DNA from: an uncultured Prevotellaceae bacterium
GTDB taxonomy: Bacteria > Bacteroidota > Bacteroidia > Bacteroidales > Bacteroidaceae
DNA: 64,000 nt
Assembly (NCBI GenBank): GCA_902762565.1
Contig: CACWOS010000003.1
Location: forward strand, 25,868-89,867
Direction: 5' to 3'
Positions within the stretch are counted from its first letter, which is position 1. The number at the start of each line of letters is the position of its first letter. Below are positions 1 through 64,000 of this stretch, in pieces. A program made the position numbers and the translations under genes. Under the pieces are notes generated by a model. That model searched no databases, was not told where the DNA came from, and saw nothing but the letters and a program-made list of their open reading frames with translations.

Positions 1-2
1 TC

Positions 3-1559
3 TGTTTCATGGCGGCAGGCAATGAGCCCGCTGGCGACTGGGTCAGCTATTGTAACGACTGGGTGAAGGCCATGAAGCAGTACGACCCCACGAAACTCTA
101 TGCCGGAGCCAGTGTCGGTGGCGGCTGGGCATGGGACGACGGCTCGGAGTATCATGTCAAGGCCGGCGCACGCGGACTGGATTGGGGCAAGCATGCCCCT
201 TCGAGCGATGACGATTACTACCAGCAGTTGCTCTTCCCACGCAACTATAAGTCGGCAGTGCCTAACCATTCGCCCATCCTGGCCCACGAGCAGGGTCAGT
301 GGTGCGCCTTCCCCGATTTCTCGGAGATTCCCCAGTATACAGGCGCCTACAAGGCCAAGAATTTCGAGCTGTTCCGCGACCTGTTGCGCGACCACGGCAT
401 GGCCTCGCAGGCCGAAAAGTTCCTGATGGCCAGTGGTCGCCTGCAGACGCTCTGCTATAAGTACGAAACTGAGCGCAATCTCCGCACCAAGGACTATGCC
501 GGTTTCCAGTATCTGGGCCTTAACGATTACTCAGGACAGGGTACGGCCCTCGTCGGACCTCTGAATGTCCATTGGAGCGAGAAAGGGTACTGCACGGCTA
601 AGGACTGGACGCAGTTCTGTGCACCTGTCGTCGTGTTAGCCCGCTTTCCTAAGTTCGTGTACACCAACGATGAGACGCTCACTGTTCCCATCGAGTGCTA
701 CAACGCTTCCAACGCAGAACTGACGAATGCCAAGATAACTTGGGGCGTTGCCGGTATTTCCAATACGCTTCCTGTCACGACCATTCCCGTTGGTAAAAAC
801 AATGAGTTGGGTACAGTCACCCTTCCGCTCGCACGATATGATCAGCCCACCAAACTGACTCTCACCGTCACCATTGACGATGTTGCCGAAAACCACTGGG
901 ACTTCTGGGTCTATCCTCAGAATCATGGGGACGCTTCTCTCCACCACTCGTTCTACGAGACAGACACCCTCGACGCAAAAGCACTAAAGGTCCTGAAGAA
1001 AGGCGGTACAGTACTCCTCACAGCTGGTGGTAAAATTCGTTACGGCAACGACGTTCGCCACACCTTCACGCCTGTTTTTTGGAATACCTCGTGGTTTAAG
1101 ATGCGTCCGCCTCATACTACAGGTGCCTATATTCAGGCTGACCATCCAGTCTTCCGCGACTTCCCTACCGATGACTGGCAGAACCTCAATTGGTGGGAAC
1201 TCACGAACCGTACACAAGTCATGAATCTCGCCGAGTTTCCCAAGGATTACCAACCCATCGTGCAACCCATCGACACCTGGCACGTATCGCGTAAGCTCGG
1301 CATGCTCATCGAGGCCCGTGTCTTGAAAGGACGCCTGCTCATGACTACCCTTCCCATCAGCGAAAAGCAAACAGACGGAAAGCCCGTTGCCCGCCAACTG
1401 CGCTACAGTATCCTCCGCTACATGCAGAGCCAAGACTTCAATCCCTTGCTTCGTCTCGATGTTGACGTCATCCGTCACCTCTTTGAACGCGAGGCTCCTC
1501 GTGTCGATATGTTCACCAACGAATCGCCTGACGAGTTGAAGCCTAAAATCGGCGGATAG
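3..1559 (+). CDS. Glycoside hydrolase family 2 protein, C-terminal part (truncated by window edge)
   Basis: The frame is open to the left edge, so the first ATG at 9 is internal and the N-terminal sugar-binding and immunoglobulin-like domains lie outside the window. The visible part starts within the TIM barrel. The sequence AGNEP just after the edge matches the GH2 'GNE' acid/base motif, and HEQGQW about 90 residues later is a reasonable nucleophile region. A beta-sandwich tail follows. The segment around MASGRLQTLCYKYE and DYAGFQYLGLNDYSGQG is typical of Bacteroidota GH2 enzymes acting on plant or host glycans. Family assignment is confident; the substrate cannot be read from this fragment. 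It is followed by a promoter and the exbB cluster, so it probably ends its own transcript. Confidence 0.8.
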   Translation, partial: CFMAAGNEPAGDWVSYCNDWVKAMKQYDPTKLYAGASVGGGWAWDDGSEYHVKAGARGLDWGKHAPSSDDDYYQQLLFPRNYKSAVPNHSPILAHEQGQWCAFPDFSEIPQYTGAYKAKNFELFRDLLRDHGMASQAEKFLMASGRLQTLCYKYETERNLRTKDYAGFQYLGLNDYSGQGTALVGPLNVHWSEKGYCTAKDWTQFCAPVVVLARFPKFVYTNDETLTVPIECYNASNAELTNAKITWGVAGISNTLPVTTIPVGKNNELGTVTLPLARYDQPTKLTLTVTIDDVAENHWDFWVYPQNHGDASLHHSFYETDTLDAKALKVLKKGGTVLLTAGGKIRYGNDVRHTFTPVFWNTSWFKMRPPHTTGAYIQADHPVFRDFPTDDWQNLNWWELTNRTQVMNLAEFPKDYQPIVQPIDTWHVSRKLGMLIEARVLKGRLLMTTLPISEKQTDGKPVARQLRYSILRYMQSQDFNPLLRLDVDVIRHLFEREAPRVDMFTNESPDELKPKIGG

Positions 1560-1589
1560 CTATTTTTGTAAGAAAATGGGGAAATAATG

Positions 1590-1619
1590 TTGTTATTTCC
1601 CTCATTTTTTGTACCTTTG
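1590..1619 (+). promoter_or_regulatory. Bacteroidota-type promoter of the exbB-exbD cluster
   Basis: TTG at 1590-1592 and TACCTTTG at 1612-1619, with a 19-bp gap, match the -33/-7 consensus. The GTG at 1619 sits in the -7 box and so cannot be the start of exbB. This supports the ATG at 1646. Confidence 0.7.
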
Positions 1620-1645
1620 TGGCCAAAAATAAAGGTAGAACAAAG

Positions 1646-2491
1646 ATGAATAGAATGAGAATGGCTTTGCTGGGGCTTTTTTCCTTTGGTTTACTGTTAG
1701 TGGCTATTGCCCAGGAGCCGAAAGATAAGAATCCACAGCTTACTGCTAATGACACCACATTGACAACTGGTAACGACACGCTGGTTGCCGATTCGGCTAT
1801 GGCACTGATTGATGCCGATTTGGCTGGTCCTGATGAGATGGAAGAGGGGGGGGGACTCCACAAGCAGTTGAAGCGTAAGTTTATTGAGGGATCAGCAGGC
1901 TTTATGTCGCTTGTGGCATTGGCGTTGGTGCTGGGACTGTCATTTTGCATTGAACGTATCGTTTATCTGACATTGTCGGAGGTGAACACTAAGAAACTGA
2001 TGAAGGCTGTCGATGAAAAGTTGGAGGCTAACGATGTCGAAGGGGCTAAAGATATTTGTCGTGATACACGTGGCCCTGTGGCCTCTATCTGCTATCAGGC
2101 TTTGTTGCACATCAAGGAACCACTGGAACAGATAGACCGTCAGCTGACCAACTACGGCACCGTGCAGATAGGTAAAATGGAAAAGGGGTGCACGTGGATC
2201 CGACTCTTTATTGCTGTGGCTCCCTCATTGGGATTCCTTGGTACGGTAATAGGTATGGTAATGGCTTTCGACCAAATTCAGACAGCTGGCGACATCAGTC
2301 CAACTATTGTAGCCAAGGGTATGAAGGTGGCTCTCATTACGACGATATTCGGTATTGTGGTGGCTATTGTGCTACAGTTCTTTTACAACTACATCCTAGC
2401 TAAGATTGAGCGATTGACGGCACATATGGAAGAGTGTGCTATCACGCTGATGGACTCTGTTACCCAATATAAATCACGCAACAATGGCTGA
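1646..2491 (+). CDS. exbB: MotA/TolQ/ExbB proton channel family protein
   Basis: This 281-residue protein is an inner-membrane proton channel subunit that would energise outer-membrane transport (TonB type) or envelope integrity (Tol type) together with the ExbD proteins downstream. It has an N-terminal signal-like segment ending near AIAQ, an acidic linker, a first membrane helix near residues 84-110, and the family core IRLFIAVAPSLGFLGTVIGM near 180-205, followed by a third helix near 225-255. The N-terminal extension before the first channel helix is common in Bacteroidota ExbB. The linker contains an uninterrupted run of nine G (1846-1854) encoding Glu-Gly-Gly-Gly. The ATG at 1646 was chosen because earlier in-frame GTG codons lie in the promoter. 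Its stop overlaps the next small gene. Confidence 0.9.
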   Translation: MNRMRMALLGLFSFGLLLVAIAQEPKDKNPQLTANDTTLTTGNDTLVADSAMALIDADLAGPDEMEEGGGLHKQLKRKFIEGSAGFMSLVALALVLGLSFCIERIVYLTLSEVNTKKLMKAVDEKLEANDVEGAKDICRDTRGPVASICYQALLHIKEPLEQIDRQLTNYGTVQIGKMEKGCTWIRLFIAVAPSLGFLGTVIGMVMAFDQIQTAGDISPTIVAKGMKVALITTIFGIVVAIVLQFFYNYILAKIERLTAHMEECAITLMDSVTQYKSRNNG

Positions 2492-2615
2492 AGCAGGTAG
2501 TTTTCTCTTGGCCGAAGTGATGCTTTGGCTCATGTACATCGTCTTTGGTGTAGCAGTGGTGGCTGTTGTCGTGTCGGCTACGCGTTCTTTCTGGATGGAT
2601 AATCTGAAGAAGTAG
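2484..2615 (+). CDS. 43-residue single-pass membrane protein between exbB and exbD
   Basis: A short ORF starts at the ATG at 2484, overlaps the exbB stop by 8 bases and ends with TAG one base before the exbD ATG. The product starts MAEAGSFLLAEVMLWLMYIV and ends ATRSFWMDNLKK. It has one hydrophobic helix of about 24 residues with an acidic N-terminus and a basic C-terminus. The tight packing on both sides makes translation likely. I do not recognise a named family. The position suggests a small accessory subunit of the ExbB/ExbD complex, which is inference. Confidence 0.7.
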   Translation: MAEAGSFLLAEVMLWLMYIVFGVAVVAVVVSATRSFWMDNLKK

Positions 2616-2616
2616 T

Positions 2617-3120
2617 ATGTTCCGTTGGAAGCATAGGGACGTTCCCGAACTCAACACGACGTCGACTGCCGACATCTCGTTTATGTTGTTGGTGTTCTTC
2701 TTGGTCACTTCGTCGATGGACAGCGACAAGGGACTGGGACGTAAACTGGCTCCCCTTGACGAGCAGCAACAAGAACAGCGCGACATTAATCGCAGCAATG
2801 TGCTTGAAGTAAAGATTGATGCCAACGATGTACTCTATTGTGACGATAAGGTGGTGACGCACGAGGAACTGCAACTGCAGGTGGAGTCGTTTGTGGCTTC
2901 GCGACAGACAGACCAGCACGTTATTGCTGTCGAGACTAACAGACAGACCAGTTATAACGCTTATTTCGAGATGCAGAATGCTATCGTGAGAGCTTATCGG
3001 GAATTACGTGAAAAGATGGCACGACAGCAGTATGGACACTCGTTTGCGCAGTGTAGCGATGCTGAGCGCGATGCCATCAAGGCGCGTTATCCACAAAGAA
3101 TTTCGGAGGGCGTGAAATGA
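2617..3120 (+). CDS. exbD: ExbD/TolR family biopolymer transport protein (first copy)
   Basis: This 167-residue protein has a short basic cytoplasmic N-terminus, one membrane helix (about residues 20-36, DISFMLLVFFLV) and a periplasmic domain. Asp19 at the start of the helix matches the conserved proton-carrying Asp of ExbD/TolR. The periplasmic part is polar, with a Gln/Arg-rich stretch after the helix and a C-terminal extension. It begins one base after the stop of the 43-residue gene and its end overlaps the second exbD by ATGA, so the four genes form one translational unit. No tonB is adjacent, so whether this serves TonB, Tol or gliding/T9SS energisation is open. Confidence 0.9.
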   Translation: MFRWKHRDVPELNTTSTADISFMLLVFFLVTSSMDSDKGLGRKLAPLDEQQQEQRDINRSNVLEVKIDANDVLYCDDKVVTHEELQLQVESFVASRQTDQHVIAVETNRQTSYNAYFEMQNAIVRAYRELREKMARQQYGHSFAQCSDAERDAIKARYPQRISEGVK

Positions 3121-3593
3121 GCAGATTTAAGACGACACGGAATCGTGAGGTGCCAGGCTTGAACTTGGCAGCCTTGCCTGACCTGATATTTACGGTGCTC
3201 TTCTTCTTTATGATAGTTACCCATATGCGTGAGGTAACTCCCAAAGTACACTACGAAGTACCACAGGGGTCAGAGATTGAGAAAGGACGTAAGGCAGGCC
3301 TTGTCTATTTGTTTATTGGTAAACCTGTTGACGCTCAAGGCCAAATTCTATCTGACGAGACGCGCATCCAACTGAACGACCGCTATGTGACCGTAGGCAA
3401 GATTGCAGAAGAAATTGACAAGGAACGTGCTAAAATGTCGGAGGACGAGCGCCAGCACATGACAGTCAGTATCCGTGCCGACAGGGATACCGAAATGGGC
3501 ATCATCAACGATGTGAAGCAGGCATTGCGTCGTGCAGGTGCTTTGAACATCAACTACTCTGCTACCTCAAATAATCCACAAAAGCATAATTAA
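3117..3593 (+). CDS. exbD: ExbD/TolR family biopolymer transport protein (second copy)
   Basis: This 158-residue paralogue of the preceding gene has a basic N-terminus, one helix from about residue 22 (PDLIFTVLFFFMIV) and a periplasmic domain of about 115 residues. Asp22 is the conserved membrane Asp. The start ATG overlaps the previous stop (ATGA), implying translational coupling. Two different ExbD proteins beside one ExbB is usual in Bacteroidota and suggests a mixed ExbD oligomer inside the ExbB pentamer. The 3' end overlaps the 3' end of the convergent folA by about 32 bases, so the two transcripts would be complementary at their ends. Confidence 0.9.
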   Translation: MSRFKTTRNREVPGLNLAALPDLIFTVLFFFMIVTHMREVTPKVHYEVPQGSEIEKGRKAGLVYLFIGKPVDAQGQILSDETRIQLNDRYVTVGKIAEEIDKERAKMSEDERQHMTVSIRADRDTEMGIINDVKQALRRAGALNINYSATSNNPQKHN

Positions 3594-4041
3594 AGGCGTG
3601 CTTTTCGTCCTTCTCGTGCACTTCTTTCTGGGCTATCTGCCAGTTGCTGTAGTCTGGGAAGAAAGCGTCTGCCTCCGCAGGCGTATCATCTACTTCTGTC
3701 AGACATAGACGGTCAGCGAAGTCAATAGCCTGCTCGTAAACGTGTGCGCCACCAATGATATACACGTCCTCATCAGGCTTGCAACTGTCCAAGGCTGTTT
3801 CGAGGGTGGGGAAGACCTCGCAACCAGGCAACTCTTGAGTGGTTCGCGACAATACGATGTTGCGACGATTGGGTAATGCGCCCTTGGGCAACGACTCAAA
3901 CGTCTTGCGACCCATTACAATGGTATGCCCTGTTGTCAGCGCCTTAAAGCGTTTCAAGTCGTTGGGCAACCAGTATATCAGCTTATTCTCGAAACCAATG
4001 GCACGGTTCTTCGCCACTGCAGCAATGATATTAATCCTCAT
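3562..4041 (-). CDS. folA: Dihydrofolate reductase
   Basis: The enzyme reduces dihydrofolate to tetrahydrofolate with NADPH, supplying one-carbon metabolism and regenerating folate after ThyA (also in this window). Its 159 residues are the normal bacterial length. Visible family features are the start INIIAAVAKNRAIG, the substrate-binding stretch WLPNDLKRFK with the catalytic acid position as Asp, the NADPH loop MGRKTFESLP, and the C-terminal part with IIGGAHVY. It has its own promoter on the minus strand and converges on the second exbD with overlapping coding ends. Confidence 0.95.
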   Translation of the reverse strand: MRINIIAAVAKNRAIGFENKLIYWLPNDLKRFKALTTGHTIVMGRKTFESLPKGALPNRRNIVLSRTTQELPGCEVFPTLETALDSCKPDEDVYIIGGAHVYEQAIDFADRLCLTEVDDTPAEADAFFPDYSNWQIAQKEVHEKDEKHAFNYAFVDYLR

Positions 4042-4069
4042 TCTATGTTTATGTTACTCTTATTGACTG

Positions 4070-4101
4070 CAAAATTACAAAAAAACGAGTGAAAAGCCAA
4101 A
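4070..4101 (-). promoter_or_regulatory. Promoter of folA
   Basis: Read on the minus strand, TTTG (4098-4101) and TAATTTTG (4070-4077) are 20 bp apart, matching the Bacteroidota consensus. The folA ATG is about 28 bases downstream. Confidence 0.65.
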
Positions 4102-4129
4102 TTTATACAAAATATTGTTAATCAATATA

Positions 4130-4158
4130 TTGGATTAGACCATAATTTGCTATATTTG
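4130..4158 (+). promoter_or_regulatory. Promoter of the coiled-coil lipoprotein gene
   Basis: TTG at 4130-4132 and TATATTTG at 4151-4158, gap 18 bp. The ATG of the lipoprotein is 37 bases downstream. Confidence 0.55.
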
Positions 4159-4194
4159 CATGTTTAGTATAAGATATTCCAAAACAAAAAAGTT

Positions 4195-5049
4195 ATGAAA
4201 GTAAATTATAGTAGCATTTTTTCGACATTGTTCGTGTTGTCATTTCTTGCATGCGGTAATGGTACTGGGAGCCAGCAGACACTGGTAGATTCATTACAAG
4301 AAGCTTTAGACCATCGTAATGAAGAATATCGTCAGTTAGACGAGTATTTGACCATTATCTCAAGTAGTCTAGATACTATTTCCAAGCAGGAGAGTGATAT
4401 CTTTAATGCCAATCAGGAGAGCCCTGCACCTAATCGTGAGAAAATCAAGAAGGACTTAGAGACTTTCCAGCAAAATCTGAAAATTCAGCGTGAGCGTATC
4501 TCCAAATTGGAACAGCAGTTGAAAACCCAAAAAGATGGCAATCAGAAGTTGCAAGCTATTATTAACTCTTTGAAGACTCAACTTGCTGAAAAGGAGACCC
4601 AGATAGCTAATCTTCGCAACGAGGTTAGTAAGAAGGATGCAAATATCGATGAGTTGTACAAGAATCTGAGCGAGATGATGTATGTGAATAAACGTCAACG
4701 TGATCTTATAGGGTCACAGCGTGAAATGATTGCCTCTCAAGATGAGCTTATTAACCAGGGTTTTATCAAGATTGGTTCTAAATCAGAGTTGAAAGAATCT
4801 GGTGTACTGACAGGTGGCTTCCTCAAAAAGTCGAAAGTTGACTATTCACAGGTTGACAAGAGTAAGTTCTTTGCTGTTGATATACGTAAGTTTACAGAAC
4901 TTGACATCAACTCCAAGAACCCGAAGATTCTAACTAATGTACCTGAAGAGTCATATATCTTAGATCGTAATGGCGATAAGATGAAGTTACGCATTATCGA
5001 TCCAGAACGTTTCTGGAGTGTCTCGAAATACCTGATTATTCAAATATGA
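4195..5049 (+). CDS. Coiled-coil lipoprotein, function unknown
   Basis: The 284-residue product has a type II signal peptide with lipobox SFLAC (Cys20), then a long heptad-rich region from about residue 35 to 185 that is rich in Gln, Glu, Lys and Leu and should form an extended coiled coil. A compact C-terminal domain of about 90 residues ends in ERFWSVSKYLIIQI. I do not recognise a characterised family; similar lipid-anchored coiled-coil proteins are common in Bacteroidota. It is followed after 7 bases by a DUF4384-type protein and the pair ends at a strong hairpin, so they form a two-gene operon. A periplasmic or surface scaffold is plausible but not shown. Confidence 0.75.
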   Translation: MKVNYSSIFSTLFVLSFLACGNGTGSQQTLVDSLQEALDHRNEEYRQLDEYLTIISSSLDTISKQESDIFNANQESPAPNREKIKKDLETFQQNLKIQRERISKLEQQLKTQKDGNQKLQAIINSLKTQLAEKETQIANLRNEVSKKDANIDELYKNLSEMMYVNKRQRDLIGSQREMIASQDELINQGFIKIGSKSELKESGVLTGGFLKKSKVDYSQVDKSKFFAVDIRKFTELDINSKNPKILTNVPEESYILDRNGDKMKLRIIDPERFWSVSKYLIIQI

Positions 5050-5056
5050 TATTCTG

Positions 5057-5956
5057 ATGAAGAAATTATTAATAACCTTGCTTGTTCTATTGCCTTGCGT
5101 GGTTATTGCGCAGACACGCAAGGTAAGTGGTACATTCACTTACTATGCCAATCCCAGTATGTCGGTCAAGCAGGCAATGGCAGCTGCTATTGAGAATGCC
5201 AAAATTCAGGCACTGGCCAAAGAATTCGGCACTTCGTTACAGCAAAACACTATTTCGCAGATAGGAAAGACTGGTTCAAGGGAGAATGAGTCTTTCAGCC
5301 AATTGAGTTTTGAGGAGGTTAAGGGTGAATGGATAGAAGACACTAAGGAGCCAGAGACAAAGATTACTGCAACGATGAATGACGGTACTCTGATCATCGA
5401 GGCTAAGGTTTGGGGTAAGGCTAGAGCTGTTACTAATAAGGCTGCTGAATTTGAGGTCATGACTCTTCGCAACGGCACCGATAAGAGTTTTGCCAGTCAG
5501 GAGTTTGTAGAAGGTAATATGCTTTATACCTATTTTATTGCACCTGCTGACGGATATGTTTGCATCTATCTTCTTGATGAGAGCAATACTGCCTATTGCC
5601 TGCTACCTTATGGTGGTGATGCAGATGGGCAGCAACCCGTCAAACATGGTCAGGAGTACATCTTCTTTTCGAGGAAGTTCCCCTACGACGTTGCTCCTGC
5701 TGTTGTCGATGAATATCCTCTGACTTGCGGCGATGAATTTGTAGAGCACAATCAGTTATATGTGATCTATTCACCTAACCCTTTTACAAAGGCTGTTGAT
5801 CGTCAGGCTGGGAAAAAGGTGAATGTTAACGATAAGGAGTTAGCTGTACCACGACAGCTTAGTTTTGATGATTTCCAAAAGTGGCTGAGCAGACTCAGTG
5901 CACGCGACAAGGAGGTAGGAAAGAAAATTATTCGTATTTCCATCAAGAAGCAATAA
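5057..5956 (+). CDS. Secreted DUF4384-type protein
   Basis: The 299-residue product has a standard signal peptide (cleavage near VIAQ). An N-terminal region of about 110 residues resembles LPP20-like lipoprotein folds (AMAAAIENAKIQALAKEFGT). From about 130 to 240 is a beta-rich DUF4384-like domain (YTYFIAPADGYVCIYLLDE, followed by YCLLPY). DUF4384 domains are often coupled to caspase-like or kinase signalling proteins in other bacteria, which is interesting because a caspase-family protein is encoded about 6 kb away, but no direct link is visible. It is co-transcribed with the lipoprotein upstream. The stop codon lies at the foot of the terminator stem. Confidence 0.7.
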   Translation: MKKLLITLLVLLPCVVIAQTRKVSGTFTYYANPSMSVKQAMAAAIENAKIQALAKEFGTSLQQNTISQIGKTGSRENESFSQLSFEEVKGEWIEDTKEPETKITATMNDGTLIIEAKVWGKARAVTNKAAEFEVMTLRNGTDKSFASQEFVEGNMLYTYFIAPADGYVCIYLLDESNTAYCLLPYGGDADGQQPVKHGQEYIFFSRKFPYDVAPAVVDEYPLTCGDEFVEHNQLYVIYSPNPFTKAVDRQAGKKVNVNDKELAVPRQLSFDDFQKWLSRLSARDKEVGKKIIRISIKKQ

Positions 5957-6000
5957 AAAATAAGACTTGCAACACAGTAATGGTGCAAGTCTTATTTTTT
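5955..6000. terminator. Perfect 17-bp hairpin terminator between convergent operons
   Basis: Arms 5955-5971 and 5984-6000 are exactly complementary, with a 12-base loop. A-rich left and T-rich right ends give U-runs in both directions, so it can terminate the plus-strand DUF4384 operon and the minus-strand fimbrillin/caspase operon. Confidence 0.9.
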
Positions 6001-6021
6001 ATTGCTTAGTACTTATAACCT

Positions 6022-7293
6022 TTATTGTTGTACCTTTGGAGCTACAGGCCTTACGTTACAATTATAGTTCTGGGGGACACTACCAATGTAGAAAGCTCTG
6101 CCGAAGAATTCGTTGTAGAACGACAGTTCAAAAACGTAACTTTCTTCAGTATCGGAGGTAAGATAGAATCCGTAATTGCCATTATGGCTCAATGTTTGAT
6201 TGGCATCCTTAATACCGCCTGCAGGCAGGAAAATGCTGTTGCCGTTAGCGAGGCTGGTAACCTTGAAACCGGCATTTTGGCTGTCCCAAGTCCAATCGCA
6301 CTGTGTCAGCAGTTCCTGCATATCAGCCTTTGTCGGCATGCGCCATACACCCTTCCAGGTAGCTTTAACAGCATCGTCTTCGTTCCATGACATGTAATCG
6401 CCAATCTCGTATGCAGTGCTGGCTCCCATATTGCAGGTGGACCACAATAGACCGCTCTTCAAGCCTAAGTCGATGTATGGATGGCCATTGTATGGATCTT
6501 CCTTGATAGTGACGTTGAGCGTATATTGCTGCCCCATCTTCAGGGCAGGCAACTCGACATCGAAGGGGAATGACCTCTCGTTGTCGTAGGTGAACACCAA
6601 ATGAACCATTCGGCTCTCATCAGGTAACAGCAATACGTCCTGTTTCACTGTCTTGGCAGCAACAGCATCGGTCGTGATGGTCAGTGGAGCCTCAATAGTC
6701 GCTACGCTTTCAGGATAGCCAACCAACAAGGGTTGGGCATTCTCAGAGTTGTAGGTAAATCCACCCTGTTTGTAAATCTTTTCGCCAGACAACTGGATGG
6801 TGTTCAGTTTAGCCTCCTTCTTATAGGTAACGTTCAGGCGCAGCAGACATAGTGCATGCTGGAACTGGATGTTAGCCTCTGGAGCCTTGTTGTTAACTTC
6901 GACATCTGAAATGCCATAGAGGAAGTTCTCCTGTGCTGCAAGATCAACTCCTATAACGGGCATGGCGGGATTGAAGTCTTCCTTATAGGGATAGTAGGCA
7001 ACTACACGGGTCTGTGTGGAACCCAGAATGATATTGTTGGTGTTCAACTGCTTACCATTCCATTCGGAGGCTACGTTCATATACGTATTGCCATAAGCCG
7101 GCAGAAACAGCCCGACTTTGTCGCCATTGGTAAATGTCGTATCGTTAATGGCTGCCCTTGTAGTTGGCAGTTGGGCGTTGATGCTCAGAATGGCTGGAGC
7201 GTCGTCGCCAACAGCAGTCATCTCGAAATCGTTGCTGCATGCCCATAGCATCGTGGCAGCAATCAGTCCTAAGAATATGTTATGTTTTCTCAT
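6022..7293 (-). CDS. Fimbrillin-family lipoprotein fused to a Fib_succ_major-type domain
   Basis: This is the last gene of the seven-gene operon. Its 423 residues start with a lipoprotein signal (lipobox MLWAC, Cys19), followed by a fimbrillin-like (Mfa-like) region to about residue 280 with typical features: PTTRA shortly after the anchor, YYPY, and FQHALCLLRLNVTY. From about residue 285 a second module reads IDLGLKSGLLWSTCNMGAS, then GVWRMPTKADMQELLTQC and a C-terminal NVRPV. This is the signature of the Fibrobacter-type major paralogous domain, often found at the tips of Bacteroidota surface proteins. The fusion suggests an adhesive tip subunit, which is inference. The gap to the upstream fimbrillin is 19 bases. 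Confidence 0.85.
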   Translation of the reverse strand: MRKHNIFLGLIAATMLWACSNDFEMTAVGDDAPAILSINAQLPTTRAAINDTTFTNGDKVGLFLPAYGNTYMNVASEWNGKQLNTNNIILGSTQTRVVAYYPYKEDFNPAMPVIGVDLAAQENFLYGISDVEVNNKAPEANIQFQHALCLLRLNVTYKKEAKLNTIQLSGEKIYKQGGFTYNSENAQPLLVGYPESVATIEAPLTITTDAVAAKTVKQDVLLLPDESRMVHLVFTYDNERSFPFDVELPALKMGQQYTLNVTIKEDPYNGHPYIDLGLKSGLLWSTCNMGASTAYEIGDYMSWNEDDAVKATWKGVWRMPTKADMQELLTQCDWTWDSQNAGFKVTSLANGNSIFLPAGGIKDANQTLSHNGNYGFYLTSDTEESYVFELSFYNEFFGRAFYIGSVPQNYNCNVRPVAPKVQQ

Positions 7294-7312
7294 TATTCTG
7301 TCAAATTAAGGG

Positions 7313-8296
7313 TTAGTCCATATTCCAAGTGTTCTCAATATTACCTTCGCCATTGTTGCTCCAATCCAGAATGGTGGAACTGCCAACAGAGATGGCTACC
7401 GGCATGTCCTTAGACGTGTCAATAGTGACGGGATAGACATAGCGGCTGTTGGATGACCATGTTGTATATGGAAGCTCAACACTATATACATTTCCGCCAA
7501 TAGTCAGTTCTAAAGTTACGCGATTGTATGAATTTATACTGGTAGGAACGACTAGCAGGTCGATAGTCTGTGAATCCTCCGACAATGTAATAGTCTTTTT
7601 GAGTGTCAGCGTGGCGGCTTCACGGTTTGCGTAAATCATACTGAGCATAGACTCAAGGAAAGAGTCCCATATATGAGTATTGTCTTCATTATGGGCAATA
7701 ACATATGCCATCTCTTTGGCAATATCTGCCAATTTAGTACTATCACACTTGACACTGATAGCGCTACCTTTTTCAATGTTCTTCAGCGAGATGCATGTCA
7801 ATTGTTCGCTACCGTTCTGCTGTTTTAATACAAACGATATGCGGGCCAGTGCATGATGGAACGTCATGGGTACTTTCGGGTATGCTGCGTTAATAAAAGC
7901 TCCTTTTGCCAAATTTGGCGTACCTATCAAAATGTCACACTGATCACCATTTTCATCGGGTGTAATATCAGCATCCTTAAGATTGGCTAAACCAATGAGG
8001 CCTACATTAGCGCCACTTAATTTAACCGTTGGGTTGATTGACCAGAATCCTGCTGCATTGTACTCTGCCCAAGCATAGTTAATGTTATTGGCTGCACCGC
8101 TAACGAAGAGTTCCACCATACTACCGGCACTGAAGCTAGTGGCTTCAATGATTGAACGGGTAGTGGATATATCCGTAGTCAACTGGAGGTCAGCCGTTTT
8201 TGCCATATTGTCGCTGCCTTCTTCAGAAGAACACGACACCAGTCCCAGCAACGCTGTTGCCAAGGACATCATGATTGTATATCTTTTCATCTTCAT
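7313..8296 (-). CDS. Fimbrillin-family lipoprotein
   Basis: The 327-residue product has a type II signal peptide (lipobox LVSC, Cys22) and then a fimbrillin-type two-part beta-sandwich. A STTRS motif follows the anchor at about residue 45. The family helix segment appears as MTFHHALARISFVLKQ, and the C-terminal sheet as YSVELPYTTWSSNSRYVYPVTI. Family knowledge: Mfa/FimA-like pilins and anchors are lipidated, exported and polymerised by donor-strand exchange. The start could also be the third codon (MKRY). It is the sixth of seven genes, 39 bases downstream of another fimbrillin. Low sequence identity to its neighbours suggests distinct subunits rather than recent duplicates. Confidence 0.85.
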   Translation of the reverse strand: MKMKRYTIMMSLATALLGLVSCSSEEGSDNMAKTADLQLTTDISTTRSIIEATSFSAGSMVELFVSGAANNINYAWAEYNAAGFWSINPTVKLSGANVGLIGLANLKDADITPDENGDQCDILIGTPNLAKGAFINAAYPKVPMTFHHALARISFVLKQQNGSEQLTCISLKNIEKGSAISVKCDSTKLADIAKEMAYVIAHNEDNTHIWDSFLESMLSMIYANREAATLTLKKTITLSEDSQTIDLLVVPTSINSYNRVTLELTIGGNVYSVELPYTTWSSNSRYVYPVTIDTSKDMPVAISVGSSTILDWSNNGEGNIENTWNMD

Positions 8297-8335
8297 AACC
8301 TATACATATTAATTAGATTTTGATGTGGCATATCC

Positions 8336-9232
8336 TTAATTGATATTGCTATCCTTCCAGACATCCAGACCGTTTTGGATATTAGAATCCCAAGGCACAA
8401 TCGTCCACTCGCCAGCCTCAAGTTCGCCGAGGTGGTTGATAGTCAGCGTAATGTCGTACTGTGTATTGGCATAATAATTCTTTTGGGGTAGAGTGGCTGT
8501 CTTTTCTGTGCTGCCGTGAAGCGAAAGTGTAGGAGTCTGATTGCCAGGCAAAATTAAAAAGTCTGCCTCAATAGCATTGTTGTCTGTCAACTCGTTATTC
8601 TGTGGCTTCAGATAGATAGAGCCGCTTTTATCCTTTCCAACATTGGTGTTGAACCCTGCTAAATCGTAATATCCTTCTTTAAAGAGATTATTCATCTCCA
8701 AACCATAGAAGTTGTAATCGGATGTGTTGCCAACAGCCTTCTTTACTGTTACATGGATACGCGCAAAAACATGTTTCATGCTCAGTTTAGCATAAGGAGA
8801 ACTTTCTGTAGCACTTCCGTAATAAGAGGTGAATAACAGGTCTGTCTGAGAGGTGAGGCTCAAGGGAAAGCCTTGCTCTAACGCTGACATGGTCAGGTTC
8901 TTATTGTATGGATAATATGCATACACGTAGCAGGTACCATTCTCAGGGATATACACTAGCTGATCGAACTTACTGTTACCATCTAAATAGGTTACCTCTC
9001 GGTTGAAGCCATCCTCTAATACGTTGTTGTAGAGATAAGATGTGCTTTTGGTGACAAATACGCCATACGCGCTGTTGTTGGGGAGGGTAGAACCTTCAAC
9101 TACTGAACGGGTGATGCCATCAAACTCAATTTGCAGAGGCACGCGGCTTGTATTGCCGCCAGCCTCGTTCTCCTCACTGCTGCAGGCGAGCAGCAGTGGG
9201 AGTGCAAGAAGTGATAATATTGCTTTTTTCAT
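8336..9232 (-). CDS. Fimbrillin-family lipoprotein
   Basis: This 298-residue lipoprotein has signal MKKAILSLLALPLLLAC (Cys17). An ATG 24 bases upstream would overlap the preceding stop and put a polar octapeptide before the signal, so I chose the start at 9232. Fimbrillin features are ITRSVV after the anchor, YAYYPYNKN, MKHVFARIHVTVKKA, and a C-terminal beta strand pattern NTQYDITLTINHLGELE. The ending GEWTIVPWDSNIQNGLDV is typical of the family. It lies fifth in the operon, after the FN3-like lipoprotein. Together with two further fimbrillins this gives three candidate pilus or surface-fibre subunits. Confidence 0.85.
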   Translation of the reverse strand: MKKAILSLLALPLLLACSSEENEAGGNTSRVPLQIEFDGITRSVVEGSTLPNNSAYGVFVTKSTSYLYNNVLEDGFNREVTYLDGNSKFDQLVYIPENGTCYVYAYYPYNKNLTMSALEQGFPLSLTSQTDLLFTSYYGSATESSPYAKLSMKHVFARIHVTVKKAVGNTSDYNFYGLEMNNLFKEGYYDLAGFNTNVGKDKSGSIYLKPQNNELTDNNAIEADFLILPGNQTPTLSLHGSTEKTATLPQKNYYANTQYDITLTINHLGELEAGEWTIVPWDSNIQNGLDVWKDSNIN

Positions 9233-9248
9233 ATCGTTTCTGTTCTGT

Positions 9249-10658
9249 TTAGTCATAAATATCTATATCGGTATTGCCGCCGTTGCTCCAAGGCTGCACA
9301 TATACATCACTGACGGAAATTGACACGTCGGTACGTGTGTAATTGACAGTGATATCATAGTTGTACTTCTTTCCATACTCCCAACTGGTTGAGGGTAGTG
9401 TGACAGGAATGACCTCAGTCTTCATGTTAGTCGAGTTGTTCAACGTGATGTTCACTTTTACCTCATTTTCACCGAACTTGACAGGTATCAACGAGTTGAA
9501 GTAAACTAATGAGTTCTTCTCGTAGTTCAACGCAATTTTCGTGGACTTTGACCATGTGGCAGCATTGTTCTTAATGAGTGTCATCGTACCATTGGTCAAG
9601 TCAAATGTTGCATTGGTGCAAATGGCCTCAGCCTTTTCTGCATTAGCTATCTCAACCTGAGTGATGTACTTTGACGAGGTGGCACCGTTGGTTGACTTGC
9701 AACTAATGTTCAGATTAACCTGATAGGGCAGCAGTGTTGTCATCGGACAGCTGACCTTGTTGTTGGTCGGGCTTATCTTGGCATGACCATACTCGAAATA
9801 CTTGTCAGTATAATAAATAGGTATAGCCTTGTAATTAGTGTAGCTCTTATTATAAGGCTTATAGACATAGACGTCAGCCTCGCCTGAAATATTGCCTGAC
9901 CATGAAGTGCCCGACCAGTTGCTGGCGTATGTATAGTTATCGCTAACAATCCAGAAACCTGCATAGTTTGAATAGAATTCAGAACCAGTCAGATCTACGT
10001 ATGCATTAGCCTGAGTGGTAAATTCTTTCACTGGCGAGTAGTAGGGCGTTGTGCCGTATGGTAGCGTTACCTTTGCGCGTACATAGTACTTTGTGTTGTC
10101 GTTCAACTTTAGTGTTGCATTGTAGTTGTTGCCGTAGCGGGAACCAGCCATTTGTTGGGCATTGCTCATATCGGCATTGGTAGAGTATTCGAAAGTGACT
10201 TCACAGTCGCTACGTCCCCAATAGTAAGATACATATGCACTATAGGATGTGATTTCGCTGACAGTAATCTCGTTGGTGATTTCGTTTGTCTTAAACTCTG
10301 TGACAGGACTCTGCACGAAACCGTGCGGTTTTCTCAGGCATAACTGTACGTAATAGGTTGTGGCAGGCAGCAGGTCTGTCGAACTGGTGTAGTATCCGCT
10401 GCTCATACTTGCATTCAACTCTTTTGAATCACTCATGTCGGACGATGTGGACAGCAAGTAATAGGCGCGTTCAATCCCATTATCGTTGAGACTTGGGTAT
10501 TGCAGTGTCACGTTCAGTACTTGTTTCACATTCTGCTTAACCGTCACCCCACCCAGCGTAGGCACATTGTTATTGGGCTCTTGTACGTCCTGACATGACG
10601 TCAGCATGGCACCGGCACTGACCAGGCATGCCAATAAGATAAATATATACTTTTTCAT
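9249..10658 (-). CDS. Lipoprotein with FN3-like domains and a fimbrillin-like C-terminus
   Basis: This 469-residue lipoprotein (lipobox MLTSC, Cys22) begins with two fibronectin-III-like repeats at about 30-125 and 130-215. Both carry the 'ATTYYVQL/NTKYYVRA' strand and end in 'TEFKT/KEFTT'. The remaining 250 residues are rich in Tyr, Ser, Asn and Thr and finish with KYNYDITVNYTRTDVSISVSDVYVQPWSNG, a fimbrillin-like ending of NYDITVNYT type. This arrangement suggests a surface-exposed anchor or adhesin. It starts 12 bases after the stop of the barrel protein and ends 16 bases before the next fimbrillin. No specific ligand can be inferred. Confidence 0.75.
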   Translation of the reverse strand: MKKYIFILLACLVSAGAMLTSCQDVQEPNNNVPTLGGVTVKQNVKQVLNVTLQYPSLNDNGIERAYYLLSTSSDMSDSKELNASMSSGYYTSSTDLLPATTYYVQLCLRKPHGFVQSPVTEFKTNEITNEITVSEITSYSAYVSYYWGRSDCEVTFEYSTNADMSNAQQMAGSRYGNNYNATLKLNDNTKYYVRAKVTLPYGTTPYYSPVKEFTTQANAYVDLTGSEFYSNYAGFWIVSDNYTYASNWSGTSWSGNISGEADVYVYKPYNKSYTNYKAIPIYYTDKYFEYGHAKISPTNNKVSCPMTTLLPYQVNLNISCKSTNGATSSKYITQVEIANAEKAEAICTNATFDLTNGTMTLIKNNAATWSKSTKIALNYEKNSLVYFNSLIPVKFGENEVKVNITLNNSTNMKTEVIPVTLPSTSWEYGKKYNYDITVNYTRTDVSISVSDVYVQPWSNGGNTDIDIYD

Positions 10659-10670
10659 GTCTTTTGTTTT

Positions 10671-11432
10671 TTAGAAGTAAATACCAACACCGAAATTACC
10701 TTTTAAGTAATCCTTAATTTCTTTGGTGTTTGCTTGTACACCGGCTTGTACGTAGAAACGGCTAACTCTTACCATGAGTCCAGCGTCAACCATCACGCCG
10801 CTATAGCAGTCAGGTGTCTCCCAATAATCACCATTTTGATATTCCCAGTAGATGTTACGTTCCTCATAACCACATCCGGCATAGAGATAAAATGGTCCGT
10901 AAGCGCGACCGATAAGACCTGCAGAGGCCCCCCAGTACCTGCGCTTCTCATTGCCATTGAACCATCCTTCGTTGTAGTAGGGGTAGCCGTCTATCGGCTT
11001 GCCGTTGAATTGCCCCTTCAGATAGAAACCGTAGTCCTTGACAACACCGACCATTAGACCTGGTGCTGCATACTTCGGGTTTGCATCAGGGAATACTGCG
11101 CTGATGCCTGCGAAAATCTGGTACTTTTCCGGCTTGTAGTTCAGCCATGAACTCTTCCCCATCTTGATGGTCATGCCGTCCTTGCCTTTCTTCGTAGTAG
11201 CATCCCATCCGGCATACTCGGCACGCAATTTGGGATTGTTCTTATTGGTCACAATAGAGAATGTACCATCCATATTGGTGAGCACACTCTCGTTGGTGCC
11301 TTTAACTTGCACCTTGGCTCCAGGCATGGGGACACCCTTGGTATCGGTTACTGTGCCCGTTATGGCGGTTTGCGCCATTGATGGCATAGCTAACGTTGCC
11401 AGAGCCACACTCAACATTAATAGTTTCTTCAT
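10671..11432 (-). CDS. Small outer-membrane-type protein with N-terminal carboxypeptidase-regulatory-like domain
   Basis: From MKKLLMLSV, which begins a clear signal peptide cleaved near SMAQ, the product is 253 residues. Residues about 21-90 form a carboxypeptidase-regulatory-like beta-sandwich (AITGTVTDTKGVPMPGAKV, then LTNMDGTFSI), as found at the N-termini of SusC-like and other outer-membrane proteins. From about 100 to the end the sequence alternates polar and aromatic residues and ends in Phe (NFGVGIYF), typical of an 8-10 stranded outer-membrane barrel. An upstream in-frame ATG at 11489 would add 19 charged residues inside the preceding gene, so I rejected it. It is third in the operon and could be the membrane gate or anchor for the locus (inference). 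Confidence 0.75.
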   Translation of the reverse strand: MKKLLMLSVALATLAMPSMAQTAITGTVTDTKGVPMPGAKVQVKGTNESVLTNMDGTFSIVTNKNNPKLRAEYAGWDATTKKGKDGMTIKMGKSSWLNYKPEKYQIFAGISAVFPDANPKYAAPGLMVGVVKDYGFYLKGQFNGKPIDGYPYYNEGWFNGNEKRRYWGASAGLIGRAYGPFYLYAGCGYEERNIYWEYQNGDYWETPDCYSGVMVDAGLMVRVSRFYVQAGVQANTKEIKDYLKGNFGVGIYF

Positions 11433-11461
11433 ATTGATGTATTGTAATTTATGTTCTTTGG

Positions 11462-14005
11462 TTATTGATTCATCTTCATTTCGCCCCATTCACTGCCTAA
11501 ACCAGGCGCGCTGATAACGGTAGGTGTCTGTGGCTTTTTGTTAACCACAGTTGACTTCTGTCTGACCTTCGTCTTGATGTAGTTGCCTAAATCAGATAGC
11601 GTCACGTTACCTTTGGTCTCTTGTAGCTTCTTAAGCAGGTAGTAGGTGAAGAGTCCGTGACTCTTTTCCTTGTAGGGCATAGCTGTTTCGTTGCCGCTGG
11701 CTGCCGAGAAGATGACCATATTTCCCATGGGCAACTCTTCTTTGGGGCTGATGGCTACACCTCGTGCTGCCACCAGCATGCCGTCGTCACGCTTTGAACC
11801 GCTAAAGCAGGCATCTAAGAATACCACTACAGAGTGGGCTTTCAGGGCACCTAACTGGCTGTACAATTTCTTCAGTGAGTAGCATCCGTCAGTCTGCTTG
11901 CCATCAGCGTCGATTGGCAGCAGGAAGGCATCCTTGGTCTGTTCATTGGGAATACCATGACCGGCATAATAGAAGATAACCTTTAGGTCGCCTTGATAGG
12001 CGGCAGCAATGGATTCTATGTCGCGTAATGCACGGATCATGATACCATACGACGCATCCTTGTAGAGACGGATATTGTCCTTTGGCAGCCCGAGAGTCTT
12101 CTCACAGTACTTGGCAAATGTCGTTCCGTCATTCTGTGCCATCGGTACACCAGCTACCATGCTGTAATTTTCGTTACAGATGATAACGGCAAATGTCTTG
12201 TCGTTCTTTACTTTTGTTTCAGGAATGTTGAGATCGACATCCGATGCTCCAACGGATACTTTTTTCTGCTGTCGTGTTGCAGCGTTTTGCCTGCTTTGCT
12301 GATTGCTGGCAAAGAGACTGTTGTCCAATTTGTCAAACTGTACGTCAACTACGGTCTCCGTATAGTTGAGGCTCTTGTCGCCTGTAAACTGATAGGTTTT
12401 TCCTGCAGGCGTAGTAAACGTCAAACTAGCAAGTGTCAGCCTGTCTCCTGAAATATAGAACTGCGGATTGCTGAACTGCATGCCGTTCCAGCTGCTTTCA
12501 AACGAACGAGCCTCGTTGTTCTCACGTGGTACAGGAACGATGAGCTCACCGTATTTTGACTCAATAAGGAATACGCGGTTCTCTGCATCGTATGGACGCA
12601 ATACCATGTCACGTCCAAATCGGATGTTCTTGGTGTAACTGTTGATATACTCCTTTTCTGCTGATGCCAATAGTTCCTTGACCTTAGCTTGGCGGCTTTC
12701 TTCAGTTACGCGGGTACGGTATTCCTCTGCTGTTTCGTATGGGTCTTTGGCCTGCCATTTCTTAAGACGCTCTTCTACGAACTTCTTTGCATACTCCGAA
12801 TACAGCGGTAGCTCCTCCTGCTGTTGGACTGCGGGAGAGGCTGATGCAGACTGGCTGCTTGCGATACTTGGCGTGTTAGCCAGTGTGTTCTGAGTGGCAT
12901 AGGACAGTGCCGTTGGTGCCATTCCACAGCTGACGGTTACACCACCCATGGCTGTCACTCGTTTGTTGGCTTCTGCCAATTTGCCCGTCTGCTCAGAGAA
13001 TAGGTAGGATATAGCCAATGCTTGTGCATATTTCAATGAGTTTGTTTCCGCACGTGTTATCTCCTCTAATTCTTTGGCAGCCTCGGTAAAATACTCCTTG
13101 GCCAACTTTTGGTTTCGTTTCGCATTGTTGCCTGACTCGGCAGCAGTATGATAGGCAATTCCCATGTTGTACTCGCAAATGGCAATATGCTTTGCCAAAT
13201 CCAAACTGCGAGGATTTGTGACACGTAGTTTCTTATATATTTCCAAAGATTGTTCGTATTGCTGAGTCTCTTCATAAAGCTGTGCCTGCAGTTTCATGAG
13301 GTCGGTGTTCGAGGGCTGATACGTGAGCGCTTTGGTCAAGTAGCGCTGCATGGCTGCATAGTCTTTGCTATCCATGCAGATATTGATAGCCTGTTTCAGG
13401 ATGTTGATGTTCGACGGGTTGTTGTTCACCACCTCATCGAGAATCTCCTTGGCTGATGTATAGTCCTTGGCCTTTACGCAAGCGTCCATCATAAACGACA
13501 GCACGTCACGTCTGTGCTTTTGTTCGCCTGTCGAGAGATAGGCCTTGAAATATGGTATCACGCGCTGGTAGTCACCGCTGTTGTATGTGTTGGCAGCAGC
13601 ATTATAGGCTATCAGTGGATAGTTCGATGAACGCTCGAAATCCGTACCAGCCATGACGGGCATCATCTGGATGTCCAGATATGCCTGTGCAAAGAGCATG
13701 GCGTTGGTCCTTTGTCGTTGTGAGGCATTATAGATGTATGCCTTCTCAATCCAGGGGCGCATCTCCGACAGCGTGGTACGCAGTTGGTTATAGTCTGCCG
13801 AACCAGTACTGACAGTCTTTGCTTCTAGCTTTAAGGCTTCGTAGCTCTGCCATAGGGTAGCGTAAGCTGTGCCTGGGTTTCCGCCATTGATCTGACTGAG
13901 GAACTGCTTGAAAAGGCTGCAACCATATTGCACCCCTGTTTGGCCCCAGACGCCTATTGGCAGGAGAACCGCCATGAGCATGATGTATATGATACGTTTG
14001 TTCAT
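11462..14005 (-). CDS. Exported TPR protein with C-terminal caspase (C14) domain
   Basis: The 847-residue product has a signal peptide (cleavage near VWGQ). TPR-like helices occupy about 40-340, with clear repeats around DYTSAKEILDEVVNNNP and QYEQSLEIYKKLRVTNP. A middle domain spans about 399-540. A caspase-fold peptidase domain covers about 600-810. The catalytic dyad is visible: His683 in FYYAGHG and Cys733 in FLDACFSG. NENY and the GNETAMPY/HGLFTYYL segments also match the family. The middle domain is clearly related to the middle domain of the WD40 protein encoded just upstream. Most bacterial caspase-like proteins are cytosolic; this one carries an export signal. Basic P1 preference would be expected for metacaspase-like members, but that is inference. 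It starts 18 bases after its upstream neighbour. Confidence 0.9.
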   Translation of the reverse strand: MNKRIIYIMLMAVLLPIGVWGQTGVQYGCSLFKQFLSQINGGNPGTAYATLWQSYEALKLEAKTVSTGSADYNQLRTTLSEMRPWIEKAYIYNASQRQRTNAMLFAQAYLDIQMMPVMAGTDFERSSNYPLIAYNAAANTYNSGDYQRVIPYFKAYLSTGEQKHRRDVLSFMMDACVKAKDYTSAKEILDEVVNNNPSNINILKQAINICMDSKDYAAMQRYLTKALTYQPSNTDLMKLQAQLYEETQQYEQSLEIYKKLRVTNPRSLDLAKHIAICEYNMGIAYHTAAESGNNAKRNQKLAKEYFTEAAKELEEITRAETNSLKYAQALAISYLFSEQTGKLAEANKRVTAMGGVTVSCGMAPTALSYATQNTLANTPSIASSQSASASPAVQQQEELPLYSEYAKKFVEERLKKWQAKDPYETAEEYRTRVTEESRQAKVKELLASAEKEYINSYTKNIRFGRDMVLRPYDAENRVFLIESKYGELIVPVPRENNEARSFESSWNGMQFSNPQFYISGDRLTLASLTFTTPAGKTYQFTGDKSLNYTETVVDVQFDKLDNSLFASNQQSRQNAATRQQKKVSVGASDVDLNIPETKVKNDKTFAVIICNENYSMVAGVPMAQNDGTTFAKYCEKTLGLPKDNIRLYKDASYGIMIRALRDIESIAAAYQGDLKVIFYYAGHGIPNEQTKDAFLLPIDADGKQTDGCYSLKKLYSQLGALKAHSVVVFLDACFSGSKRDDGMLVAARGVAISPKEELPMGNMVIFSAASGNETAMPYKEKSHGLFTYYLLKKLQETKGNVTLSDLGNYIKTKVRQKSTVVNKKPQTPTVISAPGLGSEWGEMKMNQ

Positions 14006-14023
14006 GCTTGTGTTGTTACTGGT

Positions 14024-16099
14024 TTAAAAAGCGTCTTCGAAAATGTAGTCCACGAAGATACGGCGGAACTGACCACCGACACCTTCTGCCTCTTCAACAT
14101 GTGTCTCGTAACTGGTGTCCATCGTCTTCAAAGCCTGAACTCCTTTTTGCATGGCGTTCTTCATGCCCATAGCACGCAGGAATGCCAGTTCCTCGTTGGT
14201 GCGGATGCCTGAAGCCTTGGTAACGTTCAGCGTTGTAGCCGTACCATTGGCTGTGACAGGAACATCGGTAAATTCACCATATTCGTTACGATAAGGTAGA
14301 GTCTTCTTGATAGGTGTGGCATCAGCAGAGCCCTTGATGACAATCTTCACTTTCTTGCCAGGTTGTACGTAACGGGCAAAGTCCTTCTGCATGGCCTGAT
14401 TGATGATATTCAGCATGGTCTGTGCAGCTGCCGACTGCTCAGCCTTGTACTGTCCGGGAGCAAAATCCTCGCGAGCCGAGAAAGCTGCATCCACAGCGTA
14501 GTCGAAACTGACTTTGTAGTTGACGTGACGCTTACCATCGGCATCAGTCTCAGTGATGGTCTTGGTGCTGACGTTAATCTTGGTATGATCTGACAACTTC
14601 TGCTGAACCTTAGCCGTGGTCACCATTTCGTTTTTCATCTCGTCTAATGCCATCTCGTCCATAGCACCTTGACGGGCTATATCTAGAGGTAGGAAGTTGT
14701 TGTCCTCCTTCAGATAGTCTAACGACTGGCGTCCGCGGTTGTCGTAAGTATAGCTCTTACCCGTGTTCTTATTGTAGATGTCGGCATACAATAGTTCGAA
14801 CTTGTCGTTCTTACCTACGCCATAGACAGGGTTACGCAATTCGATGTCATCGGGATTCATAAAATAGCGCAGATCTTCCTTGGGCACGTCAATATAGATG
14901 GAAGGCATGTCACCAAGGTCGAGTGCCATCATGTTGGTCTCTGGGTTATAGTTTCCTAACGACATCTGGGGGGCAGAACCATAGTCTGATGCCATTCTTG
15001 TGGCAATCTCCTCTTCAAATAAACGCATCTGTGCAGCACGTGTCTCGTCGTTCACACGCATCATGTACTGCTCGTCCGTCTCCTCAGGCATGCGCTTTTC
15101 CCATTCTGCCATACGGGCTTGCACCTCGTCGTCCAACAACTTGGTCAGGTAGGGGGGCAGTTCGTTCATCTGCTTGTAGTGTATGGAGTTGACGGTGTTA
15201 TAAACCAGATATAGGGCTCCGCGCTTATCCTTGGCAAAAAGCAGGTCGGTTACACCACCTTCGGCAGCGTCAACATATATGCGGTCTGTATCGTCAATCA
15301 AATTGACGAAGGCAATGCGTGAGTCGCCAGTTATCACTGCCACATACTTTCCGTCTGGATGGAATTCGCAGTCACGACCTTCGCCCAAAGACTGTATATT
15401 TAGTTTCTGGTTAAAAGCCTGTGTGTCGAACACCTTCATCTGGCCGTCGCTGCTAAGCAGGGCAATCTCCTTAGAGTTCTTTGAGAATGCGAATGCAGAC
15501 AGGTTGCCTTCAACGGCAATATCTGCACGCAGAGACTTGTCATCCATACCAACAACAACAAGACGCTGTCCGTTGGAAGCTGCTAACATACTGCCGTCGT
15601 TGCTGAAAATCAGTTTGCTTGCTTCGAAGGGTAGCATCGTCGTTTCCATTTGTCTGTAGTCATTCAAACGGAAAAAAGCAACCCACCCCTTTGTATCAGC
15701 TACAGCCAAACGTGTACCATCAGGCGTAAAGCAGCAGGTGGTTACTACATCATTCATCTTGGTAGTACCCAACTTCTTGTTCTTTTTCCAAAAGTCATAG
15801 ACGCTAACTACTTTCTCATTGTCTTTCACTACAGCATAGCTATTGCCTGACGGACTGACAGACAAAGTACGAATCTGCTTGCCAGAGGACAGCAGCTGTC
15901 CTCCGCGAAGGTTCGTTACGTTTTGGCCTGCCACAAAGATGGTGTTGTTCTGATAGTTACCCAGTAAAGTGGGGGTGGCTGTCTGTTGATATGCATCGTC
16001 CTGTCCGTTGAGTATCAATGCTTCTTGCGCTGATATTGTCAGCGAAGGTGCTACTGCACAAAACAGGAAAAGACAGCACTTCTTAGTAATAATCTCCAT
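14024..16099 (-). CDS. Exported WD40-like propeller protein with shared middle domain and OmpA-like C-terminus
   Basis: First gene of the operon. I chose MEIITKKCC at 16099 because the upstream ATG at 16147 lies within the promoter. The product has 691 residues. A signal peptide ends near ISAQ. A beta-propeller covers about 70-310, with repeats such as CCFTPDGTRLAVADTKGWVAFF and LIFSNDGSMLAASNGQRL. A middle domain at about 313-459 is shared with the caspase protein. The last 110 residues resemble a divergent OmpA/peptidoglycan-associated domain (VKIVIKGSADATPI, NEELAFLRAMGMKNAM, GQFRRIFVDYIF). The architecture suggests a periplasmic scaffold bound to the cell wall that positions the caspase protein. 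Confidence 0.8.
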   Translation of the reverse strand: MEIITKKCCLFLFCAVAPSLTISAQEALILNGQDDAYQQTATPTLLGNYQNNTIFVAGQNVTNLRGGQLLSSGKQIRTLSVSPSGNSYAVVKDNEKVVSVYDFWKKNKKLGTTKMNDVVTTCCFTPDGTRLAVADTKGWVAFFRLNDYRQMETTMLPFEASKLIFSNDGSMLAASNGQRLVVVGMDDKSLRADIAVEGNLSAFAFSKNSKEIALLSSDGQMKVFDTQAFNQKLNIQSLGEGRDCEFHPDGKYVAVITGDSRIAFVNLIDDTDRIYVDAAEGGVTDLLFAKDKRGALYLVYNTVNSIHYKQMNELPPYLTKLLDDEVQARMAEWEKRMPEETDEQYMMRVNDETRAAQMRLFEEEIATRMASDYGSAPQMSLGNYNPETNMMALDLGDMPSIYIDVPKEDLRYFMNPDDIELRNPVYGVGKNDKFELLYADIYNKNTGKSYTYDNRGRQSLDYLKEDNNFLPLDIARQGAMDEMALDEMKNEMVTTAKVQQKLSDHTKINVSTKTITETDADGKRHVNYKVSFDYAVDAAFSAREDFAPGQYKAEQSAAAQTMLNIINQAMQKDFARYVQPGKKVKIVIKGSADATPIKKTLPYRNEYGEFTDVPVTANGTATTLNVTKASGIRTNEELAFLRAMGMKNAMQKGVQALKTMDTSYETHVEEAEGVGGQFRRIFVDYIFEDAF

Positions 16100-16134
16100 A
16101 TTTTTTAATATTAATAGTTTTAACGTTTGATTTG

Positions 16135-16165
16135 CAAAAATACCCATTCTTCATGATATGTGCAA
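16135..16165 (-). promoter_or_regulatory. Promoter of the seven-gene caspase/fimbrillin operon
   Basis: On the minus strand TTG (16163-16165) and TATTTTTG (16135-16142) are separated by 20 bp. The first gene starts 36 bases downstream of the -7 box. No other promoter with both boxes was found within the following 10 kb, and gaps between the seven genes are 12-39 bases. Confidence 0.7.
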
Positions 16166-16218
16166 GTGATTTGTGAATTTCTATTTATTATTTAGTAAAT
16201 TTTAACAGGTGCGCGCAA

Positions 16219-16249
16219 ACAAAAAGCGCCGTCCTAACGAACGACGCTT
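16219..16249 (-). terminator. Intrinsic terminator after thyA
   Basis: On the minus strand AAGCGTCGT and ACGGCGCTT (16241-16249 and 16224-16232) pair with one G-T wobble around an 8-base loop, followed by a run of T (AAAAA on the plus strand at 16219-16225). Confidence 0.85.
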
Positions 16250-16255
16250 CTAATC

Positions 16256-17050
16256 TTAAACCGAAACTTCCGCTTTGATGTGTGGATGCGGATCGTAGCC
16301 AACGAGCTCGAAGTCCTCGTAGTGGAAGTCGAAGATGCTCTTGACGTCAGGATTAATTTTCATCGTGGGCAGGGGACGAGGCTCACGCGTGAGCTGTAAC
16401 TTGGCCTGTTCGATGTGGTTCAGGTAAAGGTGCGTATCGCCTGTCGTATGGATAAAGTCACCTGGCTTGAAGCCAGTCACCTGCGCCATCATCTGCAACA
16501 ACAGCGCGTAGGAGGCAATATTGAACGGCACGCCCAAGAACGTATCTGCTGAGCGCTGGTAGAGTTGCAACGACAAGCGGTCACCTGCGACGTAGAACTG
16601 GAAAATGGTGTGACAAGGAGGCAACGCCATCTTGTTGACCTCAGCGACATTCCATGCGGAAACAATCATGCGACGCGAGTTGGGATTGGTTTTTAACTGG
16701 TCTACGACGTACTGTATTTGGTCAATCACACCTCCGTTGTAGTCAGGCCACGAGCGCCATTGGTGACCATAAACAGGCCCCAGTTCACCGTTTTCGTCAG
16801 CCCATTCGTTCCAGATGCGTACACCATGTTCCTGCAAGTATTTCACGTTGGTGTCGCCATTCAGGAACCAAAGCAGCTCGTAAATGATACTCTTCAGGTG
16901 CAGTTTCTTCGTTGTTAACAGGGGAAATCCGTTGTCGAGGTTGTAACGGCTCTGGGTGCCAAAAATACTGATGGTTCCCGTGCCTGTACGGTCGCCCTTC
17001 TCCGTTCCTTCTGTGAGGATGCGGTTCAATATGTCTAAGTATTGTTTCAT
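16256..17050 (-). CDS. thyA: Thymidylate synthase
   Basis: Converts dUMP to dTMP with methylene-tetrahydrofolate, producing dihydrofolate for FolA. The 264 residues are the standard short bacterial length. The start [24 protein letters not shown], the catalytic Cys in [11 protein letters not shown], the dUMP-binding QLYQRSAD, and the C-terminal [10 protein letters not shown] are all intact. Its start codon overlaps the end of the upstream rsmF-like gene by 4 bases (ATGA), so the two are translated from one message. The pairing with a methyltransferase gene is likely positional rather than functional. A hairpin terminator follows directly. Confidence 0.97.
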
Positions 17051-18354
17051 AATCGTTTAAGTATGGGTTCGTAATCGTTGGGTATATGTGTCGTCTTGAT
17101 TTTCCATTCTTTGGGGTAGAGGTTGTTGGCGCGCGAGCCGATGTTTTTGGCAGGCCCAAGTGGGAAACCTTGGAAGGCAACGTTGACCAATCCGCGTGGT
17201 GTTTCCTCGGGCAGTACGAGTGCTTCGTGGCGCAAGTAGGCCATTGCCTGTTGGTAGGTTAGCTCAACTTGAGGACCGTCTACGTGCAGAGGAATTGTTC
17301 CCAGCGTGGGAATCTTTTGTTCCCAGCGTGGGAATCTTTTGTTCCCAGCGTGGGAATAATCGGCTTGCTCCGTGGGGACTGCCGGCCTGCTTCCTTTGCG
17401 CAGGACGCAAACAAAGAGCCCTTCGCTACGCGAGATGCCAGGAATGAAACGATAGACGGGTTCGTGGAATCCTTCGAGCAGGGAACCCGTGATGTTCTCT
17501 GACCAATGGTCAGAGTGTGGCGCTCTCTCTTTGAGAGTGTGGCGTTGCAATGCAATCCATTCTGATTTCACATCGACAGGCACGACCTCGGCATCATCGA
17601 ACGTCTCCAGTATCCAGCGAATATTTTCTTCGTTCTCTTTAGTATTAAAGGTACACGTACTATATATTAATAGGCCACCGTCATTCAGACAGGCCCATGC
17701 GTCCGTCACAATGTCCCGTTGCAGTTGCCAGCACTTTTCTACCTGTTGGGGACTCCATTCGCGGATGGTGGCTTCGTCCTTGCGGAACATGCCTTCGCCA
17801 GAGCAGGGAACATCGCAGAGGATGAGGTCGAACTTCATCTTTGCCTTGCGATAGTCTTTGGGATAGGCGTTGGTGACGTAGTGATTCGGATAGCCCCACT
17901 TGGTCACGTTTTCCAACAGGATGCTCGCACGATTGCGGATGGGTTCGTTGGAGTAGAGTACACAGTCGTCAGGCAAAGCCGCACGGAGTAGGGTAGACTT
18001 GCCACCAGGAGCGGCACACATATCTAAAGATATGTGAGGTATGATGTCTGATGTAAGATATTGGCGCAATACTTCGTCCAAGAACATCGATGCGGCTTCC
18101 TGCACGTAGTAACAACCTGCATGGAACAGCGGGTCGAAGGTAAAATTGGGGCGTTGCTTCAGGTAATAGCCGTTCCTGCACCAAGGCACAGGCTCGGCAT
18201 CTTCCATCTGCCATTCTCCTTCTTTTATCTTCATGGGGTTCAGTCGAATACTGACAGGAACGTCCTCCTCGAACGATTTTAGATACCGTTCGAAGCGCTC
18301 CTCGCCCATCAATTGGCGTGTGTAATCACTGAATGCCGCAGGTAAATTTGCCAT
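17047..18354 (-). CDS. rsmF: RsmB/NOP family 16S rRNA (cytosine-C5) methyltransferase, RsmF-like
   Basis: SAM-dependent m5C rRNA methyltransferase of 435 residues. The N-terminal part ([20 protein letters not shown]) precedes a Rossmann fold with the SAM motif [11 protein letters not shown] (about residue 108), the release Cys motif [11 protein letters not shown] and the catalytic YSTCTFN. A C-terminal RNA-binding region of about 100 residues follows. Two stretches are unusual. Codons at 17297-17356 are three 22-bp palindromic repeats read successively in three frames. Codons at 17497-17544 contain a second 22-bp-spaced repeat. The insertions lie between the catalytic core and the C-terminal domain and keep the frame. 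The -7 box is only 8 bases before the ATG. Confidence 0.9.
17297..17356. repeat. Three tandem 22-bp palindromic repeats inside rsmF
   Basis: Units at 17297-17318, 17319-17340 and 17341-17356 (third unit partial) are identical. Each carries TTCCCA-GCG-TGGGAA, a hairpin with 6-bp arms. A 22-bp unit shifts the reading frame by one each time, and three units (66 bp) restore it. All three frames are free of stops. Confidence 0.95.
17497..17544. repeat. 19-bp palindrome plus 22-bp-spaced direct repeat inside rsmF
   Basis: CTCTGACCA-A-TGGTCAGAG at 17497-17515 is a perfect palindrome. AGAGTGTGGCG occurs at 17512-17522 and again at 17534-17544, exactly 22 bases apart. Confidence 0.85.
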
Positions 18355-18358
18355 TTCG

Positions 18359-18394
18359 TTTGCAAAAGTACAAAAAAAAGTTGTACCTTTGCAA
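18359..18394. promoter_or_regulatory. Overlapping divergent promoters for rsmF and the head-GIN operon
   Basis: Plus strand: TTTG 18359-18362, TACCTTTG 18384-18391, gap 21. Minus strand: TTG 18392-18394, TACTTTTG 18363-18370, gap 21. The -33 box of each promoter abuts the -7 box of the other, so both cannot be occupied by polymerase together. Confidence 0.75.
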
Positions 18395-18449
18395 CTAATT
18401 TAGGATTAATTGCGTCTAACGGATAGAAATATTTAAAGAAAAGAAAACA

Positions 18450-19160
18450 ATGAACGCAAAGATTCAGTTATTAGTAATGACGGTTGTCCTCATCGGATTG
18501 ACTTCATGCACTGGTTGCAGAGTGAACACGTGGCACGTCGAGACATCGCAATCATCCCAAACGCGCCCGTTGCGCGATTTCGAGCGTATTGAACTGTTAG
18601 GCTCGCTCGATGTCAAATATCAGCAGGCCGATTCCTTCTCCGTTGAGGTCTGTGCGCCTGAGAAATACTTGGACCAGGTGGAGACTCTTGTCGATGATAA
18701 TCGTCTAGTTCTCAGAATGAAGGGCGAAGGTAAGTTCATCAACTTCGGCGTGACTGACGGTGACGACGTAAAGGTGTATGTGACCTCTCCTGATCTGATT
18801 GGCGTCACCCTTCGTGGGTCTGGCGATTTCGAATGCCTTCACCTCGTGGATACCGACAACCTTGATATTACGCTGAACGGGTCTGGCGACATTAAGTTCG
18901 CTGATGTTATCTGCGATCGAGTCAATGTGTCGCTGGTTGGTTCTGGCGATGTTGACATGAGGGAGGTGAAGACTCTGTGGGCAGGTGTGAATCTCGTAGG
19001 CTCTGGCGATGTCAAGATGTGCTTTAACAATAGTGGAAAGGTGGAGGCCAACCTGACAGGCTCTGGCGACATTACGCTGAAGGGCACGGTTAGCGACTAC
19101 AAATATAATGTCCGTGGCTCTGGCGATATGCATATGAAAGAATTACACGTTGCTAAATGA
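18450..19160 (+). CDS. Head-GIN domain (DUF2807) lipoprotein, putative adhesin
   Basis: This 236-residue protein has a lipobox (GLTSC, Cys20). A head-GIN fold starts at RPLRDFERIELLGSLDVKY and continues as a right-handed beta-helix with a repeated turn. GSGD occurs six times, at roughly 20-residue spacing from about residue 123 to the end (RGSGDF, NGSGDI, VGSGDV twice, TGSGDI, RGSGDM). Such proteins are annotated as putative auto-transporter adhesins in Bacteroidota. It is the first gene of an operon with a DUF6249-like membrane protein, PspC, an ECF sigma factor and a small membrane protein. This context points to envelope-stress sensing as much as adhesion. Confidence 0.85.
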   Translation: MNAKIQLLVMTVVLIGLTSCTGCRVNTWHVETSQSSQTRPLRDFERIELLGSLDVKYQQADSFSVEVCAPEKYLDQVETLVDDNRLVLRMKGEGKFINFGVTDGDDVKVYVTSPDLIGVTLRGSGDFECLHLVDTDNLDITLNGSGDIKFADVICDRVNVSLVGSGDVDMREVKTLWAGVNLVGSGDVKMCFNNSGKVEANLTGSGDITLKGTVSDYKYNVRGSGDMHMKELHVAK

Positions 19161-19207
19161 TTAATGGAACATTCACTAAATGATAATAGAAAAATGATAA
19201 AGAATAA

Positions 19208-19906
19208 ATGACTATGAAAAAGGTATTATTAACATTGGCATTGCTGCTCACGCTCACAACGGGTATGGAGGCAGCAGGACAGAAACACCGTCATACGCCA
19301 CGTCAGGAAAAGGTGGATTCAACGAACAAAGATGCTGTTGTTGTGTATTCGGATACGACGAGTATGGATACGATGACGACGACGAAGCATAAGGGTAAGG
19401 TGACCATTACCACACCGACATCGCCTTGGAGTTCAAATACCGTAACCTACGAGATGGACGACGAGAACTTTGGCAGCATGTTGAAACATCTCTTTGTTGA
19501 TATGGATAGCAATGGCATTGCAGGCATTTTCTTCGTACTGGGTGTGTTGCTCATCCTCTTCGTGCTGGCTCCTGTGCTGATTATCATTGCGCTGTTCTAT
19601 TTCATCAACAAGAATCGCAAGGAGAAGATGCGTTTGGCACAGATGGCCATGCAGCAGGGACAGCCCATTCCTGACCAGTTGCTGAACAACAATCCCACTG
19701 ATACTGACGATGAGTATCAGAAGGGCATGCGTCAGTGCTTCGTAGGTGTAGGCTTGATGGTCTTCTTAGGCTATGCCGCTGGTCAGGTAGGCTTCGGTAT
19801 TGGTGCATTGGTGTTCTGCATCGGACTGGGTAAGGTGTTTGCTTCGAAAACGGCACAGAAGAGAAATGATAAGAATAACGAATTAAATCAGCATAATTAT
19901 GACTAA
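19208..19906 (+). CDS. Membrane protein with DUF6249-like C-terminal domain
   Basis: The 232-residue product has an N-terminal signal segment (possible start also at the third codon), a Thr/Asp-rich exported stretch to about residue 90, a membrane helix at about 98-128 (IFFVLGVLLILFVLAPVLII), a charged cytoplasmic linker with MAMQQGQPIPDQLL, and two closely spaced helices at about 175-215 (GVGLMVFLGYAAGQVGFGIG). The latter match the DUF6249-like pattern I know from Bacteroidota. It overlaps the next gene, pspC, by 8 bases. It probably works with PspC and the ECF sigma factor in membrane stress response, but no biochemical function is known to me. Confidence 0.7.
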   Translation: MTMKKVLLTLALLLTLTTGMEAAGQKHRHTPRQEKVDSTNKDAVVVYSDTTSMDTMTTTKHKGKVTITTPTSPWSSNTVTYEMDDENFGSMLKHLFVDMDSNGIAGIFFVLGVLLILFVLAPVLIIIALFYFINKNRKEKMRLAQMAMQQGQPIPDQLLNNNPTDTDDEYQKGMRQCFVGVGLMVFLGYAAGQVGFGIGALVFCIGLGKVFASKTAQKRNDKNNELNQHNYD

Positions 19907-20090
19907 GAAATTACAACGTAGCAACGATCGCGTGTTAGGCGGCGTTTGCGCAGGATTCGCAGAGTATATGGACTTCGATCCAGTAGCTGTTCGCTTGGGT
20001 TATGCAGCTCTGACGCTGTTTACTGCCTTTGCAGGTATTCCTTTCTACATTGTGGCGTGGATCATCATTCCCGCTAAGACTCAATTGTAA
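19899..20090 (+). CDS. pspC: PspC domain protein
   Basis: This 63-residue protein matches the PspC domain end to end: KKLQRSNDRVLGGVCAGFAEY, then DFDPVAVRLGYAAL, then a hydrophobic helix ending in IIIPAK. In proteobacteria PspC is a membrane stress sensor of the phage-shock system; stand-alone short versions are usual in Bacteroidota. The start overlaps the end of the upstream membrane protein gene, and the ECF sigma factor begins 23 bases downstream. Confidence 0.9.
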   Translation: MTKKLQRSNDRVLGGVCAGFAEYMDFDPVAVRLGYAALTLFTAFAGIPFYIVAWIIIPAKTQL

Positions 20091-20113
20091 AATAGAAAAT
20101 AGTCAAGTCGTAA

Positions 20114-20638
20114 ATGACCACTGATATCTCTCTCGTTGCACAGGTGGCGATGTTCGGCAATAGACGGGCTTTCGACGAGCTCGTACGCCGATACCAGTCA
20201 CCTGTGCGCAGGTTCTTCCTGAGCCAGACGCTGGGAGATAGTCAGTTGAGTGACGATTTGGCACAAGATACGTTTATCAAGGCATATACCAACATCCGCT
20301 CTTTCAAGGGGCTGGCGTCGTTTCAGACGTGGTTGATGCGTATTGCCTATAACGTGTTATACGATTATACGCGCAGAAACCATCCGACTGAAGATGTGGA
20401 CGCAGTATCTCAACGATCAGGTACTGAGAATACTTCATTGAAAATGGACCTATATGCTGCATTAGCGCTATTAAAGCCTGACGAACGGACGTGTATTACC
20501 CTGCAACTCATTGATGGATACGATATTGCAGGTATTGCAAAGATTACAGGTATTAAAGATGGCACGGTGAAGTCGCACCTGTCAAGAGGTAAGGAAAAGT
20601 TAGCAACCTATTTAAGACAAAATGGATATGATAAATAA
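20114..20638 (+). CDS. ECF-type RNA polymerase sigma factor
   Basis: This 174-residue sigma factor has region 2 (AFDELVRRYQSPVRRFFLSQ, DDLAQDTFIKAYTNIRSFKG, FQTWLMRIAYNVLYDYTRR) and region 4 (LKPDERTCITLQLIDGYDIAGIAKITG, GTVKSHLSRGKEKLATYL) joined by a short linker. There is no region 1 or 3 and no FecR-type anti-sigma next door. The following gene overlaps by 17 bases and encodes a small two-helix membrane protein that could act as its partner. Position in the head-GIN/PspC operon suggests control of envelope functions. The target promoter cannot be deduced. Confidence 0.9.
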   Translation: MTTDISLVAQVAMFGNRRAFDELVRRYQSPVRRFFLSQTLGDSQLSDDLAQDTFIKAYTNIRSFKGLASFQTWLMRIAYNVLYDYTRRNHPTEDVDAVSQRSGTENTSLKMDLYAALALLKPDERTCITLQLIDGYDIAGIAKITGIKDGTVKSHLSRGKEKLATYLRQNGYDK

Positions 20639-20978
20639 AGATGAACGCTTGCTCCAGCAGTTTTTTAGCGAAGCAGCAAACCAGACAATAGAAGACAACG
20701 GTTTCACAGAACGTGTGATGAGCCAGTTGCCAGTTGCTTGTCATACTCAGCAAAAGCGCTTTCTGCGTATATGGAATACTGTTTTCATTACCCTCTTTGT
20801 TGTACTGTTCATCGTCTTTCATGGTTGGGAGTTACTGGCTGTCCAGTTCGAGGTGATGTTGCGTACGCTGGCAACACAATCGTTCAGCATCAATCTGCTG
20901 ATGCTGTTCTCAATAGTGTTCGGCCTATTGTTGGTAGGTACAGGTGAGGTTATTTCTTCGGAGTTAGCCCGTAAGTAG
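20622..20978 (+). CDS. Small membrane protein coupled to the ECF sigma factor (DUF5056-like)
   Basis: The 118-residue product has a soluble N-terminus of about 45 residues (INKDERLLQQFFSEAANQTIEDNGFTERVMSQLP) and two membrane helices at about 48-68 and 88-110. The start at 20622 overlaps the sigma stop by 17 bases; ATG at 20628 is an alternative. The N-terminal pattern resembles short Bacteroidota DUF5056 proteins found downstream of sigma factors. An anti-sigma role is suggested by position and membrane topology only. The last 29 bases overlap the 3' end of convergent porE. Confidence 0.7.
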   Translation: MDMINKDERLLQQFFSEAANQTIEDNGFTERVMSQLPVACHTQQKRFLRIWNTVFITLFVVLFIVFHGWELLAVQFEVMLRTLATQSFSINLLMLFSIVFGLLLVGTGEVISSELARK

Positions 20979-22989
20979 TTCTCAGCACAATAAATTCTGT
21001 ACGACGATTCAGCTGGTTGCATTGCTCCTGCTGTTCCTCGTTCTCTAGCGTCTTGATGAATTCTTCCGTCAAGACGTCGTTCTCTTTTAGGAAGGGATAC
21101 TTCTCCGTCAGTTTCTTGCGCACAGTCTTGGGCTTCTCCTTGCCATAACCCATTGGTGTCAGACGGTCTGATTCGATACCTTGTTCCACCAGATACTGCA
21201 CTACCGTCTCTGCACGTTTTTGTGACAGTTGTTTGTTGTATTCAGCTGGACCCTTGTAGTCGCAGTGTGCACTGAGTTCGATGGTTACGTTAGGATTTTC
21301 CTTAAGCAGTACCACCAACTTATCGAGTGACTCTTTCGATTCTGGACGCAGGGTGGCTTTATCGAAATCATAGAAGATGTTGTCTATCATCACTGGAGCA
21401 GTAATGGAGGCCAATGGGAACTGAAGTACATATTCCGTCGATTCATCGACTGAGTCGACGCGCAATTGTTCCTGATGGTTCAGGAACCCCTTGCAGGTGC
21501 CTAATAGTACATAGTCTACGTTAGGCTTGATTTCCTGTACAAATGACCCGTCGCCTTTTACACTGAGTTTCAGGTTTGTTCCATCGTTGCCAATCAGATA
21601 TACCTGTGCCTGAGGCAGTTCATAGCCTTCGGCCTCATATACCCAACCCTTGACGGTTTGGATGATATCGGGCTTCGCAAATGAGTAGATGTGGTCCCAG
21701 CCCTTGCCGTCACCACGATTCGACGAGAAGAAACCTTTGTTCTTCATACCTTCGAAGGTCATGCCGAAGTCGTCGCCCTGCGAATTGAGCGGATAGCCTG
21801 GGTGTTCGATGACATAGAGTTGGGCATTCTTCGAAATGTTATCATGAGTCTCAATAGGTTTGGCAATATAGATGTCCAAACCACCCATGCCCTCATGTCC
21901 ATTACTCGAGAAGTAGAGGTCGCCATTAGGACGGAATGTGGGGAACATCTCGTCGCCTGCTGTGTTGATGGGGGCTCCAAGGTTCTCGACACCTCCCAAA
22001 CCACTACTGGTCAGACGTACGCGCCAAATGTCGTATCCGCCCTTGCCGCCAGGCATGTTACTTGTAAAGTAGAGCCATTCGCCATCGGGACTGACAGCAG
22101 GGTGAGCGTAGGCTGATAGCGTGTCGCGTGTCAGTACCAGTTCTGTAGCTTTGCTCCATGCAGCATCCGAACGTTGACTAGTGGCGATATTGGCATAGCG
22201 TGGATACTGGCCATCTGTTTTGCATTGCGTCAGGTACATGGTTCGTCCGTCGGGTGTGAACGAACAGGCACCTTCTTCACCATCACTGTTCAACTCAGAA
22301 TCTATGACCTCAGGACGTTGCCATTTGCCCTTGTCGTCTTTTATGGAAACAAAGATGTCGGCATTCTTCGTGCCAGTGATGCCACTTAATTCGTCGCCCT
22401 TGGCCTGATTGCGTGTAGAAGTGAAGAACAACTGGTTAAAGTCTTCACCCGTCAGCATGGGCGAATATTCCGAACGTCGTGAGTTAAAGAAGTTCTCACG
22501 CTTGACGATATACCGAGAACCTTCCTCCTTCCAGATTGGTGCTTTCTGAGCTGAACGTAGTCCAGCCTTTGCCTGTTGTTCGTAACTTCGTGAATCCTTG
22601 AAGGCGTAACTTTTAATAGAATCCAATGCTGTCTGGTAGTTCTTGGCAGCTTCTTTGTAGTTTCCGCTCTTCATCAACTGTTCAGCCAAATGCAGATAAG
22701 TCAACGAGTCTGTCTGTTTATAACGAACAGCATTGTTGTAGGCCGCAATAGCTTTCTGTGTGTAGTTGATGCGTCGGTAGCTTTCAGCCATCTTTAACGC
22801 TCGCTTACCTCTTAGTGCTCGCTCTTTGGCAGGCGTCTGTGAGTAAGCTTTCTTATATTGTGCTGCAGCATCATAATATTCACCAAGGGCATAGTATTTA
22901 TCCCCTTTTTTCATAGCTTGTTCTGCACCACATCCCGTTAAGATTACTAACAGGAAACAGCCGAATGCTAATAGCCAATAATTCTTCAT
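20950..22989 (-). CDS. porE: PorE-like T9SS component: TPR, WD40-like propeller, CRD and OmpA domains
   Basis: A 679-residue lipoprotein (lipobox LTGC, Cys20). Domains in order: TPR-like helices at about 24-150 (KKGDKYYALGEYYDAAAQYKKAY), a PD40/WD40-like propeller at about 170-440 (SFTPDGRTMYLTQC, AVSPDGEWLYFTSN, TFRPNGDLYFSSNG, GFFSSNRGDGKGWDHIY), a carboxypeptidase-regulatory-like domain at about 450-530, and an OmpA peptidoglycan-binding domain at about 550-675 (IFYDFDKATLRPES, LSQKRAETVVQYL, NRRTEFIVL). This exact order is that of Porphyromonas gingivalis PorE, which links type IX secretion to the cell wall. It lies last in an operon with folE, a SPOR protein and tpiA. Confidence 0.85.
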   Translation of the reverse strand: MKNYWLLAFGCFLLVILTGCGAEQAMKKGDKYYALGEYYDAAAQYKKAYSQTPAKERALRGKRALKMAESYRRINYTQKAIAAYNNAVRYKQTDSLTYLHLAEQLMKSGNYKEAAKNYQTALDSIKSYAFKDSRSYEQQAKAGLRSAQKAPIWKEEGSRYIVKRENFFNSRRSEYSPMLTGEDFNQLFFTSTRNQAKGDELSGITGTKNADIFVSIKDDKGKWQRPEVIDSELNSDGEEGACSFTPDGRTMYLTQCKTDGQYPRYANIATSQRSDAAWSKATELVLTRDTLSAYAHPAVSPDGEWLYFTSNMPGGKGGYDIWRVRLTSSGLGGVENLGAPINTAGDEMFPTFRPNGDLYFSSNGHEGMGGLDIYIAKPIETHDNISKNAQLYVIEHPGYPLNSQGDDFGMTFEGMKNKGFFSSNRGDGKGWDHIYSFAKPDIIQTVKGWVYEAEGYELPQAQVYLIGNDGTNLKLSVKGDGSFVQEIKPNVDYVLLGTCKGFLNHQEQLRVDSVDESTEYVLQFPLASITAPVMIDNIFYDFDKATLRPESKESLDKLVVLLKENPNVTIELSAHCDYKGPAEYNKQLSQKRAETVVQYLVEQGIESDRLTPMGYGKEKPKTVRKKLTEKYPFLKENDVLTEEFIKTLENEEQQEQCNQLNRRTEFIVLRTTYGLTPKK

Positions 22990-23047
22990 ACCATATCTAT
23001 AACGAATTTCTATACTTTTTATTATAGATAGGCATCAATAAAATATA

Positions 23048-23620
23048 TCAGTCGTCAGGATTACCCTTGTAGTGGTATGGTTTCAACATGGGGTTGTCGC
23101 CTAGGTCCATTTCAGGTATGCCTCCATCCTTAATGAGCTTGTCCTGCTGCTTGCCGCGTACGTTACCTTCTGCCATCAAGAAGTCATCATAATTGAGGAA
23201 AGGAATAACGCATCCAAAGATACCGATACCTTCGCGCATTCCATCTGGATGCAGGTTGTTGGTTATACGGGCAGTGCAGAATATGGTGTGACGATATATC
23301 TCGAGCTTGTTGTTTCGATTGAATATCGCTAATATTTCCTTATCGTTGAAAGTACTGTCTGCTTCGGTGAAGGGACGGCGAATGTTATTGAATACTTCGT
23401 CTACAGGATCACAGCGTTTCTCAAAATTGTCTTGTATGCATTCGCGGATGTTGTCTTCCATCTGTGCCTGCATTTCTTCATCAGAGGGGATGGTTAGTAT
23501 TGAGGCAATCAGCAGAATGAAAAGGGTGCCTGCGAGGATGACTAACTTACCTAGACAACTGTTGGTAAACTCAGATGCCATAGATTGCTTCTTATAGGTA
23601 CTTCTGTTGGTTGGTTCCAT
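23048..23620 (-). CDS. Single-pass membrane protein, function unknown
   Basis: The 190-residue product has a basic, polar N-terminus, one membrane helix at about 26-48 (LVILAGTLFILLIASILTIP) and a soluble domain of about 140 residues. A motif-like stretch GIGIFGCVIPFLN lies near residue 135. It probably faces the periplasm because the N-terminus is basic. I do not recognise a named family. It starts 21 bases after folE and ends 58 bases before porE, so it sits inside the same operon. A role in the envelope is a guess from topology. Confidence 0.7.
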   Translation of the reverse strand: MEPTNRSTYKKQSMASEFTNSCLGKLVILAGTLFILLIASILTIPSDEEMQAQMEDNIRECIQDNFEKRCDPVDEVFNNIRRPFTEADSTFNDKEILAIFNRNNKLEIYRHTIFCTARITNNLHPDGMREGIGIFGCVIPFLNYDDFLMAEGNVRGKQQDKLIKDGGIPEMDLGDNPMLKPYHYKGNPDD

Positions 23621-23641
23621 CTTTTTTGTGATATTAAGTTA

Positions 23642-24223
23642 CTATTTACTATGTATTAGGTTCATAAATTCCTGACGGGTCTTTGCCTGGTTGAAGGCTC
23701 CGCTAAAGTCGCTGGTAGTGGTTATGCTGTTCTGCTTCTCCACACCACGCATCTGCATGCACATATGTCGAGCCTCTATCACGACCATGACTCCTAAAGG
23801 ATGGAGGGTTTGTTCGATGGCCTCCTTGATTTGTAGCGTCATACGTTCCTGCACTTGCAGGCGATGACTATAGATGTCTACTACGCGGGCTATCTTTGAG
23901 AGTCCTGTAATATAACCATTGGGTATGTAGGCTACATGTGCCTTGCCATAGAAGGGCAGCATGTGGTGTTCGCAGAGTGAGAAGAAGTCAATATCCTTAA
24001 CGATGACCATCTGCGAGTAATCTTCCTTGAACAGTGCCTGGCGTAATATTTCATGAGCATCCTCCTCGTAGCCTTTGGTGAGTGTCTGCATAGCTTTAGC
24101 CACGCGCATAGGTGTCTTGAGCAGTCCTTCGCGTTGTGGGTCTTCACCTATTAGCTTCAGAATCTCCTCATAGTGACTAGCCAAGGTGTCAAGTCCCTCT
24201 CTGTATGTTTCGTTCTCTGTCAT
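23642..24223 (-). CDS. folE: GTP cyclohydrolase I
   Basis: First enzyme of tetrahydrofolate synthesis: converts GTP to dihydroneopterin triphosphate. Its 193 residues are the usual length. Zinc-binding residues are visible as Cys and His in [12 protein letters not shown] and Cys in [10 protein letters not shown]. Other core motifs are [24 protein letters not shown] and the N-terminal [15 protein letters not shown]. The start ATG abuts the SPOR gene stop at 24223. With folA and thyA elsewhere in the window it completes a scattered folate set, though these are not co-transcribed. Confidence 0.97.
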
Positions 24224-24843
24224 TAATATTGTACAGTTATCTTCCCTTTAACGATAGAAGCTTGATTATAGCCCAAATTGCGTAGTTGAACCAGCATCTG
24301 GTGGGCTTCCTCGTAAGTACGGTAATTGCCAACTCTGCATATCCATCGTGGAGAGTAGAAATGTACGTATACAGGTACGTTGGCAAAGTGCGACTTGATG
24401 TTGTTGCCTATCTGCTCAGCCTGTACACGGTCCTTGCGTGAGTTGCCTCCTGCAAAGGCTTGTACGCGATAGCCGTTTACCTTCACGCCACCACGCATTA
24501 CCTTTTTGCTTAAGTCTGGATTTGCCTCGTCAGTCTCGCTGTTATCGCCAGTGCTAATGCCATTGATCACCGTAGGTTTAGTGGTGGGTGTCGTTGGTTT
24601 TGTTGTGGACGTGTTCTTACCAACTGTAGATGCGTTGGGAGTAGATACATTAGACTGAGTAGGCTGTTTGGTATTGTTCAGCACTTCACTATTGACGAGT
24701 TTGCTGATATTCTCGTCCTCATGAATAGTTATGGTGCCCTGCCCATTGCTGTTTTGCTGTTGTATGCGCTGGGTAAAAGTCTGTGCACTGGTATTAATTG
24801 CAATACCAGTACACAGCATAAATATTGTTACGATGCGTTTCAT
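24223..24843 (-). CDS. SPOR domain protein
   Basis: From [10 protein letters not shown], the start of a signal peptide cleaved near TSAQ, the product has 206 residues. A low-complexity Thr/Pro/Lys linker covers about 65-105, and a SPOR domain occupies the last 85 residues ([51 protein letters not shown]). SPOR domains bind denuded peptidoglycan at division or growth sites. The ATG coincides with the end of the tpiA stop; an upstream ATG at 24882 would lie inside tpiA without a signal peptide, so I rejected it. The synteny DUF1599, DoxX, tpiA, SPOR, folE matches other Bacteroidales from memory. Confidence 0.85.
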
Positions 24844-26774
24844 TATTTCCAAGCGTCGATGATGCCCTTGAAGTCTGCGCACTTCAGAGAAGCGCCACCA
24901 ATCAGACCACCGTCAATATCGGGCTTTGCAAACAGCTCTGGAGCGTTCGAGGCTTTGCAACTTCCACCATAGAGAATGCTGGTATCGTCGGCTACAGCCT
25001 GACCATACTTTTCTGCGATGATTGAGCGGATGTATGCATGAATCTCCTCAGCCTGCTCAGCGGTAGCGGTCTTACCTGTACCAATAGCCCAGATGGGCTC
25101 GTAGGCGATGATAATCTTGCGGAAGTCCTCCTCAGCAAGGTTGAATACGCTACCCTCGAGTTCAGCCTTTACAACTTCGTTCTGCTTGTTGGCCTCGCGC
25201 TCAGCCAGACTCTCACCGATGCAGAAGATAACTTTCAGACCGTTCTTCTGTGCCAGCAGCACCTTCTCTTTCAGAATCTCAGGAGTCTCCTTGTAATATT
25301 CGCGACGCTCTGAGTGACCCAAAATCACATACTGAGCACCAGTAGACTTAATCATCTCAGCGCTAACTTCACCTGTGAAGGCACCCTTCTCCTTGTCAGC
25401 ACAGTTCTCAGCACCCAGGCCAATCACACTGCCTTCCAGCACTTGTGCAACAGATGCGAGGTGGATAAACGGTGTGCAGATTACCACGTCACAATTGGGC
25501 TTGTCTGCAGCCAGTGCTTCGTTCAGTTCCTTTGCCAGGGCTACGCCCTCCTGCAGGTTCAGGTTCATCTTCCAGTTGCCTGCTACAATCTTTTTTCTCA
25601 TGTTCTTTTTACGTTTTAAAAGTTGATATATCTTGTCTTTATTGTTCTTATCCGTTTTCTTCAGCCAATTCGACCACATCCACAATCTGTCAGCTAGTGT
25701 GAGTAGCAATAGCGGCAGCACATACCATAGTAGGATGGTTAGAATCTTTTGCGGCACGGAATCCTCAGGCATCTTTCCTATCTCTAGAAATTGCAGTTGC
25801 TTGGATAATTCCTTTTCGCTAGGCATGCGGTTATGACTCCATTTGCGTATCACCTTACCGTCTTTTAGCAGCATCAGTCCAGGATTACTGCGGATCATGG
25901 TCTTCAACACAATGTCATCAGTCAGACAGAAGTCGTATTCCGCGCCTGTTCTTTCTTTCCATTGCTGTATTCCCTGCTTTCCACTAGCTGTCAGGCAATA
26001 GAACGAGTAATCGTAGTCCTGTGCATACTCATGTACCTCGTTAATGCGATCCAGTTGCGAGTCATCAGCCTGTTCCAAGTGTGGCGACACCAGTAGAAAC
26101 GTGTAACCCTGATTGAGTAGTACGGGCTCTGTGATGTCCTCGCCATCCAACTCCATAAAGAAGTCGGCGTAAGGTAAGTCTTCGCCATTCATTGTTCGCG
26201 TCCAACCATCCCTGAGGTCTGTGCCTATATGATAGGGACGGAAGTCGAAGTATGGCAGATCGTACAGCGACCATCCAGATACGGCTATGATGAATAGTGC
26301 CGAGTAGTTGATGACAATCCACTGGTTTGAGCGCGATATGAATCGCATCATATCCAAAGGCCAGCATCTCACGATGATAGCAAGTATCAGCAACGCCACA
26401 TTTTTCCATAGCGTCTGCCAATTGGTCAACACGATGGCATCGCCGAAACATCCACAGTCGCTGATGGGATTGGCTATAGCTAACCACAGTGTGATGGGGG
26501 TCATCACAAGCATTAGTATCAGTGTCAGCAATGTCACTAGTCTGCGACGGATGGCAAAAAGCAGACAGGTGCCCAGTCCAAATTCTAAGGCCGATAGCAA
26601 CACCGCTGCGCCCAGCGTGGCAAAGTCAGGCACGTACTGTGCCAACTCAACGGCCTGAAGATAGTCGTGTATCTTATATTGTGTTCCCAGCGGGTCTACG
26701 GCTTTGACGAATCCTGACAGTATCAGGACGATGGCCAATATCAGCCGTGCTATATTTACTCCCGCCTTTCTCAC
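24843..26774 (-). CDS. tpiA: In-frame fusion of a DoxX/MauE-type membrane protein and triosephosphate isomerase
   Basis: One uninterrupted 643-codon frame. Residues 1-391 are a membrane protein with about four N-terminal helices of the DoxX/MauE type (CGCFGD motif near residue 107), a periplasmic thioredoxin-like region and another helix near 355. Residues 392-643 are a complete triosephosphate isomerase: AGNWKMN with catalytic Asn/Lys, GHSERR with the catalytic His, [11 protein letters not shown] with the catalytic Glu, and LYGGSCK. The junction [11 protein letters not shown] has no stop. An ATG at 25601 fits the normal TIM start, so TIM may be made separately (24843-25601). In relatives these are separate genes, as far as I recall. 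A fused product would place a glycolytic enzyme at the inner membrane. Confidence 0.85.
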
Positions 26775-27323
26775 TTATTCTTTTAGCTTTATGGCTCCAA
26801 ACACTGCATAATTGATGATGTCCATGTAGTTCGCATCAATGCCTTCGCTCACCAACGTATTGCCCTGTAAGTCCTCAATTTCCTTGATACGTTCAATCTT
26901 GGTCAGAATGAAGTCTGTATACGAACTGACGCGCATTGAACGCCACGCTTCGTCGTAATCGTGGTTCTTGCGCTTCATCAGTTCCAGAGCTTCCTTTGCA
27001 TGTTGATCGTAGAGTTTCATTGCTTCGTCGTTTGTAATGTCGACGGTATCACAGAATCCGTGCTCCAACTGGATGAGTCCCACGATACCATAATTAATTA
27101 GTGCGATGAACTCAGGACGAATACCATCACCTACCAACGATTCTTTCTTGATTTCCAACGAGCGAATTCGCTTAGCCTTGATAAATAGTTGGTCAGTTAA
27201 CGACTCAGGACGCAGGATACGCCATGAAGCTCCGTAGTCGTGGAGCTTTTTTTCGAACAGCTGTCGGCATTCGTCGATAATCTGTTCGAATTGTGCATTC
27301 GTTTTTGCTTCGTTATTAGCCAT
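26775..27323 (-). CDS. DUF1599 (nucleotide-modification-associated) protein
   Basis: The 182-residue product has two halves of similar sequence: FEKKLHDYGASWRILRPESLTDQLFIKAKRIRSLE and MKRKNHDYDEAWRSMRVSSYTDFILTKIERIKEIE, each followed by an INYG/INYA segment. This tandem arrangement defines DUF1599, whose fold is thought to be related to nucleotide-modification-associated domains; no function is established. It is the first gene of the DoxX-tpiA-SPOR-folE-porE operon; its stop abuts the DoxX start. A minus-strand -7 box TAATTTTG (27332-27339) lies only 8 bases before the ATG, suggesting a leaderless or nearly leaderless message. Confidence 0.85.
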   Translation of the reverse strand: MANNEAKTNAQFEQIIDECRQLFEKKLHDYGASWRILRPESLTDQLFIKAKRIRSLEIKKESLVGDGIRPEFIALINYGIVGLIQLEHGFCDTVDITNDEAMKLYDQHAKEALELMKRKNHDYDEAWRSMRVSSYTDFILTKIERIKEIEDLQGNTLVSEGIDANYMDIINYAVFGAIKLKE

Positions 27324-27383
27324 ATCGGCTGCAAAATTACGAAATAATTGTGAAATAGCCCACTATTTTTGCAAAAATATTCG

Positions 27384-27391
27384 TATCTTTG
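27384..27391 (+). promoter_or_regulatory. -7 box of the CCA-adding enzyme gene
   Basis: TATCTTTG lies 25 bases before the ATG. I found no TTG at the usual 19-21 bp distance upstream, so the promoter is supported by its -7 element only. Confidence 0.45.
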
Positions 27392-27416
27392 CACCTCGAA
27401 ATAGAAATACATCAAG

Positions 27417-28874
27417 ATGAAACTATATTCAGATGCCGCTTTGGCTCAGATATTGGATCAGGAAATCTTCCACCAAATTAGTCGTGTGGCTGACCAGATG
27501 GATGTCGAGTGCTATGTGGTGGGTGGTTATGTACGCGATATCTTCCTCGAACGTCCGTCCAATGATATTGATGTCGTTGTTGTTGGTAGTGGCATCGCTG
27601 TGGCTGAACAGTTGAAACACCAGTTAGGTAAGAAAGCTCACCTCTCTGTGTTCCGTAATTTTGGTACAGCACAGGTCAAGTTTCGTCAGAAAGGTAGAGA
27701 GTATGAAATTGAGTTTGTGGGCGCTCGTCGCGAGAGTTATAGTCACGACTCGCGCAAGCCCATTGTCGAGGATGGTACGCTAGAGGACGATCAGAATCGT
27801 CGCGACTTTACCATCAATGCAATGGCTATTTGTCTGAACAGCCAGCGCTTTGGTGAGTTGGTAGACCCCTTCAATGGTATTGCCGATCTTGAGGACGGCA
27901 TCATTGCCACGCCTCTTGATCCTGAAATTACCTTCAGTGACGATCCCTTGCGCATGATGCGCTGCATTCGTTTTGCTACTCAGCTCAATTTCCAGATAGA
28001 AGATGCTACATACGAGGCTCTACAACGAATGGCTGACCGTATTAAAATAGTGAGTGGTGAGCGTATTGAGGTGGAACTCAACAAGATTATGATGGCGCCC
28101 CATCCCAGTATAGGTTTTGAACTTCTCCAACGCTCAGGACTTTTGCAGATAATTCTACCCGAATTTGCTGCGCTTGACATTATTGAAAAACGTGATGGTC
28201 GTGCCCATAAGAACAATTTCTATCATTCTCTTGAAGTGCTGGAAAACGTGGTGAAAGCCAACAGCCAACAGTCAACAGCCAACACCCTTTGGCTCCGTTG
28301 GGCAGCTTTACTTCATGACATTGGCAAGACGAAGTCAAAACGTTGGGAATCAGCCGTTGGTTGGACATTCCACAACCATAACCTCATAGGTGCCAAGATG
28401 ATACCCCAGATATTCCGCCGTCTTAAGTTACCTATGGGCGTTGAGATGAAGTACGTTCAGAAACTCGTCGACCTCCACATGCGTCCTCAAGTCATAGCAG
28501 ATAGTGAAGTGACCGACTCTGCCGTGCGCCGACTCATCAACGATGCAGGCGACGATATTGACGACCTTATGACGCTTTGTGAGGCTGATATCACGTCGAA
28601 GAATGAGATTAAAAAGAAGCTTTTCCTTGAAAATTTCCGCATCGTTCGTGAAAAACTCGTCGACCTTAAGGAAAAAGACTACAAGCGCCTGCTTCAACCC
28701 GTTATTGACGGTAACGAGATTATGCAGATTTTCCACCTCCAACCCTCTCGTGAGGTAGGCATTTTAAAACAATACCTCAAGGATGCTGTATTAGATAATA
28801 AGGTGAAAAACGAGCGCGAGCCTCTCATGCATCTTCTAATGCAAAAGGCTCGCGAAATGGGATTGTCGTCTTGA
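27417..28874 (+). CDS. cca: CCA tRNA nucleotidyltransferase / poly(A) polymerase family with HD domain
   Basis: The 485-residue enzyme has the nucleotidyltransferase head YVVGGYVRDIFLERPSNDIDVVVVG, with the DxD metal pair. It is followed by FVGARRESYSHDSRKP, RRDFTINAMA and the RNA-binding DPLRMMRCIRFATQL segment. An HD phosphohydrolase domain follows at about 290-400 (LLHDIGKTKSKRW). It adds or repairs the CCA tail of tRNA. Just before the HD motif, codons at 28256-28283 are four copies of the heptamer AGCCAAC, encoding roughly ANSQQSTAN. Since 7 is not a multiple of 3, gain or loss of one unit would truncate the HD and C-terminal part. The gene stands alone, convergent with clpB. Confidence 0.92.
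   Translation: MKLYSDAALAQILDQEIFHQISRVADQMDVECYVVGGYVRDIFLERPSNDIDVVVVGSGIAVAEQLKHQLGKKAHLSVFRNFGTAQVKFRQKGREYEIEFVGARRESYSHDSRKPIVEDGTLEDDQNRRDFTINAMAICLNSQRFGELVDPFNGIADLEDGIIATPLDPEITFSDDPLRMMRCIRFATQLNFQIEDATYEALQRMADRIKIVSGERIEVELNKIMMAPHPSIGFELLQRSGLLQIILPEFAALDIIEKRDGRAHKNNFYHSLEVLENVVKANSQQSTANTLWLRWAALLHDIGKTKSKRWESAVGWTFHNHNLIGAKMIPQIFRRLKLPMGVEMKYVQKLVDLHMRPQVIADSEVTDSAVRRLINDAGDDIDDLMTLCEADITSKNEIKKKLFLENFRIVREKLVDLKEKDYKRLLQPVIDGNEIMQIFHLQPSREVGILKQYLKDAVLDNKVKNEREPLMHLLMQKAREMGLSS
28256..28283. repeat. Heptanucleotide tandem repeat (AGCCAAC x4) in cca
   Basis: Units at 28256, 28263, 28270 (AGTCAAC) and 28277. The same heptamer appears at 39242-39283. Confidence 0.9.
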
Positions 28875-28885
28875 ATTATTCTTCC

Positions 28886-31393
28886 TTAATTTCTGAATAC
28901 AAGACCTTCTCCAAACTCGTCAATAATGATGGGCTTTTCACGATTTACCTCATCGGCTAAAATCTTGCGTGAAAGGTCGTTGAGTACAAGCTGTTGGATA
29001 GCGCGTTTCACGGGGCGAGCACCAAAGTCGGGATCGTACCCCTCCTGAGCCAAGAACTTGATTGCTGCTTCGGTGGTTTCCAATCGGATACCCTGTGGTT
29101 CTAGCATATCCGTTACCTTTTTCATCTGCAAGCGTACGACATCAGCAATTTGCTCCTGCGTCAATGGCGTGAAGGTGATGATTTCGTCAATGCGGTTGAG
29201 GAATTCAGGACGCATAGTCATTCGCAACTGCTCGCGTGTGGCGTTCGAGGTCATGATGATGATTGTGTTTTTGAAGTTGGCTGTACGTCCCTTGTTGTCC
29301 GTCAGACGACCATCGTCCAATACCTGCAGCAGAATGTTGAAGACATCCGGATGAGCCTTTTCAATCTCGTCGAACAGTACGACACTATAAGGCTTGCGTC
29401 GCACTGCTTCAGTGAGTTGGCCACCCTCGTCGTAGCCTACGTAGCCCGGAGGTGCACCAACTAAGCGCGAGACGGTATGCTTCTCCTGATACTCCGACAT
29501 ATCGATACGCGTCATCATGGTCTCATCGTTGAATAGATACTCGGCAAGTGTCTTGGCGAGTTCGGTCTTACCGACACCCGTGGTACCTAGGAAGATAAAT
29601 GAGGCGATGGGGCGCTTGGGGTCTTGCAGACCTGCACGTGAGCGACGCACAGCATCGGAAACGGCCATGATAGCCTCGTCTTGACCAATTACACGATGGT
29701 GTAGTTCATCCTCGAGGTGGAGTAACTTTTCGCGTTCACTCTGCATCATACGGGTCACGGGGATGCCCGTCCAGCGACTGACGACCTCAGCGATATCTTC
29801 AGCGGTAACCTCCTCGCGAACGAGCGAATTGCCGTCTTGAGCTGAGGCCAGTTGCTGTTGAATAGCCTTGATGTCGTCTTCAAGAGCCTTCAGTTTTGAG
29901 TAGCGTATCTCAGCTACCTTACCATAGTCACCCTCGCGTTCAGCACGTTCGGCTTCGAGCTTCAGGTTCTCCATCTCCTGCTTATCCTGTTGGATTTTGT
30001 TGATGAGTTGGCGTTCGCCTTCCCATTTGGCACGGAACAGTGTTTCTTGTTCCTTCAACTCGGCAATATCCTTATCCAGCTGGGCAATCTTCATCTCATC
30101 GCCCTCTCGCTTGATAGCTTCGCGCTCGATTTCGAGTTGAGCCAGTCGACGGGTGATCTCATCGAGTTCCTCAGGTACGGAGTCACGTTCCATACGCAGT
30201 TTGGCAGCTGCTTCGTCCATTAGGTCGATGGCCTTATCGGGCAGGAAGCGCTCAGAGATATAACGCTCCGATAGTTGTACAGCTGCGATACAGGCATCAT
30301 CCTGGATACGTACCTTGTGGTGGTTCTCGTAACGCTCCTTTAGACCTCGCAGGATAGAGATGGCTGAAAGCTCATCTGGTTCATCGACCATGACCGTCTG
30401 GAAACGGCGTTCGAGGGCTTTATCCTTCTCGAAATACTTCTGGTATTCGTTGAGTGTTGTAGCACCGATTGCACGGAGTTCACCACGCGCCAAGGCCGGT
30501 TTCAGGATGTTGGCGGCATCCATCGCACCCTCACCACCACCAGCACCCACGAGGGTGTGGATCTCATCGATGAAGAGGATGATACGCCCTTCAGCCTTTG
30601 TCACCTCGTTAATCACGCTCTTTAATCGTTCCTCAAACTCACCCTTGTACTTCGCACCAGCCACCAGCGCACCCATATCGAGCGAATAGAGTTGCTTATC
30701 CTTCAGGTTCTCAGGTACATCACCACGCACGATACGACCTGCGAGCCCTTCGACGATGGCGGTCTTACCTGTACCAGGTTCACCAATCAGTATCGGGTTG
30801 TTCTTGGTACGACGACTCAAGATTTGAAGTAGACGACGAATCTCGTCATCACGTCCGATGACAGGGTCTAATTTACCCTGACGGGCAAGGTCTACGAGGT
30901 TCTTGGCGTACTTCTCCAGCGACTGGTAGTTGTCATCGGCTGATTGCGACTGTACCTTCTGTCCCTGACGTAGTTCCTGAATGGCCTGCTGCATTTCCTT
31001 CTCTGTACAGCCAGCATCCTTCAATATGCGAGATGCAGTGGAGTTGACGGTTAGGAGAGCCTGTATTATTGGCTCACACGCAACAAATTCATCGCCCCAC
31101 TTCTGTGCTAACTCCTGAGCTTTCATTAATACGTTGTTAGCATCGTTAGAAAGATAAGGTTGCCCGCCCTGTACCTTAGGCAAATGTTTGATTTCCTGAT
31201 CCACCAGCATCTCAATCTGCTGGGCATTGACACCGAGTTTTTGGAAGATGAAGTTCGTCACGTTCTTCGCCTTCTCTAATATTCCTTTCAGTATGTGTAC
31301 AGGTTCGATGACCTGTTGACCGTTCAGTTGTGCGGTGTTCACTGCTTGCTGGACGGCCTCTTGTGCTTTGATTGTAAACTTGTCTAATGTCAT
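28886..31393 (-). CDS. clpB: ATP-dependent disaggregase ClpB
   Basis: Hsp100 chaperone that extracts proteins from aggregates with DnaK. It has 835 residues, slightly shorter than the usual 855-865. The N-terminal double Clp-N domain ([17 protein letters not shown]) is followed by AAA1 with GEPGTGKTA, a coiled-coil M domain at about 400-520 that separates ClpB from ClpA/C, and AAA2 with GTTGVGKTE and the arginine-finger region. The C-terminal end is short ([14 protein letters not shown]). A strong AGGAGG ribosome site precedes the ATG, rare in this phylum. No CIRCE or other known heat-shock operator is visible; a weak promoter-like TTTG-N16-TACTGTTTG lies upstream. Confidence 0.97.
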
Positions 31394-31400
31394 AGTTTTG

Positions 31401-31407
31401 TCCTCCT
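31401..31407 (-). promoter_or_regulatory. Strong Shine-Dalgarno of clpB
   Basis: AGGAGGA on the minus strand, 7 bases before the clpB ATG. Such a strong anti-16S match is uncommon among genes in this window and probably supports high translation. Confidence 0.75.
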
Positions 31408-31455
31408 ATTTTTTTGTTAATCTGCAAACAGTAGGACAAAGTTTGTGCCCAAACG

Positions 31456-31499
31456 TAAAAAACCGACAAAAAGTCAGAAAGAACTGTCGATTTGTCGGT
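31456..31499 (-). terminator. Terminator after the SemiSWEET gene
   Basis: On the minus strand ACCGACAAA (31491-31499) pairs with TTTGTCGGT (31462-31470) around a 20-base loop, followed by a run of six T. A second imperfect hairpin (AGACTT...ACGGACAGTCCGT...AAGTCT, about 31510-31540) lies just before it. Confidence 0.75.
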
Positions 31500-31559
31500 A
31501 TCGCTGTAGTAGACTTACACGGACAGTCCGTAAAAGTCTGCTGTCATTCGCTGCTTAAA

Positions 31560-31859
31560 CTATTTCTTCTTAAAGTGGTCGTTATGCATCTTGATGATAA
31601 AGATGATGGCGGCACAGGTGGCTGTAATGAAGTTGGTGATGAAAATGAAAACACCCGTTTCGATACCTTGTTCTATACATAGTAGCAATCCTTGACACAT
31701 AAAGCAGAAACTGCCGACGGCCATCATGATGAAGCCGGGCAGTGAGATGCCGTCGGTGTTACGAGTACGAATGGTCTGGATCGCTTGGGGCAGATAGCCA
31801 AAGATGAGGCCGAAACTGCCTAACCAACCGAAAATCTGAAATAGTAACTGATGTTCCAT
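31560..31859 (-). CDS. SemiSWEET-type sugar transporter (PQ-loop)
   Basis: The 99-residue protein has three membrane helices, the length and topology of bacterial SemiSWEETs, which dimerise to carry sucrose or other sugars by facilitated diffusion. The PQ-loop motif is intact (GYLPQAIQTIRTRNTDGISL). The second helix (FIMMAVGSFCFMCQGLLLCI) and third (VFIFITNFITATCAAIIFII) follow. The C-terminus is short and basic. It has its own promoter and hairpin terminator and so is a monocistronic gene. The substrate cannot be deduced. Confidence 0.85.
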   Translation of the reverse strand: MEHQLLFQIFGWLGSFGLIFGYLPQAIQTIRTRNTDGISLPGFIMMAVGSFCFMCQGLLLCIEQGIETGVFIFITNFITATCAAIIFIIKMHNDHFKKK

Positions 31860-31886
31860 AGTCGTTATGTTTTAAGTTATTTTGTG

Positions 31887-31916
31887 CAAAGATACGAAAA
31901 AAAAGTGATATTCCAA
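31887..31916 (-). promoter_or_regulatory. Promoter of the SemiSWEET gene
   Basis: Minus strand: TTG (31914-31916) and TATCTTTG (31887-31894), gap 19 bp, 28 bases before the ATG. Confidence 0.65.
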
Positions 31917-31939
31917 AATTTTTTCGTACTTTTGCACGC

Positions 31940-32677
31940 ATGAAGAACTTATTGACACGTCGGACTATCCGCAAATATTCTGAACAGCCTGTTAGTGAGG
32001 CATTGTTGAATCGCCTGATGAACGAGGCCAGTCGTACACAAACCATGGGTAACCTCCAACTGTATAGTGTGGTGGTGACGCGCTCTGCTGAGATGAAACA
32101 ACGCTTGGCACCTGCCCATTTCAATCAGCCAATGGTAACACAGGCACCCGTAGTACTGACCATTTGTGCCGACTTCCACCGTACCACCCGCTGGTGTGAA
32201 GAACGTCAGGCGCAGGCTGGTTACGACAACTTCCTGTCGTATCAGAATGCTGCCATTGATGCCCTGCTCTATACGCAGACACTCTGTAACCTGATGGACG
32301 AAGAAGGGTTAGGCTATTGTTATTTAGGAACAACCGTCTATCAGCCTATGCTGATTATTGAAGTTTTGCAACTGCCGAAACTTGTGATGCCTGTGGCTAC
32401 GCTGACCGTTGGCTGGCCTGCAGAGGAACCGGCATTGACCGACCGGTTGCCTTTGGAGGGCTTTGTACATAGAGAGACCTACCACGAGCCAACAGCTGAC
32501 GATATTGACGCCTACTATTGCAAGAAGGAAAAGTTGCCCGAGAATCAGCACTTTGTTGAGATTAACCATAAACAGACCTTGGCACAGATCTTTACGGATA
32601 TCCGATATACCAAGGCCGACAATGAGGCAATGTCAGAAGGGTTGAAAGAAGCCCTGAAGCATCAGGGCTTCCTCTAA
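31940..32677 (+). CDS. Nitroreductase family protein
   Basis: The 245-residue flavoprotein belongs to the NfsA/FRP-like branch of nitroreductases, FMN enzymes that reduce nitro compounds or quinones with NAD(P)H. Visible motifs are the FMN-phosphate-binding RRTIRKYSEQPVSE near the N-terminus, LMNEASRTQTMGNLQLY, and the central AAIDALLYTQTLCNLMDEEGLGYCYLGT. The C-terminal extension after about 190 wraps the dimer in this branch. A TACTTTTG box at 31927-31934 ends only five bases before the ATG, so the message may be leaderless. It is convergent with the acyl-CoA synthetase, with stop codons adjacent. Confidence 0.88.
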   Translation: MKNLLTRRTIRKYSEQPVSEALLNRLMNEASRTQTMGNLQLYSVVVTRSAEMKQRLAPAHFNQPMVTQAPVVLTICADFHRTTRWCEERQAQAGYDNFLSYQNAAIDALLYTQTLCNLMDEEGLGYCYLGTTVYQPMLIIEVLQLPKLVMPVATLTVGWPAEEPALTDRLPLEGFVHRETYHEPTADDIDAYYCKKEKLPENQHFVEINHKQTLAQIFTDIRYTKADNEAMSEGLKEALKHQGFL

Positions 32678-34738
32678 CTATTTCTCAATAAGTATTCTCG
32701 CATCGACGACTACAACGTCATTCTCGTCAGCAAGGAGTGGATTAATGTCCATCTCTTTGATCTCCGTAGCAAAACGAAGGAGGGTGCTGAGGCGTACAAT
32801 GATTTCGGCATATTTCTCCTCGTTGATGCCTTGCTGCCCGCGTGTACCTTTTAATATTTTGTAACCACGCAGGGAGTGAATCATGGAGTAGGCTTCGCCA
32901 TAGCTCAAAGGTGCCAGACCACTAGATACGTCTTTCAGCACTTCGACGAAGATACCTCCCAGTCCGCAGAGCACGACGTGTCCGAAGCGTTCCTCGTATT
33001 TGGCTCCAATAAACAGTTCGGTACCCTTCAGCATCTTCTGCACCATTACACCTGTGACATCCTTAATGCTCATCATACGGTCGAACTCTAAAGCCAAATG
33101 CTCTGGCGTGTGGATATTAAGTGCCACACCGCCTACATCGCTCTTATGTACTGGCCCAACGACTTTGGCAACGACGGGATAGCCTACCTTTTGAGCAAAT
33201 GCAGTCAACTCATCCTTTGATGTTGACACCATCTCAGGTACAAGAGGGATACCTGCACAAGAGAGGATGTCACGTACGGTCTGAGGTGGCACGTAACCAT
33301 TATCTTCGATGCCAAGGATTATTTTGTGGAGCTTGGGGATGTCAATACCATAGAGTTGCACCTCAGGTGGTGCCGGTTTGGGCGTACGCATAATTTGCGA
33401 GAGTGCTGTGGCCAGCGTCACCTCGTCCGAGAAGTTGACATGTCCCTTTTGTAAGAATTCGGCCACCTCCGGTCCTGCGGTGTGTAGACTGGGCAGGATG
33501 GGGAAGATAGGCTTTTTGCACTCCAGCATTTTCTGGTGGAGCACCTCGTAGGCCTCGTAGAGTTGGGTCAGTCCTGGGGTACCATAAATGACGGCAATAG
33601 CGTCGATGTCCTTAAACTGATGTTCGCAGTAGTCAATGGCAATACCCAGTTGTTCTGCTGTACCAGTGGCAAGTATATCAATGGGATTTGCCACCGCAGA
33701 GCCTGGAAAGAGTTTGGCTTTCAGTTCGTCGGCCTCAGGACCCTCTATTTTGGGAACGTTCAGGCCACCCTTCGATAAGGCATCGGTCAGCATTACACCC
33801 GGTCCACCAGCATGCGTCACGATAGCAAAATTGCGCCCCTTCAGTTCGGGCAGGGTAAAGATACACCCCACGGTGGTAAGTTCTTCACGCGAGAAACAAC
33901 GAACAATGCCAGCCTTACGGAACAAAGCCTCGACGGCAGAATCGCTAGATGCAATAGCCCCCGTATGACTCGACGCTGCACGACTTCCGCTTTCGCTGGA
34001 TCCTGCCTTGATGGCAGCAATACGACATCCCTTACGGATAAGATTGCTGGCATGATACAACAACTTATCGGGATTCGAGATGTTTTCGATGTACAGCAGT
34101 TTGACCTTGGAGTCCGTTTCAGGATTAAAGTGCTCGTCAAAGTGCTGCAGCACATCCTCAATACCAATCTGCTTGCCGTTGCCGATGGACCATACGCTAT
34201 TGAATTGTAGTCCTTTGATAACAGCACTCTCGAGAATGAACACCGCCGTAGCACCAGAGCCACTGACAAAATCAACACCATTAGGATTTAGCTTTGGAAT
34301 GGGCTTGGTGAATACGGAGTGATGATTACGGTTCAACAACCCGATGCAATTGGGACCGATGAGGGCTGCGCCATACTGTTGACAGATGTCAAGAATCTTC
34401 TGCTCTAGGACAGCACCCTCGTGAGTCTCCTCGCTGAATCCTGCTGAGATGATGATAAAGGCGCGTGTCTGCTTCTCCTTGGCCAGCAGTTCTACGTATT
34501 CAGGACAGTACTTGGCTGCAACCACAAGAATGGCCAGTTCCGTGGGAGGCAGTTCGCGAGCATCGTGGAACACTTTGATGCCCTGCACCTCGTCCTCCTT
34601 GGGATTCACAATACGCAAAGTACCGCTATAGCCACCGCTTAATAAGTTGCGCACAACGGCACCTCCGGGCTTGTGCACATTGTTAGAACCGCCAATTATG
34701 GCGATACTTTTAGGATTTAATAGTTCTTGGTTAATCAT
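32678..34738 (-). CDS. ADP-forming acetyl/acyl-CoA synthetase (fused alpha and beta subunits)
   Basis: Converts acyl-CoA, ADP and phosphate to acid, CoA and ATP (substrate-level energy conservation), or the reverse. From MINQELLNPKSIAIIGGS the product is 686 residues. A CoA-binding Rossmann domain at about 1-125, a ligase-CoA domain with the phosphohistidine loop SRAASSHTGA near residue 255, and a C-terminal ATP-grasp domain from about 470 (GYPVVAKVVGPVHKSDVGGV) are all present, i.e. alpha and beta fused. The longer start at 34774 lies inside the -7 box and was rejected. It stands alone. Substrate range could include acetate, propionate or branched acids. Confidence 0.88.
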   Translation of the reverse strand: MINQELLNPKSIAIIGGSNNVHKPGGAVVRNLLSGGYSGTLRIVNPKEDEVQGIKVFHDARELPPTELAILVVAAKYCPEYVELLAKEKQTRAFIIISAGFSEETHEGAVLEQKILDICQQYGAALIGPNCIGLLNRNHHSVFTKPIPKLNPNGVDFVSGSGATAVFILESAVIKGLQFNSVWSIGNGKQIGIEDVLQHFDEHFNPETDSKVKLLYIENISNPDKLLYHASNLIRKGCRIAAIKAGSSESGSRAASSHTGAIASSDSAVEALFRKAGIVRCFSREELTTVGCIFTLPELKGRNFAIVTHAGGPGVMLTDALSKGGLNVPKIEGPEADELKAKLFPGSAVANPIDILATGTAEQLGIAIDYCEHQFKDIDAIAVIYGTPGLTQLYEAYEVLHQKMLECKKPIFPILPSLHTAGPEVAEFLQKGHVNFSDEVTLATALSQIMRTPKPAPPEVQLYGIDIPKLHKIILGIEDNGYVPPQTVRDILSCAGIPLVPEMVSTSKDELTAFAQKVGYPVVAKVVGPVHKSDVGGVALNIHTPEHLALEFDRMMSIKDVTGVMVQKMLKGTELFIGAKYEERFGHVVLCGLGGIFVEVLKDVSSGLAPLSYGEAYSMIHSLRGYKILKGTRGQQGINEEKYAEIIVRLSTLLRFATEIKEMDINPLLADENDVVVVDARILIEK

Positions 34739-34771
34739 GCTTTTTACTTCAATTAGTTTGTACTTTGTGTG

Positions 34772-34801
34772 CAAAGATACGTATTATCTTTGAAACGACA
34801 A
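34772..34801 (-). promoter_or_regulatory. Promoter of the acyl-CoA synthetase gene
   Basis: Minus strand: TTG (34799-34801) and TATCTTTG (34772-34779), gap 19 bp. It overlaps the alternative upstream ATG, which fixes the true start at 34738. Confidence 0.7.
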
Positions 34802-34819
34802 AATATTCCGCGCAATTGC

Positions 34820-34850
34820 TTGGCATTTCGATCATTTATTCGTACCTTTG
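34820..34850 (+). promoter_or_regulatory. Promoter of the secreted protein gene at 34880
   Basis: TTG 34820-34822 and TACCTTTG 34843-34850, gap 20 bp, 29 bases before the ATG. Confidence 0.65.
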
Positions 34851-34879
34851 CAGCCATAAACCTATTATAACCAATAAAA

Positions 34880-35488
34880 ATGAAGAGAACATTATTTGCA
34901 ATTATGGCGGCGCTGTGCTGGCTGACGATGTCGGCGCAGGACGGTTTTAAGGTGAAATTCGAGGGTGTTGCGCCTGATATCATGGATTTCGCTTTGGCGT
35001 ATTTCACTTTCATGGATGATGATCCCGAGAATACACCCGATGAATGGATGAATGGGGTACGCAAATCACTACAGTGTTACCTTACTGGTGACGAACAGCC
35101 TCAGGGTTTCACGATTACGGTCGACAAGAAAGCTGGTTATATTCTGATAAAGCAGACAGACAAAGACGGCGAATTCACGCACCGTTATGAGATGTGCTAT
35201 TGGAACATGGCCGACCAGAAGCATAAGCTCTTTGCTCTAAATGTAGAACTTTGGCAGGAAGGCATGCGCTTGAATCCCGGCCAGTACGACGGTCTGATGT
35301 TCTGGCGATACGACAATGCGAAGAAGTGGTTGACACCCGTTGATATGGGAATCAAAATGGAATACTTCAACACTTCGTATGGTCTTCCCCGCACGGGCAA
35401 GGACATCACTGTGACAAAGTGGAACGAAGCTACGGGAAAGAAAACGACGCGGACGCTGAAGTGGAACGGTCGCGGATTTGGCAAATGA
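34880..35488 (+). CDS. Secreted protein, function unknown
   Basis: The 202-residue product has a signal peptide cleaved near TMSAQ and no lipobox. The mature part contains a repeated Trp/Tyr pattern (RYEMCYWNMADQKHKLFALNV, GLMFWRYDNAKKWLTPVDMG) and a basic C-terminus (TTRTLKWNGRGFGK). I do not recognise a domain. It has its own promoter and converges on capA, from which it is separated by 47 bases and a candidate hairpin. A periplasmic binding or structural role is possible but unsupported. Confidence 0.7.
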   Translation: MKRTLFAIMAALCWLTMSAQDGFKVKFEGVAPDIMDFALAYFTFMDDDPENTPDEWMNGVRKSLQCYLTGDEQPQGFTITVDKKAGYILIKQTDKDGEFTHRYEMCYWNMADQKHKLFALNVELWQEGMRLNPGQYDGLMFWRYDNAKKWLTPVDMGIKMEYFNTSYGLPRTGKDITVTKWNEATGKKTTRTLKWNGRGFGK

Positions 35489-35535
35489 TTAATCGAATGC
35501 TATGATGGCAATTGAGAAGATTGCCTACTTCACAG

Positions 35536-36453
35536 TCAATGGCTGCTGTCTATATCTGGACGGCAGCCATTGATGATGATGGGGATAGCTTCGACATCGG
35601 CGGTGCTGTCAGTGATGCTGAGACGGACGATGGCGGCACGACGGTTGATGTCGCGCTGCGGGTCAAAGATGAAGTTACCCAGACTGTAGAAGATGGGCTT
35701 TCCGTGGTATGTCTCGCAGGGCTGACGGGTGTGCGTATGGTGGCAGACCAGTGCGTCGGCACCAGCGTCCATTAGCCGGTGGGCATCGTATCTCTGACGG
35801 GGCACGACCTCCTCATGGTTCTCCCATCCCCAATGCAGCGAGACGATAATGTAGCAGCGGGGATCTTCGCGACGGAGTCGTGCTATACTTTGAATCAGAG
35901 AATCGATTGGCAGTTGGCTGACGCTGGGGCGGTCGGGCAGATGGGCGTAATTCTCCAAGGCCATCTGCAGCGAGGCTATCAGCCAAACTCTTCGTGGATG
36001 TTCGCTGAGCAGTATTGGGCAGACGGCCTCCTGCATCGTTCCACCCGCCCCGATGGGTACGATGCCGGCTGCGACGACATTGCGATAGGTATCCATCAGC
36101 CCCTTACGGCCTTGGTCGATAGTGTGGTTGTTGGCCATGTTCAGATGCGTCACGCCGTGCCGCTTTAGGTCGGCAATCCATTCCGGTTCTGCGCGGAAGA
36201 TGTATTGCTTGAAGACGGGTGCCTTAATTTTAGTGGCTGGGCACTCCAAGTTACCCACCACGACGTCTGATTTCTTGAACAAGGAGTCGATGGCTGACGA
36301 GAAAAGCGCATCCATGCCGTCACGTTCGATGACGCGGCGCACCCCGCGATCGAGCAGGATGTCGCCAGTCAGGACGACGTTTAGTGTATCACCGTGGCAC
36401 GGTGATACACTAAACCAGAGGCTAACAACCAGTGCTATAGAAAAACCTCTCAT
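35536..36453 (-). CDS. CapA family protein (poly-gamma-glutamate synthesis/metallophosphatase-like)
   Basis: The 305-residue exported protein has a short signal peptide, then the CapA fold: LTGDILLDRGV, DVVVGNLECPAT, THLNMANNHTIDQGRKGLMDT, SLHWGWENHEE, DALVCHHTHTRQPCETYHGKPIFYSLGNFIF. The metal-binding residues of this calcineurin-like family are present. Family members occur with capsule or poly-glutamate loci, but none is nearby, so the substrate is unknown. The start overlaps the end of the DUF3160 gene by 32 bases. Codons for the end of the signal peptide are a perfect 37-bp palindrome (36379-36415), and the 3' end contains a hairpin that includes the stop codon. Confidence 0.85.
   Translation of the reverse strand: MRGFSIALVVSLWFSVSPCHGDTLNVVLTGDILLDRGVRRVIERDGMDALFSSAIDSLFKKSDVVVGNLECPATKIKAPVFKQYIFRAEPEWIADLKRHGVTHLNMANNHTIDQGRKGLMDTYRNVVAAGIVPIGAGGTMQEAVCPILLSEHPRRVWLIASLQMALENYAHLPDRPSVSQLPIDSLIQSIARLRREDPRCYIIVSLHWGWENHEEVVPRQRYDAHRLMDAGADALVCHHTHTRQPCETYHGKPIFYSLGNFIFDPQRDINRRAAIVRLSITDSTADVEAIPIIINGCRPDIDSSH
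35537..35572. terminator. Hairpin at the capA 3' end, candidate bidirectional terminator
   Basis: Arms 35537-35550 and 35559-35572 pair over 14 bp with one wobble and an 8-base loop. The arms encode the last residues of CapA, and the stop codon lies at the base of the stem. No strong U-run follows, so termination is a suggestion. Confidence 0.5.
36379..36415. repeat. Perfect 37-bp palindrome inside capA
   Basis: Arms of 18 bp (36379-36396 and 36398-36415) are exact inverse complements around one central base. They encode the end of the signal peptide and the first mature residues (about FSVSPCHGDTLNVV). Confidence 0.95.
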
Positions 36454-38803
36454 TTGTTTTGGGCGTCTCTTTCAGGGGTACGATGATGTCCTGCATCCAT
36501 GAGGGCCGCCCCTCGTCGGGATAGGTTTCCAAATTCTTCTGCCACTCCTCATCTGTCAAGCGTAACACGTCCAACGGGCGACGTGTTTCACGATACGAAA
36601 GTACCGCACCACGCATGAGCCACAGGTAGCCGTCGACCTCTACGACACAGTATATTTCATCGGCTGCTCCAACACCTACATACATCACGCTCTTTTCTGG
36701 ATTGTTGTCGGCATTAGCCGTATAGACATCGGCAATCAGGGCCACTTTCTTATCTGTGCCCTGCACATCGCTCCATCCCATGAGATACTGCTCTTCATCG
36801 CGTATCAGGTCGAGCGAAATATTCTCGAAGGTGGCACCGATAATCTTTAGTTGCTCGTATTCACCATCGCCAATTTTCTTTCTAGCCAATTCTTTTTCGC
36901 TGATTTCCAACAGGAACTGAGCTTCTTCACGCAGACGGTCAGTGACGCGCTTGCTTTTTTCTGTTGTTAGCTGATGGCGTTCAAGTACGTCAGCTGTTGC
37001 TTCCAGTAGACTGATGGCCTTGCGCCAGAATTTGACATTAGGCTCTACATAGCCAGTTACTACAGGCTCGGGGGGACCACCACCTCCACACTCGGCACCA
37101 AAGGGCTGTTTGGCATAGAGAATGGCATCATGTTTCATTTCGGCCCACGAGGCGAGGGCGGCATTTAGCTCTTTCTTCTGCCATTCGGGCGTAATCATGA
37201 AGTAAGGATAGCCCTTGCAGGTGTCATTCAACGTCTTCACTGCGTCCATCCAACGATTGCCGATGGTCTGCTGCCAGTCAATCTCCTGCATGCGTTGCTT
37301 CATCTTGGTGAGGGCTGGCACAAAGCCGTCCCACTGCTGGCTCTCTTTCAGTTCGTCAATGAGAATCTTCTCGGCCGATGCAACGCCCATCGACGCAAAG
37401 ACATCAAGGCCCGTGGGCAGACCGCGATGAGTCGGCCAGTTGTCGTAGTCTACCATCTCCTGCAACACCTCGCCGTCCGGCATGTAGCGCTGCGGCAGAA
37501 AATTGATTTTGTACTCACTTGAGTACTGGAACTTTGGCTTGATGCGCGTCTGTTGCTTGGCCAGTGACTCGATGTCGCTGCGCAGCTGTGCCAGTGCCTT
37601 TTTATCCTTAAGAATGTCTGCGGCTTTGCGACCATACATAAGTCTATGGACTTGCAAGATTGAGATGTTGTCAGGTGTTCCGAAGAGCCATGTCATGGGT
37701 TCGAACAGCTGTTGATAGAAACTGCGCATCTCGATGTCGCTGCTCGTCAGTTCGGCCAGGACAACGGCGCGCCGCAACTGCTCGGGGACATTGGTGCCGA
37801 AGGGGACGGTCTGTAGCCACATCATGGCGTGGAAGTATTGCTTCAGCGTATCGTTACGTGTATAGTGGCCACGCGGGCGGAACAGCTGGTAGTTGAAGGG
37901 TATGTCGATGTAGCCGAGATACTCCGACTTGTCGGCTTGGTAGGCTGTCGACTTCGCCACCTCGTCGGCCTCCGTGCCCGTTGCGCCCTTTTGACCGGTA
38001 ATGAGGGCGTGGCCGATGTTGAAGTAGGTGTGCAGCCACTGCATCTCAGGCGTATTCCCTGTCGTCAACTGCTGGCCGCGTTCGCACAGTCGGCGCACCA
38101 ATATGTGCAGCTTCTGTTGCTCGACGTCGCGCAGCAGGCAGTCGAAGTAAAGATGGTAAAGTTGCAAATATAGGTCAGTGGTTACAAAGTTGGGGAAGTT
38201 GGTATAGTCGTTGCTCTCGTACACATTGAATAACTGATCGTGCTGGGCTGGAACGATGGCAAAGCCGTTGCGGCCCAGTTTATCCCTCAATTTAGCGTTA
38301 AATTCTTTCATCTGCATGGCGTTCACCACGTTGTCCATGTTGACACGATAGCCTGTCTGTGTATTGAAGTTCTGTTTTTTCAATTCCTTTTCACGGGCTT
38401 GCAACTTGGCGATGAAAGCCTGTTCTGCCTTTGTTGTCTTCATGGGCACTTTTGCGTCGGCCTTGTAGTAGGTGGTACGCCAGCTCTCGTTACTGTTGTA
38501 GTCCACCTTATCTTCTACCTTTGCCCAGCGTTCCCACATCAGCGAGTCATACCACGACGTACATTGGAAGACACCGCGTAGAAAGGCATCCTTGAAAGGA
38601 TAGCCTTCGCGTGCATAGAAGCTGTTGCGTAGTACACGTAATTCAGTCAGGTTCAGTCGCGACACGTCCTGCTTTAAGTCGATGCGCTTGTTCAGTAGCT
38701 CTACGTTGATGCTACCCTGTCCGGGAATGATGACGCGTTGCTTTTCCTGTGCCATAGCGGTTAGGGCTATCAAGCACAACATGCTGGTTAATAACATCTT
38801 CAT
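36422..38803 (-). CDS. Secreted DUF3160 protein with N-terminal YARHG domain
   Basis: The 793-residue product has a signal peptide (cleavage near TAMAQ), a YARHG domain at about 50-110 (ELRVLRNSFYAREGYPFKD, then WYDSLMW), and a DUF3160 region covering most of the rest. A conserved-looking segment GAECGGGGPPEPVVTGYVEPN lies near residue 575. Function of DUF3160 is unknown; it occurs as large exported proteins in Bacteroidota. It follows the 165-residue exported protein gene after one base and overlaps capA by 32 bases, so these three genes form an operon. Confidence 0.85.
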   Translation of the reverse strand: MKMLLTSMLCLIALTAMAQEKQRVIIPGQGSINVELLNKRIDLKQDVSRLNLTELRVLRNSFYAREGYPFKDAFLRGVFQCTSWYDSLMWERWAKVEDKVDYNSNESWRTTYYKADAKVPMKTTKAEQAFIAKLQAREKELKKQNFNTQTGYRVNMDNVVNAMQMKEFNAKLRDKLGRNGFAIVPAQHDQLFNVYESNDYTNFPNFVTTDLYLQLYHLYFDCLLRDVEQQKLHILVRRLCERGQQLTTGNTPEMQWLHTYFNIGHALITGQKGATGTEADEVAKSTAYQADKSEYLGYIDIPFNYQLFRPRGHYTRNDTLKQYFHAMMWLQTVPFGTNVPEQLRRAVVLAELTSSDIEMRSFYQQLFEPMTWLFGTPDNISILQVHRLMYGRKAADILKDKKALAQLRSDIESLAKQQTRIKPKFQYSSEYKINFLPQRYMPDGEVLQEMVDYDNWPTHRGLPTGLDVFASMGVASAEKILIDELKESQQWDGFVPALTKMKQRMQEIDWQQTIGNRWMDAVKTLNDTCKGYPYFMITPEWQKKELNAALASWAEMKHDAILYAKQPFGAECGGGGPPEPVVTGYVEPNVKFWRKAISLLEATADVLERHQLTTEKSKRVTDRLREEAQFLLEISEKELARKKIGDGEYEQLKIIGATFENISLDLIRDEEQYLMGWSDVQGTDKKVALIADVYTANADNNPEKSVMYVGVGAADEIYCVVEVDGYLWLMRGAVLSYRETRRPLDVLRLTDEEWQKNLETYPDEGRPSWMQDIIVPLKETPKTNERFFYSTGC

Positions 38804-38804
38804 A

Positions 38805-39290
38805 TTACTCGAATATTTTTCTTGCTTCTGTTTCGTTAGTATTTCTTACGAGGTAGCGCTCGAATGCTACACCAAATCCGCTCCAGCGGTATTCTGCTAC
38901 GGTGTACTCACCCTTGCCATTGGTTTCCAGACTACGCACGACACCGTTGCGGAAGTGAAAGTCTTGTAGTGTCCCGCCAAGTTTCGACCCCAGCCACATA
39001 GGTCGCACCAGTCCCTCGTAGTTCTTGAAGATAAATAGGCGACGTCCCATTTCTGGATAGAAACGTGTTGGTTTGATAACACCTACCAGTGCTTCTATTG
39101 TGCCGTTGCCGTCCACGTCGCCCGTCTCCATGCGATACACAGGGTAGGGCAGTCGCCATTGGCTACAGGTTGAATCGGTGGTCAGCGTCAGCACGTATAG
39201 CGAGTCAGCCCGCTTCTCGATGGCGAACGTCTGCGCGCTACAGCCAATTGCTAAAAGCCAACAGCCAATTGCCAACAGCCTCTTCAACAT
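38805..39290 (-). CDS. Exported protein with integrin-like (VCBS/FG-GAP type) motif, function unknown
   Basis: From MLKRLLAIG the product has 161 residues and a signal peptide with an internal sevenfold repeat (LLAIGCW-LLAIGCS). An upstream ATG at 39302 adds four residues and is less likely. The mature part includes VYRMETGDVDGNGTIEALVG, a calcium-binding DxDxNG loop of the FG-GAP/dockerin-like kind, and a beta-rich remainder. The signal peptide coding sequence is made of the heptamer AGCCAAY (39242-39283), so unit changes would shift the frame at the very start of the protein. It is first in an operon with the DUF3160 gene and capA. A TATCTTTG box lies at 39312-39319 on the minus strand. Confidence 0.7.
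   Translation of the reverse strand: MLKRLLAIGCWLLAIGCSAQTFAIEKRADSLYVLTLTTDSTCSQWRLPYPVYRMETGDVDGNGTIEALVGVIKPTRFYPEMGRRLFIFKNYEGLVRPMWLGSKLGGTLQDFHFRNGVVRSLETNGKGEYTVAEYRWSGFGVAFERYLVRNTNETEARKIFE
39242..39283. repeat. Heptanucleotide tandem repeat in a signal-peptide coding region
   Basis: Six 7-bp units (AGCCAAT, TGCTAAA, AGCCAAC, AGCCAAT, TGCCAAC, AGCCTCT), the last degenerate. The same family occurs at 28256-28283. Confidence 0.85.
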
Positions 39291-39363
39291 ATTTTTTTGC
39301 ATAAGTTACTGCAAAGATACAAATTTTCTCGAAACAATAATCGTAAAACTCTAATCTTTTTAT

Positions 39364-39371
39364 TACTTTTG
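39364..39371 (+). promoter_or_regulatory. -7 box of the MATE transporter gene at 39381
   Basis: TACTTTTG ends 9 bases before the chosen ATG. No good -33 TTG is present at the usual distance. Confidence 0.4.
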
Positions 39372-39380
39372 CAGAGAATT

Positions 39381-40709
39381 ATGAATAAAAGAGACCTTCA
39401 GATACTGAAAATAGCCCTTCCGGCCATCGTGACGAACATCACGGTGCCGTTGTTGGGATTGGTCGATACAGCTATTGTGGGCCACATGGGCGCTGCAGTT
39501 TATATCGGTGCCATTGCCGTGGGGTCCATGATGTTCAATCTTGTGTATTGGCTCTTCGGATTCCTCCGCATGAGTACCAGTGGATTAACAGCCCAGGCGC
39601 GTGGCCGTCGCGATTTCAGGGAGATGTCGCGTCAACTGTCACAGTCGGTGCTGGTGGCCCTCGTGGTGTCTGTTGTTTTGTTACTGCTTCAGTGGCCACT
39701 CTATCAGCTTTTGTTATGGCTGATAGGTCCTACGGCTGATGTGCGCCCGTTGGTCAAAGTCTACTTCCGTATTGTCATTTGGGGTGCTCCTGCCACGCTG
39801 ACTCTCTATGCCTTGAGCGGCTGGTACATTGGCATGCAGAACACGCGTACGCCGATGGTTATCAGCATCATCCAGAACGTTGTGAACATCGTGGCCTCGC
39901 TATTCTTCGTCTATAGCGTGGGTATGAAGGTTTCTGGAGTGGCGTTTGGTACAGTCATAGCCCAGTATGCCGGCCTCCTTGTGGGTGTTGTTTTTCTGAA
40001 GCGTTACTATTGGCGACATTTGGAAAATCACGGGAACTGGTTCTTGATTTTCGACAGGATTAAGAAGTCTGCCCCTGTGATTATCTCTTCCCAGTTTTCA
40101 ATTAGTGGTGCACTCTTCCTGCGCACCTTGTGCCTTGTGGCCGTTAATCTCTACTTTACCTCTGCTGGTGCACGTCAGGGAGCTGAGATCCTGGCTGTCA
40201 ACACGTTGTTGATGCAGCTCTATCTGCTTTTCTCGTACGTCATGGATGGCTTTGCCTATGCCGGCGAGGCGCTGGGCGGTAAGTTCTGGGGGGCCAAGGA
40301 TGTGCGTGCTTTCAAAAGTGTGGTAAGGCATTTGTTTCTTTGGGGCGCTCTGATGACAGCATTGTTCACCGCCATCTACGTCTTTGGTGGCATGCCCTTC
40401 CTTCGACTGCTGACCGACAATCGTCATGTCGTAGCGGCTTCCGAGGGTTATGTTTGGTGGGCCTACCTTATTCCCGTAGCAGGTGTGGCAGCTTTCATCT
40501 GGGATGGATTGTACATCGGCACCACGCATATACGTGGCATGCTGATATCTTCAGCTATAGCTGCCATTGCCTTCTTTGCTACGGCCATCTATTTAATGCC
40601 CTATTTCGGCAATCAGGCCCTGTGGCTGGCCATGATTGTCTTTCTGGCCATGCGTGGAATCGTGCAGACTTATTTGGCCTTGTCTTTCGAACTGCGCTTG
40701 TCGCGGTGA
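39381..40709 (+). CDS. MATE family efflux transporter (DinF-like)
   Basis: The 442-residue membrane protein has twelve predicted helices in two MATE halves. The N-terminal half has [26 protein letters not shown] and [19 protein letters not shown], typical of the DinF branch. MATE proteins export cationic drugs or metabolites with Na+ or H+. A longer reading frame starts at 39297 but adds 28 basic residues and includes the -7 box, so MNKRDLQ at 39381 is preferred. It is a single gene whose 3' end overlaps that of the convergent trmB by 40 bases. It is not closely related to the second MATE gene at 48037. Confidence 0.9.
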
Positions 40710-41431
40710 TATGAGCGATAGTCGTCAAGTTCTATTTCCACGTCAGGCTCGACGAGTTCGCCATCACGCGGCAGACAAAACTTCATATACTTGATGTTCA
40801 GGCCACGAGCCAGCCACATTGACTCGTAATACGTTTGGATGGATGCTGCGACTGAATCGCTGCACGCTTCGTTATAGAGGTCGGTGGTCTTGACGAGCAC
40901 AGGCAGGTGGTTCTTTTCTACCAGATATGACGTATAGGTAAATAAGAAGTTCGAGTCGGTCTTCAAGTGGATGAGGCCACCGTCCGACAAGAATTTACGG
41001 TAACGATTCAGAAACCATGTTGATGTCAGTCGTTTCCTTGGATTCTTCATTTGCGGGTCGCTGAAAGTCAGCCAAATCTCCTGTACCTCACCCTCAGAGA
41101 AGAAACGGTCTATCACTTCAATGTTGGTACGCAAAAAGGCGACATTCTTCAGTCCTTCTTGCAGCGCTTGCGTAGCACCTGTCCACATGCGGGCTCCCTT
41201 GATGTCAACGCCAATGAAGTTAACGTTAGGAAACATTTTTGCCAGTCCTACGGTATATTCGCCCTTGCCGCAGCCTAACTCTAAAACGATGGGATTGTCG
41301 TTCTTGAAATACTGCTCGCGCCAGTGGCCTTGCATATCAAAAGGAACATGTTCCACTACCGAATAGGGGTATTGGAACACGTTCTCATAAGTTTCCATGT
41401 CGGCGAATTTCGCCAGCTTGCCTTTTCCCAT
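40670..41431 (-). CDS. trmB: tRNA (guanine-N7)-methyltransferase
   Basis: SAM-dependent enzyme that makes m7G46 in tRNA. The 253-residue protein has [20 protein letters not shown] (SAM motif), [18 protein letters not shown], and the TrmB-specific [19 protein letters not shown] with [10 protein letters not shown]. The C-terminal tail is charged and a little longer than usual. It is separated from ilvE by 34 bases that consist of a 9-bp tandem repeat and probably belongs to the same transcript. The 3' end overlaps the convergent MATE gene by 40 bases. Confidence 0.95.
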
Positions 41432-41438
41432 AGAAAAT

Positions 41439-41474
41439 CTAGTTATACTAGTTTTACTAGTTAGACTAGTCTAT
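41439..41474. repeat. 9-bp tandem repeat between ilvE and trmB
   Basis: Four units starting CTAGT (CTAGTTATA, CTAGTTTTA, CTAGTTAGA, CTAGTCTAT). The last unit reaches into the ilvE stop and its final codons. Confidence 0.9.
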
Positions 41475-42482
41475 AACGACAGTTGTCCAGCCGTGCTTGT
41501 CCTCGATTTCGCCGTACTGGATGCCACGAAGCGTGTCGAATAGCTTCTTAGACTGTGGGCCTGGCTTGTCGCCGAATGAGTAGCGCTTGCCAGTGTCGAG
41601 GTCGTCAATATAAGAAATAGGTGAAATGACGGCTGCTGTACCGCAGGCTCCAGCCTCCTCGAAGGTCTCAAGTTCCTCCTCAGGAATAGGACGACGCTCA
41701 ACCTTCATGCCCAGATCCTCGGCTACCTGCATCAGCGACTTGTTGGTGATAGAAGGCAGGATAGAGGTTGACTCTGGGGTTATGTAGGTGTTGTTCTTGA
41801 TACCGAAGAAATTGGCAGCACCGCACTCGTCGATGTACTTCTTCTCCTTGGCGTCCAGATAGAACTCGCAGGCATAACCCTTCTCGTGGGCCAAGTTGTT
41901 GGCAAAGAGCGATGCGGCGTAGTTGCCACCTACCTTATACTTACCTGTACCGAGAGGTGCCGAGCGGTCGTAATCGCGAACGATGACGTAAGGATTGCTG
42001 GAGAATCCACCTTTGAAATATGGGCCTACGGGAGTTACGAAGATGAGGAAGCAGTATTCCTTGGAGGGATGAACACCTACCTGAGCGCTGGTACCAATGA
42101 GCAGTGGGCGGATGTAGAGTGTGGCGCCACTCTCGTAAGTTGGGATCCACTCCTGATTGAGGCGAACGACCTTCTTCACCATCTCAGTGAACAGCTCTGT
42201 GCTGACCTCGGGCATCATGATGCCACGACATGTAGACTGCAGGCGCTTGGCATTCTCGTCAACACGGAAGATGCGCACCTTGCCGTCAGGACAACGATAG
42301 GCCTTTAGACCCTCGAAAGCCTCCTGGCCGTAGTGCAAACAGGTTGCAGCCATGTGCAGGTTCAGATACTCGTCGGAGCAAACTTCGATTTCACCCCACT
42401 TGCCGTCGCGATAGTAACAGCGAACGTTGTAATCGGTTTTCATGTAGCCGAAAGACAGACTACCCCAATCCAGATTCTTCAT
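41466..42482 (-). CDS. ilvE: Branched-chain amino acid aminotransferase
   Basis: PLP fold-type IV transaminase that makes or degrades Leu, Ile and Val. The 338-residue protein has [24 protein letters not shown], the PLP region [42 protein letters not shown], and [12 protein letters not shown] with the candidate catalytic Lys. The length fits the mitochondrial-like BCAT branch found in Bacteroidota. It is the upstream gene of the pair with trmB. A 145-bp gap separates it from the divergent GH43 gene; no promoter with both boxes was found there. Confidence 0.95.
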
Positions 42483-42593
42483 AATGTTATCTTTTTATGC
42501 TTGTTGTTTACTTTTTGCGCGCAAAAGTAATCAAAATCTTGCGCATGTGCAACATTTTTATGTAAAAAATGCCTTATTTCTTGTTTTTCTTAT

Positions 42594-42601
42594 TAATTTT
42601 G
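42594..42601 (+). promoter_or_regulatory. -7 box of the tandem GH43 gene
   Basis: TAATTTTG ends 26 bases before the ATG. The -33 element is not clear. Confidence 0.4.
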
Positions 42602-42627
42602 CACTCAAAACAAACTGATAAGCAAAA

Positions 42628-44670
42628 ATGAAAAGACTATTTTTATCATTCATGCTGGGTTCATTGTTGCCCGCTGGCCTCATGGCACAAACTCAAAAAG
42701 GAAACTTCCAAAAGGGCGACTATGGTTACCTTTTTTGTCATATGAACGACCACGGACGTGCCTGGACGGCCTATGCCTTGAGTCGTGATGGATTCCACTA
42801 CCACGATCTGTTGAATGGCGACTCCATCTTCAGTGACTTCGAACATGCACGCATCGAGGGTGCTACGCGCGATGCCTACATCTGCCGCAAGTATGACGGA
42901 ACGGGCTACTTGATGGTGTGTACAGACATGAATGTAGGCCGATTCAAGGACTTGAAGAAGAAGGCCGAATGGGACAACTACGGCATCGACCTGTTGGTGA
43001 GCGATGACCTGATACACTGGACGTCGAAGACCTTCGACTACCGTCAGGGTACGACCATCTTCTGCGACCCTGCAGCTCCCTCCGTCTATAAGGATTGGTC
43101 GACTATCAATCGCGTGTGGGCACCGCAGATAATGTGGGACGGAGACTACGTGTGGCCTGACGGACGCAAAGGTGGCTACTTCATCTATTACTCGATGTGG
43201 AACCGCAATGAAGAGAAGTACGATCGCATGTACTACTCGTATGCCGACGAGACGTTTACGCAGTTGACGCAACCTCGTCTGCTTTTCGACTGGGGTTATG
43301 CCACCATCGATGCTGACATCAACTGGCTGGAAAGCGACCAGCAATGGCACATGATGATTAAAAAGGAGGGCGGCAAGCCAGGACTCTTTACGGCAACGTC
43401 GAAGCAATTAACGGGGCCGTGGAGTGAACCTGTGGAGGACGACTATGTGAACTTCGAGGGCAAGAAAAAGTGTGAGGGCGTATCGGCTTTCCAACTGGCT
43501 GGCCACGACGATTGGGTGATAGGCTACATCGAGTATTCCAGCCGACCCAGGAATTATCGCCTGTGTACGGCCGACAAGTTTATGCGTAACTTCAAGTCGC
43601 CTCGTAACATCGAAGGTGTCAATGCACCACAGCACGGCTCGTACCTTCGTCTCACCAAGGATGAATACGACCGTTTGCAGGCGTGGAGCGATGGTTATGA
43701 GTTGGCCACGATGAAGCCTAACCGTCGCAATCCCGTCATTCCTGGCTTGTATGCTGATCCCGAGGTGCTGTATTCAGAGAAAGACGGCAAATACTACCTT
43801 TATCCAACGACTGACGGACAGGAGAACTGGGACAATCACGACTTCCGCTGCTATTCGTCGTCCGACCTGAAGACGTGGCAGTACGAGGGTGTCATCTTCG
43901 ACCTCCAGACCGACTGCCAGTGGGCTAAGCGCAAGGCGTGGGCTCCGTGTATCATCGAACGCAAGATGGGCAAAGGCAAGAAGGCAAAATATAAGTACTT
44001 CTATTATTTCGTAGGCGAGGACAAGATTGGTGTTGCCGTCAGCGACCAGCCTACAGGTCCCTTCAAGGACGCTTTGGGCAAACCTTTGGCCACCAAAGAG
44101 TTGCCTGTCATGAAAAACGGTGGTGCTACGATAGACCCCGATGTGTTCCAAGACCCTCAGACGGGCAAATACTACCTGTATTGGGGCAATGGCACCATTA
44201 TCTGTGCCGAACTCAACGACAATATGACCAGCTTCAAGGGTGAGCCCACCGTCATCCTGCCGCGTAAGGACAAGGCACGCTACAACTATAACGAGGGCTG
44301 CTACGTGTTCTATCGCGACGGCAAGTACTACTTTACGTGGTCGGAGAACGATACGCGCTCAAAGAACTACCGCATCCGTTATGCCATCAGCGATTCGCCC
44401 ACAGCACTTGTGCGTAACGGTTCTCCCGTTACGGCTGCAGAGAAGACCATTATCCTGCAGCGCGACGACAAGAATCAGATTTTCGGCACAGGCCATCATG
44501 CCATCCTGCAGAAGCCTGGCACGGACGAGTGGTGCATTGTCTATCACCGCTTCCAGCGTCCGCGTGGACCAAAGCTCGACTGGAGTGCAGGCTACAACCG
44601 CGAGGTGTGCATCGACCCCTTGACGTTCAATGCCGATGGTACGATACGGCCCGTAAAGCCCAGCTTGTAA
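42628..44670 (+). CDS. Secreted protein with two tandem GH43-type propellers
   Basis: The 680-residue product has a signal peptide cleaved near LMAQ. Residues about 25-350 are a first five-bladed GH43-like domain (YGYLFCHMNDHGRAWTAYALSRDG, LLVSDDLIHWTSKTFD, INRVWAPQIMWDGDY). Residues about 370-680 are a complete GH43 domain with the catalytic base in PVIPGLYADPEVLY, a middle Asp in ATIDPDVFQD, and a candidate acid in YNEGCYVFYRDGKYYFTWSEND. GH43 enzymes release arabinose, xylose or galactose from plant polysaccharides. The first domain may be catalytic or a binding module; I could not identify all three acids in it. No SusC/SusD pair is adjacent, so it is not in a standard polysaccharide-utilisation locus. 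Confidence 0.88.
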   Translation: MKRLFLSFMLGSLLPAGLMAQTQKGNFQKGDYGYLFCHMNDHGRAWTAYALSRDGFHYHDLLNGDSIFSDFEHARIEGATRDAYICRKYDGTGYLMVCTDMNVGRFKDLKKKAEWDNYGIDLLVSDDLIHWTSKTFDYRQGTTIFCDPAAPSVYKDWSTINRVWAPQIMWDGDYVWPDGRKGGYFIYYSMWNRNEEKYDRMYYSYADETFTQLTQPRLLFDWGYATIDADINWLESDQQWHMMIKKEGGKPGLFTATSKQLTGPWSEPVEDDYVNFEGKKKCEGVSAFQLAGHDDWVIGYIEYSSRPRNYRLCTADKFMRNFKSPRNIEGVNAPQHGSYLRLTKDEYDRLQAWSDGYELATMKPNRRNPVIPGLYADPEVLYSEKDGKYYLYPTTDGQENWDNHDFRCYSSSDLKTWQYEGVIFDLQTDCQWAKRKAWAPCIIERKMGKGKKAKYKYFYYFVGEDKIGVAVSDQPTGPFKDALGKPLATKELPVMKNGGATIDPDVFQDPQTGKYYLYWGNGTIICAELNDNMTSFKGEPTVILPRKDKARYNYNEGCYVFYRDGKYYFTWSENDTRSKNYRIRYAISDSPTALVRNGSPVTAAEKTIILQRDDKNQIFGTGHHAILQKPGTDEWCIVYHRFQRPRGPKLDWSAGYNREVCIDPLTFNADGTIRPVKPSL

Positions 44671-44718
44671 ATTATCTGAAGTATATGCGCCTTGTCTGAT
44701 ACGTACCAGAAGCCTGTT

Positions 44719-44975
44719 CCGAAGGAAGCGGACGCCTCGTCCGAAGGAAGCGGAAGGACCGCCCGAAGGAAGCAGACGGGCCGCGAGAAGGAAGCAGCTG
44801 ATGGCTTTGATGCTTTCAGGTCGTACTAACGTCACTTTCGAGTCGTTCCGATGGCATCTACGACCCGTTCCGATGATACTTTATAGGGGGAAAGTGTCAT
44901 CGGAACGACCGATAGATGACGTTACTAAGGGTAATAGATGCCGTTAGAACGACCTGAAAGTGCCTATGATGAGCA
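44719..44975. repeat. Array of degenerate 22-bp repeats with central inversion, in a gene-free 342-bp stretch
   Basis: The space 44671-45012 holds no gene. Type A units (consensus CCGAAGGAAGCGGACGCC..) start at 44719, 44741, 44763 and 44785. Type B units (GTCGTTCCGATGGCATCTA..) start at 44820, 44842 and 44864. After GGGGG near 44886 the B unit continues in reverse orientation at 44888, 44910, 44932 and weakly 44954. Every step is exactly 22 bases. The two B blocks are inverted relative to each other and their outer ends (CTTTCAGGTCGT / ACGACCTGAAAG) are complementary, so the RNA or DNA could fold into a long cruciform. It separates the GH43 gene from the convergent xse operon. Confidence 0.85.
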
Positions 44976-45012
44976 GAGAACGGAGGCGTTCTCGAGCGTG
45001 CTGTCCCAAATC

Positions 45013-45210
45013 TTATGCGTTAGCTTCGGCATTGATTTTCTGAAGTTCGGCTTCAGTCTTGGTTAATTTGTCCTTACAAAACTTGATGAGTTGCTGGGCA
45101 GTCTTCAGCTGTACAGCAAGTTCATCGATGTCGTACTCGTTGGATTCCATTTTGCGGACAATGGTCTCAAGTTGAGACAAGGCCTCTTCGTATTTTAAAT
45201 GATCGTTCAT
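45013..45210 (-). CDS. xseB: Exodeoxyribonuclease VII small subunit
   Basis: The 65-residue protein matches XseB over its full length: LKYEEALSQLETIVRKMESNEYDIDELAVQLKTAQQLIKFCKDKLTKTEAELQKI. It forms helical bundles on XseA to degrade single-stranded DNA. It is last in the operon after xseA, with a 33-base gap made of heptamer repeats, and is followed by the 22-bp repeat array. Confidence 0.95.
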   Translation of the reverse strand: MNDHLKYEEALSQLETIVRKMESNEYDIDELAVQLKTAQQLIKFCKDKLTKTEAELQKINAEANA

Positions 45211-45217
45211 AACTTCT

Positions 45218-45252
45218 ATCTCTTAACTCTTAATTCTTAATTCTTAACTCTT
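45218..45252. repeat. Heptanucleotide tandem repeat (AAYTCTT x5) between xseA and xseB
   Basis: Five units at 45218-45252 (ATCTCTT, AACTCTT, AATTCTT, AATTCTT, AACTCTT). They include the stop and last codons of xseA. The same heptamer family is at 62564-62591. Confidence 0.9.
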
Positions 45253-46500
45253 AACCACAGATCGTATCGTTCCGTGTTCTACTTTCGTCTCTATTTCGTC
45301 GCCAACCTTCAACTGCTTGGGGTCACGAACGGCACGGCCATTGTGGAGCGTGATGCTGTATCCACGCGAAAGGAGCAGTTTGGGGTCGAAACCTTGTAAC
45401 TTTAGGCTCAAGTTCTCTAACAGGTGTTTTTGGTTGGTCAGTCGTCGTTCGATGGCGACAGGCAGACGATTTTCCTGCATCTCGATACGATGACGCTGAT
45501 CACCAATCGTTCGCAAGGCGAGGGTAGGGATGAGCGCCTGTAAGGACGAAAGCTGAACGTTGAGTGTTGAGAGTCTCGTACTGATAACTGTAGTGAGGTG
45601 CTGTTGGGCGCTGTTAATTCTGTCAAGTACCTGCCTTAAATTGTCGATGAGTAGGGCGGCAGCAGCGGTAGGTGTCTTCACTTTCGTGTTGGCCACCATG
45701 TCGAGGATTGATTCGTCGCGGTCGTGTCCGATACCAGTGATGACGGGCAGGGGGAATTGGGCGACATTTTCGGCCAATGCCAGTGTGTCGAAACCACTGA
45801 GGTCGGCAGTAGCACCACCACCGCGGATGATGACGACGCAGTCGTAGGGGCCCGACGGAGAACCGTCGGGGACGGTGGCTTCGTAGATGGCGTTCAGGGC
45901 AGCGATGATGGATGATTCGACCTGCTCGCCCTGCATGATGGCTGGAAAGAGTGTTACCTCGAAACGGAAACCATAGTCGTTGTCCTCCAATTGACGACAG
46001 AAATCACCATAACCCGCAGCATTCTGGGCAGAAATGACAGCAATACGCTTGGCAAAGGTTGGAATGCGGAGCTCGCGCTGCAGGTCGAAAACACCCTCTT
46101 CCTTCAGTTGGCGGATAATCTCCTGACGCTTGCGGGCCATATCGCCGAGGGTGTAGGTTGGGTCGATGTCGCTGACAATCCACGAGAAACCATAGGCCTC
46201 GTGGAACTGGGCATAGACCTTGAGCAGCACTTTCATGCCAGCACGTAGCTGCTGTCCTGTGGTGCGCTCGAAATAAGGCTTGGCCATCTGCCACGTCTGT
46301 CGCCAGCACTTGGCGGAAGCACGTGCTATGGGGGTGTTGGTTCGCTCATCCTTTTCGATGAGTTCCATATAACAATGGCCACTATTCTCGCGACATTCCG
46401 ACAGTTCTGCCTCCACCCAATATTCATCGGGTAGCTCTGTCTCGATGGCCTCGCGTACCAGCAAGTTCAGTTGTCGTAGCGAATAATGTTCACTCATCAC
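45244..46500 (-). CDS. xseA: Exodeoxyribonuclease VII large subunit
   Basis: Catalytic subunit of Exo VII, 418 residues. The N-terminal OB-fold (YWVEAELSECRENSGHCYMELIEKDE) precedes the conserved nuclease region: RIAVISAQNAAGYGDFCRQLE, DCVVIIRGGGATADLSGFD and PVITGIGHDRDESILDMVANTKVKTPTAAA. A coiled-coil and a C-terminal domain (LLSRGYSITLHNGRAVRDPKQLKVGD) follow. Its start overlaps the S8 protease stop by 4 bases (ATGA). The last codons lie within a heptamer repeat, so unit changes there would alter the C-terminus. Confidence 0.96.
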   Translation of the reverse strand: MMSEHYSLRQLNLLVREAIETELPDEYWVEAELSECRENSGHCYMELIEKDERTNTPIARASAKCWRQTWQMAKPYFERTTGQQLRAGMKVLLKVYAQFHEAYGFSWIVSDIDPTYTLGDMARKRQEIIRQLKEEGVFDLQRELRIPTFAKRIAVISAQNAAGYGDFCRQLEDNDYGFRFEVTLFPAIMQGEQVESSIIAALNAIYEATVPDGSPSGPYDCVVIIRGGGATADLSGFDTLALAENVAQFPLPVITGIGHDRDESILDMVANTKVKTPTAAAALLIDNLRQVLDRINSAQQHLTTVISTRLSTLNVQLSSLQALIPTLALRTIGDQRHRIEMQENRLPVAIERRLTNQKHLLENLSLKLQGFDPKLLLSRGYSITLHNGRAVRDPKQLKVGDEIETKVEHGTIRSVVKS

Positions 46501-47924
46501 TTCTCACTATTCACTTTTATCATCCCTTCCATGTATGCCTGCCAGAAATCAGGCACGCCAAAGCCGTAAATGTTATCTGGATGCTGGTAGTTATTGCCTG
46601 TACGACGGACAAGCTCAATGATTTCGAGGGCCGTCTTGTGGGGCAAAGCCTGCCACAGACAGGCCACCAGTCCGCAGACTACGGGCGACGAGAACGAGGT
46701 GCCCATGCTGCTGGTAATCATGCCTCGGCCACTGATGACGCGAGCCGGAGCACCTATGGCTACAACGTCAGGCTTGACGCGACCGTCCTGAGTGGGACCA
46801 ATACTGCTAAACGCAGCGATGCGTTGTGTTTCATTATCAGAGATGGCACCAATGGTCAATATCTGATCGGCATCGGCAGGTACACCAATCTTCTTCCAGG
46901 GACCCATGCCTGAATTACCTGCAGAATTGCAGAGCACGATGCCCTTTGAGGCTAACATGGAAGCGGAACGGGTGATGAAAGCTGTTTGTCCGTCGAGTTG
47001 CCATTGCTTGTATGACATCCATTTGTGGTCGTATTCATTATAGCCTAGCGAGGAGTTGATGACGTCACAGCCCACGCTGTCGGCAAACTCAGCAGCCATC
47101 GTCCAGTAGTCTTCTTCTACCTCCTGTTCCGTCTGCTGGTCTTCGCTGCGAAGAAGCCAATAAGAGGCTTTGGGAGCTGTGCCAATGAAGATGTGAGGAC
47201 GGTAAGTGCCCATAGCAGAGAGTACCTTGGTGCCATGATCAGTATCGGCAAAAAGCTGTGGGTCGTCAGGACTGACAAAGTCGCGCCAGCCTCGGATGTC
47301 AATCTTCTTCAGTTCAGGAATGACATCGGCATTCTTGAATCCACCATCAATGACGGCTATCATCATGCCTTTACCCTGAAAGCCTGCCTTGTGCAACTGG
47401 TCGCCCTTGAGATTGTATATCTGGTCGGCTGCGGTACCATAGATTTCGTTAGCTATGCTGTCGTGGGGTTCAAAAGTTTCATGATAATTGATGCGGGTGT
47501 CAGGAGTGATAGAATCGGGTGACAGCCAAACCAACTTGCAATCCTTCACACAAGGTAACTGTCGGATGCTACTGATAAGTGTGCTGTCTTTCATGCGAAC
47601 CAATAGGGTGTTTTGCCAGCGACTCTTGCCAACGATACTAACGCCCTCCTTGCTGACCATCTGAATATAATGAGGCGATACGGGCAGGTCGGTGGAGTCA
47701 ACACTCAATCCCTGACGCTTACGACGTTCGACAGCTCTATGCGAGAGAAAACGGGTTGGGCGGTCGAGGGAGTAGGGTGTACCATCCTTATCCGTCAGAC
47801 TGATACGATAAATGTAAGCAGGTCCATCCTTGTACCGTATACGTCGTGTGCCGTCCTGTTGTTGGGTGGCCAACACGAATAGCGTGCAGCCTGTCAGTAT
47901 GATTAGTGTCAATAGTCGTTGCAT
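46497..47924 (-). CDS. Exported S8 family subtilisin-like serine protease
   Basis: The 475-residue product has a signal peptide, an N-terminal propeptide-like region to about residue 160, and a peptidase S8 domain with the intact triad: Asp in MIAVIDGGF, His in DTDHGTKVLS and Ser in MGTSFSSPVV. The oxyanion Asn region reads VLCNSAGNSG. The order Asp-His-Ser is that of subtilisins. No type IX C-terminal sorting domain or added module is visible. It is the first gene in an operon with xseA and xseB, an association likely to be positional only. It has its own well-formed promoter. Confidence 0.92.
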   Translation of the reverse strand: MQRLLTLIILTGCTLFVLATQQQDGTRRIRYKDGPAYIYRISLTDKDGTPYSLDRPTRFLSHRAVERRKRQGLSVDSTDLPVSPHYIQMVSKEGVSIVGKSRWQNTLLVRMKDSTLISSIRQLPCVKDCKLVWLSPDSITPDTRINYHETFEPHDSIANEIYGTAADQIYNLKGDQLHKAGFQGKGMMIAVIDGGFKNADVIPELKKIDIRGWRDFVSPDDPQLFADTDHGTKVLSAMGTYRPHIFIGTAPKASYWLLRSEDQQTEQEVEEDYWTMAAEFADSVGCDVINSSLGYNEYDHKWMSYKQWQLDGQTAFITRSASMLASKGIVLCNSAGNSGMGPWKKIGVPADADQILTIGAISDNETQRIAAFSSIGPTQDGRVKPDVVAIGAPARVISGRGMITSSMGTSFSSPVVCGLVACLWQALPHKTALEIIELVRRTGNNYQHPDNIYGFGVPDFWQAYMEGMIKVNSEK

Positions 47925-47942
47925 GTGATGATTATTTTAATG

Positions 47943-47974
47943 CAAAGGTACAGTTTATTATGCGAACAGCCAAA
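47943..47974 (-). promoter_or_regulatory. Promoter of the S8 protease-xse operon
   Basis: Minus strand: TTTG (47971-47974) and TACCTTTG (47943-47950), gap 20 bp. Confidence 0.75.
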
Positions 47975-47988
47975 TCTTTTAAACTTAA

Positions 47989-48020
47989 TTTGGTTGTTTC
48001 AAGAATAATTCGTACCTTTG
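47989..48020 (+). promoter_or_regulatory. Promoter of the MATE-to-FemAB operon
   Basis: TTTG 47989-47992 and TACCTTTG 48013-48020, gap 20 bp, 16 bases before the ATG. No second promoter with both boxes is apparent until the hairpin at 54173. Confidence 0.75.
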
Positions 48021-48036
48021 CACATTATTAATATAC

Positions 48037-49383
48037 ATGGACAATAAAAAAGCGGCATTAGAATTAGGGACAAAGCCTGTAGGTCAGCTGCTATGGCAGT
48101 ATGCCCTGCCAGCTATTGTGGCTATGACGGCTTCAAGTCTCTATAACATCATCGACCGTGCTATGATTGGTCAGATGGTGGGGCCTGAGGCTATTGCAGG
48201 CTTGGGCATTACGTTTCCCTTCATGAACCTGAGTGCGGCCTTTGGTGCCGCTGTTGGTGTGGGCTCTTCAGCGTGTATCTCCGTGAAACTGGGTCAGCGT
48301 GACTATAAAACAGCTGAGTATCTGTTGGGTAATACCGTGACACTGAATCTGATAATCGGATCGCTGTTTATGATAATCAGTCTGATATTCCTTGATCCGA
48401 TTCTGCGATTCTTTGGCGCCAGTGACGTGACGCTGCCGTATGCCCGTGAATTTATGATTGTCATTCTGTTAGGCAACGTCGTGACACACATGTACTTTGG
48501 TATGAATGCCGTGCTGAGGGCTGCTGGTAAGCCCACTCATGCCATGTATGCCACGTTGTTTACCGTAGGTATGAACATCCTGTTGATCATAGCCTTTGTA
48601 TGGTGGCTGCGTTGGGGCATCAGAGGAGCTGCTTTGGCAACGGTGACTTCGCAGACGATGGCACTCTGTTGGCAGTTGTGGCTATTCTCAGACGAGAAAG
48701 AGCTGTTGCACCTGAAGCGGGGCATCTATAAACTGAAGGCTGATTTGGTTAGGAACATTCTGGCTATCGGTATTTCGCCTTTCTTGATGAACGCAACAGC
48801 GTGTGTAATAGTTATCTTCATGAACAACCAGTTTGTGCGTTATGGTGGCGATATGGCTGTTGGTGCCTATTCGATAGCCAACTCAATGGCGATGGTGTTC
48901 TTTATGTTCGTGATGGGTGTGTGCCAGGGGATGCAGCCTATTGTAGGTTATAACTATGGTGCCGAGAAGCACGATCGTATGTTCCGTTGTCTGTTTATTG
49001 CCATCGGGTGTGCTACTGCCATCTTGTTGGTAGGCTGGATATTATCAATGCTCTTCCCTCGCGAGATAGCACGTGTCTTTACCAGTGATGATAAGCTGCT
49101 TGAACTCTCGGCCAGGGGTATCAGATTGGATATGCTGGTATTCTTTATCGTGGGTTCGCAGGCTACTATCACCCATTTCTTCCAAAGTATCGGTAAGGTG
49201 AAAGTGTCGATATTCCTCTCGTTGTCGCGACAATTGTTCTTGTTGTTGCCGATGGCCTATATATTCCCCATGTTTTGGGATTTGGACGGTGTGTGGTATT
49301 CAATGCCTGTAAGTGATTTCTGCTCGTTCGCAATGACCATACCCATGCTGATGTGGTACATGAAAAAAATCAAGAAGCAATGA
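48037..49383 (+). CDS. MATE family efflux transporter (MepA-like)
   Basis: The 448-residue membrane protein belongs to the MepA/NorM-type branch of MATE exporters. Typical segments: PVGQLLWQYALPAIVAMTASSLYNIIDRAMIGQMVG, GLGITFPFMNLSAAFGAAVGVGSSACISVKLG and GVCQGMQPIVGYNYGAEKHDR. There are about twelve helices in two halves. It is the first of seven co-directional genes; its stop overlaps the ATG of the next gene (ATGA). Substrate unknown. It is distinct from the DinF-type MATE at 39381. Confidence 0.92.
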   Translation: MDNKKAALELGTKPVGQLLWQYALPAIVAMTASSLYNIIDRAMIGQMVGPEAIAGLGITFPFMNLSAAFGAAVGVGSSACISVKLGQRDYKTAEYLLGNTVTLNLIIGSLFMIISLIFLDPILRFFGASDVTLPYAREFMIVILLGNVVTHMYFGMNAVLRAAGKPTHAMYATLFTVGMNILLIIAFVWWLRWGIRGAALATVTSQTMALCWQLWLFSDEKELLHLKRGIYKLKADLVRNILAIGISPFLMNATACVIVIFMNNQFVRYGGDMAVGAYSIANSMAMVFFMFVMGVCQGMQPIVGYNYGAEKHDRMFRCLFIAIGCATAILLVGWILSMLFPREIARVFTSDDKLLELSARGIRLDMLVFFIVGSQATITHFFQSIGKVKVSIFLSLSRQLFLLLPMAYIFPMFWDLDGVWYSMPVSDFCSFAMTIPMLMWYMKKIKKQ

Positions 49384-49997
49384 AGCATATCATTATTAAC
49401 GTAGGCAGACAGGTAGGTGCTGGCGGACAGGAAATCGGTCGTATGCTGGCACAGGATTTCGAGGCGAAGTTCTATGATAGGGAATTGCTGAATCTGGCTG
49501 CAAAGGAAAGTGGCTTTTCTGAGAAATTCTTTAAGCAGAGCGATGAGAAACAGGGCTTTTTACGTGGCTTGTTTAATGTGCAGGCACCCCACTTTTCGCT
49601 TGGTAGCGTATATAACTCTAACTTCTCGCAAGAGGGTTTGTTCCAGTTTCAGAGCGATGCCATCCGCAAGGCCGCAAGTGAGGGTAGTTGCGTATTTCTG
49701 GGTCGTTGTGCCGACTATGTGCTGAGGGATTTTGAAAATGTAGTAAATGTGTTTATTACTGCTTCAATCGATTTCCGTGTAGACATAGTATCGAAGGTTA
49801 AAGAGCTCGATGCTGAGCACGCTCGCAAGTTGATAGAGCATGTGGAACGTCGCAGAGCTGAATACTATAATTACTATACTGGTAAGAAGTGGGGAGCTGC
49901 TGAGTCGTACGACCTCTGTATTGATGCTTCGATTCTCGGCATTCAGGCTACGGAGAAGTTGATAGTTGACTATATCCGCAAACGTCTTGGAATATGA
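49380..49997 (+). CDS. Cytidylate kinase-like family protein
   Basis: From MKHIIINVGRQVGAGGQEIG the product is 205 residues and contains a P-loop-like start (GRQVGAGGQEIG), a LID-type basic region (HVERRRAEYYNYYTGKKWG) and FITASIDFRVDIVSKV. This matches the cytidylate kinase-like family of anaerobes rather than true Cmk. The phosphate-loop differs from classic GxxGxGKS, so the substrate is uncertain. An in-frame upstream ATG at 49353 would lie inside the MATE gene and was rejected. Overlaps of four bases at both ends tie it to its neighbours. Confidence 0.85.
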   Translation: MKHIIINVGRQVGAGGQEIGRMLAQDFEAKFYDRELLNLAAKESGFSEKFFKQSDEKQGFLRGLFNVQAPHFSLGSVYNSNFSQEGLFQFQSDAIRKAASEGSCVFLGRCADYVLRDFENVVNVFITASIDFRVDIVSKVKELDAEHARKLIEHVERRRAEYYNYYTGKKWGAAESYDLCIDASILGIQATEKLIVDYIRKRLGI

Positions 49998-50488
49998 AGA
50001 AAATAGGTATTATCAGCGATACGCACAGCTATTGGGACGAGAAGTACCTGCACTACTTTGAACCCTGTGACGAAATATGGCATGCGGGGGATATCGGTAG
50101 TGTTGAAGTGGCCGAGAAGTTGGCTGCTTTCCGTCCGTTTCGTGCTGTCTGTGGCAATTGCGACGGGGGCGACCTGCGACTGATGTATCGTGAACTGAAC
50201 CGCTTCAAGTGCGAGGATGTCGATGTGCTCATCAAACATATCGGGGGTTATCCAGGCAACTACGATTATTCGATACGTTCGACGCTGTATGCCTCACCAC
50301 CCCAGCTCTTCGTCGCTGGACATTCACATATATTGAAAGTACAGTTCGACAAGACGCTGAATCTGTTGCACATCAACCCAGGTGCTGCAGGTCTGCAAGG
50401 ATGGCATAAGGAGCGTACGCTGGTAAGACTGACTATTGAAGGCAATAAATTCAGTGATTGCGAAGTTATAACATTAGGAAAACATTAA
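49994..50488 (+). CDS. YfcE/MJ0936-type metallophosphoesterase
   Basis: The 164-residue calcineurin-like phosphoesterase has the metal-binding motifs GIISDTHSYW, WHAGDIGSVEV, GNCDGGD and AGHSHI in the right order for the YfcE/MJ0936 family. This family acts on small phosphodiesters in vitro; physiological substrate unknown. Its start overlaps the kinase-like gene by four bases and it is followed after 13 bases by rfbB. It is probably housekeeping within the operon rather than part of sugar synthesis. Confidence 0.9.
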   Translation: MKKIGIISDTHSYWDEKYLHYFEPCDEIWHAGDIGSVEVAEKLAAFRPFRAVCGNCDGGDLRLMYRELNRFKCEDVDVLIKHIGGYPGNYDYSIRSTLYASPPQLFVAGHSHILKVQFDKTLNLLHINPGAAGLQGWHKERTLVRLTIEGNKFSDCEVITLGKH

Positions 50489-50501
50489 ATAAACATAGAA
50501 T

Positions 50502-51638
50502 ATGAAACGTACAATTGTAATTACTGGTGGCGCAGGTTTTATTGGAAGCCACGTGGTGCGCCTGTTTGTGAACAAGTACCCTGAGTATCACATCATCAAC
50601 CTCGACAAGCTGACGTATGCAGGTAACTTGGCAAACCTCAAGGACATTGAGGACAAACCCAACTATGAGTTTGTGAAGATGGACATCTGCGACTTTGACG
50701 GTGTGCTGAAGCTGATGCAGGAAAAGAAAGTGGATGGCATCATCCATCTGGCTGCTGAGAGTCACGTGGACCGCTCTATCAAAGACCCCTTCACTTTTGC
50801 CCAGACCAACGTGATGGGTACGCTTTCGTTGCTTCAGGCCGCTAAGGCTTATTGGGAAAGCCTTCCTGAGAAGTACGAGGGCAAGCGCTTCTACCATATT
50901 TCTACTGATGAGGTTTATGGAGCATTGCAGATGACTCATCCTGAGGGTATTGAACCTCCATTCACCACCAAGGCTTCTAGTGGCAAGCACCATTTGGCTT
51001 ATGGTGAGAAATTCTTCACTGAGGATTTGAAGTACCAGCCCCATAGCCCTTATAGTGCTGCCAAGGCTTCTTCAGACCACTTTGTCCGAGCTTTCCACGA
51101 TACGTTTGGATTGCCTACCATCGTGACCAACTGCTCGAACAACTACGGTCCCTATCAGTTCCCTGAGAAACTGATTCCCTTGTTCATCAACAATATCCGT
51201 CATCGCAAGCCACTGCCTGTCTATGGCAAAGGAGAGAACGTACGCGACTGGCTGTATGTGGTTGATCATGCACGTGCTATTGACACAATCTTCCATAACG
51301 GTAAGATTGCTGAAACCTACAATATCGGTGGCTTCAACGAGTGGAAGAACATTGACATCATTAAGGTTGTCATTAATACCGTCGACCGCCTGTTGGGACG
51401 CAAGGAAGGCGAGGATATGGACCTCATCACCTTCGTGACCGATCGTGCTGGTCACGACTTGCGTTACGCTATCGACTCGTCGAAGTTGCAGAAGGAACTG
51501 GGGTGGGAACCCTCGCTTCAGTTCGAAGAGGGAATAGAGAAGACCGTTCGCTGGTATCTTGACAACCAAGAATGGCTGGATAATGTGACAAGTGGCGACT
51601 ACCAGAAGTATTACGATAACATGTACAAGAACAGATAA
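50502..51638 (+). CDS. rfbB: dTDP-glucose 4,6-dehydratase
   Basis: This 378-residue short-chain dehydrogenase makes dTDP-4-keto-6-deoxyglucose. The NAD site ITGGAGFIGSHVVRLFVNKYP, the YAGNLANLKDIE segment of RmlB, the catalytic triad region STDEVYGAL and YSAAKASSDHFVRAFHDTFGLP (with YxxxK) are all visible. It is longer than the usual 350 because of an insertion around residues 140-185. It sits upstream of purT and an fdtA-like ketoisomerase. No rfbA, rfbC or rfbD is nearby. Confidence 0.95.
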   Translation: MKRTIVITGGAGFIGSHVVRLFVNKYPEYHIINLDKLTYAGNLANLKDIEDKPNYEFVKMDICDFDGVLKLMQEKKVDGIIHLAAESHVDRSIKDPFTFAQTNVMGTLSLLQAAKAYWESLPEKYEGKRFYHISTDEVYGALQMTHPEGIEPPFTTKASSGKHHLAYGEKFFTEDLKYQPHSPYSAAKASSDHFVRAFHDTFGLPTIVTNCSNNYGPYQFPEKLIPLFINNIRHRKPLPVYGKGENVRDWLYVVDHARAIDTIFHNGKIAETYNIGGFNEWKNIDIIKVVINTVDRLLGRKEGEDMDLITFVTDRAGHDLRYAIDSSKLQKELGWEPSLQFEEGIEKTVRWYLDNQEWLDNVTSGDYQKYYDNMYKNR

Positions 51639-51647
51639 ACTTCTATT

Positions 51648-52853
51648 ATGAAAAAGATTCTTTTATTGGGTTCAGGCGAACTGGGTAAAGAGTTCGTGAT
51701 TGCTGCCATGCGTGCTGGTCAGTATGTCATTGCCTGCGATCGTTATGACAATGCCCCTGCCATGCAGGTGGCCGACGAACGGGAAGTGTTCTCAATGTTG
51801 GATGGCGATGCACTCGAGGCTGTGGTGAACAAGCACAAGCCCGACATTATTGTGCCAGAGATTGAGGCCATCCGCACGGAGCGACTTTTTAAATTTGAAG
51901 AACAGGGCATTCAGGTAGTGCCTTCGGCTCGTGCCGTCAACTACACGATGAACCGTCGTGCCATTCGCGACTTGGCTGCCAAAGAGTTAGGCCTGCGTAC
52001 CGCGAAATATTTCTATGCCAAGACTTTCGACGAGTTCAAGGCTGCTGCCGACGAAATCGGATTCCCCTGTGTCGTGAAGCCCTTGATGTCTTCTTCAGGC
52101 CATGGTCAGAGCTACGTACACAATGAAGGCGAATTAGAGCAGGCTTTCCGCGAGGCTATGGAAGGCAGTCGTGGCGACGTGAAGGAAGTCATCATTGAGG
52201 AGTTTATCGATTTTGACTCTGAGTTCACCCTGCTCACCGTTACCCAGCAACATGGATGGCCCACGTTGTTCTGTCCTCCAATAGGACATGTACAGAAAGC
52301 AGGCGACTATCGTGAGTCGTGGCAACCCTATAATATTAGTGACGAGGCCCTGAAACAGGCGCAGATGATGGCCGACAAGGTGACGAAGGCCCTGACGGGT
52401 GCCGGCATCTGGGGCGTTGAGTTTTTCCTGACCAAACAGGGTGAGGTCATCTTTTCAGAGTTGTCACCACGCCCACACGATACAGGTATGGTGACATTGG
52501 GCCACACAACGAACCTTTCTGAGTTCGAACTTCACTTCCGTGCTGTTATGGGCTTACCCATCGCTGGCATTCACTTGGAGCATGCTGGTGCAAGTGCTGT
52601 TATTCTCTCTCCACAAGAGGCTAAGACTCCCGTTGACCGTTCGCTGTTGCCTTATAACTTTGTCGATGCCCTGAAAGAGGATCGTACGCGTATCCGTATC
52701 TTCGGCAAACCCGAGGCTCATAAGGGGCGTCGCATGGGCGTTGTACTCTGCTATGGCGAGGTAGGCGACGATGTCAATGCCCTGCGTGATAAGGCGAAGC
52801 GTCTGGCAAAGACCGTCCTGGGCACTGACCCGTATACTAAGTTTGAACATTAA
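51648..52853 (+). CDS. purT: Formate-dependent phosphoribosylglycinamide formyltransferase
   Basis: ATP-grasp enzyme of purine synthesis that formylates GAR using formate and ATP. The 401-residue protein has the N-terminal [20 protein letters not shown], the ATP-grasp loop [31 protein letters not shown] and [15 protein letters not shown]. It is the usual PurT length. Placement between two deoxysugar genes is unusual. It begins 9 bases after rfbB and its stop overlaps the next start (TAATG). It should be active because all motifs are intact. Confidence 0.95.
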
Positions 52854-53257
52854 TGGATATTAAGCTGATAGACCTGCCGAGGATTACTGACCCACGTGGC
52901 AATTTGACGTTCGCTGAGGCTCAGAATATGGTGCCCTTCGACATTAGACGTGCCTATTGGGTCTACGATGTGCCTGGTGGTGAAAGCCGTGGGGGACATG
53001 CCCACAAACGCTTGAAACAGTTTGTTATTGCGTTGAGTGGCTCGTTCCATGTTACACTCGACGATGGATGTGAACAAAAGACAGTTCTGCTGAATCATCC
53101 GTGGCAGGGACTGCTTATTGATGTCAATACATGGCGCACACTCGACGACTTTTCGTCAGGTGCTGTGTGTCTCGTGCTTGCTTCAGAGCACTATGATGAG
53201 GACGACTACATCTACGATTATGATGAATTCTTGAAATACGTAGGATGTTCGAAGTAG
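52853..53257 (+). CDS. dTDP-4-keto-6-deoxyglucose 3,4-ketoisomerase-like cupin (FdtA/QdtA family)
   Basis: The 134-residue cupin has PRGNLTFAEAQNMVPFDIRRAYWVYDVPGGESRGGHAHKR compressed into the family core: RGNL, RAYWVYDVPGG, RGGHAHK (catalytic His pair) and HPWQGLLIDVNTWR. This family isomerises the RfbB product to the 3-keto form, the precursor of dTDP-Fucp3NAc or dTDP-Quip3NAc, normally followed by an aminotransferase. RfbB being two genes upstream supports the role. No aminotransferase is adjacent; the next gene encodes an acyltransferase-fold protein and overlaps by 13 bases. Confidence 0.88.
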   Translation: MDIKLIDLPRITDPRGNLTFAEAQNMVPFDIRRAYWVYDVPGGESRGGHAHKRLKQFVIALSGSFHVTLDDGCEQKTVLLNHPWQGLLIDVNTWRTLDDFSSGAVCLVLASEHYDEDDYIYDYDEFLKYVGCSK

Positions 53258-54186
53258 TAAGATATACTTCTGCACATGCAGATGAGTGGAACGACTTCGT
53301 AGCGAAGTCGAAGAACGGCACATTCCTCTTTGATCGTCGCTACATGGACTATCACGCAGACCGATTCCATGACTATTCGTTGATGTTCTTCTGCAAAGGA
53401 CGTTTGCTGGCCGTACTGCCTGCTCACGTCGATGGTGATACGCTATACACGCATCGTGGACTGACCTATGGTGGATTGTTGATGAGCGAACAACTGACGA
53501 TAGCTCAAACAATGACCTTGTTTCGTGAACTGAATGACAAATTGCATGCGGAGGGGCTGAAGCATGTCTGCTATAAAGCCATCCCCTGGATTTATCATCG
53601 TCTGTCGGCTGAAGAGGATCTCTACGCGCTCTTCCATGAGTGTAGGGCCCGCATTGTAGCTCGTGATTATTCCACGAATATCTTCCTCGGTGCCAACCTG
53701 CGTTGGGAACGTGTGCGTCGTCGTGGCGTTACACGTGCCGAACGGGCAGGTATCCGTGTGGAAATCAGCAACGACTATGCTGACTTCTGGTGTGTGTTGA
53801 CCGATAATCTTGGTACGAAGTACGGTATCAAACCTGTTCATAGCCTTGCGGAAATAGAACTATTGCACGAGCGTTTCCCCCAGAACATCGTGCTCTATCA
53901 GGCTGTTCGCGAGAGAAAGGTGTTAGGCGGTGTTGTGCTTTACGTGACCCCTCAGGTGGTACATGCTCAGTACAGTTCTGCTACCCCGGAAGGCAAGAGT
54001 CTTGGAGTCATCGATGCAATCTACGAACGCATCATGCACCATGACTATAAGGACTATCCTTATTTCGACTTTGGTCGCTCTACGGAGAATACTGACGGCA
54101 GTGGGCTTAACGAAACACTGGTGTTTCAGAAGGAAGGCTTCGGTGCCCGCGGCTTGTGTTACGATATCTACGAGTATGACCTATAA
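53245..54186 (+). CDS. FemAB/GNAT-fold acyltransferase-like protein
   Basis: The 313-residue protein looks like two GNAT-type halves, as in FemAB or BioF2-like acyltransferases: DEWNDFVAKSKNGTFLFDRRYMDYHADRF at the start, a middle RWERVRRRGVTRAERAGIRVEI, and a C-terminal YFDFGRSTENTDGSGLNETLVFQKEGFGA. The last segment (FDFGRS...G...F...GF) is typical for this group. In context it may acylate a 3-amino-deoxysugar or an envelope peptide. It overlaps the fdtA-like gene and is the last gene of the operon; its final codons form the left arm of a 28-bp hairpin. Confidence 0.75.
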   Translation: MFEVVRYTSAHADEWNDFVAKSKNGTFLFDRRYMDYHADRFHDYSLMFFCKGRLLAVLPAHVDGDTLYTHRGLTYGGLLMSEQLTIAQTMTLFRELNDKLHAEGLKHVCYKAIPWIYHRLSAEEDLYALFHECRARIVARDYSTNIFLGANLRWERVRRRGVTRAERAGIRVEISNDYADFWCVLTDNLGTKYGIKPVHSLAEIELLHERFPQNIVLYQAVRERKVLGGVVLYVTPQVVHAQYSSATPEGKSLGVIDAIYERIMHHDYKDYPYFDFGRSTENTDGSGLNETLVFQKEGFGARGLCYDIYEYDL

Positions 54187-54234
54187 TAAAAGCGGAGACT
54201 AATCAGAGTCTCCGCTTTTATTATAGGTCATACT
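54173..54234. terminator. 28-bp perfect hairpin, bidirectional terminator overlapping the FemAB stop
   Basis: Arms 54173-54200 and 54207-54234 are exactly complementary with a 6-base loop. The left arm contains the last codons and stop of the FemAB-like gene. The lutC stop lies four bases beyond the right arm. The A/T-rich ends allow termination from both sides. Confidence 0.9.
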
Positions 54235-54237
54235 TCT

Positions 54238-54825
54238 TTATTCATCTAACAATAGTACTGTAGCGCTGCGGGCGGCTTGGGCACCCATGACGAGTACTTG
54301 CGCGATGTCGGCGGTCTTTGACGGGCCACTGATGAAGGTGCCGTATCCATAATCATTCATTTCTATTCGCTTGTAAGCCTCGTGCATGTTGTTGACGATT
54401 TGCGACTTGGGGAGGAGGATAACGAGGTTCTCACTGATAAACATCACGGCTTTCTCCTTCATCTGCTGGGGAATCCACACGCAAGCATTCTCAGCCACGC
54501 CAAAACTGCCACAAATGACGCCCACGTCGGTGCCGTTCAGGTCGCGGGCACGCCCCACGTCGTCAGGATTGCGCGTGGCGATAGTTATCTCCGGCAGGTT
54601 CGATGCAATTTCCTTTGCATCGGGATAGAGCTCACGGATGAGTGCGTTGATGTCGCGACCTTTCTCCACCTCGATAGCATTGCCGCCGACACTCTTGGTC
54701 ATGTTCATAAACTGCAGCAGCGGGTCGGGATAGATGATGGCCTTGATGTCGCTGAGGTCGGGCATGTCGAAGCGCTCGCGTACATTCGCCCTGTACTTCT
54801 TCAATATATCTTCTTTACTACTCAT
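54238..54825 (-). CDS. lutC: LUD domain protein LutC
   Basis: Third subunit of the L-lactate oxidising LutABC complex. The 195-residue protein has the LUD (DUF162) fold: GGNAIEVEKGRDINALIREL, the GVICGSFGVAENACVW loop and GTFISGPSKTADIAQVLVMGAQAA. No Fe-S cysteines are expected in LutC and none are seen. The start overlaps the end of lutB by 8 bases. It is the last gene of the lctP-lutABC operon. Confidence 0.93.
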   Translation of the reverse strand: MSSKEDILKKYRANVRERFDMPDLSDIKAIIYPDPLLQFMNMTKSVGGNAIEVEKGRDINALIRELYPDAKEIASNLPEITIATRNPDDVGRARDLNGTDVGVICGSFGVAENACVWIPQQMKEKAVMFISENLVILLPKSQIVNNMHEAYKRIEMNDYGYGTFISGPSKTADIAQVLVMGAQAARSATVLLLDE

Positions 54826-56185
54826 AATCCTTTATCATTTCGTGGAACGGTTTCTTGGGGAATTCCATCATCTTGTGACCATCGGCCCAGGGGTTGAGGC
54901 CGCAGTTCATCAACGGTGAGGGGATGAGGTTGGCCCAATGGGCAAGGCCGGTACCGAAGTTGTAGAGGCCTGGCGAGCCGTAGAGCATGGACATGCCGCG
55001 GCACAGCAGCTTCTTCTGCGAGTTGGCTGTGCCGAAGTCATCCAACTGCTGGCGCCATAGGTATATTTGGTCGCCTAGATTTACCTTGACGGGACAGACG
55101 GCTTGGCATGAGTTGCACAGCGTGCAGGCACTGACGTTGCCGCTGTGCTTCTGCGGGTCGCGCAGCATACCGAGGTTGATACCGATGGGACCGGGAATGA
55201 AGTAACTGTAGCTGTAGCCGCCCGAGCGACGGTACACAGGACACGTATTCATGCATGAGCCGCAGCGGATGCATTTAAGTGACTCCCAGTGTTCGGGATT
55301 GGCAATCCACTCTGAACGTCCGTTGTCTACAAGGATGATGTGCATGTGGTGAGCCGTGGGGCGTGCTTTGCGGAAGTGCGACGTGTAGGTCGTCGTTGGC
55401 TGACCAGTACCTGCACGGCAGAGCATGCGCTGGAAGACGGCCAGGCACTCGTAGTTGGGTATTACCTTCTCCAGTCCGATGGCGGCAATGTGCAGCTTAG
55501 GACAGGAGGTTGACATGTCGGCGTTGCCTTCGTTGGTGCAGACGACGATATCGCCCGTCTCGGCGATGCCGAAGTTACCGCCCGTCATACCTGCATCGGC
55601 TGTTAGGAATTCATTGCGCAACGATAGTCGGGCACGGTACGTTAGGTACGTGGGGTCGTGGTTGCCCTTCTCGTTGCTGATGCCCTTCTCCTCAAACAGT
55701 TCGCCTACGTCATCGTGGTTCAGGTGTATGGCGGGCATCACGATATGACTGGGTTTTTGTCCCTTCAGCTGGATGATGCGTTCGCCGAGGTCGGTTTCCA
55801 CGACTTCGATGCCTTTGGATTCGAGATAGGGGTTCATACCGCATTCCTCGGTGAGCATTGACTTCGACTTTACCATCTTCTTCACGTTATGGTTCTTTAG
55901 AATGCCGTAGACAATCTCGTTGAACTCCTTGGCATCTTTAGCCCAGTGCACCTCTACGCCGTTCTTCTCAGCAGCAGTGGCAAACTGGTCCAGATATTCG
56001 TCTAAATGGGTGATGGTATGGCGCTTGATTTGGGACGCCTTTTCGCGTAGTTGTTCCCACTCATCCAATCCGTAAGCCATGTTGTCTCGCTTCGAGCGCA
56101 CGGCCCAGAAAGTGGCGTCGTGCCAGTGGGCATAAGTCTGGTTCTTCAAGAACTGCTTTGCTGCTTTTGAATGTGCTGTACTCAT
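54818..56185 (-). CDS. lutB: Iron-sulfur protein LutB
   Basis: The 455-residue protein from MSTAHSKAAK is a LUD domain fused to two 4Fe-4S clusters: CIRCGSCMNTCPVYRR and CTLCNSCQAVCPVKV, near residues 310 and 360. The N-terminal LUD part includes MVKSKSMLTEECGMN and GNFGIAETGDIVVCTNEGNADMS. It passes electrons in L-lactate oxidation to pyruvate. An upstream ATG at 56272 lies within lutA in another frame and was rejected; the start at 56185 overlaps the lutA stop (ATGA). Confidence 0.95.
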   Translation of the reverse strand: MSTAHSKAAKQFLKNQTYAHWHDATFWAVRSKRDNMAYGLDEWEQLREKASQIKRHTITHLDEYLDQFATAAEKNGVEVHWAKDAKEFNEIVYGILKNHNVKKMVKSKSMLTEECGMNPYLESKGIEVVETDLGERIIQLKGQKPSHIVMPAIHLNHDDVGELFEEKGISNEKGNHDPTYLTYRARLSLRNEFLTADAGMTGGNFGIAETGDIVVCTNEGNADMSTSCPKLHIAAIGLEKVIPNYECLAVFQRMLCRAGTGQPTTTYTSHFRKARPTAHHMHIILVDNGRSEWIANPEHWESLKCIRCGSCMNTCPVYRRSGGYSYSYFIPGPIGINLGMLRDPQKHSGNVSACTLCNSCQAVCPVKVNLGDQIYLWRQQLDDFGTANSQKKLLCRGMSMLYGSPGLYNFGTGLAHWANLIPSPLMNCGLNPWADGHKMMEFPKKPFHEMIKDYE

Positions 56186-56913
56186 AATCCTGCTGCTAAA
56201 ATCTCTACTATATGTTTGAACTTGATATTGAGGCCTTGCTTCTTGGCCACGCCGGCCATATGCATGAGGCACGAGCAGTCGGGTCCGGTCACGTACTCGG
56301 CACCAGTCTGAATATGGCGCTCTACCTTGTCGCGCCCCATCTGAGCCGAGACGGCGGTCTCTTCAACGGAGAACATGCCTCCGAAGCCGCAGCACTCGTC
56401 GGGACGGTCGGGTTCGACGATGTCTATGCCGTCCACTAATGTCAACAGGTCGCGAATCTTGTTGAACTTTGCCATGTGTTGTTCCGATGGCGACGATAAG
56501 CCAAGCTCGCGGACACCGTGACACGAATTGTGGAGTGACACCTTGTGCGGGAATGTGCCGAGGCGACGGTCGATTTTTACTACGTCGTGAAAAAATTCCA
56601 CCACGTCCATACACTTCGCTGCGACGGTACATTCATGATTAAGAAGTCGTGGATAATTAATGCGCACGAAGGCCGTGCACGACACGGAAGGAGAGACGAC
56701 ATAATCGAAGCCATCGAACATTCCCTCAAATTTCTCGGCTAGTGGAATGGCCTGCTTCTCGAATCCCGCGTTGGCCATCGGCTGACCGCAGCAGGTCTGC
56801 TTCTCAGGATACGTCACGTCGATGCCGAGGTGTCTCAGCAACTTCCACGTCGCCATGCCCACCTCAGGATAGATAGCATCAACGTAACAGGGAATAAATA
56901 ATCCAACTTTCAT
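56182..56913 (-). CDS. lutA: CCG-domain protein LutA
   Basis: The 243-residue protein has two CCG domains, which bind a non-cubane or 4Fe-4S cluster and resemble heterodisulfide reductase subunit B: TCCGQPMANAGF and DECCGFGGMFSVEET. It is the first subunit of the LutABC complex that oxidises L-lactate. It lies 56 bases downstream of the lactate permease gene, so permease and enzyme are made together. Translational overlap with lutB (ATGA) ensures stoichiometric synthesis. Confidence 0.95.
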   Translation of the reverse strand: MKVGLFIPCYVDAIYPEVGMATWKLLRHLGIDVTYPEKQTCCGQPMANAGFEKQAIPLAEKFEGMFDGFDYVVSPSVSCTAFVRINYPRLLNHECTVAAKCMDVVEFFHDVVKIDRRLGTFPHKVSLHNSCHGVRELGLSSPSEQHMAKFNKIRDLLTLVDGIDIVEPDRPDECCGFGGMFSVEETAVSAQMGRDKVERHIQTGAEYVTGPDCSCLMHMAGVAKKQGLNIKFKHIVEILAAGL

Positions 56914-56969
56914 ATCTTATTTCGTTTTGATTATCATTATCATGTTAAAACATTATGACGATATAACGA

Positions 56970-58574
56970 CTAAATTACGTGTAGTCCAAGGAATACCATG
57001 AGACCGTTCATCAATATCCAGAAAATGGCGAACGGCATGGTTTTGCGCATGATGTCACCGTCCTGTCCTTCCATATCGCAGGCTGCCGTAGCAATGGCAA
57101 TCGATTGTGGTGACAACAGTTTTCCTCCTTCCGAACCGGCGCAGTTGGCGGCGGCCAGCCAGTTGGTCTCGTTACCTGTGACACCGAAGAACGTTCCTTG
57201 GTTTACTAGTCCAAGGTCGCTGGCTGCCGTAGCTTGCAGTTTTCCAAAGAGAATATTGGCGTTGGTGGCCGAACCTGTGACAAATGTGCCGATAGAACCA
57301 ATCAAAGGTGCGAAGAACGGGAAGGCTGCACCCGTTAGGAGGACAAGGCCCTTAGCAATGTCGTTAGTCATGCCAGTATTGTTCATCAGCATTGCCATGG
57401 CTACGAGGCAGCAGATGGTAACGACAGTCTTCTGCAGATTCAGCGTGGTCTTGGCCAGCAGCTTTATAAGTTTACCAAACGACATACCCTGAATGAGTCC
57501 ACCGATGACGGCGCCAAGGAAAATCATCAGACCGGCATTCGATAGCCAACCGAATTTAAATGTATTGCTAATGACGGGCAGGTCAAACTTGGTGACGAGT
57601 GTGCTATTAAGGAATTCGTTCACAGGAGGAACAATCTTGCTGCTTATGAGGATAAAGAAAATAATCAAGCCGTAGACACTCCAGGCCTTAAATGTTTTGG
57701 CAACATCAAAGCGCATATGTTCGACATGAACGGTATCTTTTTCTGTCTCATGGCGCAGGAACAGTTTGTTGTAAAGCAACATAGCGGCGATGGCGGCTAC
57801 TGAACCGAGAATGGCGGGTGTCTCGGGACCAATCCAATGGGCGCAGCAGAACTGTACGATGATAGAGCAGGTGCCGACAAACAGGGCGATAGTTATGTTC
57901 TTTACAATCTTTGTCTTATCTGTCATCATCAGAATAAGGAATGGTGTAATATAGAACATCAGCGAAAGTTGTAATATAATAAAGGTTGCCACCTCACAAA
58001 GTTCTTCAGGTGTTGCTGTGCCACTGGCTGCAACCTGATTAGCCAGTGTTGTAGCGGGAAGTCCAACTGCTCCGAAACCTACGGCAACGGTATTGGCAAC
58101 AAGACAGATAACGGCTGAGAACATAGGTTTGAAGCCAAGTCCGATGAGGATGGCCGCAGGGATAGCTACCGCCGTGCCGAAACCTGCCATGCCTTCGAGC
58201 ACGCCGCCCAAGCCCCATGTCAACAGCAGTACCAACAATCCTTTATCGCTCGTCATTTGGATAAACTGTGTCTTAATCGTCTCAATCTCCTTCGTCTCGC
58301 ACAGAATGTTGTAACTGAAAATGGCGCAGATAATAATCAGAATGATGGGAAAGCAGGCCTTGAGGAACCCCTCGATGACCGACCACAGTGTGATACCGTA
58401 GATGGAGACATCGGCATACTTCTCTGGGACGATGCCCATAGCAGGTACGGCAAACAGGGCGAGGAGGATTGTGACGACGAGCGTAATAATGGCGCTCTTG
58501 TAACCAGACACTTTGAATCCCATCATGAGGATGATGAGCAACAGGATTGGTATAACCGAGATTAGTGCTGTCAT
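56970..58574 (-). CDS. lctP: L-lactate permease
   Basis: The 534-residue transporter from MTALISVIPIL has about 13-14 helices and the family segments TWGLGGVLEGMAGFGTAVAIPAAILIGLGF, LVANTVAVGFGAVGLPATTLANQVA and SIGTFVTGSATNANILFGKLQ, plus GSEGGKLLSPQSIAIATAA. It imports lactate (and glycolate) with protons. A longer start at 58628 would include the -7 box region and is unlikely. It is the first gene of the lctP-lutABC operon and divergent from the D-lactate dehydrogenase-type gene, so the two promoters may be co-regulated. Confidence 0.93.
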   Translation of the reverse strand: MTALISVIPILLLIILMMGFKVSGYKSAIITLVVTILLALFAVPAMGIVPEKYADVSIYGITLWSVIEGFLKACFPIILIIICAIFSYNILCETKEIETIKTQFIQMTSDKGLLVLLLTWGLGGVLEGMAGFGTAVAIPAAILIGLGFKPMFSAVICLVANTVAVGFGAVGLPATTLANQVAASGTATPEELCEVATFIILQLSLMFYITPFLILMMTDKTKIVKNITIALFVGTCSIIVQFCCAHWIGPETPAILGSVAAIAAMLLYNKLFLRHETEKDTVHVEHMRFDVAKTFKAWSVYGLIIFFILISSKIVPPVNEFLNSTLVTKFDLPVISNTFKFGWLSNAGLMIFLGAVIGGLIQGMSFGKLIKLLAKTTLNLQKTVVTICCLVAMAMLMNNTGMTNDIAKGLVLLTGAAFPFFAPLIGSIGTFVTGSATNANILFGKLQATAASDLGLVNQGTFFGVTGNETNWLAAANCAGSEGGKLLSPQSIAIATAACDMEGQDGDIMRKTMPFAIFWILMNGLMVFLGLHVI

Positions 58575-58605
58575 AGGTTTTTGTATTATTATGATAAGTT
58601 TTGGG

Positions 58606-58613
58606 CAAATATA
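58606..58613 (-). promoter_or_regulatory. -7 box of the lctP-lutABC operon
   Basis: Minus strand TATATTTG, 32 bases before the lctP ATG. A TTG is only 12 bases upstream of it, so the -33 element is uncertain. A variant TATCTTTA at 58668-58675 is the likely -7 box of the divergent gene on the plus strand. Confidence 0.45.
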
Positions 58614-58710
58614 CGAATATTTTTCCAATTAAAGAACTTTTTTCCTTTTTTTTTCATTTTTTCTTCGTATCTTTACAGCCGAAAATAATAACACTAACTC
58701 AAGAAGACCT

Positions 58711-61700
58711 ATGACAGACCAATTCCTTTCTGAACTTCGGAAAATTGTTGCTGCCGACCGTATCTATACTGATGAGCTTCGCCGACTGGGGTGGGGCACG
58801 GATGCCAGTTTCTATCGCCAGATTCCACAGGTTGTCATCCGTAGTGATGGCGAGGAGGAAATATCTAAAATCGTACAACTTTGCAAAAACCACAAACTGT
58901 CGTTTACGTTCCGTGCTGCGGGTACTTCGTTGAGTGGACAGAGTTGCACAGATAGCGTCCTGATTGTAGCTGGCAAGCATTGGGAGAAATACGAGATTGG
59001 CGAGAATCAGGATACGATTAAGTTACAGCCAGGTATCGTTGGAGCTCGCGTCAACGAGATCCTAAAACCCTATGGCCGTGTATTCCCGCCTGACCCAGCT
59101 TCGATAGGAAGTGCAATGGTGGGTGGTATCGTCGTCAACAATGCATCGGGCATGAACTGCGGGGTACATGCCAATAGTGACCGTATGATGGTTTCTGCTC
59201 GCATCATCCTAACAGACGGCACCGTGCTCGATACTGGCGACAAAGAGAGCCGCGAGCGCTTTTGTCGTACGCACCCCGAGTTCATAGCTAAGATAGAAGC
59301 CTTGCGTGACAAAGTACGTGCCGACGAATCGTTGGCTTCGCGCATACGTACCAAATACTCTATAAAGAACGTGACGGGTCTGAACCTGCGCCCACTGGTG
59401 GCTTACGATGATCCGTTCGATATCATCGCCCATTCGATGGTAGGCAGCGAGGGCACGTTGGCATTCCTGTCGGAGGTAACGATGAAGACGCTGAAGGACT
59501 ATCCGTACAAGGCCTCGGCGATGGTTTACTTCATGACGATGAAGGAGAGTTGCGAGGCTGTGGTGGCTATGAAGAAGATGAAGGCTGGTGAGGAAGACCT
59601 GGAGTACAGTGCCGAGAATCTGGTGGTGAAATCGGCCGAGATGCTGGACTACAAGTCGCTATCGTCAGTAGATGACCCTGTATATCTGCAGTATAAGAAA
59701 GATGTGGATGCTGGCAAGATAGAGGGCGTGGAGCCTGGCGACTATCACAACCTAACTGCTATACTGACTGAGACCAAGGGTATAACCCACGACCAACTGC
59801 TGGATAAGATAGAGAAGATTAAGGAGTGTCTGGGCCAGTTCCGCCTGTATATCCCAGCCGAATTTACTGAAGATCCTGCCGTGTATGGCAAGTACTGGGC
59901 CATCCGCTCGGGCATATTCCCATCAGTAGGTGGTACACGTCCTGTGGGCACATCGTGCCTTATAGAAGATGTGGCATTCCCGATAGAATCGCTGCCTGAG
60001 GCTACAGTAAAACTGCAGAAGCTGATAGCCGATCATGGCTACGACGATGCTTGTATATATGGTCACGCATTCGAGGGCAACTACCACTTCATCCTGAACC
60101 AGAGTTTTGCCGATGAGCACGAGGTGGCACGCTATGCCGAGATGATGCGCGATGTGGCCAAGCTGGTGGTCGAGGGCTACGATGGCTCGCTGAAGGCCGA
60201 GCACGGCACGGGTCGCAACATGGCGCCATTCGTGAAGTATGAGTGGGGCGATAAGGCCTATGAGATAATGTGCGAACTCAAGAATATATTCGACCCTGAG
60301 GGACTGCTAAACAAGGGCGTGATCTTCAACGACGCCCCCGACTGCTATATCAAGTGTCTGAAACCACTGCCAGTGCTAGATTTCGACTTCGACAGTGTGC
60401 CTGATGGCGGACACTACCTGATGGATCCATCGCTGAGTACAGCCGAAGAAACCATCGAACAGGTAAAGCGAGCCAATAAGTGTATAGAGTGCGGATTCTG
60501 CGAGGTGAACTGTATGTCGTGCGGACTCACACTGTCGAGTCGTATGCGTATCGCCGTTCAGCGCGAGATACGCTACCTGACCAGGACTGGTGCCGACCCA
60601 CAGCGACTGGCCACACTTAAGAAACAATACAAGTACTATGGCGACCAGACTTGCGCCACCGACGGACTGTGCTCTACATCGTGCCCGATGAAGATAAACA
60701 CGGGCGAGTTGACCCACCTGATTCGTCAGATGGATATGAACGAGAGTCCTGCGGGATATAAGTTGGGTGAGTTTGCCGCCAACCATATGGCAGGCATCAA
60801 GAGCGGACTGCGAGTGGTGCTGGATGTGGCCCATGCCGCACACATCACCCTGGGCCCGACGCTGATGACAAGCATCTGTCGAGGCATGAACAAGATGGGC
60901 ATGCCGCTATGGACCACCGCCATGCCTAAGAAGCATCGCCAACCCAAGAAGAGCGACCTGACGCAGTTTATCATCGAGAAGAGCATTCCGCACAAGGAGG
61001 AACAGCACTCCGAACTCAAGGTGGTCTACTTCCCCAGCTGTATCAACCAGACTATGGGACAATCCAAGCATGGCGGAAAGATTCACGACCTGGTGGATGA
61101 GGTAATCCAACTGATGGCCAAGGCCGGCTACGAGGTTATATTCCCAGAAGGCATGGAACGTATGTGTTGTGGACAGATTTGGGAATCAAAAGGCATGCTA
61201 GACATTGCTGACCGTAAGAGCGCCGAACTGGAAGTTGCTTTGTGGAAGGCCAGCGAAGAAGGCAAATACCCTGTTCTTTGCGCCCAGAGTCCATGTCTGC
61301 ATCGCATGAAGAAGGTGATGCATAAGATGAAACTATATGAGCCAGCAGAGTTCATCATGAAGTATCTGGTGCCACGACTCGACTTCCATCCTACTGATAA
61401 GCATATTGCCCTGCATCTGACATGCTCGACGAGACAAATGGGCGTCGATAAGGACATGATAGCGCTTGCAAAGCTATGTTCTAACAACGTATTCCTCCCT
61501 GAGGGTGTCGGATGTTGTGGCTTTGCTGGCGACCGTGGCTTCACGTTCCCCGAACTGAATAAATACGGTCTTCGCAAACTCCGTCCGCAAATCGAGGCCA
61601 ATCACATCGAAGTGGGCTACTCTAATAGTCGCACTTGTGAAATTGGTCTAGAAACGAACTCAGGTATCCCCTATATGTCCATCGTCTATCTCGTCAACGA

Positions 61701-61725
61701 ATGTACAACAACAAAGAAGGCCTGA
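58711..61725 (+). CDS. FAD and Fe-S oxidoreductase, D-lactate dehydrogenase type (GlcD-GlcF-like fusion)
   Basis: This 1004-residue enzyme combines an N-terminal FAD-binding PCMH domain (FRAAGTSLSGQSCTDSVLIV, FPPDPASIGSAMVGGIVVNN) and an FAD oxidase C-terminal domain to about residue 560. A 4Fe-4S pair (CIECGFCEVNCMSCG and CATDGLCSTSCPMK) follows, then two CCG domains (MCCGQIWESKG and GCCGFAGDRGF). The arrangement is that of D-lactate or 2-hydroxyacid dehydrogenases donating to quinone. With the divergent lctP-lutABC operon it gives capacity to use both lactate isomers. The stop codon sits in the loop of a terminator hairpin. Confidence 0.93.
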   Translation: MTDQFLSELRKIVAADRIYTDELRRLGWGTDASFYRQIPQVVIRSDGEEEISKIVQLCKNHKLSFTFRAAGTSLSGQSCTDSVLIVAGKHWEKYEIGENQDTIKLQPGIVGARVNEILKPYGRVFPPDPASIGSAMVGGIVVNNASGMNCGVHANSDRMMVSARIILTDGTVLDTGDKESRERFCRTHPEFIAKIEALRDKVRADESLASRIRTKYSIKNVTGLNLRPLVAYDDPFDIIAHSMVGSEGTLAFLSEVTMKTLKDYPYKASAMVYFMTMKESCEAVVAMKKMKAGEEDLEYSAENLVVKSAEMLDYKSLSSVDDPVYLQYKKDVDAGKIEGVEPGDYHNLTAILTETKGITHDQLLDKIEKIKECLGQFRLYIPAEFTEDPAVYGKYWAIRSGIFPSVGGTRPVGTSCLIEDVAFPIESLPEATVKLQKLIADHGYDDACIYGHAFEGNYHFILNQSFADEHEVARYAEMMRDVAKLVVEGYDGSLKAEHGTGRNMAPFVKYEWGDKAYEIMCELKNIFDPEGLLNKGVIFNDAPDCYIKCLKPLPVLDFDFDSVPDGGHYLMDPSLSTAEETIEQVKRANKCIECGFCEVNCMSCGLTLSSRMRIAVQREIRYLTRTGADPQRLATLKKQYKYYGDQTCATDGLCSTSCPMKINTGELTHLIRQMDMNESPAGYKLGEFAANHMAGIKSGLRVVLDVAHAAHITLGPTLMTSICRGMNKMGMPLWTTAMPKKHRQPKKSDLTQFIIEKSIPHKEEQHSELKVVYFPSCINQTMGQSKHGGKIHDLVDEVIQLMAKAGYEVIFPEGMERMCCGQIWESKGMLDIADRKSAELEVALWKASEEGKYPVLCAQSPCLHRMKKVMHKMKLYEPAEFIMKYLVPRLDFHPTDKHIALHLTCSTRQMGVDKDMIALAKLCSNNVFLPEGVGCCGFAGDRGFTFPELNKYGLRKLRPQIEANHIEVGYSNSRTCEIGLETNSGIPYMSIVYLVNECTTTKKA

Positions 61726-61741
61726 TTGGCCTCCTTTGTTG
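61709..61741 (+). terminator. Hairpin with the stop codon in its loop
   Basis: Arms 61709-61722 and 61728-61741 pair over 14 positions with one mismatch. The loop (61723-61727) contains the TGA stop of the D-lactate dehydrogenase-type gene. The U-run is weak, so its strength is uncertain. Confidence 0.7.
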
Positions 61742-61750
61742 ACGATGTTA

Positions 61751-62560
61751 TCAGAACGTGCAGGGTAATACACTAAGCTGACAATATAGGGTACGGGCCA
61801 TGCGCTCGTGCCCTATATCATTGGGATGCAAACGGTCAGTCGCTGGGTCGGCAAAATACTGTGTATATTCGTCCATCATGGGATATAAACCGCTGACGGC
61901 ATTCAGGTCTATGACAGGCACGGCCCAGATATTTCCGGCATCCTTTACGGCCTGAATGTATTCCTCTAGATAGATGCCACACTGGTTGGTATAGTCCTCC
62001 GTACACTGCCAGTTCTTGTTGTTTCGATGGAATTGGGCGCGGTGGATGGGCGTCAACAGCACGATCTGTTTCGTCGGATACATCCGCTTTACTTTATCTA
62101 ACGCGATATTGATGCGACCGCGATACGTCGTTTTGTCCATACGCATATAACGGCGTTTGCGGTCGGTCATTTTCTTTAGCTGACCGTGTCCGTACATTAC
62201 CTGTTCGTCCTTCTCCTCATACCACTCGCCAATTTTTACACCATTATTGTAGTCGTTGGTTCCAATAAAAATCAGGATAGCGTCCACGTCGTCGCCATGT
62301 TCTTCCTTGCACTTGTCAGCCTGACGAGGTATGTCGTCCCACTGACGGCCGCTGACAGCGTAGACATACGGCGTAATGCCCAGCCAGTCTTGCAGGAAGT
62401 TCCAGTATTTCTTCTTCGAACCGCTATTCCGCGGGTCTGTTATCGAGTCACCGAAATAGGCAACTTTCTTCTGCATCCACGGATGAATGTATGCAGATTG
62501 AGCATTGGCAGCCCCGCAAAGTAGGACTGCCAACGTCAAAAGGATAAAATGTCTTCTCAC
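61751..62560 (-). CDS. Secreted SGNH/GDSL-type hydrolase
   Basis: The 269-residue product has a signal peptide cleaved near ANAQ. SGNH blocks are VAYFGDSITDPRN (Ser nucleophile), FIGTNDYNNG (Asn) and DRLHPNDIGHERMA with the Asp-x-x-His pair. The fold is that of GDSL esterases or acetyl xylan esterases. An internal insertion at about 110-150 is rich in Lys/Arg. It is convergent with the D-lactate dehydrogenase-type gene and lies 31 bases downstream of the DUF4332 gene, a gap made of heptamer repeats. Substrate unknown. Confidence 0.88.
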   Translation of the reverse strand: MRRHFILLTLAVLLCGAANAQSAYIHPWMQKKVAYFGDSITDPRNSGSKKKYWNFLQDWLGITPYVYAVSGRQWDDIPRQADKCKEEHGDDVDAILIFIGTNDYNNGVKIGEWYEEKDEQVMYGHGQLKKMTDRKRRYMRMDKTTYRGRINIALDKVKRMYPTKQIVLLTPIHRAQFHRNNKNWQCTEDYTNQCGIYLEEYIQAVKDAGNIWAVPVIDLNAVSGLYPMMDEYTQYFADPATDRLHPNDIGHERMARTLYCQLSVLPCTF

Positions 62561-62563
62561 GTT

Positions 62564-62591
62564 AATTCTTAACTCTTAATTCTTAACTAAG
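62564..62591. repeat. Heptanucleotide tandem repeat (AAYTCTT) between the DUF4332 and GDSL genes
   Basis: Units AATTCTT, AACTCTT, AATTCTT and degenerate AACTAAG fill the intergenic gap. The same family lies at 45218-45252. Confidence 0.85.
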
Positions 62592-62999
62592 TTAGTATTC
62601 CATTACTGCAGGCAACTCCTTGGCCTGATCAATCATCTTCTGCACTTCTACAACGGCAGGCACACGGTTGGTCAGATTCTTTACGGCATTCACCTCTTCC
62701 AACTTCTTCTGCAGGTTCTCAGCTACACGGTGCTTCAGTTCCTTGACGGTGTCCACACCGCTGGCCTCCAACAGTTCAGCAAACTGCGGACCTACACCAT
62801 TGATGCGATACAAATCGCAATGGTTAGCCCACTTCAGAATCAGCTTGCCGCTGATACCTGTCTGTTCCTCCAGTGCCTTACGACCTGCTGGCTTTGCACA
62901 TTTTTCTAACAACTCTGCATCGGTCTTGATACCTGCTGCAATCAGTTTCTCGGCGTAAACCTCACCTACGCCCTCGATGTCAATTACTTTGTAAGTCAT
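62592..62999 (-). CDS. DUF4332 (helix-hairpin-helix-like) protein
   Basis: The 135-residue protein begins YKVIDIEGVGEVYAEKLIAAGIKTDAELL and repeats the theme as YRINGVGPQFAELLEASGVDTVKELKHR. These are two helix-hairpin-helix-like units (I-x-G-V-G-x-x-x-A/F) that define DUF4332, a domain related to DNA-binding HhH folds. The length fits stand-alone members. Function is not established; DNA binding is inferred from the fold only. It has its own promoter. Confidence 0.87.
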   Translation of the reverse strand: MTYKVIDIEGVGEVYAEKLIAAGIKTDAELLEKCAKPAGRKALEEQTGISGKLILKWANHCDLYRINGVGPQFAELLEASGVDTVKELKHRVAENLQKKLEEVNAVKNLTNRVPAVVEVQKMIDQAKELPAVMEY

Positions 63000-63052
63000 A
63001 ATTCTTAGATGTTATAGGTCTATTTCGTAAAATGCACTTTGCATTTACAGTG

Positions 63053-63083
63053 CAAATATACGGGATTTTATTCGTGTTAACAA
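63053..63083 (-). promoter_or_regulatory. Promoter of the DUF4332 gene
   Basis: Minus strand: TTG (63081-63083) and TATATTTG (63053-63060), gap 20 bp. Confidence 0.65.
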
Positions 63084-63110
63084 GTTTTTTATTCTTTTTT
63101 AATAGAAACA

Positions 63111-63142
63111 TTTGCATGAAGCCGAAAATAGTCGTAACTTTG
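63111..63142 (+). promoter_or_regulatory. Promoter of the Bax-inhibitor-1 family gene
   Basis: TTTG 63111-63114 and TAACTTTG 63135-63142, gap 20 bp, 26 bases before the ATG. Confidence 0.7.
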
Positions 63143-63168
63143 CCGCGTCATTTGAATAAAAAGAGAAT

Positions 63169-63888
63169 ATGAATTACAACGAATTGAATTTTCAAGGTCT
63201 TCAGACCGAACGTCAGTGGGATATCTCTGAAGCTTTCCCCGTATTAATGCGTAAAGTGTATGTCTGGATGACACTTGCCCTCGCCATTACTGGTTTTACT
63301 GCCTATGGCGTTGCAACGAGTCCAGGTATCTTGCAGGTTATCTATGGCAACCAAGTAATTATGTGGGTTCTCGTCATTGCCGAATTGGCATTGGTCTTTG
63401 GCGTTAATGCCGCTATCAACCGTATTTCGCTGACAACAGCTACACTGATGTTTATTCTATATTCTGTCATCAATGGTGCTTTGTTTTCGTCGATATTCTT
63501 GATTTATACGGCGTCGTCCATCGCCACAGTGTTCTTCATTACGGCAGGTACCTTTGGTGTGATGGCTTTGATAGGCTATACCACCAAGACCGATCTTTCT
63601 TCAATGGGCAAGATTCTTTTCATGGCACTTATTGGCTTGGTTATTGCTACTGTCGTTAATATGTTCATCAAGAGTAATGGCTTTATGATGATTCTCAGCT
63701 ATGTTGGTGTGCTCATCTTTGTAGGTCTCACAGCCTACGACACGCAGAGAATCAAAAACATGCTCCTTGAAGTTCCTGATGCCAGCGAAGGTGCCCAAAA
63801 GGTTGCTCTCCTTGGAGCTCTGGCACTCTACCTCGACTTCATCAATCTCTTCATCTATCTCCTCCGCATCTTCGGTAGAAGAGAGTAG
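63169..63888 (+). CDS. Bax inhibitor-1/YccA family membrane protein
   Basis: The 239-residue protein has seven hydrophobic segments starting at about residue 35 (VYVWMTLALAITGFTAYGV). The family signatures are INGALFSSIFLIYT, FFITAGTFGVMALIGYTTKTDLSSMGK, VGLTAYDTQRIKNM with the conserved Asp pair, and the ending ALALYLDFINLFIYLLRIFG. BI-1 proteins are calcium-leak channels or modulators of membrane proteases (YccA and FtsH). It is monocistronic here. The 112 bases after it to the window end are AT-rich and hold nothing I can recognise. Confidence 0.93.
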   Translation: MNYNELNFQGLQTERQWDISEAFPVLMRKVYVWMTLALAITGFTAYGVATSPGILQVIYGNQVIMWVLVIAELALVFGVNAAINRISLTTATLMFILYSVINGALFSSIFLIYTASSIATVFFITAGTFGVMALIGYTTKTDLSSMGKILFMALIGLVIATVVNMFIKSNGFMMILSYVGVLIFVGLTAYDTQRIKNMLLEVPDASEGAQKVALLGALALYLDFINLFIYLLRIFGRRE

Positions 63889-64000
63889 ATTATTATAATT
63901 ATATTATATAATAAGGTATAGGGTTTTCGTATTGTAAATTAATGCGAAAACTTTTTATTTTGCTTAAAAAAAGTTGGTAAATTATTTGCGTGTATCGGAA

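Follow-up and report, generated by a model that had tools for sequence, protein, structure and literature searches.

What would a caspase-type protease do outside the inner membrane, and why is its gene found in one operon with fimbrillin genes? Bacterial caspases are mostly discussed as cytosolic effectors of cell death or defence. The question is raised by a locus within a 64,000-nucleotide stretch of DNA from an uncultured Prevotellaceae bacterium, herein referred to as the window. A caspase that is probably tethered to the cell wall, together with a dedicated partner, would give this protease family an envelope role in gut and rumen Bacteroidales, and the locus also bears on which protease matures the fimbriae of Bacteroidales outside Porphyromonas.

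Organization of the operon

The seven-gene unit of the original prediction is real: seven genes on the minus strand (g1 to g7), running from 16099 to 6022, were confirmed by ORF calls and Pfam, and the Pfam domains are essentially those noted earlier. A signal peptide or lipobox was recognized by eye on all seven products, in agreement with the earlier claim. The features of the operon and its surroundings are listed below.

16135..16165, minus strand: promoter of Bacteroidota type, TTG-N20-TAnnTTTG (consensus match)
14024..16099, minus strand: g1, predicted exported protein with WD40 propeller, shared domain and OmpA-like domain (Pfam, AlphaFold, relatives in 49 loci)
14690..15172, minus strand: shared domain in g1 (blastp 5e-8, hhalign)
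14027..14602, minus strand: OmpA-like C-terminal region of g1 (D593, N635 and R642 invariant; profile comparisons)
11462..14005, minus strand: g2, predicted exported protein with TPRs, shared domain and caspase (Peptidase_C14) domain (Pfam)
12326..12823, minus strand: shared domain in g2, shortened in some relatives (blastp, hhalign)
11465..12238, minus strand: caspase domain of g2, residues 590-847 (Pfam, alignments)
10671..11432, minus strand: g3, carboxypeptidase-regulatory-like domain (CRD; Pfam, alignment), then a possible outer-membrane barrel (by eye)
9249..10658, minus strand: g4, lipoprotein from a family with FN3-like and fimbrillin features (relatives match PF13149)
8336..9232, minus strand: g5, fimbrillin lipoprotein, first ATG at 9256 (PF13149, 3.3e-19)
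7313..8296, minus strand: g6, fimbrillin lipoprotein (PF13149, 1.5e-14)
6022..7293, minus strand: g7, fimbrillin lipoprotein (PF13149, 3.2e-19) whose C-terminus resembles Lcl_C, at a score under that profile's cut-off
5950..6005, minus strand: terminator hairpin between convergent units (-31.7 kcal/mol, z -10.6)
5057..5956, plus strand: DUF4384-like protein, predicted exported, convergent to the operon (PF14326, 5.9e-5)
4195..5049, plus strand: lipoprotein of the Cbp1 family, ending 7 bp short of the DUF4384 gene (NCBIfam NF052320 at 201.7 bits, over a cut-off of 90)

Both borders drawn originally were supported. The sequence TTG-N20-TAnnTTTG, which we take to be the Bacteroidota promoter consensus, has a single minus-strand match between 4100 and 18394, and this match is the promoter proposed upstream of g1. 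Since the earliest ATG (ORF to 16147) falls inside this promoter, translation of g1 most likely starts at 16099. A sigma-70 promoter scan, which uses the wrong consensus for this DNA, gave 26 promoter-like sites vs 24.0 in shuffled sequences and was discarded. At the other end, the predicted hairpin was computed to be a strong terminator, with an outer stem of 22 pairs. The convergent DUF4384-like gene (PF14326 at 23.5 bits, under the cut-off of 27) and the domain common to g1 and g2 were both absent from the original prediction. The Cbp1-family lipoprotein is a possible accessory of the system. For g3, the phyletic profile of the barrel was uninformative, as 364 of 393 genomes have a match to its CRD part, in most cases in a frame of about 1000 aa. 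A true PorE gene (NCBIfam NF052230) was observed on the minus strand at 20950-22989, about 5 kb upstream of the operon.

Active site of the caspase protein

The g2 protein has the caspase fold (Peptidase_C14), and its catalytic dyad of H683 and C733 is invariant in all 49 caspase rows, in line with the intact dyad noted earlier for this predicted exported protein. Residues D365 and D462 of MALT1, which we take to be S1 (Arg pocket) residues together with E500, align with D626 and D731 of g2, both being invariant among the aligned rows; no acidic counterpart of E500 was found at the aligned position of g2. g2 may thus be a protease with an intact dyad, and the alignment with MALT1 suggests that its P1 specificity would be for Arg or Lys.

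Distribution of the conserved core

Within the genus of the window, g1 was detected at E below 1e-60 in 11 of 299 genomes, the window's own genome included. All of the ten other loci (L037-L046) carry the caspase gene next to g1 and a DUF4384-family gene beside the pair. No fimbrillin was found near the pair in any of the ten by searching with the window's own proteins, and the PF13149 matches of these genomes sit on contigs other than that of the g1-g2 pair.

Scanning of a species-genome collection with the g1 alignment yielded 50 loci, 49 in Bacteroidales and one in Verrucomicrobia (L106, with a weak propeller match), which was left out. The ten loci of the genus recur among the 49, and thus the two sets overlap. 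The g1-family gene and the TPR-caspase gene are direct neighbours on one strand in all 49 loci, with the caspase preceding g1 in L070. By six-frame profile search, DUF4384 was detected in 36 of the 49 loci; 24 encode a protein of a 210-aa family and 22 one of a 490-aa family, the CRD barrel turned up in 16, and members of a CHASE2 family and Cbp1-type lipoproteins in 12 and 3, respectively; several of the 13 loci in which DUF4384 was not found end near the caspase. The name CHASE2 rests on one scanned member (7.6e-20) and 'transglutaminase-like' on a sub-threshold match (19.8 bits, where the cut-off is 23) in one of the four proteins scanned from the 490-aa family, and the 210-aa family gave no Pfam match over cut-off. 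A run of caspase, DUF4384, 210-aa and 490-aa genes was observed to recur in L067, L083, L084, L086 and L089, and also in L091, L093, L095, L171 and L172. Relatives of the Cbp1-type lipoprotein adjoin the WD40-caspase pair in L078, L094 and L105.

Among 60 relatives, counting the caspase at E 1e-20 or better and the DUF4384 protein at E 1e-10, the caspase was present in 10 and DUF4384 in 7, all 7 being among the 10 (hypergeometric 3.1e-7, for genomes that are not independent), and DUF4384 was missing from 3 of the caspase genomes. The DUF4384 gene is probably a core partner of the g1-g2 pair; in the window, this gene lies on the other strand in convergent orientation.

Of 393 Bacteroidales genomes sampled, 127 contain the caspase domain and 10 the OmpA-like domain. 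Seven of the latter carry the WD40-caspase pair, two a fusion to caspase and one no caspase nearby, indicating that the caspase family is more widespread than its partner, while the partner occurs almost exclusively with the caspase. In one fusion, the OmpA-like and caspase domains form a single 733-aa protein followed by DUF4384 (L169:3549-5750); the other is a 418-aa protein on a short contig (L167:1324-2580). The OmpA-like protein of L168 is without caspase, and its genome is not among the 127 caspase carriers. No match to the fimbrillin profile was detected in the nine OmpA-like regions fetched from this sample. The conserved unit is smaller than seven genes and consists of g1 and g2, probably completed by DUF4384.

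The partner protein g1 and the domain shared with g2

The AlphaFold model of g1 gave a mean pLDDT of 86.3 and a pTM of 0.65, and the matches listed by Foldseek against PDB and BFVD were mainly propellers. In the C-terminal region, D593, N635 and R642 are invariant in 44 of 44 aligned rows and align by hhalign with the corresponding D, N and R of OmpA, although D593 and N635 are set apart by an insert of about 34 residues. The likeness to PF00691 (OmpA) is remote, the profile being matched by 9 of 28 scanned members of the g1 family (best 4.5e-4), with no Pfam OmpA match for the window's own g1; against an alignment of seven OmpA domains from the same genome, the g1 C-terminus gave an hhalign probability of 82.4. 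The ligand residues of PorE are Asp576, Asn584 and Arg591 according to the available part of its description (PMC7192894), and the distance of 7 residues between Asn584 and Arg591 is the same as that between N635 and R642. Judging from these residues, the OmpA-like domain of g1 would bind peptidoglycan.

Proteins without a propeller but matching the C-terminal half of g1 were also observed, at L040:12423-14180, L092:12012-13769, L100:12022-13779, L101:4676-6430, L102:9398-11179 and L104:5881-7668. In L040, L092 and L100, such a protein is encoded by an additional gene that separates g1 from the caspase gene, and the N-terminal part of those inspected (in L040 and in the L046 copy of L101) has by eye the look of an outer-membrane barrel.

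The middle domains of g1 and g2 are homologous by blastp and by hhalign (probability 99.3, E 4.8e-20). This shared domain, about 150 residues long, comes after the propeller in g1 and after the TPRs in g2. It gave no convincing match to PDB sequences (best E 0.26) and a weak KTSC hint in 11 of 26 members (best 1.1e-4). Where present, it is a candidate docking domain of the two proteins. Less than 30 residues of it are left in 6 of the 49 caspase rows, and neither the L174 and L175 caspases nor the two OmpA-caspase fusions showed any sign of it. As the domain is shortened, undetected or absent in some members, docking through it cannot be universal. Its lack in some pairs, together with an earlier count of OmpA domains in caspase operons (see below), slightly lowered our confidence in a caspase complex.

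Distribution of the fimbrillin cassette

The g5, g6 and g7 proteins match PF13149 with 70.3, 55.1 and 70.4 bits, respectively (cut-off 27). No PF13149 match was obtained for g4 itself; four of its five scanned relatives (L061, L062, L064 and L057, but not L058) carry this domain, and therefore the cassette probably includes four fimbrillin-type lipoproteins. The three fimbrillins described originally are g5 to g7; g4, described as FN3-like, belongs to an FN3-like family that is probably also of fimbrillin type.

General co-occurrence of all seven genes in Bacteroidales, which the original prediction proposed to look for, was not observed. Among the 45 rows of the g1 tree, the cassette is present in 10 (nine loci and the window) and absent in 30, with 5 rows unjudgeable at contig ends. 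The order g1, g2, g3, cassette is kept in all ten cassette rows, and only 5-20 bp separate g3 from the cassette in eight of the nine loci, the ORF ends overlapping in L059. Three loci (L057, L058 and L059) match the window operon gene for gene, and the cassette is reduced in L061-L066, with one to three of its genes in Bacteroides timonensis (L061), Candidatus B. pullicola (L062), L064, L066 and others. In L057 and L062 the cassette continues into DUF4384 after a gap of 13 bp; a DUF4384 frame follows it in L064 (six-frame search), and in L065 DUF4384 comes after the cassette and the 210-aa gene. L065 was scored as cassette-positive, its protein being FN3-like/Lcl_C without PF13149 match, and L074 was set by hand to 'no cassette', its fimbrillin-profile ORF being encoded on the other strand, at a distance of 4.4 kb from the caspase. 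With 10 of 40 judgeable rows, always directly after g3, the association with fimbrillins is not accidental, but it is confined to a clade and not a general one.

The trees do not include the five loci in which no g1 ORF exceeds 600 aa (L093, L101-L104). On the g1 tree, the cassette rows need 3 changes vs 9.1 for shuffled labels. The free tree splits these rows into two groups; a single cassette clade was nevertheless not rejected, p-AU being 0.10 with the undecided L060 in the group and 0.11 with L067 added. A concatenated quick tree, run without L097, L098, L105, L093 and L101-L104, was less favourable to a single clade, needing 4 changes by the same group count that gives 3 on the g1 tree, or 3 vs 2 when the undecided rows were left out. 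On these distributions, the cassette is a stable, clade-limited addition, of one or several origins, to the part of the operon past g3.

The operon of exported caspase, WD40/OmpA-like protein and fimbrillins put forward in the original prediction therefore recurs, in full or in reduced form, but is not general. The caspase and WD40 genes usually occur without fimbrillins, in 30 of the 40 judgeable rows and, in searches with the window's own proteins, in all ten other g1-carrying genomes of the genus, and on these counts a general seven-gene system was rejected. A cultured strain has been identified for either form: Bacteroides timonensis AP1 (L061) carries the set with fimbrillins, Prevotella sp. 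P6B1 (L100) the g1-g2 pair without them. The view that fimbrillins are never linked to the g1-g2 pair was overturned by the wider scan of the species-genome collection.

The TR motif and processing of fimbrillins

The original prediction also suggested that the caspase is the maturation protease for the fimbrillins of its own operon, cutting after the Arg of a TR motif and gating fibre assembly. This we consider unlikely. The genes do share one operon in the fimbrillin clade, the acidic residues aligned with S1 are conserved, TR lies 24-26 residues after the lipid-carrying Cys in g5, g6 and g7, and gingipains mature FimA and Mfa1, as stated in the available part of PMC11316588. As a clue to caspase substrates, however, the motif is non-specific. 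TR within 60 residues after the lipid Cys was found in 17 of 28 linked proteins (one of them, L074, spurious; shuffle mean 5.0), in 29 of 39 fimbrillins not linked to the g1-g2 pair, from genomes that with few exceptions contain this pair (shuffle mean 7.9), and just as commonly where the genome lacks this caspase (14 of 24 fimbrillins; shuffle mean 3.4). This control came from 15 genomes without caspase-domain match, 8 of them with PF13149; 30 loci were fetched and 6 dropped for want of a lipobox or a usable start. TR is a general feature of fimbrillins and was rejected as a caspase substrate mark. Maturation by the caspase also fits poorly with the usual lack of fimbrillins beside caspase and g1, and lipoproteins at the surface may not meet a wall-anchored protease. 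Moreover, the window's genome contains four matches to C11 (clostripain-family) peptidases on contigs C39, C52 and C86, which could be alternative candidates for an Arg-specific cut.

Other readings of the locus

Assignment of TPR, WD40, CRD and OmpA-like modules to g2, g1 and g3 could also point to a PorE-like scaffold for secretion or surface assembly, with the caspase as its processing subunit. The four module types are those of PorE in the available text of PMC7192894, here spread over three genes, and the true PorE gene is nearby. That neighbour, however, scores 1110.9 bits for PorE, whereas g1 gave no NCBIfam match up to E 0.1; the module order differs, and no translocon gene was recognized among the seven genes by Pfam. 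A PorE-like scaffold is thus rather improbable.

A device for defence or cell death, of the kind proposed for other bacterial caspases, in which damage to the envelope would set the caspase free, we likewise regard as improbable. The patchy distribution of g1 in the genus and the CHASE2 partner of 12 loci agree with such a device, as does the match of the g2 caspase domain to the PADLOC caspase model (1.3e-8). Among the six proteins scanned with PADLOC (g4 to g7 being outside the scan), however, this domain alone matches a caspase defence model, the other proteins giving nothing or matches of 1e-4 and weaker. The core proteins are predicted to be exported, and neither a pore gene nor a nucleotide-signal gene was recognized by Pfam among the seven.

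That the cassette simply lies downstream of an unrelated caspase operon is very improbable: it is lacking in most judgeable rows, but follows g3 directly in nine other loci, B. timonensis and Candidatus B. pullicola included, and is itself followed by DUF4384 in L057, L062 and L064, and in L065 beyond the 210-aa gene.

A proposed envelope caspase complex

The reading that we prefer, with a chance close to even, is that the core forms a peptidoglycan-anchored periplasmic caspase complex and that the cassette is its lineage-specific surface arm. Membership and order of the genes, export signals, the intact dyad, natural fusions and co-occurrence are observed in the sequence itself. On this basis, a caspase-type protease of gut and rumen Bacteroidales is predicted to act outside the inner membrane together with a partner resembling cell-wall-binding proteins. 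In the proposed peptidoglycan-anchored complex, g1 would provide the tether to peptidoglycan through its OmpA-like domain and a surface for protein contacts through its propeller, while g2 would bring the TPRs and the caspase, the homologous middle domains of most g1-g2 pairs serving for docking. DUF4384 and, in other loci, the 210-aa protein, a possibly transglutaminase-like protein and the CHASE2 protein would be accessories. An envelope cue transmitted through the propeller, the TPRs or g3 might then induce cleavage by the caspase after Arg or Lys. In the window's clade, the fimbrillin-type cassette would most likely form a surface sensor or fibre coupled through g3, and the fimbrillins may be substrates, sensors or output of the complex.

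The fuller proposal, a new envelope protease machine in which a caspase kept at the peptidoglycan by a propeller/OmpA-like partner reads a signal from the outer membrane or the surface and performs limited proteolysis, with a dedicated fimbria-like organelle as sensor or output in one lineage, is tentative and, taken as a whole, somewhat unlikely. If true, it would represent a caspase signalling pathway outside the cytoplasm.

Comparison with known systems

Gingipains belong to family C25 and are encoded away from the fimbrillin operon, and fragipain belongs to family C11, not C14. In the system of FimA/Mfa1 with gingipains, too, the organism that makes the fimbrillin lipoproteins also has a protease of clan CD (PMC11316588, available part), but the C14 protease described here lies inside the fimbrillin operon. 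Fragipain of Bacteroides fragilis, a clostripain-related cysteine protease, cuts Arg-Ala in partner proteins, and a scaffold is not mentioned in the available part of its report (PMC8406203). PorE (PG1058) of the type IX system resembles g1 to g3 in its TPR, WD40, CRD and OmpA-like modules and in the Asp/Asn/Arg ligands (PMC7192894, available part); the present system differs in the distribution of the modules over three genes, in the added protease and in the lack of an NF052230 match for g1 (NCBIfam up to E 0.1). Among the NTP-dependent conflict systems with caspase effectors (VMAP, iSTAND), some iSTAND carry OmpA-type peptidoglycan-associating parts, as far as the available text of PMC7159879 goes. 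Components such as vWA, MoxR or other NTPases form the basis of these systems, and Pfam recognized none of them in the seven genes.

Prokaryotic metacaspases and orthocaspases (Peptidase_C14) likewise possess a caspase domain with the His/Cys dyad. The available part of a metacaspase survey of 2012 (PMC3501461) gives WD40 and TPR as the domains that most often accompany the caspase, describes N-terminal helices as possible signal peptides, and counts OmpA domains in 14 of 217 metacaspase operons; these 14 may or may not include the g1-g2 pair. No word beginning fimbri, Mfa or periplasm occurs in the survey. In open-access titles and the starts of abstracts, for which absence is weak evidence, an architecture with caspase, WD40/OmpA partner, DUF4384, CHASE2 or fimbrillin was not found described. 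Unlike the surveyed metacaspases, the present system has its propeller/OmpA-like part in a protein of its own, one domain of which recurs in the caspase protein, and fimbrillins follow downstream. The neighbourhood of caspase and OmpA has thus been counted before, with no mechanism stated in the available part of the survey (PMC3501461); what may be new here is the envelope form of a caspase-homologue system, as predicted from sequence, with a partner sharing a domain with the caspase protein and with clade-limited fimbrillins.
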